64,000 nucleotides of DNA from NCBI RefSeq assembly GCF_013004105.1, contig NZ_CP053085.1:2976001-3040000 (forward strand), read 5' to 3'. This document shows, one piece after another, positions 1-64,000 of this stretch. Origin of the DNA: Gemmatimonas groenlandica (GTDB lineage: Bacteria; Gemmatimonadota; Gemmatimonadetes; Gemmatimonadales; Gemmatimonadaceae). A model generated the notes under the pieces. It was not told where the DNA came from. It was given only the letters and a program-made list of their open reading frames with translations, and did not search any database. The first letter of the stretch is position 1. Each line of letters opens with the position of its first letter. The translations under genes and the position numbers were made by a program.

Positions 1-2263
<2,263 letters not shown>

Positions 2264-2277
2264 ACCGCAAGTTAAAC

Positions 2278-2397
2278 GAACTGCCAACTGCCTAGGAGGC
2301 AGGGTGGAGGGTGTCAGGAAGGAGGAGGCAGGGACGCCGCTGTCCTGCGTCCTCCACCCGAAACCCTCCACCCTGCCTCCTAAGCAGTTGGCAGTTC
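2278..2397. repeat. Long intergenic palindrome A
   Basis: A near-perfect inverted repeat: arm 2278-2312 and arm 2363-2397 match at 34 of 35 positions. The intervening bases continue the stem imperfectly (GGAGGAGGCAGGGAC against GTCCTGCGTCCTCC), giving a roughly 120-nt hairpin. It begins AACTGCCAACTGC and fills the space between the stop of the asparaginase (2399-2401) and the leuS start. Its outer arm is shared with the palindrome at 39036-39160, so the two belong to one family. It may act as a terminator or mRNA stabiliser; the function is inferred. Confidence 0.85.
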
Positions 2398-2398
2398 A

Positions 2399-3454
2399 CT
2401 ACCGCGCGAACAAGTACGCCGCCTGTTCCAGCCGCGCCCCCTTCTCGTCGCACACCGCGAACTTGCCGCCCGAATACAGCGTGGCACCGCCGAAGCGGCC
2501 GTCCTTGGTGAGCGCGTAGAACTCGAGGTCGAACTTGGGGCGGCCGTTGGGGCCCATCAGGCGGGCTTCCGTCATGGCCACGACGCGCTCGAGGGTCTTG
2601 AGACAGGCCTCCTGCGGGCCGAGGCCCTGGCGCATGAACTCCACGATCAGGAACGAGGCGCACGTTTTGATGTTCGCTTCGCCGCGACCCGTGCTGCCGG
2701 CGGCGCCGACCAGGTTGTCGCAGTACTGCCCGGCGCCGATCACCGGCGAGTCGCCGATGCGGCCGGGCACCTTCCACGCCATGCCGCTGGTGGTGGTCAC
2801 CGAGCCGATGTTTCCCGCGCCGTTCACGGCGTTCATGTTGATCGTGCCCGTCGTAAACTTGATCTTGATGTCCTCGTCGTGATTGAGCCACGCGTCGTTG
2901 GCGTTCAATCGCGACTTCCAGCGCATCCAGTCCTGGCGCGACTGCTCGGTGAGCAGATTCTGCTCCTTGAAGCCCATCGCCTTGGCGAACTTCGTGGCGC
3001 CCGCGCCCACCAGCATGATGTGATCGGTGTAGTCCATGACCGCCTTGGCCACCAGCGACGGCGTGGCGATCCCCTCGATCGCGGCCACCGAGCCGGCGCG
3101 GCGCGTCGGGCCATGCATACACGACGCATCGAGCTGGACGACGCCTTCCTCGTTCGGCAGACCACCGAGGCCCACCGATTGATCGGTGGGGTCGAGCTCC
3201 ACCAGGTTCACGCCGGCGATGGCTGCATCCAGCGGGTCTTCGCCGGTCAGCATCTTGTCGTAGGCGACCTTCACGCCCTTGATGCCGTTCGACGACGACA
3301 CCACCAACGGACGCCCGCGGAATCCGGCGGACGGGGCCGCCGACGCCACCGTCTGGCCCAATTCCTGCCCGAAGTCGTCGGGCAGACGGGGGACGAAGCC
3401 GGCAGCGGCCAGCGCAGCGGAGCGCTCGAGAAAGTCGCGACGGGACAAAGGCAC
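2399..3454 (-). CDS. N4-glycosylasparaginase / isoaspartyl peptidase family, Tat-exported
   Basis: Ntn-hydrolase of the T2 family that cleaves the N-acetylglucosaminyl-asparagine bond, or isoaspartyl peptides, after self-cleavage. The 351-aa protein starts at a GTG (complement 3452-3454) preceded by CGGAG and opens with a twin-arginine signal, PLSRRDFLERSAALAAAGF, so it is predicted to be exported to the periplasm. The family block SGMAWKVPGRIGDSPVIGAG is clear. Aligning it with human and Flavobacterium enzymes places the autoproteolytic/nucleophilic Thr at about residue 204, in GTINM, where relatives have DTIGM. The C-terminal GAAGSTGRGE block also fits the glycosylasparaginase branch better than plant-type isoaspartyl peptidases. 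The substrate within the branch cannot be settled from sequence. Confidence 0.88.
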   Translation of the reverse strand: MPLSRRDFLERSAALAAAGFVPRLPDDFGQELGQTVASAAPSAGFRGRPLVVSSSNGIKGVKVAYDKMLTGEDPLDAAIAGVNLVELDPTDQSVGLGGLPNEEGVVQLDASCMHGPTRRAGSVAAIEGIATPSLVAKAVMDYTDHIMLVGAGATKFAKAMGFKEQNLLTEQSRQDWMRWKSRLNANDAWLNHDEDIKIKFTTGTINMNAVNGAGNIGSVTTTSGMAWKVPGRIGDSPVIGAGQYCDNLVGAAGSTGRGEANIKTCASFLIVEFMRQGLGPQEACLKTLERVVAMTEARLMGPNGRPKFDLEFYALTKDGRFGGATLYSGGKFAVCDEKGARLEQAAYLFAR

Positions 3455-3579
3455 GTGGGGCTCCGGAACAGGGTCGGGTGACGGCGTGGTACCACGAATG
3501 GTCTTCTTCTCACCAAACCGACGATATCGCAGCGAGCGACTGGTGGCGAGAGGCACGTTCGTCGGGCAGCTTCCGTACA

Positions 3580-3591
3580 GTAGGATCCTAC
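3580..3591. promoter_or_regulatory. Perfect 12-bp palindrome upstream of the aspartase fusion
   Basis: GTAGGATCCTAC is a perfect dyad ending 14 bases before the ATG of the aspartase fusion gene. Its position in the leader suits a repressor operator. It could also be chance, since a 12-bp dyad is short. No obvious Shine-Dalgarno sequence lies between it and the ATG. Confidence 0.35.
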
Positions 3592-3605
3592 CTTTACTCC
3601 CCCCC

Positions 3606-5510
3606 ATGACCACTCCGGCCGAAATCGCCGATGCGTTGCGCGCGACCTCGTTTCTCGAGGGTTTCACCGACGCGCACCTCTGGAAGCTTTCGCGGCACGT
3701 CACGCCGCTCACGCTCGTCCCTGACGACACCATTTTCAACGAAGGCGAAGCCCGCCAGCGCTTCGCGATCTTGCTGAGCGGTGCCGTCGCGATCGAAAAA
3801 TCCTCCGATGGCCGCACCACGCGTCTGGTGACGCTGGGCGCGGGCGAGGCGGTGGGCGAAGGCCTGCTGCTCGACGACTCCGCGCACGGCACCACCGCGC
3901 GCGTGATCATGCCAGGCACCGCGATGGTGCTGGCCCGCGCCCAGCTCGACGACATCACGCGCGAAGCGCCGCAGCTGTACGCCGCCCTCGTGGCCCGCGC
4001 CGCTCGCGCGATTTCGGCGCGCCTGCGTCGTGCCGATGCCACACTGGTGGGCCGCGGCCGCACGCTGGGTTTCGGCGGCCATCGCACCCGCCAGGAGCAC
4101 GACCTGCTCGGCGAACGCGACGTGCCATACGAGGCGCTCTACGGCGTGCAAACGCTTCGCGCCCTCGAGAACTTTCCGATCACCGGCATTCCACTTCGTG
4201 AGTTTCCGGTGTTGATCGAATCGCTGGCGGCAGTGAAAGAGGCAGCCGCGCAAACCAACCTCGAACTCGGCCTGCTGGAACAGGAGCATGCCGATGTGAT
4301 CATCCGCGCCGCCCGCGAAATACGCGCCGGCCGTCATCACGAGCATTTTCTGGTGGACATGATTCAAGGAGGCGCCGGAACCTCCACCAACATGAACGCC
4401 AACGAAGTGATCGCGAATCGCGCGCTCGAGCTCAGTAATCAGCAACGTGGCGCCTACGACGTGATCTCGCCCAACGATCACGTCAATCTCAGCCAGTCCA
4501 CCAACGACGTGTATCCCACGGCGGTGCGCATTGCGCTGCACAAAAGTCTCTCGGGCTTTCGCATCGAACTCGCGCGGCTCGCCGACGCTTTCGGCGCCAA
4601 GGGCGTGGAATTCGCGCCGCTGATCAAGATGGGGCGCACGCAAATGCAGGACGCGGTACCGATGACGCTCGGTCAGGAGTTCATGGCGTTCTCGCACACC
4701 CTGCAGGAGGACGTGGACCGACTGGGCGAAGCCCAGTCGCTCATTCGCGAGATCAATCTCGGGGCGACCGCGATCGGGACCGGCATCAACGCACCGCCGG
4801 GCTACGCCGAGCTCGCGTGCAAGCATCTCGCCGTGATCGCCGAAGTCCCGGTGATTACCGCGTTCGATCTGGTGGAAGCGACGAGCGACACCGGCGCGTT
4901 CGTGCAACTGTCGGGTGTCATGAAGCGCACGGCCACGAAGCTGTCGAAGATCTGCAACGATCTCCGCTTGTTGTCGTCAGGGCCGCGGGCCGGGTTCGGC
5001 GAGATCAACCTGCCGGCCATGCAGCCCGGTTCGTCGATCATGCCGGGCAAGGTGAATCCGGTCATTCCGGAAGTCGTGAATCAGGTGTGCTTCGAAGTGA
5101 TCGGCGGCGACGTCACCGTCACGATGGCGGCCGAAGCGGGACAGTTGCAGCTGAACGCGTTCGAGCCGGTGATCGCCTATCGTTTGCTGCGTGGCATCGA
5201 CATGCTGCGCAATGCGTGCATGGTGCTGCGTGAGCGGTGTGTAACCGGCATCACCGCAAATGCCGACCGCATGCGTTACTTCGTTGAGCATTCGATCGGC
5301 ATCGTGACGGCGTTGGTGCCGGTGCTCGGTTACGAAATCGCGACCGACATTGCGAAGACGGCCCTCGCCAGCGGGCGCGGCGTGTTCGATCTTGTGCTCG
5401 AGCGCAAGCTGCTCACTCGCGAGCAGCTCGACGAGATCCTCAATCCGGCGGCCATGACCGCGCCGCGCGACACGCAGGAATTCAGCACGGTCACCATTCC
5501 GCCGGCGTAA
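3606..5510 (+). CDS. aspA: Aspartate ammonia-lyase with N-terminal cyclic-nucleotide-binding-like domain
   Basis: Converts L-aspartate reversibly to fumarate and ammonia in the cytoplasm. The 634-aa product is much longer than ordinary aspartase (about 470 aa). Residues 165-625 align throughout with E. coli AspA, including QGGAGTSTNMNANEV, QSTNDVYPT, and the SS-loop signature GSSIMPGKVNP at 475-485 with the catalytic Ser at about 477; aspartase rather than fumarase features continue (AAEAGQLQLN, RLLSSGPRAG). Residues 1-150 form a cyclic-nucleotide-binding fold (FNEGEARQRFAILLSGAVAI, then GEGLLL at 84-89). In the phosphate-binding cassette the usual Arg (xRxAxV) is replaced by Thr (GTTARV), so the ligand may not be a cyclic nucleotide. 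The ATG at 3606 is the only start that gives a complete domain; the frame is open further upstream but codes for nothing recognisable. Confidence 0.92.
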   Translation: MTTPAEIADALRATSFLEGFTDAHLWKLSRHVTPLTLVPDDTIFNEGEARQRFAILLSGAVAIEKSSDGRTTRLVTLGAGEAVGEGLLLDDSAHGTTARVIMPGTAMVLARAQLDDITREAPQLYAALVARAARAISARLRRADATLVGRGRTLGFGGHRTRQEHDLLGERDVPYEALYGVQTLRALENFPITGIPLREFPVLIESLAAVKEAAAQTNLELGLLEQEHADVIIRAAREIRAGRHHEHFLVDMIQGGAGTSTNMNANEVIANRALELSNQQRGAYDVISPNDHVNLSQSTNDVYPTAVRIALHKSLSGFRIELARLADAFGAKGVEFAPLIKMGRTQMQDAVPMTLGQEFMAFSHTLQEDVDRLGEAQSLIREINLGATAIGTGINAPPGYAELACKHLAVIAEVPVITAFDLVEATSDTGAFVQLSGVMKRTATKLSKICNDLRLLSSGPRAGFGEINLPAMQPGSSIMPGKVNPVIPEVVNQVCFEVIGGDVTVTMAAEAGQLQLNAFEPVIAYRLLRGIDMLRNACMVLRERCVTGITANADRMRYFVEHSIGIVTALVPVLGYEIATDIAKTALASGRGVFDLVLERKLLTREQLDEILNPAAMTAPRDTQEFSTVTIPPA

Positions 5511-5516
5511 GTAGCG

Positions 5517-5545
5517 GCGGGTACTCCGGCTCCCGGGGTACCCGC
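5517..5545 (+). terminator. Hairpin downstream of the aspartase fusion
   Basis: GCGGGTAC (5517-5524) pairs with GTACCCGC (5538-5545) and an inner CCGG/CCGG stem adds further pairs. It starts 6 bases after the TAA at 5508-5510. There is no T-tract, so a Rho-independent role is only probable. Confidence 0.5.
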
Positions 5546-5584
5546 TGTCGTCCGGGTCGGCTCGCCTGTCACTCTCGCCACGCC

Positions 5585-8539
5585 ATGCACTCAGCCCCGT
5601 CGTCTGCCCGGACTCGTTTCACGGTCGCCCTGCGTCGAATCCGGTTCGCCGCGCTCACGCTTGCGCTGGCGGCATGCGGTGGCGGCGGTGATCCCGCCGG
5701 GCCGCCGGTGGTGGTAAATCCCCCCACGGTGCGCGGCGTCGCCGTCACACCGATCACGGCCACGATTCGCGTGGGCGAAACACAATCGCTCAGCGCGACC
5801 GTTGATGCGATCAACGGCGCCGGCACCGGCGTCACGTGGAGCAGCGAGTCGCCAACCGTGGCTACGGTGAACAGCACCGGACTCGTGACCGCCATCGGAA
5901 TCGGCACGGCCACCATCCGCGCCACCGCCGCGGCCGACACGCGCGTGAGCACGACGGCGACCATCACGGTGCAAGCGGCGCGCAACATCACGCTGACCCC
6001 GACGACCGTGTCCCTGGGCACGGGACAGACGCAGGCGTTGCAAGCCACCGTCCAGATCGATGCCGGACTTCCGACGACGGTGACGTGGCGCACGAGTGCC
6101 GCTACGATCGCCACCGTGTCGGCCGCGGGTGTCGTGTCGGGCGTGGCGCGAGGTACGGCCACGATCACCGCCGTCTCGGTTGGCGACACGACGCTGCGCG
6201 CGACGACCACGGTCAACGTGGTCGCGGTCGTGCGTGCGGTGACCGTCACGCCGACCACGGCAACGCTGTTCATCAGTGCCACCCAGCAGCTCACCGCCGC
6301 TGTCACCGCCGATGAGGGGGTCGCACCGACGGTGACGTGGCGATCCAGCAATCCCGCCGCCGCCACGGTCAGCGCCACCGGTCTCGTCACGGCCGTCGCG
6401 CTGGGCAGCACCACCGTCACGGTACTCTCAACCGCCGACACGACGCGCCGCGCCACCAGCGCGATTACGGTGGCGCCGCGCCCGGTGAGCGTGAGCATCG
6501 CGCAGCGCAACATCGGCATCAATCCCGGCACCAGCACCACGCTCACCGCTGTCGTGAACGCCGACCCGGGCGTGGCCACGGGCGTGACCTGGAGCTCCAG
6601 CGCGGGCGGTGTCGCGACGATCTCGGCGCAAGGCGTCGTGAGCGCGGTCAGCGTCGGCAGCACGCTGATCACCGCCACGTCAGTGGCCGATGGCACGAAG
6701 CGCGACACGGTCACGCTGAGCGTCGTGCCCAGGCTGGCCACGGCGTGGAGCGCCACGCGATTGAGCGGCGTGTTACGCGACGATCTGTTTTCGATTTTTG
6801 CGGTGACCGCCTCGAACGTGTTTGCGATCGACTTGCAAGGCGACATCTATCGCTGGAACGGCACCGCGTGGACGCTGTCGCTCTCGAACAGTGCCGACTA
6901 CCAGGCACTCCACGGCTCGTCGGCCACCAACATCATCGCGGTGGGCACCAACGGCGCCATCGCGCGCTGGAACGGCACCGCGTGGAGCACGATGACGTCG
7001 GGCACCACGCAGACACTCAACGCGGTGTGGGTCGAGAGCCAAACCGTGGCGTGGGCGGCCGGCAATAACGGCATCGTGCTGCAGCTGGCGACCAATACGT
7101 GGAGCACGGAAACCACCAACTCCACACAAGCACTGAACGGCGTGTGGGGCGGTGACAACGTGGTGTATGCCGTTGGCGCCAACACCGAGGTGCTGCGCCG
7201 TGTCGGCAGCACCTGGTCACGCGTGACGGTGCCGAGCGCGGAGCTGCTGTATGGCGTCCACGGGAACAGCGCGACCGACGTGGTCATCGTCGGCACGAAC
7301 GGCACGCTCCTACGCTGGAACGGCACGGCGTGGTCGGTGCTCGGGGTGGGCGGACTGGCCGGTGACCTGTATCAGGTGAGTGGCTCAGCCGCCAATGGTG
7401 GACGCCGCTATGTGGTGGGTGACGGCGGTGTCGCGCAGCTCGATGGCATCACGGCCGCGTTGGTGAGCACCCCGTACGCGCCGCAGCTGTTCGGCGTGAG
7501 TGTGGATGCCGCGGGCACGGCGTGGGCGAGTGGTGAGCGGGGCGCGGTGCTGCGCAGCGCCGATGCCGGCGGTCCGACGTGGACGACGAACAACTTGGCC
7601 CCCGATCTCCTCGACGTGTGGACCGCGGCGGCCAACGATGCGTTGGCCGTCGGTGAGTTCGGATTCGTGTACCGCTGGAACGGCAGCAACTGGACCAAGG
7701 TCACGGTGCCCACGCAGGCCACGCTCACGAGCGTCTGGACGACGACCACCGGTGAAGGGTTCATCGGCGGCGAATCGGGCACCATGCTGCGACTGGTCGG
7801 CAGCTCATGGGTGCAGATGGCCTTTCCCAGTGTGAGCACGGTGTCGGCCGTCTGGGGCACGAACGGTGGCAACGTGTACGCGACCACCAAGGCGGGCGAG
7901 ATCCTCCGCTTCAACGGCTCCGCGTGGACGCTTCTGACCACCGCGTCGGCGCCGCTGTGGGCCGTCTACGGTGCATCGGCGGCAGACGTGTATGCGGCAG
8001 GAGAGAACGGCGCCGTGTGGAAACTGAATGGCGCCGTGTTCACCGCGCTGCCCGCGCCCGCCACAGGCACGCTGTCAGGCATCTGGCTCACTGGCGCCAC
8101 GAACGTGTTCACTGACGGCGCGAATGCCGCCGGCACGGCGGGTATCGCCTACCGCTTCAACGGCACCGCGTGGTCGTCGCTGCAGCCCGGCGCGACGCCA
8201 GCGCTCACGGCGCTCTGGGGCCCGAGTGAATTCGACCTCTACGCCACGGGGGACAACGGCACGATGCTGCGCTTCAACGGCAACACGTGGACGTCGATGC
8301 CCACCGGCACGACGGACCTGCTCTGGAGCGTGTCGGGGGCGCCGAATGCGTCTGCAGGGTTCGCCGTTGGCATCAACAGCACGATCGTCGCTGCGAGCGG
8401 GTCCACGGCGTTTCGCGCGGCGTTTCGCGCGGCATCGGAGGCGCCTGCGCGCGGATCACTCGAGCCATCGGCGTCGGCACGCGTGCGCCGCGGCCCACAA
8501 CCGCACGGCGACGCCCGCAAACGCAAGTCGTCGCGATAG
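5585..8539 (+). CDS. Giant lipoprotein: four bacterial Ig-like (Big_2) repeats plus WNG-repeat beta-propeller
   Basis: Predicted surface or periplasmic lipoprotein of 984 aa; the signal ends LTLALAAC with the lipidated Cys at 31, followed by a Gly-rich spacer. From about residue 47 come four Ig-like repeats of about 83 residues, each beginning with a V-x-V-TP-x-x-A-type strand and carrying VTW(R/S)SS and A/GTVSATGLVTAVA-like strands. Residues about 380-945 are a repeat array built around RWNGTAW with intervening VxAVWG and VxAVGxNGxxLR motifs, typical of a beta-propeller. The C-terminus is a basic tail (RKRKSSR). No enzymatic motif was seen. The neighbour at 8871-12356 is a clear paralogue with the same order of domains. 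Likely adhesive or ligand-binding; the ligand is unknown. Confidence 0.85.
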   Translation: MHSAPSSARTRFTVALRRIRFAALTLALAACGGGGDPAGPPVVVNPPTVRGVAVTPITATIRVGETQSLSATVDAINGAGTGVTWSSESPTVATVNSTGLVTAIGIGTATIRATAAADTRVSTTATITVQAARNITLTPTTVSLGTGQTQALQATVQIDAGLPTTVTWRTSAATIATVSAAGVVSGVARGTATITAVSVGDTTLRATTTVNVVAVVRAVTVTPTTATLFISATQQLTAAVTADEGVAPTVTWRSSNPAAATVSATGLVTAVALGSTTVTVLSTADTTRRATSAITVAPRPVSVSIAQRNIGINPGTSTTLTAVVNADPGVATGVTWSSSAGGVATISAQGVVSAVSVGSTLITATSVADGTKRDTVTLSVVPRLATAWSATRLSGVLRDDLFSIFAVTASNVFAIDLQGDIYRWNGTAWTLSLSNSADYQALHGSSATNIIAVGTNGAIARWNGTAWSTMTSGTTQTLNAVWVESQTVAWAAGNNGIVLQLATNTWSTETTNSTQALNGVWGGDNVVYAVGANTEVLRRVGSTWSRVTVPSAELLYGVHGNSATDVVIVGTNGTLLRWNGTAWSVLGVGGLAGDLYQVSGSAANGGRRYVVGDGGVAQLDGITAALVSTPYAPQLFGVSVDAAGTAWASGERGAVLRSADAGGPTWTTNNLAPDLLDVWTAAANDALAVGEFGFVYRWNGSNWTKVTVPTQATLTSVWTTTTGEGFIGGESGTMLRLVGSSWVQMAFPSVSTVSAVWGTNGGNVYATTKAGEILRFNGSAWTLLTTASAPLWAVYGASAADVYAAGENGAVWKLNGAVFTALPAPATGTLSGIWLTGATNVFTDGANAAGTAGIAYRFNGTAWSSLQPGATPALTALWGPSEFDLYATGDNGTMLRFNGNTWTSMPTGTTDLLWSVSGAPNASAGFAVGINSTIVAASGSTAFRAAFRAASEAPARGSLEPSASARVRRGPQPHGDARKRKSSR

Positions 8540-8570
8540 CCGCGGCAGGTGTGAAGCTCTTCACAACAAC

Positions 8571-8604
8571 GAGCGGCGCCGTGCCCTCGGTCACGGCGCC
8601 GCTC
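8571..8604 (+). terminator. Strong hairpin after the first Big_2/propeller gene
   Basis: A 13-bp perfect stem (GAGCGGCGCCGTG at 8571-8583 with its complement at 8592-8604) and an 8-nt loop, 32 bases after the stop of the first lipoprotein gene. No T-run follows. It probably separates transcription of the two paralogues. A second small stem, CCGCTG-AAA-CAGCGG, lies at 8686-8700. The rest of the roughly 330-bp gap up to 8871 holds nothing else I can recognise. Confidence 0.6.
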
Positions 8605-8870
8605 GCTCATCCGTAGCAGAATGTTTTTGTGTACGGTGTGTGAAAAACTTGAGCGTTCTGGGACGAAAATCTTTCCCCGACGCCGCCGCTGAAACAGCGG
8701 TGCCCGCACCGTGATAGCACCCACGAACGCCTGTGCGAAATGATGCCGTGCGTCGGCATCGGTCGTCCAAAGTGTGAGTTGGATGACATTGTGCGCTGCG
8801 GACCTTGGCGGGGATGTACCCGCAATTCCAGAGCAGCGCGCTTCGACCTTCGCTGGTGCGTGCGGTTCTC

Positions 8871-11800
8871 ATGCGTGTTTCCCCGAACAAGTACGGCTCG
8901 CGCTCGACGTTTCGTCGCGCAGCCCGTTGGATTTCTCCGGTCATGCTCGGATCGATGCTCGCCATCGGTCTGCAGGCGTGCGCCGCGCCGGCCGATGGCG
9001 TCACGGGTAATTCCGGTGGTGGCACGGGCGGCACGCCCACGCGCTTCGAGAGTTCGACCGGCGTGATCAGTCTGAACGCCGTCGGCGCATCCCAATCGAT
9101 CACAGTCACGGCCCGCGACCGGTCGGGCAACGCGATTGCCGGCGTACCCGTCACCTGGACGAGTTCCGACGCCGCGATCGCCGATGTAGCGGGAAGCGGT
9201 TCGACGGCGATGGTCACCGCGCGTGCGCCGGGTCAAGCGACGATTCGAGCCCGCACGGGCGATCTGCTGCTCGAGATCAGCGTCGGCGTGCTGGCCGTTC
9301 GCAAGATCACCATTGCCCCGCAGGCCGTGTCGGTCATCGCTGGCGGACAATTACAGCTCAATGCCGCGGTTGATGCCGACGCCGGCGCGTTGCTGGACCT
9401 CCGCTGGCTCTCCGACAATCCGTCGATCGCCTCGGTGAACACGCAGGGCATCGTGACCGGTGTGGCACCCGGTAACACCATCATTCGCATCAACGCCGTC
9501 GGTGATGTCCGCGTGACGACCACGGCGCAGGTCACCGTGACGTCTGCGGGCTCCATTGCGATTTCACCGTCCACGCTCTCGATGGGCACCGGTGAGCAGC
9601 GCACGCTGGCCGCCTCGGTCAATCTCGAACCGGGACTCAGCACGGCGCTCACGTGGCGCAGTCAGAACAACGCGGTCGCGACGGTCTCCTCGACCGGTGT
9701 CGTCACCGGCGTCTCGGTGGGCAGCACGCTCATCACCGCCGTGTCGGTCGCCGACACCACGCGCCGCGGCACCGCCGCCGTCACGATCGTGCCCGTTGTG
9801 CGCGACCTCGACATCACGCCCGCCGCGGCCACGATCTTCACCGGCGACACCCGCCAGCTCGGCGTCAACTTCACCGCCGATCCCGGCGCCTCGCAGGCGG
9901 TGATCTGGCGGACGAGCAACGCGACGGTGGCCGCCGTGTCCTCGTCGGGGCTCGTGAGTGGTGTGTCGGCCGGTACGGCCATCATCACCGCAATCTCGGC
10001 GTCCGACACGACCAAGCGCGCCACCTCGTTGTTCACCGTGCGCTATGCGGCGGCCGTGAGTGTGTCACCGGTAGCGGCGACAGTCGGTGTGGGCGGTACG
10101 CGCGCGATCGTCGCCACCGTCACCACGGAGAACGGCGCCACCACGGCCGTCACGTGGCGCACCAGCAATACCTCGGTCGCCACCGTGTCGTCCACGGGTG
10201 TCGTCACCGGCATCGCCGTCGGAACCGCGGAGGTGAGTGCCGTTGCCGTCGCCGATACCTCGCGCCGCGCGACGTCGACCATCACGGTCGCAGCCGTCGT
10301 GCGCTCGTTGAGTGTCACGCCAGGCACGGCGGCGATGCTGGCCGGACAGACGGTGCAGCTGGTGCCGACCGTCGTGGCGGATGCGCCGTTGTCGACCGCG
10401 GTGACCTATCGCAGCACGAATAGCGCGGTGGCCAGCGTGAGCGCCGCCGGACTCGTCACGGCGGTCGCGCTGGGCAGCTCCAGCATCGTCGTGCAGTCGG
10501 TTGCCGACACCACGGTGCGTGATACGGCGTTCGTGTCGGTGTCCAACGGCCTCGCGACCACATGGGCCGCCACGCGACTCGGTGGCGCGCTCTATGAAGA
10601 TGTCGTCTCGCTGCGCGGGATCGACGCCAGCAGCGCCTTCGCCGTCAACAGCGTGGGCGACGTGTTCCGGTGGAACGGCAGCACCTGGTCGGTGGCCGTG
10701 CGCGGTGCCTCGTATGGCACGCAGTTCCTGGCCGTGCACGGATCGTCGAATAGCAACGTCATGGCCGTGGGCACAAACGGTGTCACGATCCACTTCGACG
10801 GCTCGATCTGGAGTATCGAAAGCTCGGGCACCACGAACCGCTTGAACAGCGTGTTCATGGAAAGCACGCTCAGCGGCTTCGCGGTGGGCGAGAATGGCAC
10901 CGCGCTGCGCTGGAATGGTTCGACGTGGAGCGTCAGCAGCACCGGATCGACGCAGACGCTGAACAGTGTGTGGGCGAGCGGCGGCATCGCGTTCGCGGTC
11001 GGCGCAAACGGCGAAGTACTTCGCTTCGGCAACGGCAGCTGGTCCCGTCAGACCGTGCCGACCACCGAGTCACTCAGCGGCGTATCGGGCACGACGAGCT
11101 CCACGGTGGTGGCCGTCGGTGCGTTCGGTACGATCCTGTCGTTCAGCGGCGGTGCCTGGACGACGGTGAACAGCAACGGCATCGTGGCCGACCTGTATGC
11201 CGTCAGCGCGGTGTCGTCGAGCGACACGCGGCTGTACATCGCCAGCGATGACGGCTTGCTCCTGCTGAACAGTGGGTCGCTCACCCGGGTGACCACGCCG
11301 TACACGCCGCGCATGTTCTCATTGTCGGCCGACGTCGCCGGACAGGTGTGGGTGGGCGGACAGCGCGGCAGCGTGCAGCGTCTCGCGACCGGTAGTTGGG
11401 AAACGGTCGGACTGGCTCCCGACCTGATCGACGCCTGGACGACTTCGGCCACCAATGCGTGGGCGGTCGGCGAATTCGGATTCATCTATCGTTGGAACGG
11501 ATCGGCGTGGGCGCGACAGGCCACGCCGACCACCGCCACGCTCAATGCGGTGTGGGGGGCGAACGCGACCGAAGCGTTTGCGGCCGGCGACAACGGCACC
11601 ATGCTGCGCTTCAATGGCACGACGTGGACGGCCATGAGTTTTCCGTCCACTGCCAGCGTGTACGGTCTGTGGGGCACCAGCGGGTCGAATGTGTACGCCG
11701 TGACGGCGGCGGGTGAGGTCGTCCGCTACAACGGCTCGTCGTGGGCCGTTGCCGCCACGAGCAGCAACGCGCTGTGGGCCGTTCACGGCTCGTCGCCCAC

Positions 11801-12356
11801 CGACATCGTCGTCACCGGCGAGAACGGAGCGGCGCTGCGTCTGAGCGCTGGCGGCTGGAGCACCGTCAACGCGACCACGACCGGCACGCTCGCCGGCGTC
11901 TGGACGAACGGCACGGGCGCCACCGCGGTTGGCGCCGCGGCGTCGGGCAGCAGCGGGGTGGCATTTTCCCTGAGCGGCTCGTCGTGGTCGTCAGTGACGA
12001 CGGGCAGCAGCCGGGTGCTCACCTCGGTCTGGGGCCCGAACGCGGCCGATCTCTACGCGACCGGTGAACAGGGAACGCTGCTGCGCTACAACGGCTCGTC
12101 ATGGAGCGCCCTGACCACGGGCACCACAGACTTGCTCTGGAGCGTTACCGGCGCCCCCAGCGGCATTGGCGGAGCGTTCGCGGTCGGCTACAACAGCACC
12201 GTGGTCGCCGGCTCCAATAGCGCGTCGTTCTCGACCACCATGGTCCGCGCCATGAGCGTGGCGAAGGGCATCGACCTCGACCCGTCAGCCGGCGCCCGCA
12301 CGGTTCGCGGCCCGATGCCGAGCGGCAAGGCCCGCAAGTCGCGGGGCAAGCGGTAG
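8871..12356 (+). CDS. Giant lipoprotein: six Ig-like repeats plus WNG-repeat beta-propeller (paralogue)
   Basis: From the ATG at 8871 the product is 1161 aa with a long n-region (FRRAARW) and a lipobox ending IGLQAC, Cys at 37; in-frame starts at 8814 (ATG) and 8805 (TTG) would only lengthen the signal. The first Ig-like unit (SLNAVGASQSITVTARDRSG) differs from the rest and resembles Big_1. Five Big_2 units follow (openings RKITIAP, SIAISPS, VRDLDITP, AAVSVSP, VRSLSVTP). The last half is the same WNGS(T/A)W propeller as in the upstream gene, and the protein again ends in a K/R-rich tail (RKSRGKR). The two genes are evidently a tandem duplication that has since gained or lost Ig units. Surface-exposed role inferred; no catalytic motif. 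Confidence 0.83.
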   Translation: MRVSPNKYGSRSTFRRAARWISPVMLGSMLAIGLQACAAPADGVTGNSGGGTGGTPTRFESSTGVISLNAVGASQSITVTARDRSGNAIAGVPVTWTSSDAAIADVAGSGSTAMVTARAPGQATIRARTGDLLLEISVGVLAVRKITIAPQAVSVIAGGQLQLNAAVDADAGALLDLRWLSDNPSIASVNTQGIVTGVAPGNTIIRINAVGDVRVTTTAQVTVTSAGSIAISPSTLSMGTGEQRTLAASVNLEPGLSTALTWRSQNNAVATVSSTGVVTGVSVGSTLITAVSVADTTRRGTAAVTIVPVVRDLDITPAAATIFTGDTRQLGVNFTADPGASQAVIWRTSNATVAAVSSSGLVSGVSAGTAIITAISASDTTKRATSLFTVRYAAAVSVSPVAATVGVGGTRAIVATVTTENGATTAVTWRTSNTSVATVSSTGVVTGIAVGTAEVSAVAVADTSRRATSTITVAAVVRSLSVTPGTAAMLAGQTVQLVPTVVADAPLSTAVTYRSTNSAVASVSAAGLVTAVALGSSSIVVQSVADTTVRDTAFVSVSNGLATTWAATRLGGALYEDVVSLRGIDASSAFAVNSVGDVFRWNGSTWSVAVRGASYGTQFLAVHGSSNSNVMAVGTNGVTIHFDGSIWSIESSGTTNRLNSVFMESTLSGFAVGENGTALRWNGSTWSVSSTGSTQTLNSVWASGGIAFAVGANGEVLRFGNGSWSRQTVPTTESLSGVSGTTSSTVVAVGAFGTILSFSGGAWTTVNSNGIVADLYAVSAVSSSDTRLYIASDDGLLLLNSGSLTRVTTPYTPRMFSLSADVAGQVWVGGQRGSVQRLATGSWETVGLAPDLIDAWTTSATNAWAVGEFGFIYRWNGSAWARQATPTTATLNAVWGANATEAFAAGDNGTMLRFNGTTWTAMSFPSTASVYGLWGTSGSNVYAVTAAGEVVRYNGSSWAVAATSSNALWAVHGSSPTDIVVTGENGAALRLSAGGWSTVNATTTGTLAGVWTNGTGATAVGAAASGSSGVAFSLSGSSWSSVTTGSSRVLTSVWGPNAADLYATGEQGTLLRYNGSSWSALTTGTTDLLWSVTGAPSGIGGAFAVGYNSTVVAGSNSASFSTTMVRAMSVAKGIDLDPSAGARTVRGPMPSGKARKSRGKR

Positions 12357-12377
12357 TACCAGCCGGCCGCAGGATCG

Positions 12378-12718
12378 TAGGTTCACGCGAAGAGCGCGAA
12401 GGGCCGCGAAGAAACGCGAAGAACGGCAAAAGCATTTGTGGTTGCTGTTCTTCGCGCCCTTCGCGGACTTCGCGCGCTTCGCGTCAAAGATCGGACCGTC
12501 GCTCGTCAGCACGGCGCCAGCCGAGGCGGTAAGGCCGTAACAGCTGTGACGCGAAGATCGCGGAGTACGCGAAGGACGCGAAGAACTGCGAACGCATTTT
12601 TGTTGCTGTTCTTCGCGAACCTTCGCGGCCCTTCGCGAGCTTCGCGTGAACCTACGGACCGTCGCTCGTCAGCACGGCGCCTACCGAAGCGGGACCGAGC
12701 GCTGCAACCAGCTGACGC
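12378..12718. repeat. Tandem pair of CGCGAAG-rich palindromes (element B)
   Basis: The whole gap between the lipoprotein stop (12354-12356) and the dacB stop (12719-12721) is filled by two related units. Each has an arm of iterated CGCGAAG, a loop containing GCATTT and GTTGCTG, an arm of iterated TTCGCG, and then a tail; the tail is an exact 26-bp direct repeat at 12493-12518 and 12656-12681. In addition the first arm (from about 12378) is the reverse complement of the far arm of unit 2 (ending about 12655), so the two hairpins are nested in a larger dyad. No ORF or RNA gene was recognised here. Confidence 0.85.
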
Positions 12719-14374
12719 TCACTCCCGTGAGAACGCCGCCATGGTCGGGCCCATGGCGTCGATCGTTTCGCGGGCATGCCAGCGGTCCTTGCCGTTGTAC
12801 AGGAACGCGAACGCGAGGATCTCGCCGTTCTCGGCCGTCACGTAGCCCGAGAGCCCGATCACCTCGTTCGTGGTGCCCGTTTTGGCGTGCAGATTGCCCT
12901 GCGCCGGCGTGGCGCGCATGCGGTTGCGCAGGAGTTCGGATTCACCGGCGACCGGCAGCGACGCGTGGAACGCACTGCCCCACGGGGCGCGATGGGCGTG
13001 GGCCAGCAGTTGCACCAGGCTGCGCGGCGTGACCCGGTCGAGCACAGACAGACCGCTGCCATCGGTGACACTCACCGCGTCGGGCGCGGCACCGACCTGA
13101 CGCACCATGAACTCGTGCAACGTGGCCGAGGCATTTTCGGCCGATCCCAGCGTTTGCTTGTCGGTGCCGCGCGCGGCGCCGCGGAACAGGAGTTCGGCGA
13201 AGATGTTGATACTCTCGCGGTTCATCGTCGAGATCAGGCGTGCCAGCGGCGGCGACGGCAGACTGGTGATCAAGGTGGCGTTGTCGGGGGTTCGCCCGAC
13301 CCGCAGCGCGCCATCCACCGTGATGCCTTGAGCTTCCAAGGCGGCGCGAAACGCGCCGCCGGTGAACGTGGCCGGATCGCCGACCACGAGCTGATAGCGC
13401 ACGGTGCCTGCGCGCGCGCCGATGACGCCCGAGACGACCACGCGATCGTTGCCGACGCGATGGGCGCTGATGCGCGTGCTGCTGCCAGCCACGGTGCGCA
13501 CCGTGTTCGTGATCGTCAGACCGCGCGTGGCCGGTTCGAGGAACACCGTGGCCGCGCCACCCGCGCCACCGGCGGTGATCCCCACAATGACGATGTTCTC
13601 GTTGAGCGTGAGCGCCGAGAAGGGCGCCGCGTAGCCAGCGCCGGCGTAGCGGGTGAGCCAGCCTTCGGGGATGCCGCGCATCTCGAGCGCCGATGCGTCG
13701 GCCACCAGGTCGCCGGTAACGCGCTTGATGCCCGCGCCCGCTACAAAACGCGCCAACATGGTCATGGAGGCGTCCGGGCCGCCACGCACGAATCGCGGCG
13801 ACATGGAAGGATCGCCATCACCGCGCAGCACGAGGTCGCCGCGGACCACGCCATTGGCCTCCAGCGGCCCGTCGCGTAGCACATCGGTGCTGAAGGTGTG
13901 TTCAGGGCCGAGCTTTTCGAACGCGATGGCGGAGGTGAACAGCTTCATGGTGCTGGCCGGCACCATCTTGCTGTCAGCGCCGTGCGCGAACAGGGTGTCG
14001 CCGCGCGTGATGCTGATGACCATCGCGCCCCATTCCCCGTTTCTCGTGCGGCTTCCCAGCAACGTAGTGAGATCGCTGGTGAGCGCGGCTTCGCCACGCG
14101 GCGACGTGAAGCGCAGCACCGGGATGATGGGCGCGCGCGTACGCCCCGCCCGCGTACTGCGCGTGCTGCGCTTTGTTGGCGTCTTCTTCTTCGGAGTGGG
14201 GCGCTTGCTTTGCCGCGTTGCTCGTGACTGCATCGCCAGCGCGGTCGCCGCGGTCGCCGAGGCGGCGACAGAAGCAGCGCTCGCCTCGGCGTGAGGCGGC
14301 GCGACGATAAGGAGGCCCGCAAACAGGGCGAGCGAACGGCGGCGAACGGTACTCGTGAGCCGAAAAGGCGTCAT
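12719..14374 (-). CDS. dacB: D-alanyl-D-alanine carboxypeptidase/endopeptidase, PBP4 (S13) family
   Basis: Low-molecular-weight penicillin-binding protein that trims or cleaves peptidoglycan peptides in the periplasm. The 551-aa protein has an N-terminal hydrophobic segment (residues about 14-27), a Lys/Arg/Thr-rich linker at about 50-80, and then the S13 domain. The acylated serine motif STMK is at 141-144, the second motif appears as DGSGLS, and KTGT lies in HAKTGTTNEVIG near the C-terminus. The inserted domain typical of PBP4 lies between the first two motifs. The ATG (complement 14372-14374) is 2 bases after the stop of the acyltransferase gene, so it is the last gene of a three-gene operon. 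Function is secure; the balance of carboxypeptidase and endopeptidase activity is not readable. Confidence 0.92.
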   Translation of the reverse strand: MTPFRLTSTVRRRSLALFAGLLIVAPPHAEASAASVAASATAATALAMQSRATRQSKRPTPKKKTPTKRSTRSTRAGRTRAPIIPVLRFTSPRGEAALTSDLTTLLGSRTRNGEWGAMVISITRGDTLFAHGADSKMVPASTMKLFTSAIAFEKLGPEHTFSTDVLRDGPLEANGVVRGDLVLRGDGDPSMSPRFVRGGPDASMTMLARFVAGAGIKRVTGDLVADASALEMRGIPEGWLTRYAGAGYAAPFSALTLNENIVIVGITAGGAGGAATVFLEPATRGLTITNTVRTVAGSSTRISAHRVGNDRVVVSGVIGARAGTVRYQLVVGDPATFTGGAFRAALEAQGITVDGALRVGRTPDNATLITSLPSPPLARLISTMNRESINIFAELLFRGAARGTDKQTLGSAENASATLHEFMVRQVGAAPDAVSVTDGSGLSVLDRVTPRSLVQLLAHAHRAPWGSAFHASLPVAGESELLRNRMRATPAQGNLHAKTGTTNEVIGLSGYVTAENGEILAFAFLYNGKDRWHARETIDAMGPTMAAFSRE

Positions 14375-14376
14375 CG

Positions 14377-15567
14377 TCAGACCTTGAGGACGAACCCACG
14401 CTTCCAGGCGCCCCAGAGAATCAGGAACCAGAGGGCGACGAAGCTGAAGGCGTACGCGAACGACGCTTCCCGCGGCGGAAGCCATGAGGCGTACAGGGTG
14501 TTGAACACGAATCCCTGCGCCGAGATCCGACTGCCGGTGCCCGTATCCCAAGTCCAGATCGATGACGTGATACGCGCCATCAATCCGGACCCCAGAAACG
14601 CGAGCATGGGGTTGGTACCATATACGACGAACGGGAACGTCCAGCGTCGCACCTGCATCACATCGATGATCCACATGCAGGTCGCGAGCGACACGGCGCC
14701 CATGCCGGCCGTGAAGAGCACGTACGAACTCGTCCAGATGCTCTTGTTGATAGGAAACACCCAGTGCCAGACGAGTCCCAGCATCATCGTCAGCGCGCCG
14801 ACTGCAAACAAACCCGCGAGACGATCGGTGAGGGGGCGCTCCTGATGCGCGATCCATCGTCCGGCAAACGTGCCCAGGATCATCGTGCCGATCGCCGGGA
14901 CCGTACTCAGCAGTCCTTCGGGATCCCACGTCTTGCCGCCGACCCAAAGGTGGTTCGTCCCGAGGATCGTGCGGTCCAGCCAGGCGCTCAGCAGTTGGTC
15001 TGGCTTGTCGAGGACGAAACGACCCGCCACGCCGGTATCAGGGACCGGCACCAGCGTCATCAGCGCCCAGTATCCGAAGAGCAGAACGGCGAGGATGGCG
15101 AACTGCTGCCGGAGTGTCGTACGCCACGTGAGCAGCGCACCGAACAGGTAGGCGAGGCCGATGCGTTGCAACACGCCCAGCACGCGCCAATGCTCGATGC
15201 GGTCGACGACCCGATCGAGAAACGAGGCCTCCGGAAGCGCCGGCGGCCACGTGAAGAACGGAAAGCCGGAGAGCAGGAAGCCGAACAGGAAAATGAGCGC
15301 CCCGCGGCGGAGAATCTGCCGCAGAATGGCGCGCTCATCATCACCGCGGGCGCGCCGCGCGCGCAGCGAGAGTTCGGTGGTAATGCCGACGATGAACAGG
15401 AAGAACGGGAAAATGAGGTCAGTTGGCGTCCACCCGTTCCACGCGGCATGCTCGAGGGGCGGATAAATCGCCGACCAGGTGCCGGGGTTGTTGACCAGCA
15501 GCATGCCAGCCACGGTCATTCCCCGGAACACGTCGAGCGAAACGAGTCGCTCGGGTCGCTCCGCCAT
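14377..15567 (-). CDS. NagX/heparan-alpha-glucosaminide N-acetyltransferase-like membrane acyltransferase
   Basis: Polytopic inner-membrane protein of 396 aa with about 10 hydrophobic segments. It starts RLVSLDVFRGMTVAGMLLVN, the hallmark of the DUF5009/NagX and HGSNAT family, followed by PTDLIFPFFLFIVG and a central RIGLAYLFGALL segment. Family members move acyl groups across the membrane to amino sugars; here the substrate is unknown, but co-transcription with a peptidoglycan-trimming PBP4 suggests cell-wall or amino-sugar metabolism. The ATG (15567-15565) overlaps the upstream stop by one base (TGATG), which indicates translational coupling and fixes the start. Confidence 0.85.
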   Translation of the reverse strand: MAERPERLVSLDVFRGMTVAGMLLVNNPGTWSAIYPPLEHAAWNGWTPTDLIFPFFLFIVGITTELSLRARRARGDDERAILRQILRRGALIFLFGFLLSGFPFFTWPPALPEASFLDRVVDRIEHWRVLGVLQRIGLAYLFGALLTWRTTLRQQFAILAVLLFGYWALMTLVPVPDTGVAGRFVLDKPDQLLSAWLDRTILGTNHLWVGGKTWDPEGLLSTVPAIGTMILGTFAGRWIAHQERPLTDRLAGLFAVGALTMMLGLVWHWVFPINKSIWTSSYVLFTAGMGAVSLATCMWIIDVMQVRRWTFPFVVYGTNPMLAFLGSGLMARITSSIWTWDTGTGSRISAQGFVFNTLYASWLPPREASFAYAFSFVALWFLILWGAWKRGFVLKV

Positions 15568-16118
15568 CAGGCGCCGCCCTCGGCCTTGGACGCGGCGACT
15601 TTCCATCCGGTCGTGTCGCACCGCACGTCATACGACTTGGTCGGCGATACTTTGCCGTTGTCGTCGCCGCCTACGTAGTGGCCGCCCAGTCGAACCGTCA
15701 CGGTGTTGCCGTTGTCCGCCTCGGTCTTGCCACGGAACACCACCAGCATCGACGGATAGGGGCCGACCTCTTCGAGCTTCTCACGAATCTTCCGCTGCGC
15801 GACGGTATCGCTGCTGTAGAAGTACGTCGGCCCTTTGTCCTGCAGCACCTTGAAGCCGTCATCGGGCACGGCCGAGTCGGTGCCGGCCGCACTCAGGAAG
15901 CGCTTGGGAAGCGGCTCCGCCTTCGTGATGAAGTCGAGCACCGCAAGCCCGACCGGCGTCGAATCCGTGCTGACGCACGAGGGGCCGGCCGCCACTTTTG
16001 CGTCCGCGGCCTTTTCTCGGTCCGCCGCCGCGCCACCACCGCACGCGGCGAGCAGCAGCAAGCTGGGACCAGCGGCGGTCAGCAACGTGGCCAGAACAGG
16101 GCGAGACGCTCGGGGCAT
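15567..16118 (-). CDS. Hypothetical lipoprotein
   Basis: 183-aa protein of unknown function, first gene of the operon with the acyltransferase and dacB. It starts MPRASRPVLATLL and has a lipobox ending LLLLAAC with Cys at 26, followed by GGG. The mature part has a GPTYFYSSDTVAQRKIREKL segment, then a probably beta-rich stretch (MLVVFRGKTEADNGNTVTV) and one pair of cysteines (GPSCVSTD early, VRCDTTGW late) that could form a disulphide. No enzymatic motif was recognised. The ATG is chosen because upstream codons in the open frame give no signal peptide. Confidence 0.7.
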   Translation of the reverse strand: MPRASRPVLATLLTAAGPSLLLLAACGGGAAADREKAADAKVAAGPSCVSTDSTPVGLAVLDFITKAEPLPKRFLSAAGTDSAVPDDGFKVLQDKGPTYFYSSDTVAQRKIREKLEEVGPYPSMLVVFRGKTEADNGNTVTVRLGGHYVGGDDNGKVSPTKSYDVRCDTTGWKVAASKAEGGA

Positions 16119-16366
16119 GGCAGGACTCGGGATTAGGTGGTACTCTCGCGAGAGCCGGATTGCAGCAATGACCGACCACCGCCGCTTACCACGGGAGAGC
16201 ATCGGGGAACGACGATCGCCATGTGGCGTAGAGCTACAGGAGCGCATCATCAGGCACACGGACTTCATCCTGCAGATATGTACTGCTGACGAAGCTATGT
16301 ACAGCGTTGACGAGGTTTGTCGAGGGGCAGACCTCTGAAATTACCGTGACTGGAGGAGGGCATCGG

Positions 16367-16858
16367 ATGTCTACGGGCAATCGAGTGGCACGTGAAGGAA
16401 TCTCCGCCGGACTCATCGGAGCCACCGCGATCGCGGTCTGGTTCGCCATTCTCGACGCGACACGCGGAGAGCTTCTCGCCACCCCGGTCATGCTGGGCAG
16501 TTCACTGGGATCGCTGTTCCTGCAGGGCGACACCCCGAGTAGAGCGGCCGCCTTCGTCGGCTACACGGTCTTCCACTTCGCGCTCTTCTGCGTCATCGGC
16601 TACCTCTTCTCGTGGGTGGTGAACAGCGCCGAGAAAGTACCGTCGTCGTTCATCGGTTTCGCCGGTCTGTTCGTCGCATTTGAAGTGGGCTGGATCGGCT
16701 GGACGACCGTGCTCGCACAGGGATTCGGCGACATCACGTGGCTGCAGGTCTTCATCGCCAACCTGATCGCGTCCGGCGCCATGGGCGCGTACATGTGGAA
16801 GCAACACCCGTCGCTGCCGGGACGCGTCGGGGCGCAGATCGCGGGCGCGCCGGAGTGA
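16367..16858 (+). CDS. Small integral membrane protein, unknown function
   Basis: 163 aa with four predicted membrane segments (about residues 12-30, 53-75, 84-105 and 112-133) and short loops. The start ATG at 16367 is preceded at 7-nt spacing by a strong GGAGGAGG Shine-Dalgarno (16352-16359), which rules out the in-frame start at 16307. Monocistronic: it is divergent from the lipoprotein/dacB operon and convergent with the SRPBCC gene. I do not recognise a named family. The 248-bp divergent gap upstream presumably contains both promoters, but I could not identify convincing boxes. Confidence 0.75.
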   Translation: MSTGNRVAREGISAGLIGATAIAVWFAILDATRGELLATPVMLGSSLGSLFLQGDTPSRAAAFVGYTVFHFALFCVIGYLFSWVVNSAEKVPSSFIGFAGLFVAFEVGWIGWTTVLAQGFGDITWLQVFIANLIASGAMGAYMWKQHPSLPGRVGAQIAGAPE

Positions 16859-16864
16859 ACGGTG

Positions 16865-17084
16865 ACTGATGAACGGCGCTAAGAATGAACGGCGCTAAGA
16901 GTCAGGAGCGCTAAGGTTACGGGCGCCAAGAATAAACGGCGGGAACGACAAACGGCGGGAACAACGAGCGATCAGTCTGCTCGGTCTGTTCACGCCGTTT
17001 GTCGTTTCGCTCCTCATTTTTCGCGCCGTTTACCTTAGCGCCCCCGACTCTTAGCGCCGTTCACTCTTAGCGCCCCTCATCAGT
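16865..17084. repeat. Long intergenic palindrome C with GAACGGCGCTAAGA iterations
   Basis: The left arm begins ACTGATGA at 16865 and the right arm ends TCATCAGT at 17084. Between them the left half carries repeats of GAACGGCGCTAAGA and GCGGGAAC, and the right half carries the complementary TTAGCGCC(GTTC) words, with an unpaired centre near 16975. It lies between two convergent genes, begins 7 bases after one stop codon and its last base is inside the stop of the other. A bidirectional terminator role is plausible. Confidence 0.8.
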
Positions 17085-17614
17085 TAAAACAGCTCGTCGA
17101 GTTGCTCCGCCATCCGTCCAAGTCCGTCGCGCCATTCCGCTTTCATCCGCTCGCCGGTCGCGACGTCGGGTAGGCGTGAGTGCTCGAGCTCCACGGCGCA
17201 TCGTGCGTTGCCTTTGCGGCCGATCGAGACGCTCACCAGCGTGCCGTCGTGCAGCATCAGTCGCAGGAAGCGCGGCGCCACGGCGTTCATCACCTTGTAG
17301 CCGAACGCGCTGCCCCATTGCCGGCGTGTGGGGTCGTTGAAGGCGCGGAAAATCTCACTGGGCGACGCGTCGATCGTGCGTGACACCGACACGGCGACCG
17401 TGCCCAGCGCCTCGGCTGGAATCGGTGCCGCCGCGTGCGACACGCGCGGCTGTTCGGCGTCGCGCCACGCGCCCGGCTTCTTGCCGCCCTTCTCCGCCGC
17501 CTGACGCGCAGCCTTGCCGAACTTCTTCTCGGCGGCGGCCGCGTTCTTCTTGGGCGCGACCTTGGGAGCGTCCTTGCCGACGTGACGTCGGGCAACCGGC
17601 TTCTTGCCCGCCAT
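17084..17614 (-). CDS. SRPBCC/START-like protein with Lys/Ala-rich N-terminus
   Basis: 176 aa. Residues 1-65 are basic and Ala/Lys-rich (AEKKFGKAARQAAEKGGKK), then a START-like domain of the AHSA1/SRPBCC type (VAVSVSRTIDASPSEIFRAF, TRRQWG, then a beta-rich half ending EWRDGLGRMAEQLDELF). SRPBCC domains form a hydrophobic ligand pocket; the ligand here is unknown. Its ATG (17614-17612) overlaps the ctaG stop by one base (TGATG), so it is translated with the cytochrome oxidase operon and may help oxidase assembly or lipid or heme handling; that is inference from position only. Confidence 0.75.
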   Translation of the reverse strand: MAGKKPVARRHVGKDAPKVAPKKNAAAAEKKFGKAARQAAEKGGKKPGAWRDAEQPRVSHAAAPIPAEALGTVAVSVSRTIDASPSEIFRAFNDPTRRQWGSAFGYKVMNAVAPRFLRLMLHDGTLVSVSIGRKGNARCAVELEHSRLPDVATGERMKAEWRDGLGRMAEQLDELF

Positions 17615-18534
17615 CAGGTCAGCGCATCCGGCGAGGGGACCCAACCCACCTGCGCGCTGTCCTGATCATCTTCGCCGCGCTGCGACCATTTGAAGAACAC
17701 CACCGTCATCACCGCGTAGAAGAAGACACCGCCGGGAATCCACATGATCAGACCGCCGTACTGCTGGTCCATCATGGGCGTGATCCCCAGGATGCGCGGG
17801 GCGACGGCATACGCGGGGTACAGCAGCGTATCCGCCATCGCGATATAAATCGAGATGACCGACATCGGGATCACCATCACGAAACAGTACAGCATCTGCG
17901 CCGGATACGGCGCGCGCGGCAGCTCTGGCAGCGGTGACGTGAGCGGCCACCACATCAGCACCGACGCCGCGATGAACATCAGGTGCTGCACGATGTGAAT
18001 CGGGTGGTTGGCCAGCGCCAGGTTGTACATCGGCGGCAGGTGCCAGAACGAGAGCACCACGTTGAAGATCACGAAGCAGGCCGCGATGGTCGTGCTCTTG
18101 CGGGCGATCGCGAAGACCGCCGGCTTGCGCAGGAGCGGCCGCAGCATCCAGCCCGGCGTACCGATGATCATCAGCGGCGGCACGATCAGCGTGAGGATCA
18201 GGTGCTGCACCATGTGCCCGCTGAACAGGTAGTAATCGCTCAGATCGTGCAGCGGCCCGTTCAGCGTGAGAAACAGCAGCAGGAGCGACGTGAAGAAGCT
18301 GACGCGCTGCGCCGACGTGGGCCCTTGGGGGGCGGCCGCCGCATCGAGCTGCGCGCTGGTGGCCTGCGCCAGATTCGGCACCGTCACGGGCACGCGGTCC
18401 ATCGCCGATGGACCCTGACGCACGCGCCACATATAGGCCGCCCCGATAGCAGCGATGCCGATCGCCGTGCTGGGATGGACCGTGAAATTCGACCAGCTAA
18501 GCTGGGCGGCGGGGTGCAGCAAGAGCGCGATCAT
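17614..18534 (-). CDS. ctaG: Cytochrome c oxidase assembly factor CtaG (caa3 type)
   Basis: Polytopic inner-membrane protein of 306 aa belonging to the caa3_CtaG family, needed for maturation of caa3-type oxidase (distinct from the Cox11-type CtaG). Seen: N-terminal short hydrophobic segment, then SGHMVQHLILTLIVPPLMIIG, FWHLPPMYNLAL, and HIVQHLMFIAASVLMWWPL, where the paired His in MVQH/IVQH are family landmarks and candidate copper or heme ligands. It follows ctaF at 15 bp and is coupled to the SRPBCC gene downstream. A Pro/Ala-rich insert at about 55-75 is unusual but lies outside the membrane core. Confidence 0.9.
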   Translation of the reverse strand: MIALLLHPAAQLSWSNFTVHPSTAIGIAAIGAAYMWRVRQGPSAMDRVPVTVPNLAQATSAQLDAAAAPQGPTSAQRVSFFTSLLLLFLTLNGPLHDLSDYYLFSGHMVQHLILTLIVPPLMIIGTPGWMLRPLLRKPAVFAIARKSTTIAACFVIFNVVLSFWHLPPMYNLALANHPIHIVQHLMFIAASVLMWWPLTSPLPELPRAPYPAQMLYCFVMVIPMSVISIYIAMADTLLYPAYAVAPRILGITPMMDQQYGGLIMWIPGGVFFYAVMTVVFFKWSQRGEDDQDSAQVGWVPSPDALT

Positions 18535-18549
18535 AGGACAACGCAGCGG

Positions 18550-18897
18550 TTAGCTGAGCAGGCCCAGTCGCAGCACGAGCTTCGAGAACAGGAACAGCAA
18601 TCCGATCAGCGTGAGACTGGCCACGATCAACGGGCCGGTGAACAGCGAGCGGAACAGCTTGTGATCATACTTGAGGTGCATGTAGTACATCACGACGATG
18701 TAGAACTTCACCGCAGACATTATCAGCATGCTGGGCACGTACACCCAGCTGTTTTCCCATGCCGGGATGTAGTACGCCGAGACTTCGACCGCAGTGATCA
18801 CCGTGAGAATCACGGCGATCTTCCAGTACGTCGTCCACGTTGGATGGTGCGCTTCGTCGTGAGCGTGGCCAGCAGCCGGGGAATGGTCAGCCATCAC
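18550..18897 (-). CDS. ctaF: Cytochrome c oxidase subunit IV (prokaryotic type)
   Basis: Small oxidase subunit of 115 aa with three membrane helices: residues about 25-47 (YWKIAVILTVITAVEVSAYY), 53-75 (VPSMLIMSAVKFYIVVMYYM) and 88-110. The short His-rich N-terminus and the FYIVVMYYMHLKYD segment match the COX4_pro family. It sits 4 bases after ctaE. The start could be 18897 or the adjacent ATG at 18894. Confidence 0.9.
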   Translation of the reverse strand: MMADHSPAAGHAHDEAHHPTWTTYWKIAVILTVITAVEVSAYYIPAWENSWVYVPSMLIMSAVKFYIVVMYYMHLKYDHKLFRSLFTGPLIVASLTLIGLLFLFSKLVLRLGLLS

Positions 18898-18901
18898 CGC
18901 C

Positions 18902-19597
18902 TCACTTGATCAGGTAGATGAGCGTGAAGATCGCGATCCACACCACGTCGACGAAGTGCCAGTACAGCGCACAGATGTCGACGAGCAGCGCATCCGACGG
19001 CTTGAGTCCACGCTTGTAATCGATCGCGAGCAACGTGAAGAGCCACAGCACGCCGGCGGTCACGTGCGCGCCGTGGAAGCCGGTCAGCGTGAAGAAGCTC
19101 GAGCCGAACAGGTTCGTTCGCATCGTCAGTCCTTCATGAATGAACGACGTGAACTCATACGCCTGACAGCCGAGGAACGTGATGCCGAGCAGACACGTGG
19201 CCCACAGCCAGATCTTCGACGAACCGAGGATGCGATCCCACGCGCTGTGCTTCGGCAGGTCGCGGTTCTGCACGGCAGCCAACGCGAGCACCATCGCCAG
19301 CGACGACATGAGCAGCACGAATGTCGAGGCCGATGTGACCGGGATGTTGAGGATCGCCGGAAACACCTTGCCCGTCGTCGGATTCGTCCACGCTTCGTGC
19401 GGGAACGGTCCTTCCGGGCTGCGTCCCTTGTAGATCAGGTACGTCGAGATCAACGACGCGAAGAGCATGCATTCGGAACCGATGAAGGTCCAAATTGCGA
19501 CTTTGCGGTTGTCGAGTCCCAACGAGGTATGATGGCCGCCGCCGTGCGCGTGGCCGTCGCCGTGAGCGGCGGTCGTAGGTGCCGTAGTGGCGGTCAT
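18902..19597 (-). CDS. ctaE: Cytochrome c oxidase subunit III
   Basis: 231-aa subunit III of a heme-copper oxidase. A His-rich N-terminus (GDGHAHGGGHH) leads into seven hydrophobic segments. Family landmarks are visible: IGSECMLFASLISTYL, QAYEFTSFIHEGL, FFTLTGFHGAHVTAGVLWL and the terminal ALYWHFVDVVWIAIFTLIYL. It starts one base beyond the stop of ctaD, so it is translationally coupled to it. The His-rich tip may bind metal, as in other caa3 subunits; that is a guess. Confidence 0.95.
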   Translation of the reverse strand: MTATTAPTTAAHGDGHAHGGGHHTSLGLDNRKVAIWTFIGSECMLFASLISTYLIYKGRSPEGPFPHEAWTNPTTGKVFPAILNIPVTSASTFVLLMSSLAMVLALAAVQNRDLPKHSAWDRILGSSKIWLWATCLLGITFLGCQAYEFTSFIHEGLTMRTNLFGSSFFTLTGFHGAHVTAGVLWLFTLLAIDYKRGLKPSDALLVDICALYWHFVDVVWIAIFTLIYLIK

Positions 19598-19598
19598 C

Positions 19599-21482
19599 TT
19601 AGTGGTGATCCTCGAGCGGCGTGAGCAGCCAATTGTAGAGCGAGCCGACCCAGAGCGCCGTACCCGCCAGCATCACGGCAACAGCGGTCGGGACACTCGC
19701 GTCCATGAACAGGAGGCCGCCGAACATCACGATCAACCCGAAGGCGGTAACCAGCGGCCAGATCGACGGGTTCGGCATGATGATGCCGAGTTCCTGCGAG
19801 GTGGGGATGTGCCGGCCCTTCTCCTCTTCGTACGTCGTCTCGTGCACGAGCTTCTCACCGCCCTTCATGTTCCAGAGCGGGTAGCGCGACTTCACCTGCG
19901 GCAGTTCGGCAAAGTTGTAGTCGGGCGGCGGCGACGGGATCGTCCACTCCAGCGTCGCGGCGCCCCACGGGTTGCTCGACGCCATCTTCCCGCTCTTCCA
20001 GCTCTTGAAGATGTTGATCAGGCCGAACAGCGTGCCGACCATCAGGATGAGCGTACCACCCGTCGACATCGCATTGAACAGGTCGTAGCCCTGTCCCGCA
20101 TCGTACTGGTAAATGCGGCGCGGCATGCCCAGCAATCCGCTGAAGTGCATCGGGAAGAACGTGAGGTTCATACCGACCAGCGAAATCCAGAAGTGCCAGT
20201 TACCGAGCGATTCCGAGAGGAAGCGGCCCGTGATCTTCGGGAAGTAGTAGTACACGCCGGCGAACAGCCCGAACACCGAGCCGCCGAACAGCACGTAGTG
20301 GAAGTGCGCCACCACGAAATACGTGTCCGTCTGCTGCAAGTCGGCCGGGGGCGACGAGTGCATCACACCCGAGATACCACCGATCGTGAACATGCCGACC
20401 AGCGCGATCGCGAACTTCATGGCAACCGTGAACTTGATCTGGCCGCCCCACATCGTGGCCATCCAATTGAAGATCTTCACGCCGGTCGGGATGGCGATCA
20501 GCATCGTGGTGAGAGAGAACACCGCGTCCGCGATCGGGCCCATGCCCACCGAGAACATATGGTGCGCCCACACGCCGAAACCGAGGAAACCGATCAGGAT
20601 GCCCGAGTACACCATCACGGGATAGCCGAACAACGGCTTGCGCGAGAATGTCGGCAGCACTTCGGACACGAGACCGAAGGCCGGCAGAATCAGGATGTAC
20701 ACCTCGGGGTGACCGAACACCCAGAAGAGGTGCTGCCAGAGCAGCGGGTCGGCGCCCTTGGCGATCGTGTAGAAGTTCGTGCCGAAGAAGCGGTCGAACT
20801 GCAGGAACACGAGCGCGATCGTGATCACCGGGAAGGCGAGCACCACCAGGAACTGTACGACGAACGACATCCACGTGAAGATCGGCATGCGCATGAGCGT
20901 CATACCGGGCGCGCGCATGTTGATGATCGTCGTGATGAAATTGAAGCCGGCCGCCAGCGAGGAGATACCGAGGATCTGCAAGCCGATCACCCAGAAATCC
21001 ATGTTGTGCTGCGGCGAGTACGCCTTCGTGCTGAGCGGCGCGTAGCCGAACCAACCGCCATTGGGCGCCATCGACCAGAAGATCGGCAGCGTGATGAAGA
21101 TGCCGCCGAGCAGGTAGATCCAGTACGAGAACGCGTTCAGTCGCGGGAAGGCGACGTCACGCGCGCCGATCTGCAGCGGGATCAGAAAGTTGAAGAACGC
21201 CGCCGAGAGAGGCATGACGGCGAGGAAGATCATCGTCGTGCCATGCATCGTGAACAGCTGGTTGTACATCTCGGCCGAAATGAGCTTTCCGTTCGGCGTC
21301 GCCAGCTGCGCGCGCAGAATAGCGGCCTCGAGGCCGCCAACTACGAAGAAGATCAGGCCGGTGATGAGATAGAGCGCCCCGATGCGCTTGTGGTCTACCG
21401 TGGTAAGCCACGACCAGACGCCGGTGGTTGACGGTGCGGTCTTGACTTCGGTGTACGGGGGCGCGGCAGCGATGGTTGCCAT
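19599..21482 (-). CDS. ctaD: Cytochrome c oxidase subunit I
   Basis: Catalytic subunit (627 aa) of an A-type heme-copper oxidase that reduces O2 to water and pumps protons. Ligands visible: FTMHGTTMIF (low-spin heme His), GHPEVYILILPAFG (CuB His, with the cross-linked Tyr and the glutamate of the D-channel exit), WAHHMFSVG (two CuB His), and VVAHFHYVLFGG (heme ligands). The K-channel Lys occurs in IPTGVKIFNW. The C-terminal extension with two further hydrophobic segments (from about residue 565) is typical of long caa3 subunits. It follows ctaC by 29 bp. A 614-codon open frame on the opposite strand is a shadow. Confidence 0.97.
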   Translation of the reverse strand: MATIAAAPPYTEVKTAPSTTGVWSWLTTVDHKRIGALYLITGLIFFVVGGLEAAILRAQLATPNGKLISAEMYNQLFTMHGTTMIFLAVMPLSAAFFNFLIPLQIGARDVAFPRLNAFSYWIYLLGGIFITLPIFWSMAPNGGWFGYAPLSTKAYSPQHNMDFWVIGLQILGISSLAAGFNFITTIINMRAPGMTLMRMPIFTWMSFVVQFLVVLAFPVITIALVFLQFDRFFGTNFYTIAKGADPLLWQHLFWVFGHPEVYILILPAFGLVSEVLPTFSRKPLFGYPVMVYSGILIGFLGFGVWAHHMFSVGMGPIADAVFSLTTMLIAIPTGVKIFNWMATMWGGQIKFTVAMKFAIALVGMFTIGGISGVMHSSPPADLQQTDTYFVVAHFHYVLFGGSVFGLFAGVYYYFPKITGRFLSESLGNWHFWISLVGMNLTFFPMHFSGLLGMPRRIYQYDAGQGYDLFNAMSTGGTLILMVGTLFGLINIFKSWKSGKMASSNPWGAATLEWTIPSPPPDYNFAELPQVKSRYPLWNMKGGEKLVHETTYEEEKGRHIPTSQELGIIMPNPSIWPLVTAFGLIVMFGGLLFMDASVPTAVAVMLAGTALWVGSLYNWLLTPLEDHH

Positions 21483-21511
21483 CGGTGTCGTTGGTCAGCG
21501 GTGACGGTGAC

Positions 21512-22828
21512 TTACTTCAGGGCCTGGAGGTACGCGACGATGTCCGCGACCTCCGCGTCGGTCAGACCGCCGACGTTGACCACCATCTTGGTTTTCGGAT
21601 CTGTCACGCCCTTGCCGAGCGAGGGCATGATGGAGCCGGGCTTCATGTGCGGCGCGCTCTTGATCCAGTACGACAGATGCTTCGTATCGTTCGGATAGAG
21701 GCCACCAGCGATCGTGTATCGCGAACCCACGTGCGTGAGGTTCGGCCCGACGTTCGCCATGTTCATCGGCGTGCCCGCTATGGCATGGCAACCGATACAG
21801 CTCGAGCGGCCATAGATCTGACGACCGCGCTCCGCATCGCCCTTGCCGATCAGTGCTTCGTCGAAGCTGATCTGGTTCGTGATCGGCGTCTGCGGAATCG
21901 TATACGCGAAATCCTTTTCCAGCTTGTCCTTCGGGAAGACCCACACCGGAACCGGCGCCGCGGGCGCGTCGGCTGGCGTGGTCGACGGCGTCGTCGTGGC
22001 AGCGACCTGCAACAGCGGCGTGCTGCCCGTTCCCGAGGGAACCGGCGCCACCGCCGGAGCGGCCGTGGTCGGGGCCAGCGCGACCGCCGGGAAGATCGCC
22101 GGCTGCTTCTGATGCGCCGTCCACTGCGCGAACTCGTCGACTGTCACGGTGAAGACGCGGAACTTCATGTTCGCATGCGACGGACCACAGAACTCGGCGC
22201 AGAAGCCGTTCCACGCCGAGGACGGCAGGTCCTTGTTCGGCGTGAACCAGAGATAATTCGTCCTATTGGAAATCAAATCACGCTTGCCACCCATCTGCGG
22301 GATCCAGAAGGAGTGCAATACGTCGATGGTCTTGAGCTGAAAGTTGACCGTACGGCCGTTCGGCAGATACAGCTCGTTCGCGGTCGTGATGCCGTACTGC
22401 GGGTAGCGGAACTCCCACCACCACTGGTGCCCGATCACCTCGACCTGCAGCGCCTCGGGCGCCGCTTTCGCCTGCGTCTTGAAGATCGTGCGGACAGTCG
22501 GAATCGCGATGAAGATCAAAATGACGGCCGGAATCGCCGTCCACGTGATCTCGAGCGCGGTATTGCCGTGCACCTGCTTCGGCACTCCGCCGTCGGGACG
22601 ACGCCGGAATTTGAAGATGGTGTAGACGAGAGCGGCCTCGACGCCAATGAAGACCAGCGTGCCCCAAAAGAGCAGCTTGTCCCAGAGGGCATCGATCGCT
22701 GCGTTGTATTCCGAATTCGGATTGAACGTCGAATTCGGATAATCGCCGCCGCACGCTGCAAGCCCTAGGGCCAGAGCGCCCAGCAGCGCGACGGATGCCA
22801 TCCGCCGCGGGCGGAACGTGCCAACCAT
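21512..22828 (-). CDS. ctaC: Cytochrome c oxidase subunit II fused to cytochrome c (caa3)
   Basis: 438-aa lipoprotein (lipobox LGLAAC, Cys 26) with two membrane helices, a cupredoxin domain carrying the binuclear CuA site (DVLHSFWIP His, then CAEFCGPSHANM), an Ala/Pro/Thr-rich linker, and a C-terminal class I cytochrome c domain with the heme motif CIGCH and a distal Met in GSIMPS. The covalently fused cytochrome is the defining feature of caa3 oxidases, so the electron donor is built in. The ATG at 22828 is used because it gives the signal peptide; the longer open frame upstream to 23578 codes for nothing plausible. First gene of the oxidase operon. Confidence 0.96.
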   Translation of the reverse strand: MVGTFRPRRMASVALLGALALGLAACGGDYPNSTFNPNSEYNAAIDALWDKLLFWGTLVFIGVEAALVYTIFKFRRRPDGGVPKQVHGNTALEITWTAIPAVILIFIAIPTVRTIFKTQAKAAPEALQVEVIGHQWWWEFRYPQYGITTANELYLPNGRTVNFQLKTIDVLHSFWIPQMGGKRDLISNRTNYLWFTPNKDLPSSAWNGFCAEFCGPSHANMKFRVFTVTVDEFAQWTAHQKQPAIFPAVALAPTTAAPAVAPVPSGTGSTPLLQVAATTTPSTTPADAPAAPVPVWVFPKDKLEKDFAYTIPQTPITNQISFDEALIGKGDAERGRQIYGRSSCIGCHAIAGTPMNMANVGPNLTHVGSRYTIAGGLYPNDTKHLSYWIKSAPHMKPGSIMPSLGKGVTDPKTKMVVNVGGLTDAEVADIVAYLQALK

Positions 22829-23152
22829 GCCGGTTCCTGAGAGAGTGGAGAGCCTCGAGTGCCGCGCGGTCGCGCGTAGACAACGAGGGCCGTTCGTAAG
22901 ACAGCCTTGCGAAGCTAAACCGACGTTTCCGGCTGCCGCAAGCAAATCGGAACATCGTATCGACACTTCCCCAATTTTCCTGATTGAGAGTAACTGTCTT
23001 TCGCTGATTTTCGTGGTTTTTGAGTCCGATTTCGGTCCGAACGTGGGGCGTCGGACGGCCCCATGAGGACGCCGCCAGCGCGCTGCCCAGCGCGACGTCG
23101 GCGCTCGATAAGGCGCCCGTTTCCGCACCCGACTCCAGATCGTCCATTGCTC

Positions 23153-24343
23153 GTGATCCAGAACCGTGTCGCCACCCTGCCCCGCGCTGCTGCCGTGGCG
23201 CTCTCGCTCCTGTTGCTCGCGTCGGCCTGTCGCTCCTCGGACGGCCCCCCAGCGGGCACCGGCGACGGCACCTTCCTGATCGGCGTCGGGGCCATACCCG
23301 GAAGCCCGGGGTACGATGGCGTCGTGCGCGGCGTCGACTTGGCGGTGGAGCGCCTCAACGGCGCGTCTTCGCTCCGTTTTCGCAGCCGTCCCCCGAAGCT
23401 CGGCTCGGCCAGCGCTGTCCAGGTGGCCCAGCAGCTCAGCGCGGATCCCGGGGTGATCGCGGTTGTTGGACATCCGGAAAGCGGTAACACCATCGAAGCG
23501 ATCCCCGTCTACGCCGACGCCGAGCACTCCGGCGCCAACGGCGTGGTCGCCATCTCGCCGACGGCCTCCTCGCCGCAACTGAGCGGCGCCAACCCCTGGT
23601 TTTTCCGGGTCGCGCCAAGCGACGATGATGCCGCGCGGGTGACCGCGCAGTGGGCGTTCGATTCGCTCGGCGCCAAGCGCGCCGCGATCATCTATCGCAA
23701 CGATTCCTATGGACGCGACTGGGCGAGCACCTTCGCCCAGACGTTCACCCGCAGCGGTGCCACCGTGATCGCCCGCGAGCCATACCTGAACGGCGTCACC
23801 GAGTGGGATGCCTACGCCCAGCTACTCGCGACGATGCGCCCCGATGTCGTGCTCTTTCCCGGCGATGCGGTCGATGCACTCGCTTTCCTCCGCGCACTGA
23901 AAGCGCACGGGGTCACCGCGCCGTTCATCGGCGGCGATGGCACAGAGCAGATGAATCAGCAGGCGGACGCGATCGGCGCGCGGTATGTGGCCTTCTTCCG
24001 CGCCGATCGCGCCACCAGCCCCGAAGCGCTGTGGTTCCTGTCGCGCTACCGCGAGCGCTTCAAGCAGGACCCCGACATGTTCGCCGCGCTGTCGTACGAC
24101 GCCGCGATCGTCATGGGACGCACGATCATCAGCGGTGCGCGCACACGCGCGGCGCTGCGCCTCGCGCTCGAGAAGATCGGCAATGGTGCCCCCTCCGTTG
24201 ACGGCGTGGCGGGACGCATCGCCTTCGAGCGCAACCACGATATCAAGGGACGCAGCGTCGTCATCGTGCGCGTGGACCGCGTACGCGGCAGCACCGATGC
24301 CGCCGCCGACAGCACCGACACGCCGGACGGAGGAGCGCGCTGA
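23153..24343 (+). CDS. Substrate-binding lipoprotein, branched-chain amino acid/receptor family type
   Basis: Periplasmic type I binding protein (Peripla_BP_6/Leu-Ile-Val receptor-like) of about 396 aa. A GTG at 23153 gives a clean signal, ending LLLLASAC with Cys 26; the open frame begins at 23063 but its extra N-terminus is Arg-rich and unlikely. Recognisable: [40 protein letters not shown]-like turn, [35 protein letters not shown], and [18 protein letters not shown]. No permease or ATPase gene follows. Instead the stop overlaps the chemoreceptor start by one base (TGATG), which suggests a sensing rather than a transport role. Confidence 0.85.
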
Positions 24344-26055
24344 TGGCCGTCATCCGGCTCGCGACCATTCGCGTCCGCCTGATCGCCGGCTTCGGCACTT
24401 CGATCGGTCTGCTCCTGCTGGCTGGGTTGTTGGGCTGGTACGGCCTCAAGCGAAGTAATACCGAGGCGGAAGCCACCGTACGCGCGCTGGCCGATCGGTC
24501 CGAATTCACCGAGCAGGCGACCACCACCGTGTTGCGAGAACTCGTGGCCGGATTGCGCTATCTCACCAGTCGTTCACCCGAGGACGCGGCGCAATACACG
24601 GCGCTGGTCGCCGAGGCTGGGAAGCTGCGGCGCAGCGCACTCGATCAGGGCATGCTGCGGGCGGACGAACGCCAGCGACTCGAAGCCATCGGCACCCTGC
24701 AGGCGGCGATGGAAGTGCGCATCGCGATCACGCACGCGTGGCAGGTGGTCGGCAATGAAGCGAACGCGCAACGCGTGTTGCAGCGGACCAGTCGGGACAT
24801 GCAGGCGATCGAGACGGAGCTGCAGGCGCTCCGTCGTGCCGCGCGCACCGGTGCCGAAGATTCCATGGATCGCATGCGGGATGGACTTTGGCGCGCCGAA
24901 TTACTGCTCGCCATCGTCGTCGCGGCGGCGTTCGGCGTCGCGGCCTTCTTCGGCCTCTCCACCGCGCGCGCCGTCACGCATCCACTCGTGCGACTGCGCG
25001 ACGAGATGATGGCCATCGGCGCCGGTGACCTGCGCGATCCCGACATCGACCTTCGACTTTCCGGCGTCGCTCGCGAGTACGCCGAACTGATCGACGCCAT
25101 GCAGCAAGCGCGGGAGCGGCTCCGTCGTCTGCTGTCGCGTGTACAGGACGAGGCCGATCAGGTCACGCTGGCGGCCGGTGAACTCAGTGCCTCCGCGTCG
25201 TCGGCCGCCGCCTCGTCGCAGCATGTCACCACAGCCGTCCTGGATATCTCACACGGGGCCACGGTGCAGCTGAGCGCGCTCAACAACGCCAGCCACACCG
25301 TGAAACAGCTCGCGGAAGTCGGCGCCACCATCGGTGAAGCGGCGGAAGAAACGGATCGCGTGGGCCGTGACATTCGCAGCACCACCAACAACACGCGCGA
25401 TCAGGTACAGCTGGCCATCGACACACTCCTCGGCGCTCGCGAAGTGGTAACCGCCTCGCGCGCCGAGATGGTCTCGCTGAAAGATGCCACGAGTGACATC
25501 GACGACTTCGTGAGTGTGATCTCCGAAATCGCCACGCAGACCAACCTGCTCGCCCTCAACGCCGCGATCGAAGCGGCGCGCGCCGGAAGTGCCGGGCGTG
25601 GCTTTGCCGTGGTCGCGCAGGAGGTTCGCGCCTTGGCCGAGCAGAGTGCAAACGCGGCCAACGAGGTCACGGAGAATGTGAAGCGCATCCGGGCGCGCAT
25701 TGCCAGCGCCTCGAGTGCGGTGGACTCGGGGGCGACCCGCCTCAAGGACGTGGAGACGGTGGCCGAGGGCGTTGGCGAGGCACTGTCGCGCATCGAGCAC
25801 GCGGTCGCTCAGGTGGAAGGCGCGGCCTCTCGCGTCTCGACGGCGGTGAATGCCAACCGTCAGTCGCTGGGCGCCGTGCAGAAATCACTCACCAGCGCCC
25901 GCGACACGGCGGAAGGCCATGCGGCGGCGGCAGAACAAGTGGCCGCCAGCACCGAACAGACCTCCGCCTCCGCGCAGGAAGTGTCGGCGACTGCCGAAAT
26001 GCTGCAGACGGCGTCACTTCGCGTACGCGGGTTGATCGGCGAATTCAGGACGTAA
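24343..26055 (+). CDS. Methyl-accepting chemotaxis protein
   Basis: 570-aa transmembrane chemoreceptor. TM1 is at about residues 13-32, a roughly 150-residue helical periplasmic region of four-helix-bundle type follows, TM2 is at about 187-207 ([19 protein letters not shown]), then a HAMP domain ([19 protein letters not shown]) and the long signalling coiled coil. The conserved hairpin tip that binds CheA/CheW is present: [20 protein letters not shown] followed by [17 protein letters not shown]. Translation is coupled to the binding protein upstream, which could be its ligand-sensing partner. The end overlaps the convergent saccharopine-dehydrogenase-like gene by 11 bp. Confidence 0.94.
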
Positions 26056-27187
26056 GCTCGGTCACCATCACGCCACGCTCGGCGAGCATTGCGAAGTAGC
26101 GCGTCGCCGGCATGCATTCGTCGGGCGTGTGTACGCCGGCGGTGATGGCACCGCTGGCCTGCAGTTGCCCGGTGATCGACAGCGTATATCCGGTGGTCCG
26201 CATCATGGCCGAGATGCCGTGTTCCGCATCATACCGGTCGAGCACTTCCCACGACCGCGTGCCTGACACCCCGTCTTTGGTGCCGCGCACGACCACGCGC
26301 AGGGCGACCAGATCCGGCTTGCCCTTGCGCAGCTTTTCACCGGCGACGCGCACGAACACGTCACGAGGCACGACCTGCTGTCCCTTCACGTCGACCGCTT
26401 CGTTGCCAAGCAGTCCCAGGTCTCGGATCGCTTCCATCACGCGCGCGTGTCCCGGAAAGCGTAGCGTCTTGTACTCCATGGTCGGAATCACGCCGGCGTA
26501 GCGGTACACCATGGTGGAGAGGCCACCGGCCGTATGAAACGCTTCGAGCTCACCGACCGGATCGGCGAACAGCACCGACTCGAGCTCGGAGAGCGCGGAC
26601 ACATGCGCCGGCTGCCCGTGGCGCACGACCAACGACTCGGTGGTGTAGTAGTCCACCATGCCTTCGATGGAATAGGCGATCTGATAGCCGAGCGGCGGTT
26701 CGGGCGTCTGCGGCAATCCCCCCACGAACAGCTTCACGCTGTCGACCGTGTCGAATTGATCGATGCCGTGCTGAGCAATGACATTGACCATGCCGGGGGC
26801 GAGACCTGTGTCGGGGATCACACTGATCCCCTTGGCTTTCGCGGCGGCGTCGAGCTTCTTCTGTTCTTGGACGATTTCGGTATTGCCGCCGAGGTCGGCG
26901 AAGTGGACGCCCATTTCCACGGCGATCGCGGCGAGCGGTGCATTGAAGTAGTACGGGATGGCGCTCATCACCGCGTCGCAGCGGGAGAACACCGCGCGCA
27001 CCGCATCGGCATCACGGACATCGAGCGCGATGGCCTCGAGGCGTGGACCGGTGAAGGGCGCGAGAAATGCGGGAAGGGTGCCGACGCGAACATCGGCCAG
27101 CACGACCTGCGTGACCGAAGGATTTTTCAGCAGATCATACGTGCACGCGGTGCCTTGCAGCCCCGCGCCGAGTACAAGCATGCGCAT
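26045..27187 (-). CDS. Saccharopine dehydrogenase-family oxidoreductase (lysine 6-dehydrogenase-like)
   Basis: 380-aa NAD(P)-dependent enzyme. The N-terminal Rossmann motif is [18 protein letters not shown], followed by [12 protein letters not shown] and the substrate-side blocks [17 protein letters not shown] and [13 protein letters not shown], which match saccharopine reductase/lysine 6-dehydrogenase proteins rather than the fused eukaryotic LYS9 type. It probably acts on an amino acid such as lysine or a related imine; the exact reaction cannot be read. The start ATG (27187) lies 34-40 bp from the divergent CoA-binding gene, so the two share a very short promoter region. Confidence 0.82.
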
Positions 27188-27227
27188 ACGGGTGGCTCCA
27201 GCAATTTTCTAGGGAGGGGGAGTGTCT

Positions 27228-27710
27228 ATGGATCACAAGCTAATGCCTCCGGCGAGCGACGGGAGCGAGACGACCGAGTGGCGTTCGCATCTGCTCGAGC
27301 ACAGCTCACAACTCGCTGAGGTGCTGTCGTCCACGCAGCGGATCGCCGTCATCGGCATCAAGCCGGAGATCGTCGGCGGGCCGGCGTACTACGTGCCGGA
27401 GTATCTGCAGAGCGCGGGATACGAGATTGTCCCGGTGCCGGTGTACTACCCGGACATCGCGGAGATCCTGGGAGCGCCGGTGCAGCGATCACTCAGTACG
27501 GTGATACCGCCCGCCGATATGGTGCTGCTGTTCCGCCGGTCTGGCGATGTGGCGCAGCACGTCGAGGAGATTCTCGCCGCCAAACCACGCGTGGTGTGGA
27601 TGCAGCTTGGCATTCAGGATGCCGAGGCGGCGGAGACGTTCGCCAGAGCGGGTATCGACGTGGTGCAGAACAAGTGCCTGATGATCGAGCACCGCAACGC
27701 GCGGCACTGA
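27228..27710 (+). CDS. CoA-binding domain protein (YccU-like)
   Basis: 160-aa single-domain protein of the CoA_binding_2 family, a Rossmann-like fold. The phosphate-binding turn is IAVIGIKPEIVGGPAYYVP, then GYEIVPVPVYYPD and VVWMQLGIQDAEAAETFARAG, all close to the family pattern in which VWxQxG is a landmark. The physiological role of the family is not established. The ATG at 27228 is preferred over the GTG at 27222 because the strong purine run AGGGAGGGGG at 27211-27220 then lies at normal spacing. Confidence 0.85.
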   Translation: MDHKLMPPASDGSETTEWRSHLLEHSSQLAEVLSSTQRIAVIGIKPEIVGGPAYYVPEYLQSAGYEIVPVPVYYPDIAEILGAPVQRSLSTVIPPADMVLLFRRSGDVAQHVEEILAAKPRVVWMQLGIQDAEAAETFARAGIDVVQNKCLMIEHRNARH

Positions 27711-27735
27711 GTCGTACCGACGACTTACTGAAGCC

Positions 27736-29211
27736 TTACTGCCGCACGCGGTTGCGGCCGTCGGCCTTGGCACGATAGAGCGCGGCGTCCGCCCTCGAGA
27801 ACAGGTCTTCCACGTTCTCGATACGCGCGGCGGGAAACACGGCCACACCGACGCTCGCGGTGAGCTTGAGCGGCGGATGCTCGCCACCTCGGGCGAACTC
27901 GTGTTCGTCGACCGCCGCCCGGATGCGCTCGGCGAACGACACCGCGCCGGCCTCGTCCGTTTCCGGCAGCAGCACCAGGAATTCTTCGCCGCCATAACGC
28001 GCCACGATGTCGCTGCCGCGGATGGTATCGAGCAGCAGCTGACCGACATCACGCAGCACGTCGTCACCAACGAGGTGCCCGTAGGTGTCGTTCACTTTCT
28101 TGAAGTGATCGAGATCGATCATGAGCAGCGCCAGCGTGGAGTCGTAGCGTAACGCGCGCTCCATCTCCGCCGTGATGCGCTCGGTGAGCGCGCGGCGATT
28201 CAGCAACTGGGTGAGCGGATCGGTCTGCGCGAGCTGTTCGAGTCGCGCGTTGTCGGCCATCGTGCTTTCGACCATCTGCGCACGCTGAATGACCGCCACC
28301 GCAGCGGTGATCACGGCTTGCGCGAATTCGAGATCGTGCGGTCCGAAGCGATCCTGATCGCGCGTGCGGCGCACGAGGAACACGCCGTACTGTCCACGGT
28401 CGACGGTGAACGGCAGCGCGATCACCGAGCGGATAGGCACCTCGATGCCTTCGATGCCCCACACATGCCGCACACCCTCGTACAGCGGATGCGTGTCGAG
28501 ATCTTCGACCAGAACCGGCTGGCCCGACTCGAGCGCCGCTTTCAGTTCCGGATAGCGATCGAGCTGGATGCTGAGATGCTGCAGTCCCGGGTTCTCGAAG
28601 GCCGCCACCACCACGGCCTGCGAGTCGCCCGGTCGCGCGAGCACGACCGAGCAGTGAGACACGCCGAGAGCACGCGCCGCACGACGCACCAGCAGGTGAA
28701 AAAGTTCGGTGACCGACAGGTCGCCGGTGACCTCGTGCAGGATGTCCACGAGCTTACGACGACTGTCGGCATCCTGCTGCGCGCGCACCAACGCTTCTTC
28801 CGTGCGCGCGAGCGCCATGCGTGTGGAGCGCAACATGGCTCCCGTGCGCAGCTGCGCCTGCACGCGCGCCAACAGCTCCTTCGGGCGATAGGGCTTGCGG
28901 ATGAAATCCGCCGCGCCCAATCCCAACGACCGCACCGAAGCTTCTTCAGGCGGCTGCGCGGAGAGCATGAGCACCGGCAAGTCGCGCCAGCGCTCTTCGC
29001 TCTTGATCCGCTCGAGCAACTGACACCCATCGGCATCCGGCATCAGGATGTCGAGGAGCAGCAGATCGGGCGCGCGCTTCTCGAGCTGCTCGAGACAGGC
29101 CATCCCGCCATTGGCGGGAATGACCTCGTATCCATTCTCCTGCAACAGCCAGGTGACGGATTCGAGGACGGCCACATCGTCGTCAGCGACGAGAATTCGG
29201 GAAGTGGGCAT
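27736..29211 (-). CDS. Response regulator diguanylate cyclase (REC-GAF-GGDEF)
   Basis: 491-aa signalling protein that should make c-di-GMP from two GTP. REC domain at 1-118 with acidic pocket DDD near residue 10-12 and phospho-acceptor Asp54 (LLLLDILMPD) and Lys in IRKPYRP; GAF-type domain at about 165-305; GGDEF domain at about 320-490 with an intact active site GGEEF near 407-411 and the inhibitory I-site RGSD five residues before it. It therefore looks catalytically competent and feedback-inhibited. No histidine kinase gene is adjacent. It lies 30 bp downstream of gyrA on the same strand. Confidence 0.93.
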   Translation of the reverse strand: MPTSRILVADDDVAVLESVTWLLQENGYEVIPANGGMACLEQLEKRAPDLLLLDILMPDADGCQLLERIKSEERWRDLPVLMLSAQPPEEASVRSLGLGAADFIRKPYRPKELLARVQAQLRTGAMLRSTRMALARTEEALVRAQQDADSRRKLVDILHEVTGDLSVTELFHLLVRRAARALGVSHCSVVLARPGDSQAVVVAAFENPGLQHLSIQLDRYPELKAALESGQPVLVEDLDTHPLYEGVRHVWGIEGIEVPIRSVIALPFTVDRGQYGVFLVRRTRDQDRFGPHDLEFAQAVITAAVAVIQRAQMVESTMADNARLEQLAQTDPLTQLLNRRALTERITAEMERALRYDSTLALLMIDLDHFKKVNDTYGHLVGDDVLRDVGQLLLDTIRGSDIVARYGGEEFLVLLPETDEAGAVSFAERIRAAVDEHEFARGGEHPPLKLTASVGVAVFPAARIENVEDLFSRADAALYRAKADGRNRVRQ

Positions 29212-29240
29212 CAGCCGTCGCGATCAGCGAGCGTTGGGCA

Positions 29241-31775
29241 TCACGCGTCGCCACCACCATCAAGCCCTAGCTCTCCGGTCGGCGCATCTCCTTCGGTCCC
29301 TTCCACGCCGTCCACATCATCCTTGTCGTCGGGAATCACGCGGGCCACCGCCTGCACTACATCATGGTCGTCAAGGGCCACGAGCTTGACGCCCTGTGCC
29401 GCCCGACCCGTGACGCGGATCTCGCTCACCCGCGAGCGGATCGCCACGCCCTGACGCGTCATCAGCATCAGCTCGTCTTCCGGCACCACTTCCATCAGCG
29501 CGACCACGTCGCCGGTCTTGGCGGTGCGGTTGAGCGTGAGAATGCCCTTGCCGCCGCGCTTCTGCACGCGGTACTCACTCACCTCGCTGCACTTGCCGAG
29601 ACCCTTCTCGGTCACGACCAGCAGCGTCGCTTCGCGCTTGATCACGACCATGCCGACCAGCTGGTCTTCAGGGCGCAGTTCGATGCCCTTCACACCGGTC
29701 GTGTCGCGACCCATCTCACGCACATCGCTCTCGTGGAAGCGCACCGAGAGCCCGTGGCGCGTGGCGAGCACGACGTCGTTGCTGCCCGACGTCACCTGCA
29801 CGTCCATCAGCTCGTCGCCATCTTCGACCTTGATGGCCTTGATGCCGTTCGAGCGCGGATTGCTGTACTGCGACAGCGCGGTCTTCTTGACCGTGCCCTT
29901 GCGCGTGCAGAACAGCAGGAACTCGGTGTCGCTGAACTCGCGCGTGAGCACGATGGCGCGAATGCGCGTGTCGGGCGTGACGTTGATGAGGTTCACGATC
30001 GGCTTGCCGCGCGTGTTGCGCCCGGCCTGCGGCAGTTCGTGCACCTTGAGCCAGAAGCAACGGCCGTCATCGGTGAAGATGAGCATGTACGTGTGCGTGC
30101 TCGCCACGTAGAACCGCTCGATGAAGTCGTTTTCCTTGAGATCCGCGCTCGACTTGCCGCGACCGCCGCGACCCTGACGGTTGTACAGCGACAGCGGCGT
30201 GCGCTTGATGTACCCGTTGTGCGAGATGGTTACCACCATCTCTTCTTCGGCGATCAGGTCTTCGATCGAGAACTCGCCCTCGTCGCTCACGATCTCCGTG
30301 CGGCGTTTGTCGCCGTAGGTCTCCATCAGCTTGAGCAGCTCGCCCTTCATGATGTCCATGCGGCGCGGACGCGACTCGAGGATGCCGCGCATCTCGACGA
30401 TGAACGCGCGCACCTCCGCAAGCTCTTCCTCGAGCTTCTCGCGCTCGAGGCCGGTGAGCTTGGCCAACCGCATGTTCAGAATCGCTTCCGCCTGACGCTC
30501 CGACAATCCAAAGCGCGTCTGCAGCTGCGCGCTCGCCGTGGGCGTGTCGGCGGCCGCACGGATCAGGGCGATCACTTCGTCGATGTTGTCGACGGCGATC
30601 TTCATGCCTTCGAGGATGTGTTCGCGCTCGAGCGCCTTGTCGAGATCGAACTGCGTGCGCCGCACGATCACTTCGTGCCGGTGCTCGATATAGTGCCCGA
30701 GGCACTGCTTGAGCGTCAGCACCTTCGGCACCAGCTGCCGCGTGTTCGCGTCGGGCACGAGTGCCAGCATGATCACGCCGAACGTGCTCTGCATGCTGGT
30801 GTGCTTGTACAGCTGATTGAGCACCACGCGCGGAATGGCGTCGCGCTTCAGACCCACCACAATGCGGATGCCGTCGCGATCGGACTCGTTGCGCAGTTCA
30901 CTGATGCCCGTGAGCTTCTGCTCGCGCACCAGCTCCGCGATGTCCATTACCAGCTTGGCGGGATTGGACTGGTACGGCACTTCGGTCACCACGATCTGCG
31001 AACGTCCGCTCGATTCCTTTTCTTCGATCACGGCCTTCGCGCGCATCACAATGCGGCCGCGACCCGTGTCCTGGTAATCGGCAATGCCGGCGCGACCGTA
31101 GATGAAGCCCCCGGTCGGGAAGTCGGGACCCTTGATGAAACCGCGCAGTTGCGCCGGCTCGAGGTCGGGGTTGTCGATGAGTGCGATCACAGCGCTGATC
31201 ACTTCGCCGAGATTGTGTGGCGGGATGTTCGTGGCCATGCCCACCGCGATGCCCGTCGAACCGTTCACCAGTAGGTTCGGAAAGCCTGACGGCAGTACGC
31301 GCGGCTCCTCCAACCGGTCATCGAAGTTCGGCGCGAAGTCCACCGTGCCCTTGTCGATGTCGGTGAGCATGTCCATCGCCATGCGCATCAGGCGGGCTTC
31401 GGTGTAGCGATACGCGGCCGCGTTGTCGCCCTCCATCGAACCGAAATTCCCCTGACCGTCCACCAGCGGATACCGCAGCGAGAACGTCTGCACCATACGC
31501 ACGAGTGCGTCGTACACGCTGCTGTCACCGTGCGGGTGATACTTGCCGAGCACATCACCAACCACCGTCGCCGACTTCTTGAACGGACGCCCCGGCAACA
31601 GTCCGAGCTCGTTCATCGCGTACAACACGCGGCGATGCACAGGCTTGAGGCCATCGCGCACGTCGGGCAGTGCACGCGATACGATGACGCTCATGGAATA
31701 GTTGATGAACGATTCCTTGACTTCCTCGTCGATGAGGCGCGGCAGGATGCGTTCGCGGGCGTTCGGTGCAGTCAT
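29241..31775 (-). CDS. gyrA: DNA gyrase subunit A
   Basis: 844-aa type II topoisomerase subunit that breaks and rejoins DNA. The catalytic Tyr is at 124 (RYTEARL). The quinolone-resistance region reads [10 protein letters not shown], so the positions equal to E. coli Ser83 and Asp87 are Ser85 and Asp89, that is, unmutated for fluoroquinolone resistance. The C-terminal beta-pinwheel carries the GyrA box QGRGGRG, which marks gyrase rather than topoisomerase IV. An acidic tail ends the protein. Full length for the family. A good promoter candidate lies upstream at 31827-31855. The 636-codon antisense frame is a shadow. Confidence 0.98.
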
Positions 31776-31826
31776 GTGACGTCGGGCAGGAGAGACGTGG
31801 TCCGAAACTGTGATCGACAGCCTTTA

Positions 31827-31855
31827 AATGTACACGACCCGAGGCGTAAAAACAA
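31827..31855 (-). promoter_or_regulatory. Sigma70-like promoter candidate for gyrA
   Basis: Read on the minus strand: a -35 TTGTTT (31855-31850), a 17-bp spacer, and a -10 TACATT (31832-31827), about 50 bp before the gyrA ATG. This AT-rich patch stands out in the high-GC surroundings, and the spacing is ideal. Not tested experimentally. Confidence 0.5.
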
Positions 31856-31912
31856 CGCGTCGGGCCCGGTGTAAACTACTGCATTTCAACGACTTAGAAA
31901 CACGCTCCGGAG

Positions 31913-32737
31913 TCAGGCGCCCCAGCTGCGTACGATCGACAGCAGCCGCCACTCACCGCCGACCCGGCGCAGGAGATACGTCGCGCCACCGTTGCTCCCC
32001 GAGCCCACGGCGATGCCGCCCTTCTCGCGCGGGCGGTTCACCCCGACGACCGCGTAGTCCCGCCAGATCACGATCGGCGCCACGACGATATACGACAGAT
32101 CGGCGCTCGGATTCTTGGCACCCACCGCCGCGAAGAACTCGTCGCGGGCCCGCTGCTGTCCCTGCGGCCCGAAGTACGCCTTCACCCGCGGTCTCGGCGC
32201 CTTCGGGAAGTCCATGTCGGCGAAACCGGGCACCACAAAGGTCACGGTGTCACTCATGACCGGCGACGGCAGGCAGCCGGCCTTGGTTGGATCGGGCACA
32301 TCGCCCGTGAGACCGGTGGCCACGGCGCGATGAACGCCGACCCCGTCCTCATCCCAGCGCGGCCGGTCGATGCCGGCTTCCCAGCCGACGACCACGCGGA
32401 GCAACGCCCGCGCCTCCGGGGCCGCCAACGCGTTTCCGGCCCCCTGCAACACGATCGTCTGCTCCATGCGCTCGACGATCGCCTGCAACGCCTTTTGCAG
32501 CTCCGGGGTCGTGTCCTTCGAAAACACCCGCAGCGCGCCCGGATTGCAGCGGTCACCGAGATCGGCCCACGAGGCGCGCGAGAGATACTCGCGGCGCAAG
32601 GTGATCAAGTTTTGCGCGTAGCCGCGCGTCTCCGCCGCGAGAAACGCCGCGGTCGCCGCCGTGCTGTCTGTCTGTGCGCCACTCGAAGCAAACGGTGCCA
32701 CCAACAACCCCACCACGACCCACGCCTTCACTCGCAT
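31913..32737 (-). CDS. Secreted protein of unknown function
   Basis: 274 aa with a Sec signal peptide (VKAWVVVGLLVAPFASSGAQ) probably cleaved after SSGAQ. The mature part begins with a helical region (ETRGYAQNLITLRREYLS) and continues into a domain with VTFVVPGFADMDF, FGPQGQQRARDEFF and a C-terminal beta-hairpin (YLLRRVGGEWRLLSIVRSW) reminiscent of NTF2-like folds; this likeness is weak. The ATG overlaps the stop of the CmpX-like gene by one base (TGATG), so the two are co-translated and may act together at the cell envelope. Confidence 0.65.
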   Translation of the reverse strand: MRVKAWVVVGLLVAPFASSGAQTDSTAATAAFLAAETRGYAQNLITLRREYLSRASWADLGDRCNPGALRVFSKDTTPELQKALQAIVERMEQTIVLQGAGNALAAPEARALLRVVVGWEAGIDRPRWDEDGVGVHRAVATGLTGDVPDPTKAGCLPSPVMSDTVTFVVPGFADMDFPKAPRPRVKAYFGPQGQQRARDEFFAAVGAKNPSADLSYIVVAPIVIWRDYAVVGVNRPREKGGIAVGSGSNGGATYLLRRVGGEWRLLSIVRSWGA

Positions 32738-33687
32738 CAAGGCTTGCTCTCTTCGAACTGTCGCGCACTCACCGTGACGGGCGTCTTCGCCACCGCGACC
32801 GGCGGCTGCGGCATCGGCATCTCGGCGGTCTCGTCTTCCGATGTCTCTTCGGCCAGTTCTTCCGCTGCGTCGGCTGCCGCTTCGGCGTCGATCGCGCGAC
32901 GCTCGGCCTGATAGCGCTGATACCACTCGCGCGTGACTTCGGCCGCGAGCTCACGATTGCCCAGACCGAACGACAGCGACAACGCCAGCGCCACCGCACC
33001 GAACAAGATCGCAAACGCCGTCGTGACGATGTCCGTCGCGATGCCCAGCTCCTGGAGCGCCATGAACACCGCGAGCACGATCACACCGGCACGGCCCGTA
33101 CGCGCCAGCCACGGCCCGCCATGCAGTCCGCCTGCCGACGCCATGATGAGGCCACCGACGAATCCGCCGAGCACGATGCCGAGAATGATGATCACGATCG
33201 CCGCGATCACACTCGGGATGTAGCTCACGAGTTCGGAGAACACATTGGCCAGCGATTCGAGACCAATCGCATTCGCAGCCACGAGCAGCACCGCGAACAT
33301 CACGCACCAGAACAGCAGATTGGCGATGACTTTCGCGGGATTGAGATGCGACCCCGAACGCTCGACGGCTTGCATTACACCGCCGCGCTCGAGCAGCTGA
33401 TTGAAATGCATGCGGCGCAGCAATCGCGCGGTGCCCTTCTCGATCACCTTCGCCACCAGATAGCCGGCGAAGAGTATGACGAGCGCGCCGAACAGCGCGG
33501 GCACAAATTCCCCGAGCAGCGCGAAGCTTTGCTCGAGACGTTCCGTGAACGTGGACGTGAGAGCGGCCTGACCCGAGTCTGTCTGCGTCGCGGCGGCCGC
33601 GAACTGCAGAGAGTCGGGAAATTGTTGCTGTAACAAAGTCAAATTGAGAGGGGGTGCCTGCGGACCTACTGGAAAGTAGCGAAACAC
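32737..33687 (-). CDS. CmpX-like membrane protein (conserved TM-helix, MscS-related)
   Basis: 316-aa inner-membrane protein with four or five membrane helices (about residues 60-80, 118-140, 150-178 and 200-235). The segment FVPALFGALVILFAGYLVAKVIEKGTARLL and the VIANLLFWCVMFAVLL stretch match the conserved TM-helix (PF05552) repeats of CmpX-type proteins, which resemble the pore part of mechanosensitive channels but lack the MscS beta domain. The C-terminal 70 residues are acidic and Glu/Ala-rich. The listed start is a GTG (33687-33685); the first 20 residues are weakly supported and a later TTG/GTG is possible. Confidence 0.72.
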   Translation of the reverse strand: MFRYFPVGPQAPPLNLTLLQQQFPDSLQFAAAATQTDSGQAALTSTFTERLEQSFALLGEFVPALFGALVILFAGYLVAKVIEKGTARLLRRMHFNQLLERGGVMQAVERSGSHLNPAKVIANLLFWCVMFAVLLVAANAIGLESLANVFSELVSYIPSVIAAIVIIILGIVLGGFVGGLIMASAGGLHGGPWLARTGRAGVIVLAVFMALQELGIATDIVTTAFAILFGAVALALSLSFGLGNRELAAEVTREWYQRYQAERRAIDAEAAADAAEELAEETSEDETAEMPMPQPPVAVAKTPVTVSARQFEESKP

Positions 33688-33751
33688 CCAGCACTACGGA
33701 GGGGAGCCCTGGTTCGGTGTCCCACGTGGGAGCCCCAACGGGGCGTCCCGA

Positions 33752-33976
33752 TTAGAGTCGCGTTCCCCGCTTCACATCAAAGATGACGCTGCGGCGGCAC
33801 TGTGGGCAGAGGAGCCACTCCCGCTGCCGGTGGTACCCCAGCCCGAACGACCCGCCGCCGATGGCGCGCTGCGTCATGAGCACCGCGCACCGGGGGCAGA
33901 GGGGAATCTCTCCGCTCTGCACCGTCTCGCGCATCGCCTTTTCCTCGGCCGACGTGAAGCGCGCCGTTTCCGTCAC
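33752..33976 (-). CDS. Small zinc-ribbon protein
   Basis: 74 aa with two CxxC pairs (CPRC and CPQC) about 27 residues apart, which should form one zinc ribbon. No other domain. The GTG start overlaps the MDR-gene stop by four bases (GTGA), so it is translated as the second gene of that operon. Possible nucleic-acid-binding or accessory role; unknown. Confidence 0.7.
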   Translation of the reverse strand: MTETARFTSAEEKAMRETVQSGEIPLCPRCAVLMTQRAIGGGSFGLGYHRQREWLLCPQCRRSVIFDVKRGTRL

Positions 33977-35019
33977 AGCCGTACGACGACTTTGCCGAAC
34001 TGCGCGCCAGAGGAGAGCCGTTCGAAGGCCTTGGCCGATTCCTCGATCGACCAGACGGAGTCCACGGGCGGCATCAAGTCGCCCTCGCGAAAGAGCGCCG
34101 TCATCGCATCGAACTCGGCATCATTCCCCATCGTCGACCCCATGAGCGTCCACTGATTCCAGAACATCCGACGCACGTCGAGCTGCACGAACGGTCCGCT
34201 GGTACCGCCACAGGTGACCAGACGCCCCCGCTTGCCGAGCGCGACCAGCGACTGCGAGAAGGTGGCTTCACCCACCGAGTCGATCACCACGTCCACGCCG
34301 CGCTTGGACGTCCGGGCGCGAACTTCTCGCCCGAGGTCGGGGTGCGTGTGGTCGAGGAGATGATCGGCGCCGAGCGCCTGCGCTCTCGCCAACTTGTCAG
34401 GACTGCTCGAGGTCACCCACGCCGTCGCGCCGATCCGCTTCACGATCTGGAGTGCCGCCAGCGCCACCCCGCCGCCGATGCCCCAGATGAGCACGTGATC
34501 GCTGGGCTGCACCCGGGCGCGGGTCACGATCATTCGCCAGGCCGTGAGCGTGGCCAGTGGAAACGCCGCCGCCGTCTCGAACGGAATCGTGCCGGGAATG
34601 ACGCGGACATTGTCGGCCGGCACGACCACGTAATCGGCAATCGTTCCATGACGATGCTCGCCCATGATGCCGTACGTGAGACATAAAGGCTGGTCGCCGT
34701 CGCGGCAGTACTCACAACGGCAGCTCCGGTCCACCAGCCCAGGATTCAGGATCACGTGATCTCCGGGGGCGATGCCCTGCACGGCATCGCCGACGGCATC
34801 GATCACCCCCGCCCCGTCGGAGCCCAGCACCCATCCCGGCTGGATTTTGACCCCGGGAATCCCGCCCAGTACCCAGAGATCGAGCCGATTGATGGCCGCT
34901 GCCTTGATCCTTACGCGGACACTGTTCGGGCCGTCAAGCGTCGGCACGGGCATGTCGTCGCGGACGCGAAGCTGGTCGAGGCCGCCATGGGCATCGATCG
35001 TCAGGGCACGCATGGTCAT
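33973..35019 (-). CDS. Zinc-containing MDR alcohol dehydrogenase/quinone reductase family
   Basis: 348-aa medium-chain dehydrogenase/reductase. The GroES-like catalytic domain has the structural-zinc cysteines [14 protein letters not shown], and the catalytic-zinc region is changed: GSDGAG replaces the usual GHE. The Rossmann domain has [17 protein letters not shown] and ends with FGKVVVRL. The absence of the usual Cys/His zinc ligands near the N-terminus (AINRLDLWV) places it with quinone-oxidoreductase-like members that keep a structural zinc loop. NAD(P)H-dependent; substrate unknown. It is divergent from the E2 gene across a 150-bp gap. Confidence 0.82.
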
Positions 35020-35169
35020 GACGGGTCTGGTCGAGAGTGGGAGAATTCGAGGAATCTCCTCTGCAGCGGTCGGAAACGGGAGTGCCGTAGCAACCCCTGT
35101 CAGGGCGGTCCGAGGCCTATATTGGAAGAATTACGCTCCCCGGACTGTTCACCACGACCGTCACGCCAC

Positions 35170-36406
35170 ATGTCGTCCATCAAGGTTCCACCGCTCGGCG
35201 AATCCATCGTCGAGGCGACCATCTCCCGTTGGCTCAAGAACGAAGGCGACCGCGTTGCCGTCGGCGACACGCTCGTTGAACTCGAAACCGACAAGATCAC
35301 CGTCGAGGTGCCGGCGCTGGAGGCCGGCGTGCTCACGAAGCGGCATAAGGGCGAAGGCGATGTCGTGAACGTCGGCGACGAACTCGGTGAGCTCACGGCG
35401 GGCGCTGGCGCGGCTGCGGCTGCACCTGGCCCCCGCGGCCACCCCCGCCGCCCCCGCCCTCTCTCAAGCGACGCCGGTAGCTCCTGCCGCCGCCGTGTCA
35501 GGCGCCGACGTGAAGGTGTCGCCGGCTGCCGCGCGTCTCGCGACTGAAGCCGGAATCAACCCGGCCGACGTGGCGGGTACTGGTCGCGGCGGTGTCGTCT
35601 CGAAGCCTGACGTCGTTGCCGCCATCGCGGCGCCGGCCAAGGCAGCGGTCGCCCCGGCGGCTCCAGCCGCACCGACCGCACCGACTGCAGCGGCCGTCGC
35701 GGCGCCGACGGGCACGCGCGAAACGCGCGAGAAGATGACGACGCGTCGCAAGCGGATCGCCGAGAACCTGCTGCTGTCACAGCACCAGACGGCGCACCTG
35801 ACGACGTTCAACGAGATCGACATGACGGCCATCACGGCCCTTCGTGAGCGTCTCAAGGAACGCGTCGAGAAGGAACAGGGCGTCAAGCTCTCGTACATGC
35901 CGTTCTTCGTGAAGGCCGCGTGCCTCGCGCTCGAGGCCTACCCGGCCGTGAATGCGCAGATCGACGGCGACACGATCGTGTACAAGCACTATGTGAACAT
36001 GGGCATCGCGGTGGCCAGCGACGCCGGGCTCGTGGTGCCGAACGTGAAGGACGCCGACAAGAAGAGCATCGTGCAGATCGGCAAGGACATCGCCGCCGTG
36101 GCCAAGCGCGCGCGCGACGGCAAACTGTCGATGGATGATCTCACCGGTGGCTCGTTCACGATCACCAACGGCGGCGTCTTCGGCTCCCTGCTCTCGACGC
36201 CGATCATCAACTATCCGCAGGTCGGCATCCTCGGTCTGCACAAAACGCAGGACCGCCCGGTGGCGATCGACGGCAAGGTCGAGATCCGCCCGATGATGTA
36301 CGTCGCGCTCTCGTACGATCACCGCATGATCGACGGACAGCAGGCCGTGTTGTTCCTGGTGCGCTTCAAGGAACTGATGGAAGATCCGGCAGCGATGTTA
36401 CTCTAA
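35170..36406 (+). CDS. sucB: 2-oxoacid dehydrogenase E2 (dihydrolipoyl succinyltransferase), apparent frameshift in linker
   Basis: E2 core of a 2-oxoglutarate-type dehydrogenase complex. The frame from ATG 35170 encodes a lipoyl domain ([20 protein letters not shown]; lipoylated Lys in [11 protein letters not shown]). After [13 protein letters not shown] it runs into nonsense ([10 protein letters not shown]) and stops at 35547. The next frame picks up exactly there with an Ala/Pro linker, a peripheral-subunit-binding domain ([20 protein letters not shown]) and the full catalytic domain ending [18 protein letters not shown], with the catalytic His/Asp. One extra C in the CCCCC run at 35430-35434 explains the break; removing it joins both halves. 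It may be a true mutation, a sequencing error or slippage. SucB is favoured over AceF by the catalytic-domain sequence. Confidence 0.88.
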
Positions 36407-36490
36407 CTGCGAAGTACGGGGTACGGAGTAGGGGGTAGGGAGCGGGGATTACCCCATACTCTCTACCCCCTACTTCTTACTTCGCAGTTA
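36404..36490. repeat. Intergenic palindrome D overlapping the E2 stop codon
   Basis: TAACTGCGAAGTA at 36404-36416, whose first three bases are the E2 stop codon, pairs with TACTTCGCAGTTA at 36478-36490. Between them GGGGTA/GGAGTA-type words on the left face CTACCCCCTAC on the right. Likely a terminator-like hairpin. The rest of the gap to 36770 (about 280 bp) contains no ORF or RNA that I can support. Confidence 0.75.
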
Positions 36491-36769
36491 TAAAAGCACC
36501 ACGACGCCCCTAAGCGTTTCCGCCGGGACGTCGGGCTTCACCAGCACGCGTTTCAATGCGAGGATTGGAGTCGCGGCCAGCGATTGAAGTGCTGCACAGT
36601 TTGGTAGCTACGCGAATTGCGTGCCGTCGTGCCTAATGACGCGCCGTTGGACGGTCGGTAACGTCGCGGATGGCGATTGCTGACTCCAATCTACGACCTA
36701 CGCCGCCCGGGCCAATGGGGGAGCGAGGGCAGCGCCGGACCGTTACCAGATCCGGACGTGCGGAACCAT

Positions 36770-36789
36770 ACCGCCCGCCACCGGGCGGT
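36770..36789 (-). terminator. Terminator hairpin of the KdpE-like gene
   Basis: ACCGCCCG (36770-36777) and CGGGCGGT (36782-36789) form an 8-bp stem with a 4-nt loop, about 29 bases beyond the stop of the response regulator on the minus strand. No U-tract. Confidence 0.45.
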
Positions 36790-36817
36790 CACTCACCGTC
36801 CGCGATCCGTGCCTCGC

Positions 36818-37513
36818 CTAATCGATGGGCGCGAACCGGTAGCCGACGGCGGACTCGGTGATGATGAGCGTCGGCCGGAGGGAGTCGTCCTCGATCTTGC
36901 GACGCAGATGCGCCACGTACACGCGCAGATACTGCTGCGCATCGCCGTGACTCCGCCCCCAGACGGCGTCGAACAGCTGCTGGTGCGTCATGGTGCGCCC
37001 GGCATGCGTCACGAACGCCAGCAGCAGCGCCCATTCCGTCGGCGTAAGATGAACGACCACGCCGGCTTTGGTCAGCGTGCGCGTGGCGCGATCGATCGTC
37101 AATCGGCCGACGTGGAGCGGTGCGTCATCGCGAGCAAGCGAGGGCATGCGCGCTCGACGAAGGTGCGCACGGATCCTCGCCTGCAACTCGAGGGTGCTGA
37201 ACGGCTTGGCGAGAAAATCGTCGGCCCCGGCATCGAGCAGCCGGGCCATTTCCTGATCGGTATGACGCGCTGAGAGCACGACGATTGGCGTGGACGACCA
37301 CGTGCGAATCGACTGACACACGGCGAGGCCGTCGGCATCGGGAAGCCCGAGGTCGAGCACGATCAATGCGGGCCGCTCCTGACGGGCAAGGGAAAGCCCA
37401 TGTGCGGCCGTGGCGGCCTCATAGACGATATGGCCCTCGGATTCCGCCGCAGCACGGATGACGGATCGAATCGGCGTATCGTCTTCGATGACGAGAATGG
37501 TGGAGGGCGCCAT
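36818..37513 (-). CDS. kdpE: KdpE-like OmpR-family response regulator
   Basis: 231-aa transcription factor: REC domain (ILVIEDDTPIRSVIRAAA; phospho-acceptor Asp in LIVLDLGLPDADG; Lys in LAKPFSTLEL) and an OmpR/PhoB winged helix (LTPTEWALLLAFVTHAGR, then YLRVYVAHLRRKIEDD and GYRF). LDLGLPDxDG and the exact LRVYVAHLRRKIE stretch are close to KdpE, the activator of the K+ uptake operon, which here lies about 8 kb away at 44.8-52.8 kb. No kinase gene adjoins it. The ATG at 37513 is chosen; in-frame ATGs at 37522 and 37540 are possible. It interrupts the usual sucB-lpd neighbourhood. Confidence 0.82.
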   Translation of the reverse strand: MAPSTILVIEDDTPIRSVIRAAAESEGHIVYEAATAAHGLSLARQERPALIVLDLGLPDADGLAVCQSIRTWSSTPIVVLSARHTDQEMARLLDAGADDFLAKPFSTLELQARIRAHLRRARMPSLARDDAPLHVGRLTIDRATRTLTKAGVVVHLTPTEWALLLAFVTHAGRTMTHQQLFDAVWGRSHGDAQQYLRVYVAHLRRKIEDDSLRPTLIITESAVGYRFAPID

Positions 37514-37616
37514 AGATCCCATGAACGCTAGCGCCCTCACGGCGCGCGGCGAGGGCCGTCGGGGACCTCACGCGTGAAGATCCCACAAAGGATTTCCGCG
37601 GAATTAGCTTTCCCGC

Positions 37617-39029
37617 ATGACCTCCCCGACTCTTCACTCTGCCGACGTCGTGGTGCTTGGCGGCGGCCCCGGCGGCTATGTCGCCTCGATTCGTGCAGCA
37701 CAACTCGGCCTCTCCGTCACCTGCGTCGAGTTCGACAAGACGCTGGGTGGTACGTGCGTTAACGTGGGCTGCATTCCTTCGAAGGCCCTGCTCCAGAGCT
37801 CCGAGCACTACGAGTGGCTGCGCCTCCATGCCGCCGAACACGGTATCAAGGTTGACGGGGCATCGATCGACCTGCCGACGATGATGGCCCGCAAGACCGA
37901 CGTCGTGGCCCAGAACACCAAGGGCGTCGAGTTCCTCTTCAAGAAGAACAAGATCACGTGGGCCAAGGGCTACGGCACGCTGCAGCCGGGCAACGTGGTG
38001 GAAGTGAAGGCCGCCGACGGCACGATTTCGCACTGGCAGGGCAAGTCCGTGATCATCGCCACGGGCTCAGTGCCGGTGCAGCTGCCCTTCCTGAAATTCG
38101 ACGAGAAGCGCGTGCTATCGAATGTGGGTGCGCTGTCGATTCCGGAAGTGCCGAAGCATCTGGTGGTCGTGGGCGGCGGCGTGATCGGCCTCGAACTCGG
38201 CTCCGTCTGGCGGCGCTTGGGCGCCAAGGTGTCGGTCGTCGAATTCCTGCCCACGATTCTCACCGGCAACGACGACGACCTGGTGAAGGAAGCAGACAAG
38301 ATCTTCCGCAAGCAGGGGCTCGAGATTCACACCGGCACCAAGGTGACCGGCGCCGACGTCTATGACGACGGCGTGCGTGTCCACGTCGAGAAAGACGGTG
38401 TGGCCTCACATCTCGACGCGGATTACGTGCTCGTGTCGGTGGGCCGGAAGTCGGCGATCGGCGGCATCGACCCGGCGGCGCTCGGGCTCGCGATGGGGGC
38501 GCGTGGTGAAATTCTCGTCGATGATCAGCAGAAGACGAATCTGCCCGGCGTGTATGCCATCGGCGATGTGTGCGGTGGCAAGCTGCTCGCGCACAAGGCG
38601 GAAGAAGAAGGCGTGATCGCCGCCGAAGTGATCGCCGGCAAACCGGTGCACATGCACCACCGCACGATCCCGGGCATCGTCTACACGTGGCCCGAGCTCG
38701 CCACGGTGGGACTTACCGAGCAGGAAGTGAAGGCCAGCGGCCGCGTCTATCGCGTGGGCAAGTTTCCCTTCAGCGCGAACGGCAAGGCGCGCACGATGGG
38801 CGAAACGCAGGGCTTCGTGAAGTTCGTCGTCGACAAGGACACCGACGAGATCCTGGGCTGCCACATGATCGGCCCGAACGTGGCCGACCTGCTCAGCGAA
38901 GTGGTGCTGGCCATGGAATACCGCGGCAGCGCCGAAGACATCGGCATCACGGTGCACTCGCATCCGACACTCAGCGAAACGGTCAAGGAAGCGGCGCTGA
39001 GCGCATTGGGTAGAGCCATTCACATGTAG
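37617..39029 (+). CDS. lpdA: Dihydrolipoamide dehydrogenase (E3)
   Basis: 470-aa FAD flavoprotein that reoxidises dihydrolipoamide of 2-oxoacid dehydrogenase complexes with NAD+. The N-terminal FAD motif is VVVLGGGPGGYVAS, the redox disulphide is GGTCVNVGC (Cys47 and Cys52), the NAD site is VVVGGGVIGLELGSVW, and the C-terminal His-Glu pair lies in HSHPTLSETVKEAA. Full length. It follows the E2 gene at 1.2 kb and presumably serves the same complex; the E1 component is not in the window. Confidence 0.97.
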   Translation: MTSPTLHSADVVVLGGGPGGYVASIRAAQLGLSVTCVEFDKTLGGTCVNVGCIPSKALLQSSEHYEWLRLHAAEHGIKVDGASIDLPTMMARKTDVVAQNTKGVEFLFKKNKITWAKGYGTLQPGNVVEVKAADGTISHWQGKSVIIATGSVPVQLPFLKFDEKRVLSNVGALSIPEVPKHLVVVGGGVIGLELGSVWRRLGAKVSVVEFLPTILTGNDDDLVKEADKIFRKQGLEIHTGTKVTGADVYDDGVRVHVEKDGVASHLDADYVLVSVGRKSAIGGIDPAALGLAMGARGEILVDDQQKTNLPGVYAIGDVCGGKLLAHKAEEEGVIAAEVIAGKPVHMHHRTIPGIVYTWPELATVGLTEQEVKASGRVYRVGKFPFSANGKARTMGETQGFVKFVVDKDTDEILGCHMIGPNVADLLSEVVLAMEYRGSAEDIGITVHSHPTLSETVKEAALSALGRAIHM

Positions 39030-39035
39030 ACCGCT

Positions 39036-39160
39036 AACTGCCGACTGCTTAGGAGGCAGGAAGGAGATAAAAAAGGGAGGAGGATGCAGTGAACCGCATG
39101 AGCGGACTGCTTCCTCCTCCCTGAAACTCTCCCCCCTGCTACCTAAGCAGTTGGCAGTTT
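39036..39160. repeat. Intergenic palindrome E (same family as 2278-2397)
   Basis: The left arm AACTGCCGACTGCTTAGG (39036-39053) pairs with CCTAAGCAGTTGGCAGTTT (39142-39160); inside, AGGAGGCAGGAAGGAG faces CTTCCTCCTCC and CTCTCCCCCCTGC imperfectly. It begins 6 bases after the lpdA stop and ends 13 bases before the stop of the convergent anti-sigma gene. The outer arm word AACTGCCAACTGCTTAGG is shared with the 2278-2397 element. Confidence 0.82.
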
Positions 39161-39172
39161 ACGATCGCACGG

Positions 39173-39634
39173 TCAGAACATCTTCCCGATAGACTGTCCG
39201 ATCACCACGCCCAGTGCGAGCATGGCGACGCCAACGACCATGAGCATCATGTTGGACGACTTGGGCTCGACCATGGCACTGGTCGCCGTGGCCGTGGCCG
39301 TCGCCACTTTGGTTTCGGTGCGTGCTTCGGGAATCGCGGCCATGATGTTCGCGGCAACGTAGGCCGGCGTGGTCATGCGACGACGCTGTTCGGTTTCCGT
39401 CGAAATCATCTTCCAGAGGTCAACCTGCTTGGCATCGGCGCGGCGCGCCTCCGCTTCACTGGTTTCGCCGTCGAGCCACTGGTGAATCACCAGTGCTGGT
39501 CCTTCCGCCGCTGCCATACCGGGAAGCGGCACTTCGCGATCTGCCACCGGACGATCAGCAACAGGCGCGGCGTCGCGTTGCGGCAAATCCTGACCGAGGT
39601 TCCGGTCGTCGTGCGCTTCATGTCGGTCGAGCAT
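39173..39634 (-). CDS. Putative anti-sigma factor, single C-terminal membrane helix
   Basis: 153 aa. No zinc-binding His-x3-Cys-x2-Cys motif is present, but the early IHQWLDGETSEAEARR segment resembles the LDGEL-type start of anti-sigma domains. One hydrophobic segment (LMVVGVAMLALGVVIG) is close to the C-terminus, so the N-terminal part should lie in the cytoplasm. Its ATG overlaps the sigma-factor stop by one base (TGATG), the usual arrangement of an ECF sigma factor and its antagonist. The assignment rests mainly on context. Confidence 0.62.
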   Translation of the reverse strand: MLDRHEAHDDRNLGQDLPQRDAAPVADRPVADREVPLPGMAAAEGPALVIHQWLDGETSEAEARRADAKQVDLWKMISTETEQRRRMTTPAYVAANIMAAIPEARTETKVATATATATSAMVEPKSSNMMLMVVGVAMLALGVVIGQSIGKMF

Positions 39635-40194
39635 CAGTCGTATTTCTCCTCGAGCAAAGTCTGAAGGGCTTCTCGTGCCCGATGCACGCGCATCTTCAGT
39701 GCTCCAACGGTTGTACCCAAGAGATCCGCCATCTCTTCATAGGAGCGTCCTTCAACATGTTTCATGATGAAGGCCTCCCGAAGCGACGGGGCCAACTGCG
39801 CGAGGGCTGAGTCGAGGTCCTGCCGCAGTTCAGTGCGGTCGAGGTCCTCATCGGGACTCGCGAAGGTGGAGGGCTGGTCGTCTTCGTCGTAGCTCAGGTG
39901 CGTGCGCCGAATGTTCTTCAGCCAGTCCTTGCACCCGTTCGCAACGATCCGAAAAAGCCAGGCATCGAATCGACCACGGACTTCACCGAGATGGTGATAG
40001 GCCTTGATGAAGGATGTCTGGAGAATGTCTTCGGCTACGTCGGGACTTCCCGTCATACCCAAAGCATGCCGATACAGTGGATCGCTGTATCGGCCGATCA
40101 GCATCGCGAAGGCATCGCGTTCTCCCGCCAAAATGCGGGAGATGACGTCCTGGTCCGAATCGACGTCTGCGGGAGTGGGTTCTTCTTCCGTCAT
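39634..40194 (-). CDS. ECF-type RNA polymerase sigma factor
   Basis: 186-aa sigma-70 family protein of the extracytoplasmic type. Region 2 is seen in FAMLIGRYSDPLYRHALGMTGSPDVAEDILQ and AYHHLGEVRGRFDAWLFRIV; after an acidic linker, region 4 is LAPSLREAFIMKHVEGRSYEEMADLLGTTVGALKMRVHRAR. The ATG at 40194 gives the standard ECF length; the upstream open frame adds nothing. It is co-translated with the putative anti-sigma protein. I saw no convincing ECF-type promoter in the 114-bp gap upstream, so autoregulation is not shown. Confidence 0.93.
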   Translation of the reverse strand: MTEEEPTPADVDSDQDVISRILAGERDAFAMLIGRYSDPLYRHALGMTGSPDVAEDILQTSFIKAYHHLGEVRGRFDAWLFRIVANGCKDWLKNIRRTHLSYDEDDQPSTFASPDEDLDRTELRQDLDSALAQLAPSLREAFIMKHVEGRSYEEMADLLGTTVGALKMRVHRAREALQTLLEEKYD

Positions 40195-40308
40195 GGTCAC
40201 GGCGCTAGGATAACGCCGCATTAACGGTATTGACACCCCTTCCAGCAAACGAAGCGCGAAGAACCTCGCCGATCGTCTCGTTGGAAGGACGAATAGCCGC
40301 GGAGGAGG

Positions 40309-41451
40309 TCACGCAGGCCGTACGGGGAGTATCGGCACGTGGTGGAAGGCACTCCAGTGGTGATTGCGGATGAGTGCGCCATGCGCATCGAGAAGGGGCG
40401 GCTGGTAGCGAACGCGACCATGTCCCTGCGGTGCGATTCCGGTGCGTGCCGACGCGTCGCCGCGCTCAACGGCCTCCTTGAGTGCGTCCTCAACGCCGCG
40501 CACCACGCCACAAGGCACACCGACCTGCTCGAGGGCGTCGATCCATTCGGCGGCCGGTCGTTGCCGCGCGCTCGCGGCGATTGCCGCCACGACACGGTCA
40601 CGGTGCGCCACCCGACCGGCGTTCGTGGCCAGCTCCGGATCGCTGGCCAGCGCGTCGAGCCCAAGCGCACGAGCCGCGAGCGGCCATTGGGGATCGGCCC
40701 CAACGGCCAGCACGAACGGACGGTCGGCGGCGGCGAACAGTTGGTAGGGCACGAGATTGGCGTGGGCGTTGCCCCAGCGGCCGGCGTCGCGCCCCGACAC
40801 GAGCGTGTTCTGCGCGACGTTCGCCAGCGCGGCCAACGCCGAGTCGCGCAACGTGACGTGGATCCGGCGATCCGCCGCCGTGACGAGGCGATCGCGACCG
40901 GCTAGCGCGCCGAGCAGGGCAATCGCGGCGTCCTTGCCGGTTATGAGGTCGACCAACGCCACGCCAGTCTTCATCGGCGCACCATCAGGCTCGCCGGTGA
41001 TCGCCATCCACCCACTTTCGGCCTGCACCACGAAATCGTAGCCCGGGCGATGACTGTGCGGACCGAAACCGGAGATGGTGCACCACAGAAGTCGTGCATT
41101 GCGCGCCAGTAAAAGATCAGCATCAAGCCCATATCGTGCCAATACGCCCGGAAGAAAGTTGTCGATGACGATATCCGCGTCGGCGATCAGCGCGTGGAGG
41201 AGCTCGATGTCGGCGGGAGATTTGAAGTCGGCCGCGAGCGACAACTTGTTGCGATTGGTGCTCAGGAAGTACGCCGATTCGCCATCGGGGGCGAACGGCG
41301 GGCCCCAGCCGCGGGTATCGTCGCCGGATCCGGCCCGCTCGACCTTGATGATGTCGGCACCGAGATCGCCCAAGGCCATGCTGCAGTGCGGCCCGGCGAG
41401 CACGCGGGAAAGATCAACAACTCTGACCCCTTGAAGCGGTAATGTCTTCAT
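40309..41451 (-). CDS. CoA-transferase family III (CaiB/BaiF)
   Basis: 380-aa enzyme that moves CoA between carboxylic acids through an aspartyl-CoA intermediate. N-terminal VVDLSRVLAGPHCSMALGDLGADIIKVE is the family signature, followed by DNFLPGVLARYGLD and GPHSHRPGYDFVVQAESGWM. The catalytic Asp is in KTGVALVDLITG. The ATG at 41451 (MKTLPLQGVRVVDLSR) is the start; the frame is open further upstream without family resemblance. Family members act in carnitine, bile acid, formate/oxalate or itaconate metabolism; the specific acid is unknown. No partner gene adjoins it. Confidence 0.88.
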   Translation of the reverse strand: MKTLPLQGVRVVDLSRVLAGPHCSMALGDLGADIIKVERAGSGDDTRGWGPPFAPDGESAYFLSTNRNKLSLAADFKSPADIELLHALIADADIVIDNFLPGVLARYGLDADLLLARNARLLWCTISGFGPHSHRPGYDFVVQAESGWMAITGEPDGAPMKTGVALVDLITGKDAAIALLGALAGRDRLVTAADRRIHVTLRDSALAALANVAQNTLVSGRDAGRWGNAHANLVPYQLFAAADRPFVLAVGADPQWPLAARALGLDALASDPELATNAGRVAHRDRVVAAIAASARQRPAAEWIDALEQVGVPCGVVRGVEDALKEAVERGDASARTGIAPQGHGRVRYQPPLLDAHGALIRNHHWSAFHHVPILPVRPA

Positions 41452-41733
41452 GATGCTCTTATGATGATCTATTAAGGGCGCTAAAACGCTCTCGCTTTTC
41501 AACGACCCACCTGAGCCGAGCTGAAGGTCGGCCGCGACCAGACTTGCGTATAATATGCGGTTCACCTCGCAAATCACGTCCGTATACCTTGCATAGATGA
41601 CTGAAAATCATATAGTTACCCCAGTTCTGGTGGACGTGGACCATACTATTGAGGCTTGAGCAGCACCTCCTCTGTAGAAAAGTCGGGCGACCACCTCTAC
41701 CTCCATTGCTGGCGGAAGGAGTCCGTTCGACCC

Positions 41734-42639
41734 ATGGCCGATTTGCCGCAGGCTGACGACGACACGATCACCGAAGGTGACGCACCTCCTGCCAGTCCGG
41801 CCCCGCGCCGTGGCCCTGGGCATCGGGCTGCAGACGCACGCGACACCGCGGCCGAGATGGCGCAGCGGGCGCACGAGATCAGCCTGGAGGCCGGCAGCAA
41901 GATGGCCGGGGCCATGCGCGAGGTGATCGGTGCGGCGGCGGGGTTCAGCCCCTTCGCGATCGAAAGCGCGCGCGACCTCATCAACTACATGGTCCGCCGC
42001 GGCCAGATGGGGCAGGAAGAGGCCGAGGTGCTGATTCAGCAGGCCGAAGCCGCCTATATCGCGAAGCACGGATCGCTGCCGATTCCCGGACCGAAGGCGC
42101 CGCCGCCGAAGCCGGTACCGCTGGGTCAGCTGCCAAAGGCCGTGACGGCGCCTGCCGCCGCGGCTGAAGCGGCGCTCGAGGCGCGGGCGGCCATGCGGAT
42201 CGAGCCCCAGAAGCCGTCCGACAAGGTCACCTTCGCGCCGCTTCCTCCGAAGCCGGCACCGAAGCCGCCGGCTCCGAAGGTCGAAGTCGTCGAAGCCCCG
42301 CTCGAGGCCAAGGTGGAAGCGAAGGTCGAGGCCAAGCCGGCCGCGAAGGCGCCGGCGGCCAAGGCGGCTCCAGCCGCTGCAGCCAAGACGGCCGCTCCGG
42401 CGGCGAAGGTGCCCGCGGCCGCCAAGGCAGCGACGCCTCCGGCGAAGGCGCCAGCCAAGGTCGCCGTTCCCGCCAAGGCGCCGGCAAAGGCACCCGCCAA
42501 GGCCCCGGCGAAAGCACCAGCGAAGGCCGCCGCTCCGGCGAAGGCCCCCGCAAAGGCACCAGCCAAGGCACCGGCGAAGGCTCCGGCCAAGCCGGCAGCC
42601 AAGGCTCCCGCCAAGAAGGCGCCGGCGAAGAAGAAGTAG
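41734..42639 (+). CDS. Phasin/histone-H1-like protein with KAPA repeats (PhaF-like)
   Basis: 301 aa. Residues about 30-115 form an amphipathic helical region (TAAEMAQRAHEISLEAGSKM, then SAFD-like FAIESARDLINYMVRRGQMG and EEAEVLIQQAEAAYIAKHG) like phasin-type granule-surface proteins. From about 190 to the end the protein is almost only Ala, Pro and Lys, with some 20 KAPA units and an end of KKAPAKKK, as in histone H1 and in the C-terminus of Pseudomonas PhaF. The combination suggests a DNA-binding, granule- or nucleoid-associated protein; function inferred. The GGAAGGAG at 41714-41721 supports the ATG at 41734 rather than an earlier start. No PHA synthase was seen nearby. Confidence 0.7.
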   Translation: MADLPQADDDTITEGDAPPASPAPRRGPGHRAADARDTAAEMAQRAHEISLEAGSKMAGAMREVIGAAAGFSPFAIESARDLINYMVRRGQMGQEEAEVLIQQAEAAYIAKHGSLPIPGPKAPPPKPVPLGQLPKAVTAPAAAAEAALEARAAMRIEPQKPSDKVTFAPLPPKPAPKPPAPKVEVVEAPLEAKVEAKVEAKPAAKAPAAKAAPAAAAKTAAPAAKVPAAAKAATPPAKAPAKVAVPAKAPAKAPAKAPAKAPAKAAAPAKAPAKAPAKAPAKAPAKPAAKAPAKKAPAKKK

Positions 42640-42645
42640 TTCGAC

Positions 42646-43593
42646 GTGTTCGTCGCGTCGGCACCGAGTCGCCTCGACTTCGGAGGAGGGTGGACAGATG
42701 TCCCACCGTATCCCGAAGAGCGAGGCGGCTTTGTTTGTAACCTCGCCATCGAGCGGCGAGTGCGGGTCTCGCTGCGCCCAAGCGTCGCCGAACGCGATCG
42801 GCTGCCGCTGGTTGAGGCGGCCTGTCGGCGCGCCGGTTATGCGGGTCATGCCGCAATGCAGAGCGACTTCCCCATCGGCGCGGGGCTTGGTGGATCGTCG
42901 GCGGCGGGCGTCGCCCTCGCCGCCGCCCTTGCGGCGGCACAGGACCGCGAGGTCACCCCGGCGGCGATCGCGGAGTGGAGTCGCGCGCTCGAGGTTGAAG
43001 AGATGGGAATCGCCGGCGGCCGTCAGGATCACTACGCCGCGGCGTACGGTGGCGCGCTTGGACTGACCTTCGGCACCGCCGTCTCCGGCGACGCGGTCGA
43101 GGTGGAGGCGATTCCGCTGTCGGCCGCCGGTCGGACCGCGCTCGAGGCGCGCATCACCCTCGTGTACACAGGCGAATCCCGTATCTCCGGCGACACGATC
43201 ACCGCCGTACTCGATGCCTACCGCAATCGCACGCCGCGCGTCATGGAGGCGCTCGACCGCATGGCGGTGCTGGCTCGTGGGATGCGCAGTGCGCTGCACG
43301 CCGCCGATGTCACCACGCTCGGCGCGCTCGTCGACGAGCATTGGATACACCAGCGGGCGTTGCATCCGCGGATTACCACCGAACGGATCGACGCGCTCGA
43401 GCAGGCGGCGCGCGCCGCCGGTGCGCAGGGTCTCAAGGCGCTTGGCGCCAGCGGCGGCGGATGCGTCATGATCATCAGTGCGGCGAGCGACGCGGCCCGC
43501 GTGGTCGAGGCCGTCGCGCCATTTGGGGAGGTCCTCCCCTGGCGCATCGCCACGACGGGCGTAGAGGTGTCGCGGCTCCCGCCCGACGCCTAG
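42646..43593 (+). CDS. GHMP-family sugar kinase (heptose-7-phosphate kinase-like)
   Basis: 315-aa small-molecule kinase. The start is a GTG 6 bases after the stop of the KAPA-repeat protein. Motif 1 is SAPSRLDFGGGWTDVPPY, typical of D-glycero-D-manno-heptose 7-phosphate kinase and fucokinase relatives; the ATP-binding motif 2 is PIGAGLGGSSAAGVALAAAL; motif 3 is ALGASGGGCVM. It likely phosphorylates a sugar or sugar phosphate. Heptose or fucose/galactose-type substrates are the best guesses; the neighbours give no decisive hint. Confidence 0.85.
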   Translation: MFVASAPSRLDFGGGWTDVPPYPEERGGFVCNLAIERRVRVSLRPSVAERDRLPLVEAACRRAGYAGHAAMQSDFPIGAGLGGSSAAGVALAAALAAAQDREVTPAAIAEWSRALEVEEMGIAGGRQDHYAAAYGGALGLTFGTAVSGDAVEVEAIPLSAAGRTALEARITLVYTGESRISGDTITAVLDAYRNRTPRVMEALDRMAVLARGMRSALHAADVTTLGALVDEHWIHQRALHPRITTERIDALEQAARAAGAQGLKALGASGGGCVMIISAASDAARVVEAVAPFGEVLPWRIATTGVEVSRLPPDA

Positions 43594-43603
43594 ACTGTAG
43601 GTC

Positions 43604-44767
43604 GTGACGTACCGATATCCGCTCGATCCCGTCGCGTTGACCGCATCGCTGGTCGCGATCGATTCGCGCAATCCATCACTCGTGCCCGACGGGCCGGGTG
43701 AGCTCGCGTGCGCGACGCATCTCGCGGCCGTGTTGAACGCGTGGGGATTCGCCGTGTCGCTGCAGGAGATTGCGCCCGGCCGCGCCAACGTGATCGCCCG
43801 CATCGGCCCCACCGGCCGCACACCGCTCGTGTTGAACGGACATCTCGATGTCGTCGGCGTGGAAGGCATGTCGCACGCACCGTTCGCGCCGGAGGTGCGT
43901 GACGGCAGCATGTTCGGGCGCGGCACCACCGACATGAAGGGTGGCGTAGCGGCGATGTGCGTGGCCGCCGCCCGCGCCGCGGCGCGTGGTTCGCTGGCCA
44001 GTGAGATCATCATCACGGCCGTGTGCGACGAAGAGTATGCGTCGATCGGCACTCGCGCGCTGCTCGAGCAAGGGCTTCGCGCCACCGGGGCGATCATCAC
44101 GGAGCCCACGCGCATGGCCATCGCGCCGGCACACAAGGGATTCGCGTGGATCGAAGTGGTGTTGCATGGACGCGCGGCGCACGGCAGTCGGTACGACGTG
44201 GGCATCGACGCGAACCGTCACGCCGGGCTGTTGCTCGCCGCGCTCGATCGGTACGAACAGGATGTGCTCATGACCCGCGTGCATCCACTACTGGGCCGTG
44301 CGTCACTGCATGCCTCGTCGATCGTCGGTGGCACGGGCTGGTCGACCTATGCCGAACGCTGCACGCTGCGTATCGAACGCCGCACGCTGCCCGGAGAGAG
44401 CGGCGAGCAGGCGCTCGCCGACATCCGCGCGCTCTGCGATGTGCTCACGGCCTCACGCCCGGGATTCCAAGCCGACGTTTCGCTGGTGTGCGCACAGCCC
44501 CCGCTCGATCTCGCGCTCGATGCCCCGTTGATCGCGTCCGTACGCGCCGCATGCACCGCTGGCGGAATCGAGCCCACGATGGCCGGGTTGTCGTGCTGGA
44601 CCGATGCGGCCCTGTTCGCCGAAGCGGGGATCCCGGCGCTGTGCTTCGGACCGGGCGATATTGCCCGCGCGCATTCCGACACGGAGTGGGTGGAGATTGC
44701 CGATCTCGAGCGGGCGACGGAGATCCTGGAAGCGGTCTGTGCGGGGTGGGGTCGCGAGAAGGCGTAG
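43604..44767 (+). CDS. M20-family metallopeptidase / ArgE-DapE-like deacylase
   Basis: 387-aa zinc amidohydrolase. Metal ligands are visible: His in LVLNGHLDVVG, bridging Asp in GRGTTDMKGGVAAM, the Glu pair in VCDEEYASIG, and a further ligand in the late SCWTDAALFAEAG/CFGPGD region. It belongs with acetylornithine deacetylase/succinyl-diaminopimelate desuccinylase and related peptidases; substrate is not resolvable. The start is a GTG 10 bases after the kinase stop, so the two are in one operon. It converges with the kdp operon end 25 bp away. Confidence 0.87.
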   Translation: MTYRYPLDPVALTASLVAIDSRNPSLVPDGPGELACATHLAAVLNAWGFAVSLQEIAPGRANVIARIGPTGRTPLVLNGHLDVVGVEGMSHAPFAPEVRDGSMFGRGTTDMKGGVAAMCVAAARAAARGSLASEIIITAVCDEEYASIGTRALLEQGLRATGAIITEPTRMAIAPAHKGFAWIEVVLHGRAAHGSRYDVGIDANRHAGLLLAALDRYEQDVLMTRVHPLLGRASLHASSIVGGTGWSTYAERCTLRIERRTLPGESGEQALADIRALCDVLTASRPGFQADVSLVCAQPPLDLALDAPLIASVRAACTAGGIEPTMAGLSCWTDAALFAEAGIPALCFGPGDIARAHSDTEWVEIADLERATEILEAVCAGWGREKA

Positions 44768-44791
44768 GCGATAAGGCGTAAACCGCCGCCG

Positions 44792-45709
44792 TCAGCCGAC
44801 TCGAATCTCGGCGGCGGCATTCGTCATGCTGAGGCTCCCGCCTTGCACTTCGAGCAGTCGACCCGCCAGCGCGGGCGTCGTGTCAGGGCGCGGGGACACC
44901 GAGATCAAGATGGTGCGCCCGTCGCGCGCGCTGGCAATGCGGAGTGGACGCTCGCTCGACACATGCTCTGCGGCGGATTCGAAGAAGAGCGCCAGCGCCT
45001 CAGCCAGACGCACGCGGTCGGCCGAGACGCGCGGCAACGCCGGTTCGAGTGACGACTCCACGCGTGCGCCGCGCCGTTCTGCCGCCACATGGGCGAGCGG
45101 CAGCACCGCGCGGATGACGTCGTTCACCTGCACGAGCTCGCGCACCACCGGCAGCGCACCGCGATCTGCGTCGGCAATCTTCCCGAGTCGTCGGAGTGCC
45201 TCGTCCATGGCGTCGGCCGCATCACGCGCGGCGCCCAGCAGCTCCTCCTGATTCTCGTTGAGGTCCCCGAACTTCGCCTCGAGCAGGATATGAAGCGGGA
45301 GGCGCACGTCGTCGAGCTGACCGAGCGTCGAGCGAACGGTTGCCGATAACAGCGTCGCGTGTTCGTGCAGCCGAAGTCCCGCCGCGTCCTGTGCCTTTGC
45401 ACTTTCGGCTTTCGACACGGAGAGCGCACTCCCCAGCTGATCGACGACTTGTTCGATGCGGTCCAATTCGTCGGGGGTATCGCGCGTGCCGGCCGCACTG
45501 GGCCCGGCCAGTCGCGTGATGCGGCGCGCGAGATAGCGCGTGTTCAACCACGTGACGACGAGCGACGCGATCGCCAGAATCGAGGCGCCGACGACGACGA
45601 GTTCGGGCGCGGTACGTGCATACTGTCCGTAGTACGCGAGCCCGAGCGCCAGCGCGACGGCGAGCAGCGACGGGACCAGCGCGAGAAAGAGGCGCTGCCC
45701 GACGGTCAT
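44792..45709 (-). CDS. Degenerate sensor-kinase-like membrane protein, last gene of kdp operon
   Basis: 305 aa. Two N-terminal hydrophobic segments (about 7-27 and 36-56), a HAMP-like basic stretch, a coiled coil (RIEQVVDQLGSALSVSKAES) and a helical-hairpin domain. At the place of the kinase H-box, SHELRTPL, this protein has LDDVRLPL: the phospho-accepting His is Asp133. No N, G1 or G2 ATP-binding boxes are recognisable in the C-terminal half. So it looks like the dimerisation part of a kinase without catalytic competence. It overlaps the KdpD-like gene by four bases (ATGA) and occupies the place of the missing KdpD C-terminal half. Confidence 0.72.
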   Translation of the reverse strand: MTVGQRLFLALVPSLLAVALALGLAYYGQYARTAPELVVVGASILAIASLVVTWLNTRYLARRITRLAGPSAAGTRDTPDELDRIEQVVDQLGSALSVSKAESAKAQDAAGLRLHEHATLLSATVRSTLGQLDDVRLPLHILLEAKFGDLNENQEELLGAARDAADAMDEALRRLGKIADADRGALPVVRELVQVNDVIRAVLPLAHVAAERRGARVESSLEPALPRVSADRVRLAEALALFFESAAEHVSSERPLRIASARDGRTILISVSPRPDTTPALAGRLLEVQGGSLSMTNAAAEIRVG

Positions 45710-46887
45710 GGAAGGTCAGCTCGCGACAGCAGTGTCGCCTCGGCCTCGTCGAACAACGACACCACCAGCACATCCAGCCCTTCGCGTCCGGCGATCAACC
45801 GATCGACGACCGATCCGTGGCGTAACCGATGCCAGCGCGAGCGCGTCGATTGACCGATGATCACCAGTGTCACGCCACGCTCACGGGCAAAGCGCACCAG
45901 TGTCGCCGCCACGTCGGTGCCTTCCAGTTTCACGACTTCGGCACCCATCGACTGGGCGAGCTGAATGTTGTCGACCAGCCGTCGCTGCACGGTCGCGTCG
46001 ATACGATCGGCGCGTTCATCGGGCGTCTGCACGTACACGCAATACCAGTCAGAGTTGAGCCGGCCGGCGATGCGGCTCGCTTTCCGAAGCAGCACGCGGG
46101 ACAACGGCGGATTGCTCGAGAGGCAGACCAGCAGTCGATCGACGGTGCGCGGGGCCAGGCCGGCGCCACCCGGCCCGTCTTCGCGACGGATCAATCCTTC
46201 GCGCGCGCGATCCACCGAGTTCGCCGTTTCGCGCAAGGCCAGCTCGCGCAGCGTACTCAGATTCTCGTCGGTGAAGAAGTTGGTCAGTGCCGCTTCGATT
46301 TTTTCGGCGCGATAGATCTTGCCTTCGCGCAAACGCTGACGAAGGTCCTCCGATGAAATATCGAGATTAACCACCTGATCGGCCTGGGCGACGACCCAGT
46401 CGGGGACCGTCTCGCGCACCAGCACCCCAAGCTCGCGCTGCATCACGTCGTTGAGAGACTCGAGGTGCTGCACGTTGACGGCGGAGACGACATTGATGCC
46501 CTCGTCGAGCAAGTACAACACGTCCTGCCACCGCTTCCCATTGCGTGAACCGGGCACGTTGGTGTGCGCCAGCTCGTCGACGATCGTGATCTGCGGACGT
46601 CGCGCGACGAGGGCGTCGACGTCCATCTCTTCGAGCGAGACGCCTCGGTACTCGATGCGTCGGCGCGGGAGCACCTCGAGGTCACGGAGCTGCGCCTCCG
46701 TATCGGCGCGTGCATGTGTTTCCACGAAGCCGACGACGATGTCCACGCCGCGCCGACGCATGTCGTACGCTTCCTGCAGCATCTTGTAGCTCTTGCCCAC
46801 CCCGGCCGAGGACCCGATGTAGAGCTTGAGCTTCCCACGCTCGCGCTGACGCACGAGCTCGAGGAAGCTCGCCTCGGGCGCTTCCAT
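45706..46887 (-). CDS. kdpD: KdpD N-terminal sensor half (KdpD plus USP domain), no kinase
   Basis: 393 aa, against about 900 for full KdpD. It has the N-terminal KdpD domain with Walker A GSSAGVGKS (residues 25-33), VVGFVETHARADTEAQL, the VDELAHTNVPGSRNGKRWQD block and NVQHLESLND, followed by a universal-stress-protein-like domain (LLVCLSSNPPLSRVLLRKASRIA, ending VVIIGQSTRSRWHRL-like GQS turn). The four-helix membrane part, GAF and histidine kinase are absent. Such short KdpD forms exist in other bacteria and are thought to sense K+ or c-di-AMP through the USP domain. It is coupled to the porin gene upstream by TGATG and overlaps the kinase-like gene downstream. Confidence 0.92.
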   Translation of the reverse strand: MEAPEASFLELVRQRERGKLKLYIGSSAGVGKSYKMLQEAYDMRRRGVDIVVGFVETHARADTEAQLRDLEVLPRRRIEYRGVSLEEMDVDALVARRPQITIVDELAHTNVPGSRNGKRWQDVLYLLDEGINVVSAVNVQHLESLNDVMQRELGVLVRETVPDWVVAQADQVVNLDISSEDLRQRLREGKIYRAEKIEAALTNFFTDENLSTLRELALRETANSVDRAREGLIRREDGPGGAGLAPRTVDRLLVCLSSNPPLSRVLLRKASRIAGRLNSDWYCVYVQTPDERADRIDATVQRRLVDNIQLAQSMGAEVVKLEGTDVAATLVRFARERGVTLVIIGQSTRSRWHRLRHGSVVDRLIAGREGLDVLVVSLFDEAEATLLSRADLP

Positions 46888-48083
46888 CAGAAGGTCAGCG
46901 CGAGCGACGACACGACGAATCCGCTGCGCTTCGACGGCGTCTCGTTGCGGCCATCCGGGAAAATGGCGTCGCGGTTCTGCCAGCCACGGACTTCCGAGCG
47001 CCACAGAAAGCGCGCTTGCGGCTGCACGTCGACGCCGACGGACGCGCCGACGGCGCGGAACGGTGCATTCGCGATCGCGGTCGCTCCGCTGCCGCGTGTG
47101 CCGGTTGCGAGAACAACCTGGTCCGGATCGCGCATGTATTCAACGCGACCTGAGAGCGCAATCGTCGGCGCGACCTGGCGTCGTACAATCGCCGCGGTGT
47201 TGATCCAACTGGAGGTACCGGCGGCGCCTGCCGGACGGGACTGCGTTCCGTAATCCGCTTCACCGAGCAACGTCCATCCGCCAGCCGTCGCGAGCTTCGC
47301 ACCGACTCCATTGAAGCTCCGCACGCGCGAGCCAGCCTCGCTGGAGATGAAATTGTAATAGCTCAGCGTGGACGTCGGCGTGACGGCGTAGTCGAGTCGA
47401 ATCCCCGCGCCCTTTCCACTGTTGTTCTCCGAAATATTCTGCCACCCGTTCACGATGTCGAGCCGGGCCGTGAGCTTGGGGGTTGCCGCCCACGTCGCCT
47501 TGACGCCCGTCGAGTAGTACGGCGAGTAATCGCCGACCAGCGAGCGTGTGTAGGTCGGATTGTCGCGCGAGACCCAGCCTTCCATGCCCATGTTGGAGTA
47601 GAAGATGCCGCCGTCGATCCACACGTGGTCGGCGATCTTGTATCCGACCACGGCTTCCTGGATGTGCCGTGCGAGCGATGGGCCACTGATGGTTCCGTTC
47701 ACCGGCTCGCCGGCATAGTTCGACTGGACCGACGTGCCGGCCTGAAGGGCGAAGCGACCACGTACCCGTGCTCCGGCGAGCACGGCTTCCACGTAGGCCA
47801 GGTTGATGTTGAACTCATTGTGCCGCGACGGCTGCGTGGTAAACGGCGCACCACCGGCGAAGGAGCGGTCGAATGACGCCGGGCGACCGGCATCGTAGGC
47901 GAAGTAGCCGTCGACGAACGCGCCGTAGGTGACGCGAACGGTGGTATCAGCCGGCGCGGGTTGCGCGACGGCGGGTTGCGCGGCGGCGCGGCGCGGCAGC
48001 GCGGCGAGCGCAAGGGCGGCGACCGTGGCGCAAGCGATTGAGCGCGCGTGGTGCCACGGATGGCGATTCGGATATGCGATCAT
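46887..48083 (-). CDS. Outer-membrane beta-barrel porin within the kdp operon
   Basis: 398 aa with a signal peptide (ATVAALALAALPRRAAAQ), an acidic/Pro-Ala spacer, and a repeat of amphipathic beta strands beginning VTYGAFVDGYFAYDAGRPA and ending in Phe (SSLALTF), which is the C-terminal signal of outer-membrane proteins. It resembles the BBP2/OmpL-like porin family (FNINLAYVEAVLAGARVRGRF, DGGIFYSNMGMEGW). It lies between kdpC and kdpD, overlapping kdpC by four bases (ATGA) and kdpD by one, so it must be co-expressed with the K+ pump. A K+-permeable porin feeding the pump is a reasonable inference. Confidence 0.87.
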   Translation of the reverse strand: MIAYPNRHPWHHARSIACATVAALALAALPRRAAAQPAVAQPAPADTTVRVTYGAFVDGYFAYDAGRPASFDRSFAGGAPFTTQPSRHNEFNINLAYVEAVLAGARVRGRFALQAGTSVQSNYAGEPVNGTISGPSLARHIQEAVVGYKIADHVWIDGGIFYSNMGMEGWVSRDNPTYTRSLVGDYSPYYSTGVKATWAATPKLTARLDIVNGWQNISENNSGKGAGIRLDYAVTPTSTLSYYNFISSEAGSRVRSFNGVGAKLATAGGWTLLGEADYGTQSRPAGAAGTSSWINTAAIVRRQVAPTIALSGRVEYMRDPDQVVLATGTRGSGATAIANAPFRAVGASVGVDVQPQARFLWRSEVRGWQNRDAIFPDGRNETPSKRSGFVVSSLALTF

Positions 48084-48709
48084 GGAAGAGTCCGGGGGAG
48101 AGTTGGCACCAGCGCCGTCTTGGCCGGGCGTATCGTCAGCGCAGAATCGAGCGCGATGTTCAGCAGGAGCACGTTCACGCGAGGCTCGCCCAGCACGCCG
48201 AACTGTCGGCCTTCCGTACGCGCGTCCAGCAACTTCTGCACATCGGCGGCGGACACGCCGCGGGCGCGCGCCACCCGCGCGACCTGCAGCCGCGCGTTGG
48301 CTGGCGAAATGTGCGGATCGAGCCCCGAGGCGCTGGCCGTCACCATGTCCGACGGAACCTGGCCCTTGATGGCCCCGTCGAGCTGCACCGCGCTATCGAC
48401 GCGCAGCGCGATCAGCGTGTCGGCGAGCTTGCGGTCGGTCGGACCCTTGTTCGTACCGGCCGACGCCGTCGCGTCATAGCCGGCACCCGCGGCTGAGGGC
48501 CGCGGATGGAAGTACTCAGGACGCGTGAACGACTGGCCGATGAGCTCCGAGCCCACGATACGACCGTTCACGCGAACCAGCGAGCCATTGGCCTGACGCG
48601 GAAAGATGAGCTGCGCGAGCCCGGTCACGAGGCCGGGGTATCCGATCCCCGTAATGACACACAGCAACACGGTCAGCACGAGGGCGGGGCGAATATTCGA
48701 GCGAATCAT
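48080..48709 (-). CDS. kdpC: K+-transporting ATPase subunit C
   Basis: 209-aa subunit of the KdpFABC pump. It starts MIRSNIRPALVLTVLLCVITGIGYP with one membrane helix, and has the family blocks LIFPRQANGSLV, GSELIGQSFTRPEYFHPRPSAAG and DMVTASASGLDPHISPANA. Subunit C stabilises the complex and supports ATP binding. The ATG at 48709 is 10 bp after the kdpB stop. Confidence 0.97.
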   Translation of the reverse strand: MIRSNIRPALVLTVLLCVITGIGYPGLVTGLAQLIFPRQANGSLVRVNGRIVGSELIGQSFTRPEYFHPRPSAAGAGYDATASAGTNKGPTDRKLADTLIALRVDSAVQLDGAIKGQVPSDMVTASASGLDPHISPANARLQVARVARARGVSAADVQKLLDARTEGRQFGVLGEPRVNVLLLNIALDSALTIRPAKTALVPTLPRTLP

Positions 48710-48719
48710 GAGAGCACCC

Positions 48720-50816
48720 TCAGACGAGACGAAGGAGGACGAGCAGCACGTCGATGGCCTTGATCCCGACGAACGGCACGATAAGTCCACCCACTCCGTA
48801 CACCAGCAGATTTCGACGGAGAATGGCGCCGGCTGCCGCCGGACGGTACTTGACGCCGCGGAGCGCCAGCGGGATCAACGCGACGATGATGAGCGCGTTG
48901 AAGATCACCGACGCCAGGATCGCACTCTCCGGCGAGTGCAAGCGCATGACGTTCAGGGGCTGTAACGCGCCGCGGACGCCGTACACCGAGATGAAGATTG
49001 CGGGAATGATCGCGAAGTACTTGGCGACGTCGTTGGCAATCGAAAACGTGGTGAGCGAGCCGCGGGTCATGAGCAGTTGCTTCCCGATCTCCACAATCTC
49101 GATGAGCTTCGTGGGATTGGAGTCGAGGTCGATCATGTTGCCGGCTTCCTTGGCCGCCTGCGTACCGGAGTTCATGGCGACGCCGACGTCTGCCTGCGCG
49201 AGCGCGGGCGCGTCGTTGGTGCCGTCGCCAGTCATCGCGACGAGTTTGCCCCCCGCCTGCTCGCGCTTGATCAGCGCCATCTTGTCTTCGGGCTTCGCCT
49301 CGGCCAGGAAGTCGTCGACGCCCGCTTCCTGTGCGATGGCCGCCGCCGTCAGGGGATTGTCGCCCGTGATCATCACCGTACGAATGCCCATCGCCCGCAA
49401 GCGGTCGAATCGCTCCTTCATGCCGCCCTTCACGACATCCTTGAGATAGATGACGCCGAGGATTCGCGCGATCCCATTGTCGCGCTCGGCCACGACGAGC
49501 GGCGTACCACCCTCACGCGCGACACGCTGAATCGTGGGCTCCAGATCGGCGGGTACCGTGCCGCCATGTTCACGCGTCCACCGGATCACCGCGTCGCCGG
49601 CGCCCTTCCGCGTTTCGCGCCCATCGAGATTCACGCCGCTCATGCGCGTGCTGGCACTGAATGGCACGAACTCCATGGCGGCGGAGGTCGCGTCGCCGCC
49701 GACCTCGCGTCCACGTAAACCATACTGCGATTTGGCGAGGACGACGATGCTTCGGCCTTCGGGCGTTTCGTCGGCCAACGACGCGAGCTGCGCGCGATCG
49801 GCAAGATCTGCGACGGCGGTGCCACCGACCGCTACGAACTCCGAGGCCTGCCGATTGCCCAGCGTGATTGTCCCGGTCTTGTCGAGCAAGAGCGTATTTA
49901 CGTCACCGGCCGCTTCGACGGCGCGTCCACTCATCGCGATAACGTTCTGCTGAATCATACGATCCATGCCCGCGATGCCGATCGCCGACAGCAGGCCGCC
50001 GATCGTGGTCGGAATGAGGCACACCAGGAGCGCGATGAGCACCGTGATCGCGACCGGGCTTCCGGCGTAGATCGCGAACGGCTGGAGCGTGGCAACGGCG
50101 AGCACGAAGATGATCGTGAGACCCGACAGCAGGATGGTCAACGCGATTTCGTTCGGCGTTTTCTGTCGGCTGGCTCCCTCGACGAGCGCAATCATCCGGT
50201 CGATGAAGGTCTCGCCGGGATTGGCGGTGATCCGTACCACGATGAAGTCGGACAGCACCTTCGTACCGCCGGTGATGGCCGAACGGTCACCGCCGCTCTC
50301 GCGAATCACGGGAGCGCTCTCGCCCGTGATGGCACTCTCGTCGACCGACGCCACGCCTTCCACGACTTCACCGTCACCGGGAATGACGTCGCCCGGCACG
50401 CACACAACGAGATCCCCGCGGCGGAGCGTTGCCGCCGACACGTTCTCGAACTCAGCCACATTGTAGGCGCGCTCGGTGCCGGACGCGTCGAGCTTCTTGG
50501 CGCTGATCTGCGTGCGGCTCTCGCGCAGCGTGTCTGCCTGCGCCTTGCCTCGCCCCTCAGCCATCGCTTCGGCGAAATTGGCGAACAGGACGGTGAACCA
50601 CAGCCACAGCGTCAACTGGAGCGTGAACGCGATGCCATCGCGTCCGGCGGCGATATCCCGCGCCAGGGCGGCGGTGGTATAGGCGGAGCCGAGCAGCACC
50701 ACGAACATCACGGGATTCCGCACCATGTGCTTCGGATTCAACTTCACGAACGCATCGCGCACTGCCCGCCGAACGATCGGTGGGTCGAAGAGCGGACGGG
50801 ATTGTGTGCTGACCAT
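48720..50816 (-). CDS. kdpB: K+-transporting P-type ATPase subunit B
   Basis: 698-aa catalytic subunit of the Kdp pump. The phosphorylated Asp is 312 in [12 protein letters not shown], the actuator TGES is at 164-167, and the hinge [18 protein letters not shown] is intact, so the ATPase should be active. Ser167 of TGES is the residue equal to E. coli Ser162, whose phosphorylation switches the pump off. The start overlaps the kdpA stop by one base (TAATG). Confidence 0.98.
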
Positions 50817-52540
50817 TAGAAGAGCCCTCCCGATCCCATCGAGAAGTGCTCGACGATCGGCCCGAGCGCGAGCGCCGGAAAGAAGGTGAGCGCACCAACG
50901 ACAATGACGACGCCGATGAGAAGCGCCGAGAAGACCGGTCCTTCGACCGGGAACGTCCCGGCCGACGCAGGGGCGCTCTTCTTCTCCGCCAGAAACCCGG
51001 CCAGCGCCAGCAACGGGACGATCAAGGCGAAGCGGCCCACGAGCATGGCCACGCCGAACTGCGTGTTGTACCAGTAGGTCGATCCGGTCAAACCAGCGAA
51101 CGCGGATCCATTATTCGCCGTCGTGGACGTGAACGCGTAGAGCAGCTCCGAAAGCCCGTGCGGGCCGCTGTTGTTGAGCCCTTGCAGTCCGGATGGCGAG
51201 ACGGCGGAGATCGCCGTGAACACCAGGATCGACGCCGCGGATGCGAGCACGTAGAGCATCGCCATCTGTACTTCACGCGCCTGCAGCTTCTTGCCGAGAT
51301 ACTCCGGGGTGCGCCCCACCATCAGTCCTGCGATGAAGACCGTGAGCACGATGAAGATGATCATGCCATAGAGGCCAGCCCCCACCCCGCCGAAAATCAC
51401 TTCGCCCAGCTGCATGTTCACCATCGTCACCATCCCGGCGAGCGGCGTGAAAGAGTCATGCATGGCGTTCACCGCGCCGCACGACGCGTCGGTGGTCACG
51501 ACGGAATACAGTGCCGAATTCGCAATGCCGAAGCGCGTCTCTTTCCCTTCCATGTTGCCGCCGGGATTCACGGCGGTGGTGGCGACGTCGAGGCCACGTG
51601 CGGCGTGCGTCGGGTTCCCGCGCGCTTCGGCCGAGTAGGTCACCCCGGTGCCGGCCAGGAAGAGCAGGAACATCGCGGACCAGACCGACCAGCCATGTCG
51701 CGTGTTGCCGACCATGCGACCAAGTAGGTAGACCAACGCCGATGGAATGGCGAAGATCGCAAAGACCGACAGGAAGTTGGACCACGGCGTGGGATTCTCG
51801 AACGGGTGCGCCGAGTTGGCATTGAAGAAGCCGCCGCCGTTCGTCCCGATCTGCTTGATCGCCTCCTGACTGCCGACGGGGCCCATCGCGATCGTCTGCG
51901 TGGCGCCTTCGAGCGTCGTGACCTGCAGATACGGATGGAAGTTCTGAATCACGCCCTGCTGCACCATCGCCAGCGCCCAGATCAGCGAGAGCGGAATCAG
52001 GACGTAGAGCGTGCCGCGCGTGAGATCGACCCAGAAGTTTCCGATGCGTCCGCGCCCGTCGCCGGACCGGCGTGCAATGCCTCGCACCAGGGCAACGGCG
52101 ACGGCCATGCCGACCGCCGCCGACACGAAGTTGTGGAACGTGAGCTGAGACATCTGCGAGAAGTACGACATCGTCGACTCGCCGCCGTAGCTCTGCCAGT
52201 TCGTGTTGGTCGTGAAGGACGCCGCGGTCTCGAAGGCCTGCCGGTCGGGCAGCGCACCGAGGTCCTGCGGGTTCATCGGCAACAGATGTTGCACGCGCAG
52301 CGCGACGTACGTCAGCAGCATCGATGCCGCGCTGAAGAGCAGCATGGCGCCCGCGTAGCGCGTCCAGTGCTGATCGTCATCAGCGTTGACGCCGGCGACG
52401 CGGTAGATGACGCGCTCGATAGGGCGGAGCCAACGAACGGATCCGTCGTAGACGTGGACGAGGTAGAGTCCCAGTGGCTTCGCGATGGCAAGAATCGCGA
52501 GACTGAAGACGATGATCTGGAACCAGCCGTCGAAGGTCAT
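50816..52540 (-). CDS. kdpA: K+-transporting ATPase subunit A (channel-like)
   Basis: 574-aa K+-selective subunit of the Kdp pump with about ten membrane helices. Seen: [15 protein letters not shown] at the N-terminus, [20 protein letters not shown] (first selectivity loop), [32 protein letters not shown] and a late [17 protein letters not shown] loop, all standard. It follows kdpF by 7 bp. Confidence 0.98.
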
Positions 52541-52547
52541 GGATGGC

Positions 52548-52637
52548 TCAGAATTTTTCGGGACGGATAAGCGTGTATGTCAGATAGACAAGCACGGCCA
52601 CAGCCATCACCGAGGCGATGGCACTTTCGGCGCTCAT
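52548..52637 (-). CDS. kdpF: K+-transporting ATPase small subunit F
   Basis: 29-aa single-helix peptide: MSAESAIASVMAVAVLVYL, then TYTLIRPEKF. The ending RPEKF and the position directly before kdpA are diagnostic of KdpF, the lipid-like stabiliser of the KdpFABC complex. Its ATG overlaps the stop of the 50-codon ORF upstream by four bases (ATGA), and its stop (complement 52548-52550) is 7 bp before the kdpA start. Confidence 0.93.
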   Translation of the reverse strand: MSAESAIASVMAVAVLVYLTYTLIRPEKF

Positions 52638-52786
52638 GCGACACGCTCGCGGCCAAGGGTATCGTCGGCAGGCGCGCGCTCCGCACCGTCAGCGTTGGAC
52701 GAGCCCAACCCTTCGCACACCCGGACGTAAGCGAGCATCAGCGCGAAGAACGCGACGGTACCGAGCACATAGGCGAGATCGATCAC
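52634..52786 (-). CDS. Small membrane protein, first gene of the kdp operon
   Basis: 50-aa product from a GTG (complement 52784-52786) with a strong AGGAGGT Shine-Dalgarno 6-7 bases upstream. One membrane helix (IDLAYVLGTVAFFALMLAYV), then a short polar tail with Cys24. The ATGA overlap with kdpF shows that it is translated together with the pump. Similar short membrane peptides precede kdpF in other genomes and are usually left unannotated; the function is unknown, possibly an extra small pump subunit. Confidence 0.82.
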   Translation of the reverse strand: MIDLAYVLGTVAFFALMLAYVRVCEGLGSSNADGAERAPADDTLGRERVA

Positions 52787-52938
52787 GGGACAACCTCCTC
52801 ATGCGGGTTGCGCTCCAGATCCGGGGACCTCCCGAGACCATGACAGCTTCGCAACTGAGGGGAAGCGTACCGCGAGGCCCGTAAAGGCCGCGCAAAGATC
52901 GGGCGTCTGGCGCACAAAGAAATCGTGTAGTTTTCGGG

Positions 52939-53154
52939 ATGCAGCTCTCCGTTCTCCAATACGACAAACTCGAGCGCGCCATCACGGATGGCACTCGTCT
53001 CCAGCTCTATCGTCGCGGCACCGAATTTCTCGTGATCCCTGAGCGGCTCCGTCTACACAACGGGCGTGAGCTGATCGTCGCCCGTCATCCGAGTACGGGT
53101 AGCTTGCTCGAGATCTATATCGACGAGCTGGACGGCATGGAGATCGTGAAGTGA
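52939..53154 (+). CDS. Small conserved-looking protein, unknown
   Basis: 71 aa, mostly beta by appearance (MQLSVLQYDKLERAI, TRLQLYRRGTEFLVIP, then EIYIDELDGMEIV). No known motif. It overlaps the RNase H-like gene by four bases (GTGA). The 152-bp gap on its left is shared with the divergent kdp operon. Confidence 0.7.
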   Translation: MQLSVLQYDKLERAITDGTRLQLYRRGTEFLVIPERLRLHNGRELIVARHPSTGSLLEIYIDELDGMEIVK

Positions 53155-53789
53155 GCGCGAAGTATCCGCTGGTGGCGGTGTTTGCCGACGAATCCTGCCT
53201 TGGCAACGGCAAGATTGGTGATACTCCCGGCGGACTCGGCGCGCTGATCGAATTCCGAAAGGCCGACGGCACCGTGCAGCGATTCGACCTGTGGGCCTCG
53301 GAACCCGACACCACGAACAACCGGATGGCGCTGCGATCGGTGATCGACAGCTACCAGGCGATGTCGCGGAAGGGTAACCCGCTGTCGGTCCTGTTCACGA
53401 CCGACTCCCGCTACATCGTGGACGGGATGACGTCGTGGGTGCGGGGATGGATGGCGCGGGGCTGGAAACGGGCGCAGGGACCCGTGGAGAACGTGGAGCT
53501 CTGGCAGGCGGCAGTGGAGGCCGTGGCCATGCACGAGACGCAATGGGCGTGGGTGAAAGGGCACGCCGGCCATCCTCAGAACGAATACGCCAATCATCTG
53601 GCGACCCGGGCGGCCGCCGTGCAGGACCGCTCGGATGGACTCGTCGTGTCGTCGTTCGAGGAGTGGTGGGCCGCGCAGCCGGTCCGGGCCAACACCAAGC
53701 GGGCCCCACTGTCACCATTTCCTGCGCCGGACGCCTTCGCACCGGCTCCCGCGTTACCCGGGGCCAAGACTGCGCGTCGGATGACGTAA
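53151..53789 (+). CDS. RNase HI-like protein lacking two catalytic carboxylates
   Basis: 212 aa with a full RNase HI fold (residues 6-157) and a Pro/Ala-rich tail. The match to E. coli RnhA is strong over SCLGNG, TTNNRM, TTDSRYIVDGM, W-x2-GW-x2-A and WVKGHAGHPQNE. However, of the DEDD active site, Asp10 and Asp70 are present (Asp13 and Asp85) and His124 is present (His138), but Glu48 is Ala60 (RMAL for RMEL) and Asp134 is Asn148. Normal cleavage of RNA:DNA hybrids is therefore doubtful; it may bind hybrids without cutting, or the true acid may lie elsewhere. The GTG start overlaps the small gene upstream. Confidence 0.85.
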   Translation: MSAKYPLVAVFADESCLGNGKIGDTPGGLGALIEFRKADGTVQRFDLWASEPDTTNNRMALRSVIDSYQAMSRKGNPLSVLFTTDSRYIVDGMTSWVRGWMARGWKRAQGPVENVELWQAAVEAVAMHETQWAWVKGHAGHPQNEYANHLATRAAAVQDRSDGLVVSSFEEWWAAQPVRANTKRAPLSPFPAPDAFAPAPALPGAKTARRMT

Positions 53790-53823
53790 GGACTCCGGCG
53801 CACGAGTGCCGGTCCAACTCCGG

Positions 53824-54009
53824 ATGCTCATGTTCAAGTATCTATTCATCCTCGCGATCGGCGTCGCCATCGGCTACGGCTACGGCTGGAAAGACGCGCA
53901 AGAGAACGACAAGAACGTCGCCGAGCGAGTCGTGGATCGCATCGGTGGCGAGACGCGTGAGCGCATGGGAAACGACGTGGACAAGCGTATGGCAGCCGAA
54001 GGGAAGTGA
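53824..54009 (+). CDS. Small membrane-anchored protein, unknown
   Basis: 61 aa from ATG 53824 (ATG 53830 and GTG 53806 are alternatives). A single N-terminal helix, KYLFILAIGVAIGYGYGW, carries a GYGYG glycine/tyrosine pattern, followed by a charged helix (ENDKNVAERVVDRIG) that could form a coiled coil in the cytoplasm or periplasm. It overlaps the zinc-ribbon gene by four bases (GTGA). Confidence 0.65.
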   Translation: MLMFKYLFILAIGVAIGYGYGWKDAQENDKNVAERVVDRIGGETRERMGNDVDKRMAAEGK

Positions 54010-54632
54010 GCGTCGTGTCACGCTCGCTGGACGATCTCGATCGTCTTGCCTTCCGGCTCTCGCGTACGGTTCGGACGCAGTATCCGCATCTCCTGACGCA
54101 GGGCTTCACGCTCACTGATCTCGAGGAACGGCTCCTGCCCTTCCGTGAGGCGCGTCGTGAAATGGCCGACGGTGGCGCCGACGCCTTCGAGCGGGCGGTG
54201 CTCCGCCTCATCGCCGGGGAGCGCGGCTATCTCCAGACCGAGTCGGGACTGCAAGCGGCCTGTACGCAGGCCCTCGCCTCACCCTCACCCTCGATGTCGT
54301 TGGTGCGCGCGTGGGCGACGACCTCGCTGACGCTGGCCCAACAGGCGACCACGGTCGGCACGGAGCGGATGGCGACGCCGCCCGCCACCGACATCAGCGA
54401 TCGGTCGGGTGAGTCGAAGCCGGAAACCAAGCCCTGCGGCTGTCGCTTCTGCGGCAACCGACTGCCCGAGAACCGCCGCATGACGTTCTGCCCGCATTGC
54501 GGCATGGACCTCACCAAGCGGCAGTGCCCCGCCTGCAGCACCGAGCTCGACGTGAACTGGCGCTTTTGCGTGACCTGCGGTCGCAGCGCCGACCTGCCGG
54601 ATATCGCGATACCGATCCGTCGCGCCAGCTAG
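54006..54632 (+). CDS. Double zinc-ribbon protein
   Basis: 208 aa. The N-terminal 75 residues are helical (SLDDLDRLAFRLSRTVRTQY, LTDLEERLLPFREARREM). The C-terminal part has two treble-clef-like zinc ribbons: CGCRFCGNRLPENRRMTFC-PHC and CPAC-x13-CVTC. Such double ribbons occur in bacterial proteins of unknown role, often as protein- or nucleic-acid-binding modules. It is the last of four overlapping genes. The GTG start is fixed by the GTGA overlap. Confidence 0.77.
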   Translation: MSVVSRSLDDLDRLAFRLSRTVRTQYPHLLTQGFTLTDLEERLLPFREARREMADGGADAFERAVLRLIAGERGYLQTESGLQAACTQALASPSPSMSLVRAWATTSLTLAQQATTVGTERMATPPATDISDRSGESKPETKPCGCRFCGNRLPENRRMTFCPHCGMDLTKRQCPACSTELDVNWRFCVTCGRSADLPDIAIPIRRAS

Positions 54633-54672
54633 TTCCGCGCGGCCCGCTGAATCCTGTCGATGGCGTGAGGTG

Positions 54673-54686
54673 TATACTCGTGTATG
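54673..54686 (+). promoter_or_regulatory. -10 box placing transcription start at the ATG (leaderless candidate)
   Basis: TATACT at 54673-54678 lies only 5 bases before the ATG at 54684. A sigma70-type start would fall on or next to the A of the ATG, so the mRNA of the downstream gene may have no leader. No good -35 hexamer was seen. Confidence 0.45.
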
Positions 54687-55853
54687 CCTCACGTTTTCTC
54701 TGTCTGGCCCTTCGTTCGACACACACTGTTCGCCGCCTCGCTGCTCGGCCCCTGTGCCGCGTGCGCGTCGGCGATTCCAGTGGGCACGCCGGCCACCCCC
54801 AATGGCGCGGCCCCGTCCAGTGGGCCGCCGTCGTCGCAGCAGTCGGCACTGCCATCGACGCAGCCACCGCTGCGCTGGCCCGTGCGCACGGCCGAGCACA
54901 TCGATCTGTGGCTCCATGCGTTCGCGCTGATCAGTGAAGACACCAGCCGCGTGCGACTGTATCGGAACGGCTATCGCGATTCACTCGTCGTCGTGAAGAA
55001 CCAGCGCAATGTGCTCACGAGTCTCGATGCCAATCGCTCGACACTCGCGAAGCGCTTGCCACTGACCGGCGGGTATCTCCAGGCGCAGTTTCTCCCGTTC
55101 GAGTTCGCGAACTGGGATGCCATGAAGTATGCGCTCGAGCGGTTCTTGCAATTCGAGGGCGATCCGCGGCGTGCCCCCGATCGCGAAACGCAAGCGCGCG
55201 TGGCGCTCATCGCGTCGATGTTTCCGACCGCGGCTGATCGCGAGTGGCTCCGCTTGTTCCTGGCCGGCGTGCTCGATGAACAGGAGCGATTCTTTAACGC
55301 CGAGCATTCGCGCGTGATTCGCACCCGGGCACCGGTGATCACGTCGGTGGATAGTCTGTGGCAGCAAGTGTATCGCGTGAAATTCGAGCGCTTTCTCAAC
55401 AACACGTCGCAACGACAAGGTGATCTGGTCTTGTCGCTCCCCATCGGCGGCGAAGGTCGGACTGCGACCGGTCCGAACCGGCAGACGATGGTGGCGGTGC
55501 CCTTCCCCTCGCGCAGTGCCGATGCGGCGCAGGTGTTGTACGTGCTCGCGCACGAAATCACCGGTTCGCTGGTGGGGACGGTGGTCACCGACAACACCAC
55601 GCCGGCGGAACAGCGCGCCGGCACGGCCGACCGCTATGTGTCGATGGGTCAGGTACAGGCCGGCGCGATGCTGCTGGCCGTGATCGCGCCGGAGCTTCGC
55701 GACGGCTATGTGCGCTATTACGTGGAACAGGCCAATATTCGCAGTTCGGGTGTGACGGCGTACAACGCACTCTTCGACTACGGCTTCGCCCTGCCGCCCG
55801 CCATTCGCGAGGCACTCCAGCGGCAGATCGACATCATCTTGAGCGGCATCTAG
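54684..55853 (+). CDS. Secreted or lipid-anchored protein of unknown function
   Basis: 389 aa with a signal segment (FVRHTLFAASLLGPCAACAS) that contains a lipobox-like LLGPC and LGPCAAC, so it may be a lipoprotein. A Pro/Ser-rich spacer follows, then a mainly helical domain (WDAMKYALERFLQFEGDP, RVALIASMFPTAADREWLRLF, LWQQVYRVKFERFLN). VLAHEITGSLVGTVVTDN contains a HE pair, but no third ligand in the standard spacing is evident, so a metalloprotease call would be unsupported. No shine-dalgarno is visible; see the -10 box at 54673. Confidence 0.65.
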   Translation: MPHVFSVWPFVRHTLFAASLLGPCAACASAIPVGTPATPNGAAPSSGPPSSQQSALPSTQPPLRWPVRTAEHIDLWLHAFALISEDTSRVRLYRNGYRDSLVVVKNQRNVLTSLDANRSTLAKRLPLTGGYLQAQFLPFEFANWDAMKYALERFLQFEGDPRRAPDRETQARVALIASMFPTAADREWLRLFLAGVLDEQERFFNAEHSRVIRTRAPVITSVDSLWQQVYRVKFERFLNNTSQRQGDLVLSLPIGGEGRTATGPNRQTMVAVPFPSRSADAAQVLYVLAHEITGSLVGTVVTDNTTPAEQRAGTADRYVSMGQVQAGAMLLAVIAPELRDGYVRYYVEQANIRSSGVTAYNALFDYGFALPPAIREALQRQIDIILSGI

Positions 55854-55886
55854 TGCTGACTACCGCGCTTCACGCGTCACCAATCC

Positions 55887-56702
55887 ATGGCTGATATCCC
55901 GCGCACCGCGCTCGAGCGCGTGCTGGCCCGCGCCAGCGAACTGCAGACGACCACCTCCGAGGGCGTGGAGAGTGTGTCGGAGGAGCGTCTGCTCGAAATC
56001 GCCAAGGAGGTCGGGCTCGATCTGGCGCACGTGCGTCAGGCGATCGCCGAGGAACGGGCGCGCTTGCCAATGGCGGAGACCGAATCGGGAATGTTGCTCG
56101 ATAGTCTTGGACCGGCGTCGCTGGGCGCGCAGCGCACCGTACCCGGCACGCCCGACGATATCCTACGTCGCCTCGACACCTGGATGCCGCGGATGGAGTC
56201 ACTGTCCACGCGTCGTCGCCTCGGCGACCGGCAGAGTTGGGAGCCGCGTCGCGATCCGTTCGGCAATTTTCTCCGTTCGTTCGGCGTGGGCGGACGGCGG
56301 TTCGACCTCGTGCGCGTCGACCAGCTCACCGCCAGTGTCACGGCCATCGACGGGGCGCGCAGCGTGGTCCGTCTCGATGCCGATATCGCCGGCATGCGCC
56401 GTATGCAGCGCAATCAGGCCGTCGCGCTGGTCCTCGCTCTCGGCCTGCTGTACGCCGTCGTCGCGGTCCCGGTGCTCTTTCTGGTCAGCGCCGGCGCCGG
56501 CACGGGCATTCTCGCCGGACTCACCGCCTTCGTGGGCGGCGGCGGATTTCTCGGCTGGCGCGCGCTGCGTCGCGCCTACCGCAACGCGGTCGACCGCATG
56601 CATCTGCGCATCGAGCAGTTACTCGACGAACTGGAGCAGGATCGCATGAAGGAACCGCCCAACCTGCTACAAAAGGTCGTAACGCAGATTACGGCGCGGT
56701 AA
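55887..56702 (+). CDS. Membrane protein with two adjacent helices, unknown function
   Basis: 271 aa: an N-terminal cytoplasmic helical region with a short helix-turn-helix-like stretch (VSEERLLEIAKEVGLDLAHVRQAIAEERAR), a middle basic/beta region, two membrane helices separated by a very short turn (about residues 178-200 and 204-224), and a C-terminal coiled coil (AYRNAVDRMHLRIEQLLDELEQDRMKE). The arrangement would fit a membrane sensor or anchoring protein; no family recognised. It follows the secreted protein by 33 bp and its end overlaps the convergent squalene synthase gene by 14 bp. Confidence 0.68.
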   Translation: MADIPRTALERVLARASELQTTTSEGVESVSEERLLEIAKEVGLDLAHVRQAIAEERARLPMAETESGMLLDSLGPASLGAQRTVPGTPDDILRRLDTWMPRMESLSTRRRLGDRQSWEPRRDPFGNFLRSFGVGGRRFDLVRVDQLTASVTAIDGARSVVRLDADIAGMRRMQRNQAVALVLALGLLYAVVAVPVLFLVSAGAGTGILAGLTAFVGGGGFLGWRALRRAYRNAVDRMHLRIEQLLDELEQDRMKEPPNLLQKVVTQITAR

Positions 56703-57756
56703 CCAGCTCGAGCACGAACGCGCGTCGGCGCACCCGCTCCACGAGCCAGCGCACACCCGCGTTGCTCATCACGAGCATCGAGCCGGTCATCAGCAACGAC
56801 TTCACTTCGCGACGCGAGATCTTGACCGACCCGCCCGGCTTGAGCATGGCCGTGCTCTGCACGAGATCGCGCAGCGTGGCGTAGGCGAGCAGCAGCGGCA
56901 GAATGCAGAACAGGCGAATGGAAATCGCACGGCGCGGGATGAGCAGCAGATACATGCGCGCTTCTTCGAGATCGTGCCACGCCAGCTGAATGAGCTGCGT
57001 GAGCGCCTCGCGGTTCTTCGCGATGAGCTCCGGCGCCAGAATACTGCTCTGCGAGCTGCCGTGCGCGCGCAGCAGCTCCTCGGGCACGTACACCGAATTC
57101 TCCTTCTCGGCGTCGACGGCGACATCCTTCAGGATGTTCACGGTCTGCAGCGCCTCGGCGAATGCGCGGCACCGCTCGCGCAGAATGGCGTGGCGTTTGG
57201 TGCCGATGCTCGACGAGTGTTCGTGCCACAAGTCGGTCAGCATGTAGCCCACCGTGCCGGCGACATAGTAGCAGTACTCCTTGTACTCCTCGACGGTCTG
57301 AATGCGAATGCCGTCGGGATAGAGCAGCACGAACTTGCGCATGCCGATCGCCATCTCGGCCACCCACTTCTGCACCACTGCGCGCGTTTTCGGCGGCAGC
57401 ACCGCAAAGTGTGCGAACACGAGGTCCGCGTTGAGCGTGAGCGACAGATGCGCTTCGTCGCCCACGAGCGGCTTCACACCCTGCAGAAACCGCTCGAGCG
57501 CGGCGGTATCGTTAAATGCCGCGAGGAAGTCGTCGAACAGCGCCGCCTTCACGTGCGGATCGACGGCCGGCGCGTCTTCGACGGTATCGGCAATGCGGCA
57601 CAACAGATACGCATCGAGTACGGCCTGACCGAGCGCACCAGGCAGCACTTTGATGCCGAGCGCAAACGTGCGCGACACTGCCGGCAGGATGGCCTCACAG
57701 AAGCGGGCGGCATCGCGCTGAGACAGGGCGGCAGAGACGGCGATCGGCAGTGTCAT
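56689..57756 (-). CDS. Squalene/phytoene synthase family, squalene-synthase-like
   Basis: 355-aa prenyl head-to-head condensing enzyme using farnesyl diphosphate (or geranylgeranyl diphosphate). First Asp-rich motif is DTVED at 57-61 preceded by VSRTFALGIKVLPGALG; second is NILKDVAVDAEKENSVYVP with Asp residues for Mg-diphosphate binding; the YCYYVAGTVGYMLTDLW segment is the family core. Length and pattern are closer to eukaryotic-type squalene synthase than to CrtB or HpnC/HpnD. A C-terminal hydrophobic stretch could anchor it to the membrane. No other isoprenoid gene lies in the window. The ATG 57756 is used rather than the TTG at 57765. Confidence 0.85.
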   Translation of the reverse strand: MTLPIAVSAALSQRDAARFCEAILPAVSRTFALGIKVLPGALGQAVLDAYLLCRIADTVEDAPAVDPHVKAALFDDFLAAFNDTAALERFLQGVKPLVGDEAHLSLTLNADLVFAHFAVLPPKTRAVVQKWVAEMAIGMRKFVLLYPDGIRIQTVEEYKEYCYYVAGTVGYMLTDLWHEHSSSIGTKRHAILRERCRAFAEALQTVNILKDVAVDAEKENSVYVPEELLRAHGSSQSSILAPELIAKNREALTQLIQLAWHDLEEARMYLLLIPRRAISIRLFCILPLLLAYATLRDLVQSTAMLKPGGSVKISRREVKSLLMTGSMLVMSNAGVRWLVERVRRRAFVLELVTAP

Positions 57757-57880
57757 GTCGTGCAAGATACGATGCGCGGCCGTCGTGCGTCACCAAGTCC
57801 GGACCGCGTGTTTGAGGAATGAACGGTCGGGGCCCAACTGGGCCTTGCCGCAGCCGCCGTACGGGCACGAGGTTCCAAGG

Positions 57881-59518
57881 GTGATCGAGTCGCCTCCCGA
57901 TTTCCGTGGTGTGTTCCGCACCGATCTGCTCGCCCGGGCGATGTACGCCGAGGGCGCCGGGATCGCGCGGTGTGTGCCAGCGGGGGTGGCCGTTCCGGTC
58001 GACGCCGATGACGTGCCGGCTTTGATGCGCTGGGGCAAGCGCGAGGGCATCGCGTTGATGCCGCGCGGTTCGGGGAGCGGTATGGCCGCCGGGGCCGTGG
58101 GCCCTGGAGTGATCGTGGACCTGAGCCGACTGCGCCACCTCGGCCCGGTGGATGTGGATGAGCGCGTCATCCGTGTCGGCGCCGGTGCGACGCGAGGCGA
58201 GATCGACGATGCCGGGCGCCGCGTAGGCCTGCGCTTTCCGGTGGACCCGTCGAGCGGGGCGTTCTGCACGATCGGCGGCATGGTGGGTGCGAACGCGGCG
58301 GGAGCGCGCACGCTCAAGTTCGGCGCCACGCGCCCGTGGGTGCATGGCGTGCGCTGCGTATTCGACGACGGCACCGATGTGTGGGTGCGACGCGGCGAGC
58401 CGTGGCCGATCGGCGTGCCCGCCGTGCGGCGCGTGTCGGATGCGCTGTCGCAGATCAGTGCGCAACTCGGCAGTGAAATCCCGGCGTACGCGCTGACGCA
58501 CGCCGGGGTTCGCAAGGAGTCGTCGGGGTACGCCATCGCCGATGCACTGCGCGCCGACGGACACCTGGTGGATCTGCTGGTCGGCAGTGAGGGGACGCTC
58601 GCCATCTTCACCGAAGTGGAGCTCTCGCTCATTCCGGCCGCGGGAGCAACGGCCACGATTCTGGCGATCTTCGACTCGCTGGAGGCGGCCACCGCCTGTG
58701 CGGTGGAGGCCCGCATCGATGGGGCGACCGCCTGCGAACTGCTCGATCGCACCTTTCTCGACGTGGCCGCGACCGATGGCCCGACGGGAATTCCGTCGGA
58801 CGCCGAAGCGGTGCTGCTGATGGAAGTCGAAGGCGAATCCGCGGCAGAGGCATTGCACGCGATGACGCAGTTGGCCGCGCGCGCCACGCGACACGGTGCG
58901 AGTGACGTACACACGGCCGTCGACGCGGATAGCGAGCATCGATTGTGGGCGCTGCGTCACGCGGCGAGTCCGATTCTGTCACGACTCGCGCCGCGACTCC
59001 GGTCGATGCAGTTCATCGAAGACGGCTGCGTGCCCCCGGATCGCTTTCCCGACTACGTACGCGGCGTGCGCCGCGCGCTCGACCATTTCGACATGCCGGG
59101 CGTGATCTTCGGACACGCCGGCGACGCGCACGCGCACGTGAATCCTCTGGTGGACGTGACGCGCGCCGGATGGCGCGACCGGGTGCACGGCATTCTCGAT
59201 CGCGTGTGCGAGCTCACGGCGGTGCTTGGCGGCACGTTGTCGGGCGAGCATGGCGACGGCCGACTGCGGGCACCGCTGATGGACCGCGTGTGGGGTCTCG
59301 AAGCGCGCGGCGCGTTCGCGCACGTGAAGGATGCGGCCGATCCGTCCGGGGTGCTGAACCCGGGCTGCAAGATTGCGCGCGAAGGCGACCGGGCGATCTC
59401 CACCCTGCGGCACGATCCGGACGCCCCGCCCCTCCCTCCGGCCGCGCGCGCAGCGCTCGACGACATCGAGCGGACACGAAGCTGGAATCGCTTCCGGTTG
59501 GACGGATTGGAAGGCTAG
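57881..59518 (+). CDS. FAD-linked oxidase, D-lactate dehydrogenase/glycolate oxidase GlcD-like
   Basis: 545-aa flavoprotein: PCMH-type FAD domain (ALMPRGSGSGMAAGAVGPGV, FPVDPSSGAFCTIGGMVGANAAG, LVGSEGTLAIFTEVEL) and a C-terminal FAD-oxidase domain with FGHAGDAHAHVNPL and the catalytic-region GTLSGEHGDGRLRAPL. Members oxidise D-lactate, glycolate or other 2-hydroxyacids with electrons going to the quinone pool or cytochromes. No iron-sulphur (GlcF-like) subunit is fused or adjacent: the C-terminus ends shortly after the oxidase domain. A GTG at 57881 is the best start; the frame is open upstream to 57755 without family likeness. Confidence 0.85.
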   Translation: MIESPPDFRGVFRTDLLARAMYAEGAGIARCVPAGVAVPVDADDVPALMRWGKREGIALMPRGSGSGMAAGAVGPGVIVDLSRLRHLGPVDVDERVIRVGAGATRGEIDDAGRRVGLRFPVDPSSGAFCTIGGMVGANAAGARTLKFGATRPWVHGVRCVFDDGTDVWVRRGEPWPIGVPAVRRVSDALSQISAQLGSEIPAYALTHAGVRKESSGYAIADALRADGHLVDLLVGSEGTLAIFTEVELSLIPAAGATATILAIFDSLEAATACAVEARIDGATACELLDRTFLDVAATDGPTGIPSDAEAVLLMEVEGESAAEALHAMTQLAARATRHGASDVHTAVDADSEHRLWALRHAASPILSRLAPRLRSMQFIEDGCVPPDRFPDYVRGVRRALDHFDMPGVIFGHAGDAHAHVNPLVDVTRAGWRDRVHGILDRVCELTAVLGGTLSGEHGDGRLRAPLMDRVWGLEARGAFAHVKDAADPSGVLNPGCKIAREGDRAISTLRHDPDAPPLPPAARAALDDIERTRSWNRFRLDGLEG

Positions 59519-59581
59519 TCCCTGATGGGACGAAACGAAAGTACGGTTCTGGTCGTCTGCTGTAGACATTCATCATTACCT

Positions 59582-60070
59582 GTGCTTCATACATCACCGT
59601 CCTCTTCTCATCGCGGGTTCACGCTCGCCGAAGTCCTCATGGTCGTCGCGATCATGGGGACGCTGTTCGTGATCACCGCTCCGAAGATCACCGAGCTGAA
59701 GGCCCGCACGGCGCTTCGCGCGAGCCACGAAACGCTGGAATCGGCATTCGCGACGGCGCGCGCCTCTGCCATGCAGAAGGGCAAGCGGTCCACGCTCACG
59801 TTGAGTGGCAACACCGTTGGGGTGACCGTGTTGAGCGGACTGACGAATACGGCTACGCAGGTCGTGCGCCCCCTTCTCTTCGCCTCGACATTCGGCACCA
59901 CCGTGGCCGCCATCGGCGCCGCGCCGACGACCATCGCCTTCGACGCCAGAGGTCTAGTGACTCCGGTGAGCGCGACGATCGCCAAGTATCAGATCACGCT
60001 CGGCAGCTTCGCCGATACCGTCTGCGTGAGTGGCGCCGGCGTCGTGCTCCGACGCGGATGCCGGCTATGA
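59582..60070 (+). CDS. Pseudopilin / GspH-FimT-type prepilin
   Basis: About 162 aa. Class III signal: short basic leader, cut before Phe in RG|FTLAEVLMVVAIMG with the conserved Glu at mature position 5, followed by a 20-residue hydrophobic helix, then a globular beta domain (FGTTVAAIGAAPTTIAFDARG) like the GspH/FimT fold, with Cys near the end. It should be processed by prepilin peptidase and enter a type IV pilus or type II secretion pseudopilus. The GTG at 59582 gives a leader of plausible length; no clear Shine-Dalgarno. First of four overlapping genes. Confidence 0.83.
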   Translation: MLHTSPSSSHRGFTLAEVLMVVAIMGTLFVITAPKITELKARTALRASHETLESAFATARASAMQKGKRSTLTLSGNTVGVTVLSGLTNTATQVVRPLLFASTFGTTVAAIGAAPTTIAFDARGLVTPVSATIAKYQITLGSFADTVCVSGAGVVLRRGCRL

Positions 60071-60444
60071 CGCGCCGAGCACGGCGCGCGGCACGCGAAC
60101 GGCGCGGCTCCTCGATTATCGAGGTGCTGATCGCCTTCGTGCTGCTGATGGTCGCGATCGGTGGACTGCTGTCGACGTCGAACGCCGTGGCCAAGCAAAT
60201 GGGTGGCGGTCGTCGTCAGTCGATCGCGGCCGCGGTAGCGCAGTCGCGCCTGGATTCGCTGGCGAGTTTGTCGTGCACCAATCTGTCGCAGTCGGGCGTG
60301 GCGTCGGCCACGCGCACGACACGCGGCATCCAGGAATCCTGGGTCGTCACGCAGGGCGTAAATACGGCGACCGTCGTCGTCACGGTGACCATTCCCCGGC
60401 AGACAAAGCCCGTCACGTATACCACAATCGTGCCCTGCCGATGA
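60067..60444 (+). CDS. PilV/GspI-type pseudopilin
   Basis: About 125 aa. Basic leader (TRRARRAARERR) then G|SSIIEVLIAFVLLMVAIGG with Glu5, the prepilin signature; mature domain is short and carries two Cys (LSCTNL and a terminal VPCR) that may pair. The start at 60067 overlaps the upstream stop by four bases (ATGA); an in-frame ATG at 60058 is possible. Minor pilin, likely an initiator of the pilus tip. Confidence 0.82.
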   Translation: MTRRARRAARERRGSSIIEVLIAFVLLMVAIGGLLSTSNAVAKQMGGGRRQSIAAAVAQSRLDSLASLSCTNLSQSGVASATRTTRGIQESWVVTQGVNTATVVVTVTIPRQTKPVTYTTIVPCR

Positions 60445-61358
60445 TGCGTTTGACCCGACCGCGACGCCGCGGATTCACGCTCATCGAATTGCTGATCACG
60501 ATGACGATACTGGGGCTGCTCGGCACGATGGTGACGGCCGTGATGGTGGGACAACAGCGCTTCTTCCAGCGAACCACGCAGCAGATGGACGTGCGTCGCG
60601 AATTACGGACGGCGGTGAACGTGATGTCTGCCGAATTGCGCAGCGTGTCATCGGCGGCGGGTGATATCGTGGCGTTCGATCGCATGTCGATCACCTTTCG
60701 CGACGTGCTGGGTTCGTCGGTGGTGTGTGCCACACCGACCCGCGCACAGGTGGATCTCGTACCGACCACCGCATCGCGAATGCAACTATCGAACTTTGCG
60801 AGTGACCCGTCGGTCGGTGATACGGTGGTGGTGTTGCGCAACGATTCATCCGGCGTGGCCGGCGAATATTGGTCGGCGCACCGCATCACGAGCGTGTCGA
60901 GCAGCGCGGTGACGTGCCCGCTGTCGCCGTACGTCGATGCGCTGCTGGACGTCGGCAAGTCACGCCTGCGTCTCGGTGTGACGCCGAACCTGCCCGACTC
61001 CGTCGTGGCCGGCGCGCCGCTTCGCCTGTTGCGCACCACGCGGTACGCGCTGTCCACGCAGAGCTCCGGGGCCTGGTACCTCGGCCGCTCCGAGTATGCC
61101 GGTGGGGCATGGACAGCGGCCGTTCCTGTTGCGGGTCCTTTCCAGGCCGCTAATGCGTCGGGTGCTGGCGGTCTTGGTCTCGCGATGTACGACAGCGTGG
61201 GCGTGGCGGTGACGGCAATCGCCTCCAGCAACCGCATTGCCCGTATCGATGTCGTGGCGCGCGCCTCCGGCGAAAGCAGCTCCGGCAAGATGGGTTCGAG
61301 TTCCACGGCCATCACCGACTCGCTGCTGGTGAGCGTTGCCCTCCGGAATCGCCGATGA
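60441..61358 (+). CDS. PilW/GspJ-type pseudopilin
   Basis: 305 aa. Leader MMRLTRPRRRG and mature start FTLIELLITMTILGLLG with Glu5; then a large extracytoplasmic domain with repeated VSS and Thr/Ser-rich loops and two Cys, and a C-terminal SLLVSVALRNRR strand. It overlaps the upstream gene by ATGA. Length fits the PilW/GspJ class, the larger minor pilins. Confidence 0.82.
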   Translation: MMRLTRPRRRGFTLIELLITMTILGLLGTMVTAVMVGQQRFFQRTTQQMDVRRELRTAVNVMSAELRSVSSAAGDIVAFDRMSITFRDVLGSSVVCATPTRAQVDLVPTTASRMQLSNFASDPSVGDTVVVLRNDSSGVAGEYWSAHRITSVSSSAVTCPLSPYVDALLDVGKSRLRLGVTPNLPDSVVAGAPLRLLRTTRYALSTQSSGAWYLGRSEYAGGAWTAAVPVAGPFQAANASGAGGLGLAMYDSVGVAVTAIASSNRIARIDVVARASGESSSGKMGSSSTAITDSLLVSVALRNRR

Positions 61359-62473
61359 ACGCCCCACGATTGGTCCGCGAGCGACGCGGCAGCGCCCTGA
61401 TGTTCGTGATCATCGCCATGGTGCTGCTGGCGGTGCTGTCGCTCAGCGCGGTGATGGGCACCATGCATGAGTTCAAAGCGGGCCGGAACATGCTGTCGCA
61501 ACAGCGCGCGCTGACGATCGCCGAGTATGGATTGAACGGTCAGCTGGCCAATTGGACGGCAGCACGGACGGCGCTCGCGGTCGGCGCCGTCGATTCCAGC
61601 AACGTGGTGGTCACCGCTGGCGATACGGCGAAGGTGGCGGTGATGCGCTTGAACGGCACGACGTTCTTGATCACGTCGCTTGGGCGGTCGAGTGTGGGGA
61701 ATGGACAACTTGAATCGCAACGCCAGGTCTCGATGCTGGTGCGGATGTCGGGGCCGAGCATCCCGGCCGGAAGCGCCTTGACCAGTTTGGGGGAAGTCGA
61801 AACGCAGGGATCGGTCGCCATTACGGGGAAGAGCACCACACCGCCGGGCTGGTTGAGTTGTCCAACGTCGCGCGATACGTTCGCGATCAGTGCCCCGCCG
61901 GGCGTGAAGGTTGCCGTACAGAAGCCGGCCTCGCAGGCGGATGGCGGCGTGACGGCTGACAGTAAGCTGAGCGCGGCGAATGCGTTGACGACCTTCGGCA
62001 CCGAGACATGGGCGTCGCTCGTGAGTCGCGCGAACATCACGTACACGAGCAAGTCGAACCCATCCCCGACCGGTACGATCACGACCTGTTCGTATGGCGC
62101 TACGAACTGGGGCGAACCATCACGCGGTGGCGGCTCGGTCATTGGTTGTCAGAACTACTTCCCGATCATCTACTCGCCCGGCGATCTCAAGCTGACGGGC
62201 GGCCGCGGGCAGGGGTTGCTGATCGTGGACGGTGGGTTGACGATCACGGGCAACTTCGAGTTCGTCGGCCTGATTTTGGTGCGCGACGCCGTCCAGATTG
62301 CGGGTACGCCGAAGATCTATGGAGCGCTGATGACGCGCAGCCAGGGCGGCTCGAAGACCGATCTGCAAGGCAACATGAGCCTGAGCTACTCGCCCTGCGC
62401 GATCAGCAAGGCAATGGGCGCGCAGGCCCTGCCTACCCGTTCCAAACACCGGTCGTGGGTCCAGCTCTTCTGA
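61355..62473 (+). CDS. PilX-like minor pilin or pilus-associated protein
   Basis: 372 aa. It has a hydrophobic N-terminal helix (SALMFVIIAMVLLAVLSLSAVMGTM) but lacks the Phe1/Glu5 prepilin motif; the leader is RERRGS-like, as in PilX/GspK proteins. The C-terminal half has glycine-rich strands (LLIVDGGLTITGNFEFVGLILVRD), reminiscent of DUF4900-type pilus-associated proteins, with several Cys. It overlaps the PilW-like gene by ATGA and ends the operon. No pilin motor or PilY1 gene is in the window. Confidence 0.72.
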   Translation: MNAPRLVRERRGSALMFVIIAMVLLAVLSLSAVMGTMHEFKAGRNMLSQQRALTIAEYGLNGQLANWTAARTALAVGAVDSSNVVVTAGDTAKVAVMRLNGTTFLITSLGRSSVGNGQLESQRQVSMLVRMSGPSIPAGSALTSLGEVETQGSVAITGKSTTPPGWLSCPTSRDTFAISAPPGVKVAVQKPASQADGGVTADSKLSAANALTTFGTETWASLVSRANITYTSKSNPSPTGTITTCSYGATNWGEPSRGGGSVIGCQNYFPIIYSPGDLKLTGGRGQGLLIVDGGLTITGNFEFVGLILVRDAVQIAGTPKIYGALMTRSQGGSKTDLQGNMSLSYSPCAISKAMGAQALPTRSKHRSWVQLF

Positions 62474-62486
62474 TTGATCCGCTAAA

Positions 62487-62530
62487 ATGGCGTGATAATG
62501 GCGTTATAATGGCGCAGTATTGGCGCAGTA
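62487..62530. repeat. Four tandem copies of an 11-bp unit
   Basis: ATGGCGTGATA, ATGGCGTTATA, ATGGCGCAGTA and TTGGCGCAGTA follow each other without gaps, with a decayed fifth copy (CTGTCAAATTT). They lie 14-57 bases after the stop of the pilus gene and before the convergent marR-type gene. The unit keeps GGCG at 11-bp, that is roughly helical, spacing. A binding array or a slippage minisatellite. Confidence 0.8.
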
Positions 62531-62560
62531 CTGTCAAATTTTTGGTGCTATTGCGTGTGC

Positions 62561-63049
62561 TTATTCGCTGAGCTCTGATCGGATCGCCGAGAGAATCGAC
62601 AGCAACGATTCGCGCTGCTCCGACGTCAGCATCGCCATGGTGGCAAGATCGGCCGCGTCGATTTGCGCGTCGAGCATGGCCAGCAGCGCTTCTCCCGGCT
62701 TCGTGATCTTGCACAGCACCTGCCGACGGTCAGGACGGGAGCGATCCCGCGACACGAGCGACGCCTTTTCCAGCTTGTCGAGCAGGCGGGTCACGGTCGA
62801 CCCTTCGTCGATCATGCGGTCCCGGATCGCCAAGGTGGGGAGCCCGTCCACGCCGGCGCCACGGAGGATGCGGAGCACGTTGTACTGCGCGAGGCTCAGG
62901 CCATGCGGCTCGACGACCCGTGCAAACCGTCGGCTCACGACCGACGCCGTCCGCATGAGGGCGATGGTTGCCTCCTGCGACTGGGAGCGGAAGGGTCGGG
63001 ATTGTTGGATCTCTTCCTGCAGCGTGCGAGTCGACGTGCCTTCGGGCAT
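62561..63049 (-). CDS. MarR-family transcriptional regulator
   Basis: 162-aa winged-helix repressor. The DNA-binding part reads LSLAQYNVLRILRGAGVDGLPTLAIRDRMIDEGSTVTRLLDKLEKASLVSRDRSRPDRRQVLCKIT, with the wing DRSRPDRRQ typical of MarR proteins; N- and C-terminal helices form the dimer. It is divergent from thyX with a 111-bp gap. Likely senses small phenolic or oxidative signals; unknown here. Confidence 0.92.
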   Translation of the reverse strand: MPEGTSTRTLQEEIQQSRPFRSQSQEATIALMRTASVVSRRFARVVEPHGLSLAQYNVLRILRGAGVDGLPTLAIRDRMIDEGSTVTRLLDKLEKASLVSRDRSRPDRRQVLCKITKPGEALLAMLDAQIDAADLATMAMLTSEQRESLLSILSAIRSELSE

Positions 63050-63075
63050 GGGGAACGGCTTGGAGGATCGTGCGG

Positions 63076-63116
63076 GGCGGCGTATCGCCGCCGACGATAT
63101 TGGCGATATTACGCTA
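63076..63116. promoter_or_regulatory. Hairpin and direct repeats between marR-type gene and thyX
   Basis: GGCGGCG-TAT-CGCCGCC (63076-63092) is a perfect 7-bp stem, followed by CGATATT GG CGATATT (starting 63094), a 9-bp-spaced direct repeat with a weaker third CTATT. In the short divergent gap such symmetry suits an operator for the MarR-type protein or a promoter; untested. Confidence 0.4.
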
Positions 63117-63160
63117 TTCCGGCACTGCCGCTAGCGCCTCATTCACCCGATTTCTCCGCC

Positions 63161-63928
63161 ATGCCGCTCTCTGACGCCGCGATTCTCCGCGAGCCCAAGA
63201 TCACCGTGCTCGCTCGTCCCCAGTTCGTCGAGGCCAGCCACCTGCCGGTGCAGTGGATCGGCGAATCCACCGACGGCGAGCGGCTCGCTGAATTTGCCGG
63301 CCGACTCTGCTACATGAGCCAGCGGAATCCGGCCGGCCGGACCACGCGGGATTATCTCGAGAACATCAAGAAGCAGGGCCACGGCAGCGTGCTCGAACAT
63401 GCGAGCTACTCGATCCTCTTCGAGGGCGTGAGCCGGTCGCTCACGCACGAGTTGGTGCGCCACCGTGCGGGCTTCGCGTACTCCCAGCTGTCGCAGCGCT
63501 ATGTCGATGAAAGCGACGCGCAGTTTGTCATGCCGCCGGCCATGATCGGTGACGAGCCACTCGAGCAGGCGTGGCGCGCGCAGGTTACCAGCGCGGTGGA
63601 GAGTTACATCTCGCTGGTCGAGTCGCTGATGACGCGGTACTCGTGGGTGGACGACAAGGTGCACCGCCGGAAAATGGCGCGCGAAGCGGCCCGCGGCGTG
63701 CTGCCGAACAGCACGGAAACCAAGATCGTGGTGACCGCGAACGCACGCGCCTGGCGCACGATGCTCGAACTGCGCTCGAGCGAAGGAGCCGAGCTCGAGA
63801 TTCGTCGATTGGCGGTGATGGCACTGCGCGTGTTGCAGCAGGAAGCACCGGCATTCTTCAGCGACTTCGAGATCTACGAAGGCGCGGATCGGCGGGAAGC
63901 GGCGCGGATTTCGTACCACAAGGTGTAG
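63161..63928 (+). CDS. thyX: Flavin-dependent thymidylate synthase ThyX
   Basis: 255-aa enzyme that makes dTMP from dUMP with NADPH and methylene-tetrahydrofolate through FAD, as an alternative to ThyA. The signature RHRAGFAYSQLSQRYV lies at residues 100-115 with the FAD/dUMP-binding Arg, His and Ser residues; GHGSVLEHASYSILFEGVSR precedes it and RRKMAREAARGVLPNSTETK and FSDFEIYE complete the fold. ThyX has no folate-binding resemblance to ThyA. It is divergent from the MarR-type regulator. Confidence 0.97.
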   Translation: MPLSDAAILREPKITVLARPQFVEASHLPVQWIGESTDGERLAEFAGRLCYMSQRNPAGRTTRDYLENIKKQGHGSVLEHASYSILFEGVSRSLTHELVRHRAGFAYSQLSQRYVDESDAQFVMPPAMIGDEPLEQAWRAQVTSAVESYISLVESLMTRYSWVDDKVHRRKMAREAARGVLPNSTETKIVVTANARAWRTMLELRSSEGAELEIRRLAVMALRVLQQEAPAFFSDFEIYEGADRREAARISYHKV

Positions 63929-63936
63929 CGGGCCGT

Positions 63937-63963
63937 GGGCCGTGGGCTATGTGCCCACGGCCC
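63937..63963 (+). terminator. Hairpin downstream of thyX
   Basis: GGGCCGTGGGC (63937-63947) and GCCCACGGCCC (63953-63963) form an 11-bp stem with loop TATGT, 8 bases after the stop. The left side contains a second partial copy of the word GGCCGTGGGC, like the iterated-word palindromes elsewhere in the window. No T-tract. Confidence 0.6.
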
Positions 63964-64000
63964 TGCGGCGGTCACGCCTCGACCGCTTCCCTCTCCTTCG

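What the first reader, a model, noticed from the sequence alone, without database searches (positions are those of the whole stretch)
44792..46887. Split and disarmed KdpD: a sensor half and a kinase-like protein without the His
The operon carries the KdpD N-terminal plus USP half, and then a separate membrane protein whose H-box reads LDDVRLPL, with Asp133 in place of the phospho-acceptor, and no ATP-binding boxes. The two genes overlap. This may be a K+ (or c-di-AMP) sensor that works without phosphorylation, for example by direct contact with the pump or a regulator.
Basis: partly seen in the sequence, partly recalled or inferred. Interest (0 to 1): 0.55.

Follow-up and report, generated by a model that had tools for sequence, protein, structure and literature searches.

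The report
Dead histidine kinase beside KdpD serine kinase
Next to a bacterial potassium pump sits a short KdpD that keeps the parts needed to switch the pump off by serine phosphorylation, followed by a former histidine kinase that has lost its catalytic site but is conserved across many Gemmatimonadota, probably as a regulatory partner.

Summary
The observation largely stands. 45706-46887 (-) is KdpD N-domain plus USP; 44792-45709 (-), overlapping by 4 nt, is a two-TM protein with a histidine-kinase-like DHp-CA core, no acceptor His, no G1 box and no ATP lid. One detail is wrong: in profile alignment the acceptor His maps to Arg126. Asp133 lies one heptad later; no His occurs at either position in 54 distinct homologues. 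The interpretation needs revision. The KdpD half is not disarmed: it keeps the residues of the KdpD atypical serine kinase, and KdpB keeps the TGES target, so phosphorylation-based pump inhibition is likely. The 305-aa protein is not KdpD's missing C-terminal half: an intact DUF4118-GAF-HisKA-HATPase kinase with a KdpE-like regulator lies elsewhere in this genome beside a Kup transporter, and near kdp in most relatives. The pseudo-kinase is a conserved Gemmatimonadota family: 32 of 298 genomes, all 32 directly downstream of a short KdpD, none with full-length KdpD, fused to KdpD in one lineage, dN/dS 0.06-0.28. Its catalytic region varies freely while its DHp hairpin is nearly invariant, as expected for a docking scaffold. 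Best reading: a non-catalytic regulatory partner of the KdpD serine kinase. Partner surface and signal are untested.

The parts
44792..45709 (-). Pseudo-histidine kinase, 305 aa: TM1 (res 3-30), TM2 (36-68), long helix 81-144 including DHp alpha1, alpha2 152-183, lid-less CA domain 191-304
   Evidence: Model pLDDT 87.7; Foldseek and VIA-align to HK cores; profile to DivL 4.7e-14; no Pfam match
45332..45334 (-). Codon 126 (Arg): position aligned with the phospho-acceptor His of intact kinases
   Evidence: Gapless profile-profile alignment; column has no His in 54 homologues
45311..45313 (-).
45233..45313 (-). Conserved DHp block, residues 133-159: lower alpha1, hairpin, start of alpha2
   Evidence: F147, G148, L150, N153, Q154 and E156 identical in 54 of 54; hairpin (146-156) mean entropy 0.50 bits against 2.44 around the acceptor site
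45706..46887 (-). [quoted passage not shown] start coupled to porin stop (TGATG)
   Evidence: PF02702 and Usp; 46 % identity to E. coli KdpD over 383 columns; start read
46887..48083 (-). BBP2/OmpL-like porin within the operon
   Evidence: PF07642 4.9e-65
48080..48790 (-). kdpC (ORF listing start; true start probably further downstream)
   Evidence: PF02669 3.5e-71
48720..50816 (-). kdpB, with ITGESAP motif containing the serine equivalent to E. coli Ser162
   Evidence: TIGR01497 1062 bits; 65 % identity to E. coli KdpB, TGES aligned
50816..52540 (-). kdpA
   Evidence: PF03814 1.4e-237
52548..52637 (-). kdpF, 29 aa
   Evidence: Read from sequence by eye and translated

Best explanation
The two genes form a regulatory pair that acts on the pump. 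[quoted passage not shown] coli and Deinococcus proteins; inferred here from conserved residues). The second protein is a repurposed HAMP/PAS-type histidine kinase. It keeps a membrane anchor and the DHp-CA scaffold (presumably dimeric) but has lost the acceptor His, the G1 box and the ATP lid, so it should not phosphorylate anything. I propose that it docks through its conserved DHp hairpin module and acts as a regulatory subunit of the serine kinase, most likely by binding the KdpD USP/kinase chain and so passing a membrane or regulator signal to it. Transcription of kdp would be left to an intact DUF4118 kinase/KdpE-like pair encoded elsewhere. Shown by computation: loss of the catalytic residues, conservation pattern, linkage, fusion, purifying selection. 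Inferred: the partner, the direction of control and the signal.
For: Serine kinase: Walker A Lys, Ser/Thr, D109, E110 and R190 kept in 29 of 29 pseudo-kinase-linked KdpDs aligned (of 32; 3 not in the tree), W39 replaced by Tyr/Phe, Tyr also in 5 of 7 Deinococcota and 3 of 3 cyanobacterial short KdpDs; KdpB TGES kept. Partnership: 32 of 298 phylum genomes carry the pseudo-kinase (E<=1e-44), all 32 among the 45 with KdpD, directly downstream on the same strand (coordinates); 0 of 10 genomes with full-length KdpD has it; natural KdpD-USP-pseudokinase fusion in two genomes of one lineage (the two 95 % identical). KdpD tree: the label needs two changes, fitting one gain in a 30-row clade and one loss (G019). 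Selection: dN/dS 0.06-0.28 in 8 of 8 pairs. Docking module conserved while the catalytic region drifts. USP/kinase-domain identity ratio stays high in pseudo-kinase-linked KdpDs even without a diadenylate cyclase (0.855, 66 pairs), but is 0.615 (15 pairs) in full-length KdpDs without one.
Against: No binding or activity data. G019, in the same genus, has the short KdpD without the pseudo-kinase, so it is dispensable. The conserved block overlaps what DivL uses for a response regulator, so the partner may be a regulator instead. Seven genomes lack the two-TM N-terminus (0-1 TM), so a membrane signal cannot be universal. The USP constraint argument rests on few, non-independent pairs, and G001 x G208, without pseudo-kinase, is also 0.866 (1 pair).
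Confidence: 0.45

Rival explanations
1. DivL-like reader: the pseudo-kinase docks a phosphorylated response regulator (such as the KdpE-like one) on its conserved DHp module and either sequesters it or relays its state to KdpD or to the intact kinase.
For: Best PDB profile match is DivL, a Tyr pseudo-kinase that reads DivK~P (passages of PMC4211667). The conserved block 133-165 corresponds to the part described there as RR docking module. A DUF4118 kinase domain lies within 25 kb of KdpD on the same contig in 26 of 32 pseudo-kinase genomes; regulators read beside it in most of the maps inspected.
Against: DivL's H+3 Arg is not conserved here (position 129: S14 A9 T6 V5 L5 R4 and others in 54). 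The family does not resemble the DUF4118 kinases, whose profile scores are 8-17 bits. In the window genome the kinase/regulator pair is about 1.87 Mb away.
Confidence: 0.25
2. Membrane tether and dimer scaffold: the protein only anchors and dimerises KdpD near KdpFABC.
For: Two TM helices with a very short loop, then a long helix; 25 of 32 keep the two-TM length (counting G118, scored 1 TM by threshold).
Against: Seven genomes have lost the two-TM N-terminus while keeping DHp-CA, including the fusion; a bare tether would not need a retained CA fold or an invariant hairpin.
Confidence: 0.15
3. Decaying relic of a kdp-locus HAMP histidine kinase without function.
For: Catalytic motifs lost; closest intact relative by profile is the kinase in the kdp locus of G001 (96.7 bits; next 77.7), whose KdpD belongs to the sister group of the pseudo-kinase clade; gene absent in G019.
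Against: dN/dS 0.06-0.28, near-invariant hairpin, retention over many genera.
Confidence: 0.05
4. c-di-AMP alone controls the short KdpD, as in Deinococcus geothermalis; the pseudo-kinase has a separate, minor role.
For: A diadenylate cyclase is encoded in the window genome; precedent PMC11018627.
Against: 14 of 32 pseudo-kinase genomes have no detectable cyclase; of the Firmicutes c-di-AMP motif only the Cys/Ala, first Ser and Tyr positions can be matched by eye in the window USP.
Confidence: 0.1

Closest known systems
Short KdpD/Usp atypical serine kinase (Deinococcus geothermalis KdpD; NCBIfam NF038185 'KdpD-like non-kinase potassium sensor')
   Same: Same two domains, same position after the pump genes, same Walker A/B residues and KdpB TGES target
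   Different: NF038185 score 399.6 is under its cut-off of 550; followed by a pseudo-histidine kinase, which was not annotated next to KdpD in the Deinococcota and cyanobacterial stretches inspected
DivL, pseudo-histidine kinase of Caulobacter
   Same: DHp-CA fold without acceptor His; top PDB profile hit; conserved lower DHp
   Different: Arg, not Tyr, at the acceptor position; no PAS domains; ATP lid and G1 box absent; linked to a K+ pump; RR binding untested
E. coli KdpD C-terminal half (TM-GAF-DHp-CA; DUF4118 kinases)
   Same: Both are kinase-like membrane proteins linked to kdp
   Different: No DUF4118 or GAF; BLASTP with E. coli KdpD has no significant match; DUF4118 kinases score 8-17 bits on its profile
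HAMP/PAS histidine kinase of the kdp locus in G001 and G208
   Same: Best intact relative by profile is the G001 one (96.7 bits), in a kdp locus with a short KdpD
   Different: Those kinases keep His, ATP lid, HAMP and PAS-type domains; the G208 one scores only 63.7 bits
RetS/GacS kinase pair
   Same: Kinase core that regulates another kinase by direct contact (recalled; title of 7n0e); structural match 7n0e Z 16.6, rmsd 2.9 over 183 residues
   Different: RetS acts on a histidine kinase (recalled); no heterodimer shown here

Membership tests
Short KdpD/Usp atypical serine kinase | KdpD sensor domain and USP, no TM/GAF/DHp-CA on the chain | tested here: met
Short KdpD/Usp atypical serine kinase | Walker A Lys, Walker B D109/E110 and R190 | tested here: met
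Short KdpD/Usp atypical serine kinase | Tryptophan 39 of the adenine pair | tested here: not met
   Tyr in the window; Tyr/Phe in 29 of 29 relatives; Tyr in 8 of 10 Deinococcota and cyanobacterial short KdpDs, so probably not strictly defining
Short KdpD/Usp atypical serine kinase | Target serine in KdpB TGES | tested here: met
Short KdpD/Usp atypical serine kinase | NCBIfam NF038185 score over the curated cut-off | tested here: not met
   399.6 against 550 bits; this bars filing under NF038185, not the serine-kinase reading
Short KdpD/Usp atypical serine kinase | Stimulation by c-di-AMP | not testable with these tools
   Needs assay; cyclase gene present; Firmicutes motif only partly matched
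Histidine kinase (HisKA/HATPase_c), 305-aa protein | Phospho-acceptor His | tested here: not met
   Arg126; 0 His in 54 at 126 or 133
Histidine kinase (HisKA/HATPase_c), 305-aa protein | G1 box and ATP lid | tested here: not met
   27-column gap in place of G1/lid; no lid helix in the model
Histidine kinase (HisKA/HATPase_c), 305-aa protein | DHp hairpin plus CA alpha/beta fold | tested here: met
   (predicted structure)
KdpD C-terminal half | DUF4118 TM domain and KdpD-type DHp | tested here: not met
DivL-type pseudo-kinase | Tyr at the acceptor position and PAS domains | tested here: not met
   Arg126; no PAS match
DivL-type pseudo-kinase | Binds a phosphorylated response regulator | not testable with these tools
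   Only conservation of the lower DHp

The most novel reading that the evidence does not exclude
A histidine kinase was converted into a dedicated, non-catalytic regulatory subunit of an atypical serine kinase: its former regulator-docking module now grips the KdpD USP (or relays regulator state to it), so that pump inhibition can be controlled without c-di-AMP in lineages that lack the cyclase. This would be a direct link from the two-component fold to serine phosphorylation of a transporter.
Probability: 0.33. Interest if true: 0.72.

Novelty: new variant of a known kind. Interest (0 to 1): 0.5.

Why it matters
Short KdpDs lack the known K+-sensing domains, and how they are controlled where c-di-AMP is absent is open. 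A conserved, linked, once-fused pseudo-kinase is a concrete candidate for the missing input, and the pair is small enough to test with purified proteins. It also adds a family of pseudo-histidine kinases whose docking surface is under stronger constraint than its dead catalytic region.

Tried and rejected
Intact HisKA/HATPase in the 305-aa protein: rejected. Asp133 as acceptor replacement: rejected on register. KdpD C-half: rejected. c-di-AMP riboswitch or other RNA in 44000-54500: no Rfam match at E<=0.1. The Firmicutes c-di-AMP motif as a test: inconclusive; Deinococcus radiodurans KdpD lacks the first Ser as well, so the motif is a poor yardstick outside Firmicutes. USP constraint as proof of pseudo-kinase binding: weakened, because full-length KdpDs with a cyclase reach the same ratio (0.871, 6 pairs), as do G001 x G208 (0.866, 1 pair) and three cyanobacterial sequences (0.829, 3 pairs); Deinococcota 0.754 (21 pairs). 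TM loss versus cyclase: all 7 genomes without the two-TM N-terminus have a cyclase, against 11 of the other 25, but these are about three lineages, so only a hint.

Limits and dropped rows. The entropy comparison with intact kinases uses 13 diverse sequences (3 of 16 dropped because the H-box pattern did not match) and is not a matched control. The tree of KdpD used 44 rows; G254 gave no row and G168 and G291 were not entered. One search used 28 pseudo-kinase-linked KdpDs of 32. A fold of the natural fusion was considered; the mixed alignment misplaced the pseudo-kinase rows, so no job was sent. The scan of genome contigs depended on two short peptide patterns, so distant members outside the phylum could be missed; 36 of 38 titles name Gemmatimonadota, one a 'Gammaproteobacteria' MAG and one an unnamed bacterium, both possibly mis-binned. 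Paper searches for KdpD with Gemmatimon (3 papers, listing only), KdpD with pseudokinase, KdpD serine phosphorylation since 2024 and pseudo-histidine kinases listed no description of this pair; only those searches back that statement.

Full report
WHAT IS THERE. On the minus strand the window holds kdpF (52548-52637), kdpA, kdpB, kdpC, a BBP2-type porin, a short KdpD (45706-46887) and a 305-aa protein (44792-45709), in that order. The KdpD start is coupled to the porin stop (TGATG), and the KdpD stop overlaps the next start (ATGA). KdpD has the PF02702 sensor domain and a Usp domain and nothing after them. The window genome has one KdpD.

THE KdpD HALF IS NOT DISARMED. In E. coli the N-terminal KdpD domain is an atypical serine kinase that phosphorylates KdpB Ser162 and inhibits the pump; Walker A, Walker B D109 and E110, and the W39/R190 pair are needed, and a short KdpD/Usp protein from Deinococcus geothermalis does the same under c-di-AMP control (PMC11018627; I read the abstract, two results sections and the first part of the discussion). 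The window protein is 46 % identical to E. coli KdpD over this stretch and keeps the Walker A Lys, D, E and Arg; W39 is Tyr. In 29 of 29 pseudo-kinase-linked KdpDs aligned the four are kept and W39 is Tyr or Phe; Tyr is also found in 5 of 7 Deinococcota and 3 of 3 cyanobacterial short KdpDs. KdpB keeps ITGESAP. A diadenylate cyclase is encoded in the window genome.

THE 305-AA PROTEIN IS A DEGENERATE HISTIDINE KINASE. AlphaFold2 on 25 homologues gave mean pLDDT 87.7: two TM helices, a long helix to 144, a return helix 152-183 and an alpha/beta domain. Foldseek and VIA-align match it to histidine kinase cores (GacS, CpxA, ZraS, RetS, DivL, HK853; Z about 14-17). A profile search of PDB sequences puts the pseudo-kinase DivL first (4.7e-14). 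Profile-profile alignment with 13 intact kinases from the phylum (99.9 %) runs without a gap through the DHp domain and shows a 27-column gap where the G1 box and ATP lid should be. The first and last aligned residues agree roughly with 126-127 (inference from range ends and recalled His positions only). Across 54 distinct homologues position 126 holds T11 G11 R9 S6 A6 D5 M2 E2 L1 Q1 and position 133 holds D29 E13 A5 Q4 T1 K1 R1: no His in either (residue numbers printed are one lower because the first Met was removed).

CONSERVATION IS INVERTED. Mean column entropy is 2.44 bits around the lost acceptor (124-132), 1.06 for 133-145 and 0.50 for the hairpin 146-156; in the 13 intact kinases it is 0.81, 1.73 and 1.84. 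F147, G148, L150, N153, Q154 and E156 are identical in 54 of 54. The intact set is small and diverse, so the within-family contrast is the safer statement. In DivL the corresponding lower part of the DHp is described as the response-regulator docking module (PMC4211667, passages). dN/dS is 0.06-0.28 in 8 of 8 close pairs, so the gene is not a relic.

DISTRIBUTION. Of 298 phylum genomes, 32 carry a strong match (E<=1e-44; the next is 5e-28); 45 carry KdpD. All 32 lie within the 45, with the KdpD domain directly upstream on the same strand (coordinates). Of the other 13, ten have full-length KdpD (one, G043, cut by a contig end) and three a short KdpD without the pseudo-kinase (G001, G208, G019). 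Among 38 loci from the named-genome collection, 32 show a KdpD motif directly upstream or in the same frame; the other six are L131, L133, L135 and L137, cut near the contig end, L136, which appears to correspond to the frame-broken KdpD of G168, and L141, where the motif pattern missed. L156 and L160 carry a single frame with KdpD, USP and the pseudo DHp-CA; they are 95 % identical, so one fusion event seen in two genomes. In a KdpD tree the full-length proteins form one group (98/89) and the pseudo-kinase label needs two changes, consistent with one gain at the base of a 30-row clade (100/97) and a loss in G019; G001 and G208 are sister to that clade as drawn, with a midpoint root.

IT IS NOT THE OTHER HALF OF KdpD. 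KdpD-type DUF4118 kinases from these loci score 8-17 bits against the family profile, HAMP/PAS-type kinases 63-97, the highest being the kinase in the kdp locus of G001, beside a sigma-54-type regulator. In the window genome an intact DUF4118-GAF-HisKA-HATPase kinase and an OmpR-type regulator sit beside a Kup potassium transporter about 1.87 Mb away; full-length matches to the kinases beside kdp in relatives are 44-49 % identical (shorter matches up to 57 %), and the regulators 49-69 %. A DUF4118 domain lies on the same contig within 25 kb of KdpD in 26 of the 32 pseudo-kinase genomes; of the other six, five are on short or cut contigs and one is the window genome.

WHO IS THE PARTNER? Strict linkage and fusion point to KdpD. 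A further hint: at similar kinase-domain identity the USP domain is well conserved among pseudo-kinase-linked KdpDs, also where no cyclase is found (USP/kinase ratio 0.855, 66 pairs, 12 genomes), whereas full-length KdpDs without a cyclase have 0.615 (15 pairs, 6 genomes) and with a cyclase 0.871 (6 pairs, 4 genomes). This fits a second ligand or partner on the USP, but pairs are not independent and other short KdpDs without the pseudo-kinase also reach 0.75-0.87. 18 of 32 pseudo-kinase genomes have a cyclase. Seven lack the two-TM N-terminus, all of them with a cyclase; about three lineages, so only a lead.

VERDICT. Ordinary in one half (a short KdpD serine kinase), unusual in the other: a conserved, kdp-linked pseudo-histidine kinase family, apparently confined to Gemmatimonadota within the limits of the pattern-based scan, with a dead catalytic centre and a constrained docking hairpin. 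The most likely role is a non-catalytic regulatory partner of the serine kinase; the partner surface and signal remain to be tested.

Noticed in passing
L094:11096-12757 (G001): A KdpD-USP protein fused at its C-terminus to a PTS EIIA type 2 domain (PF00359, 3.9e-17), in a kdp locus with a sigma-54 type regulator; from memory, EIIA-Ntr regulates KdpD in E. coli, so this may be a natural fusion of regulator and target.
   Followed up: partly
L107:3913-8344 (window genome C1 about 4.888-4.892 Mb): KdpE-like regulator divergent from an intact DUF4118 kinase, followed by a Kup potassium transporter: the kdp-type two-component pair appears to sit next to another K+ transporter in this genome.
   Followed up: partly
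46887-48083: A BBP2/OmpL-like beta-barrel porin gene sits between kdpC and kdpD; a gene of similar size occupies this place in several relatives.
   Followed up: no
52634-52786 (-): Possible 50-aa membrane peptide (GTG start) directly upstream of kdpF, overlapping it by ATGA (read by eye).
   Followed up: no
41656-42639 (+): Protein with a long Lys/Ala/Pro repeat tail, resembling AlgP/histone-like proteins (name recalled).
   Followed up: no
(32 pseudo-kinase genomes): All seven pseudo-kinases without the two-TM N-terminus come from genomes with a diadenylate cyclase, while 14 of the 25 others lack one; about three lineages, so only a hint.
   Followed up: partly
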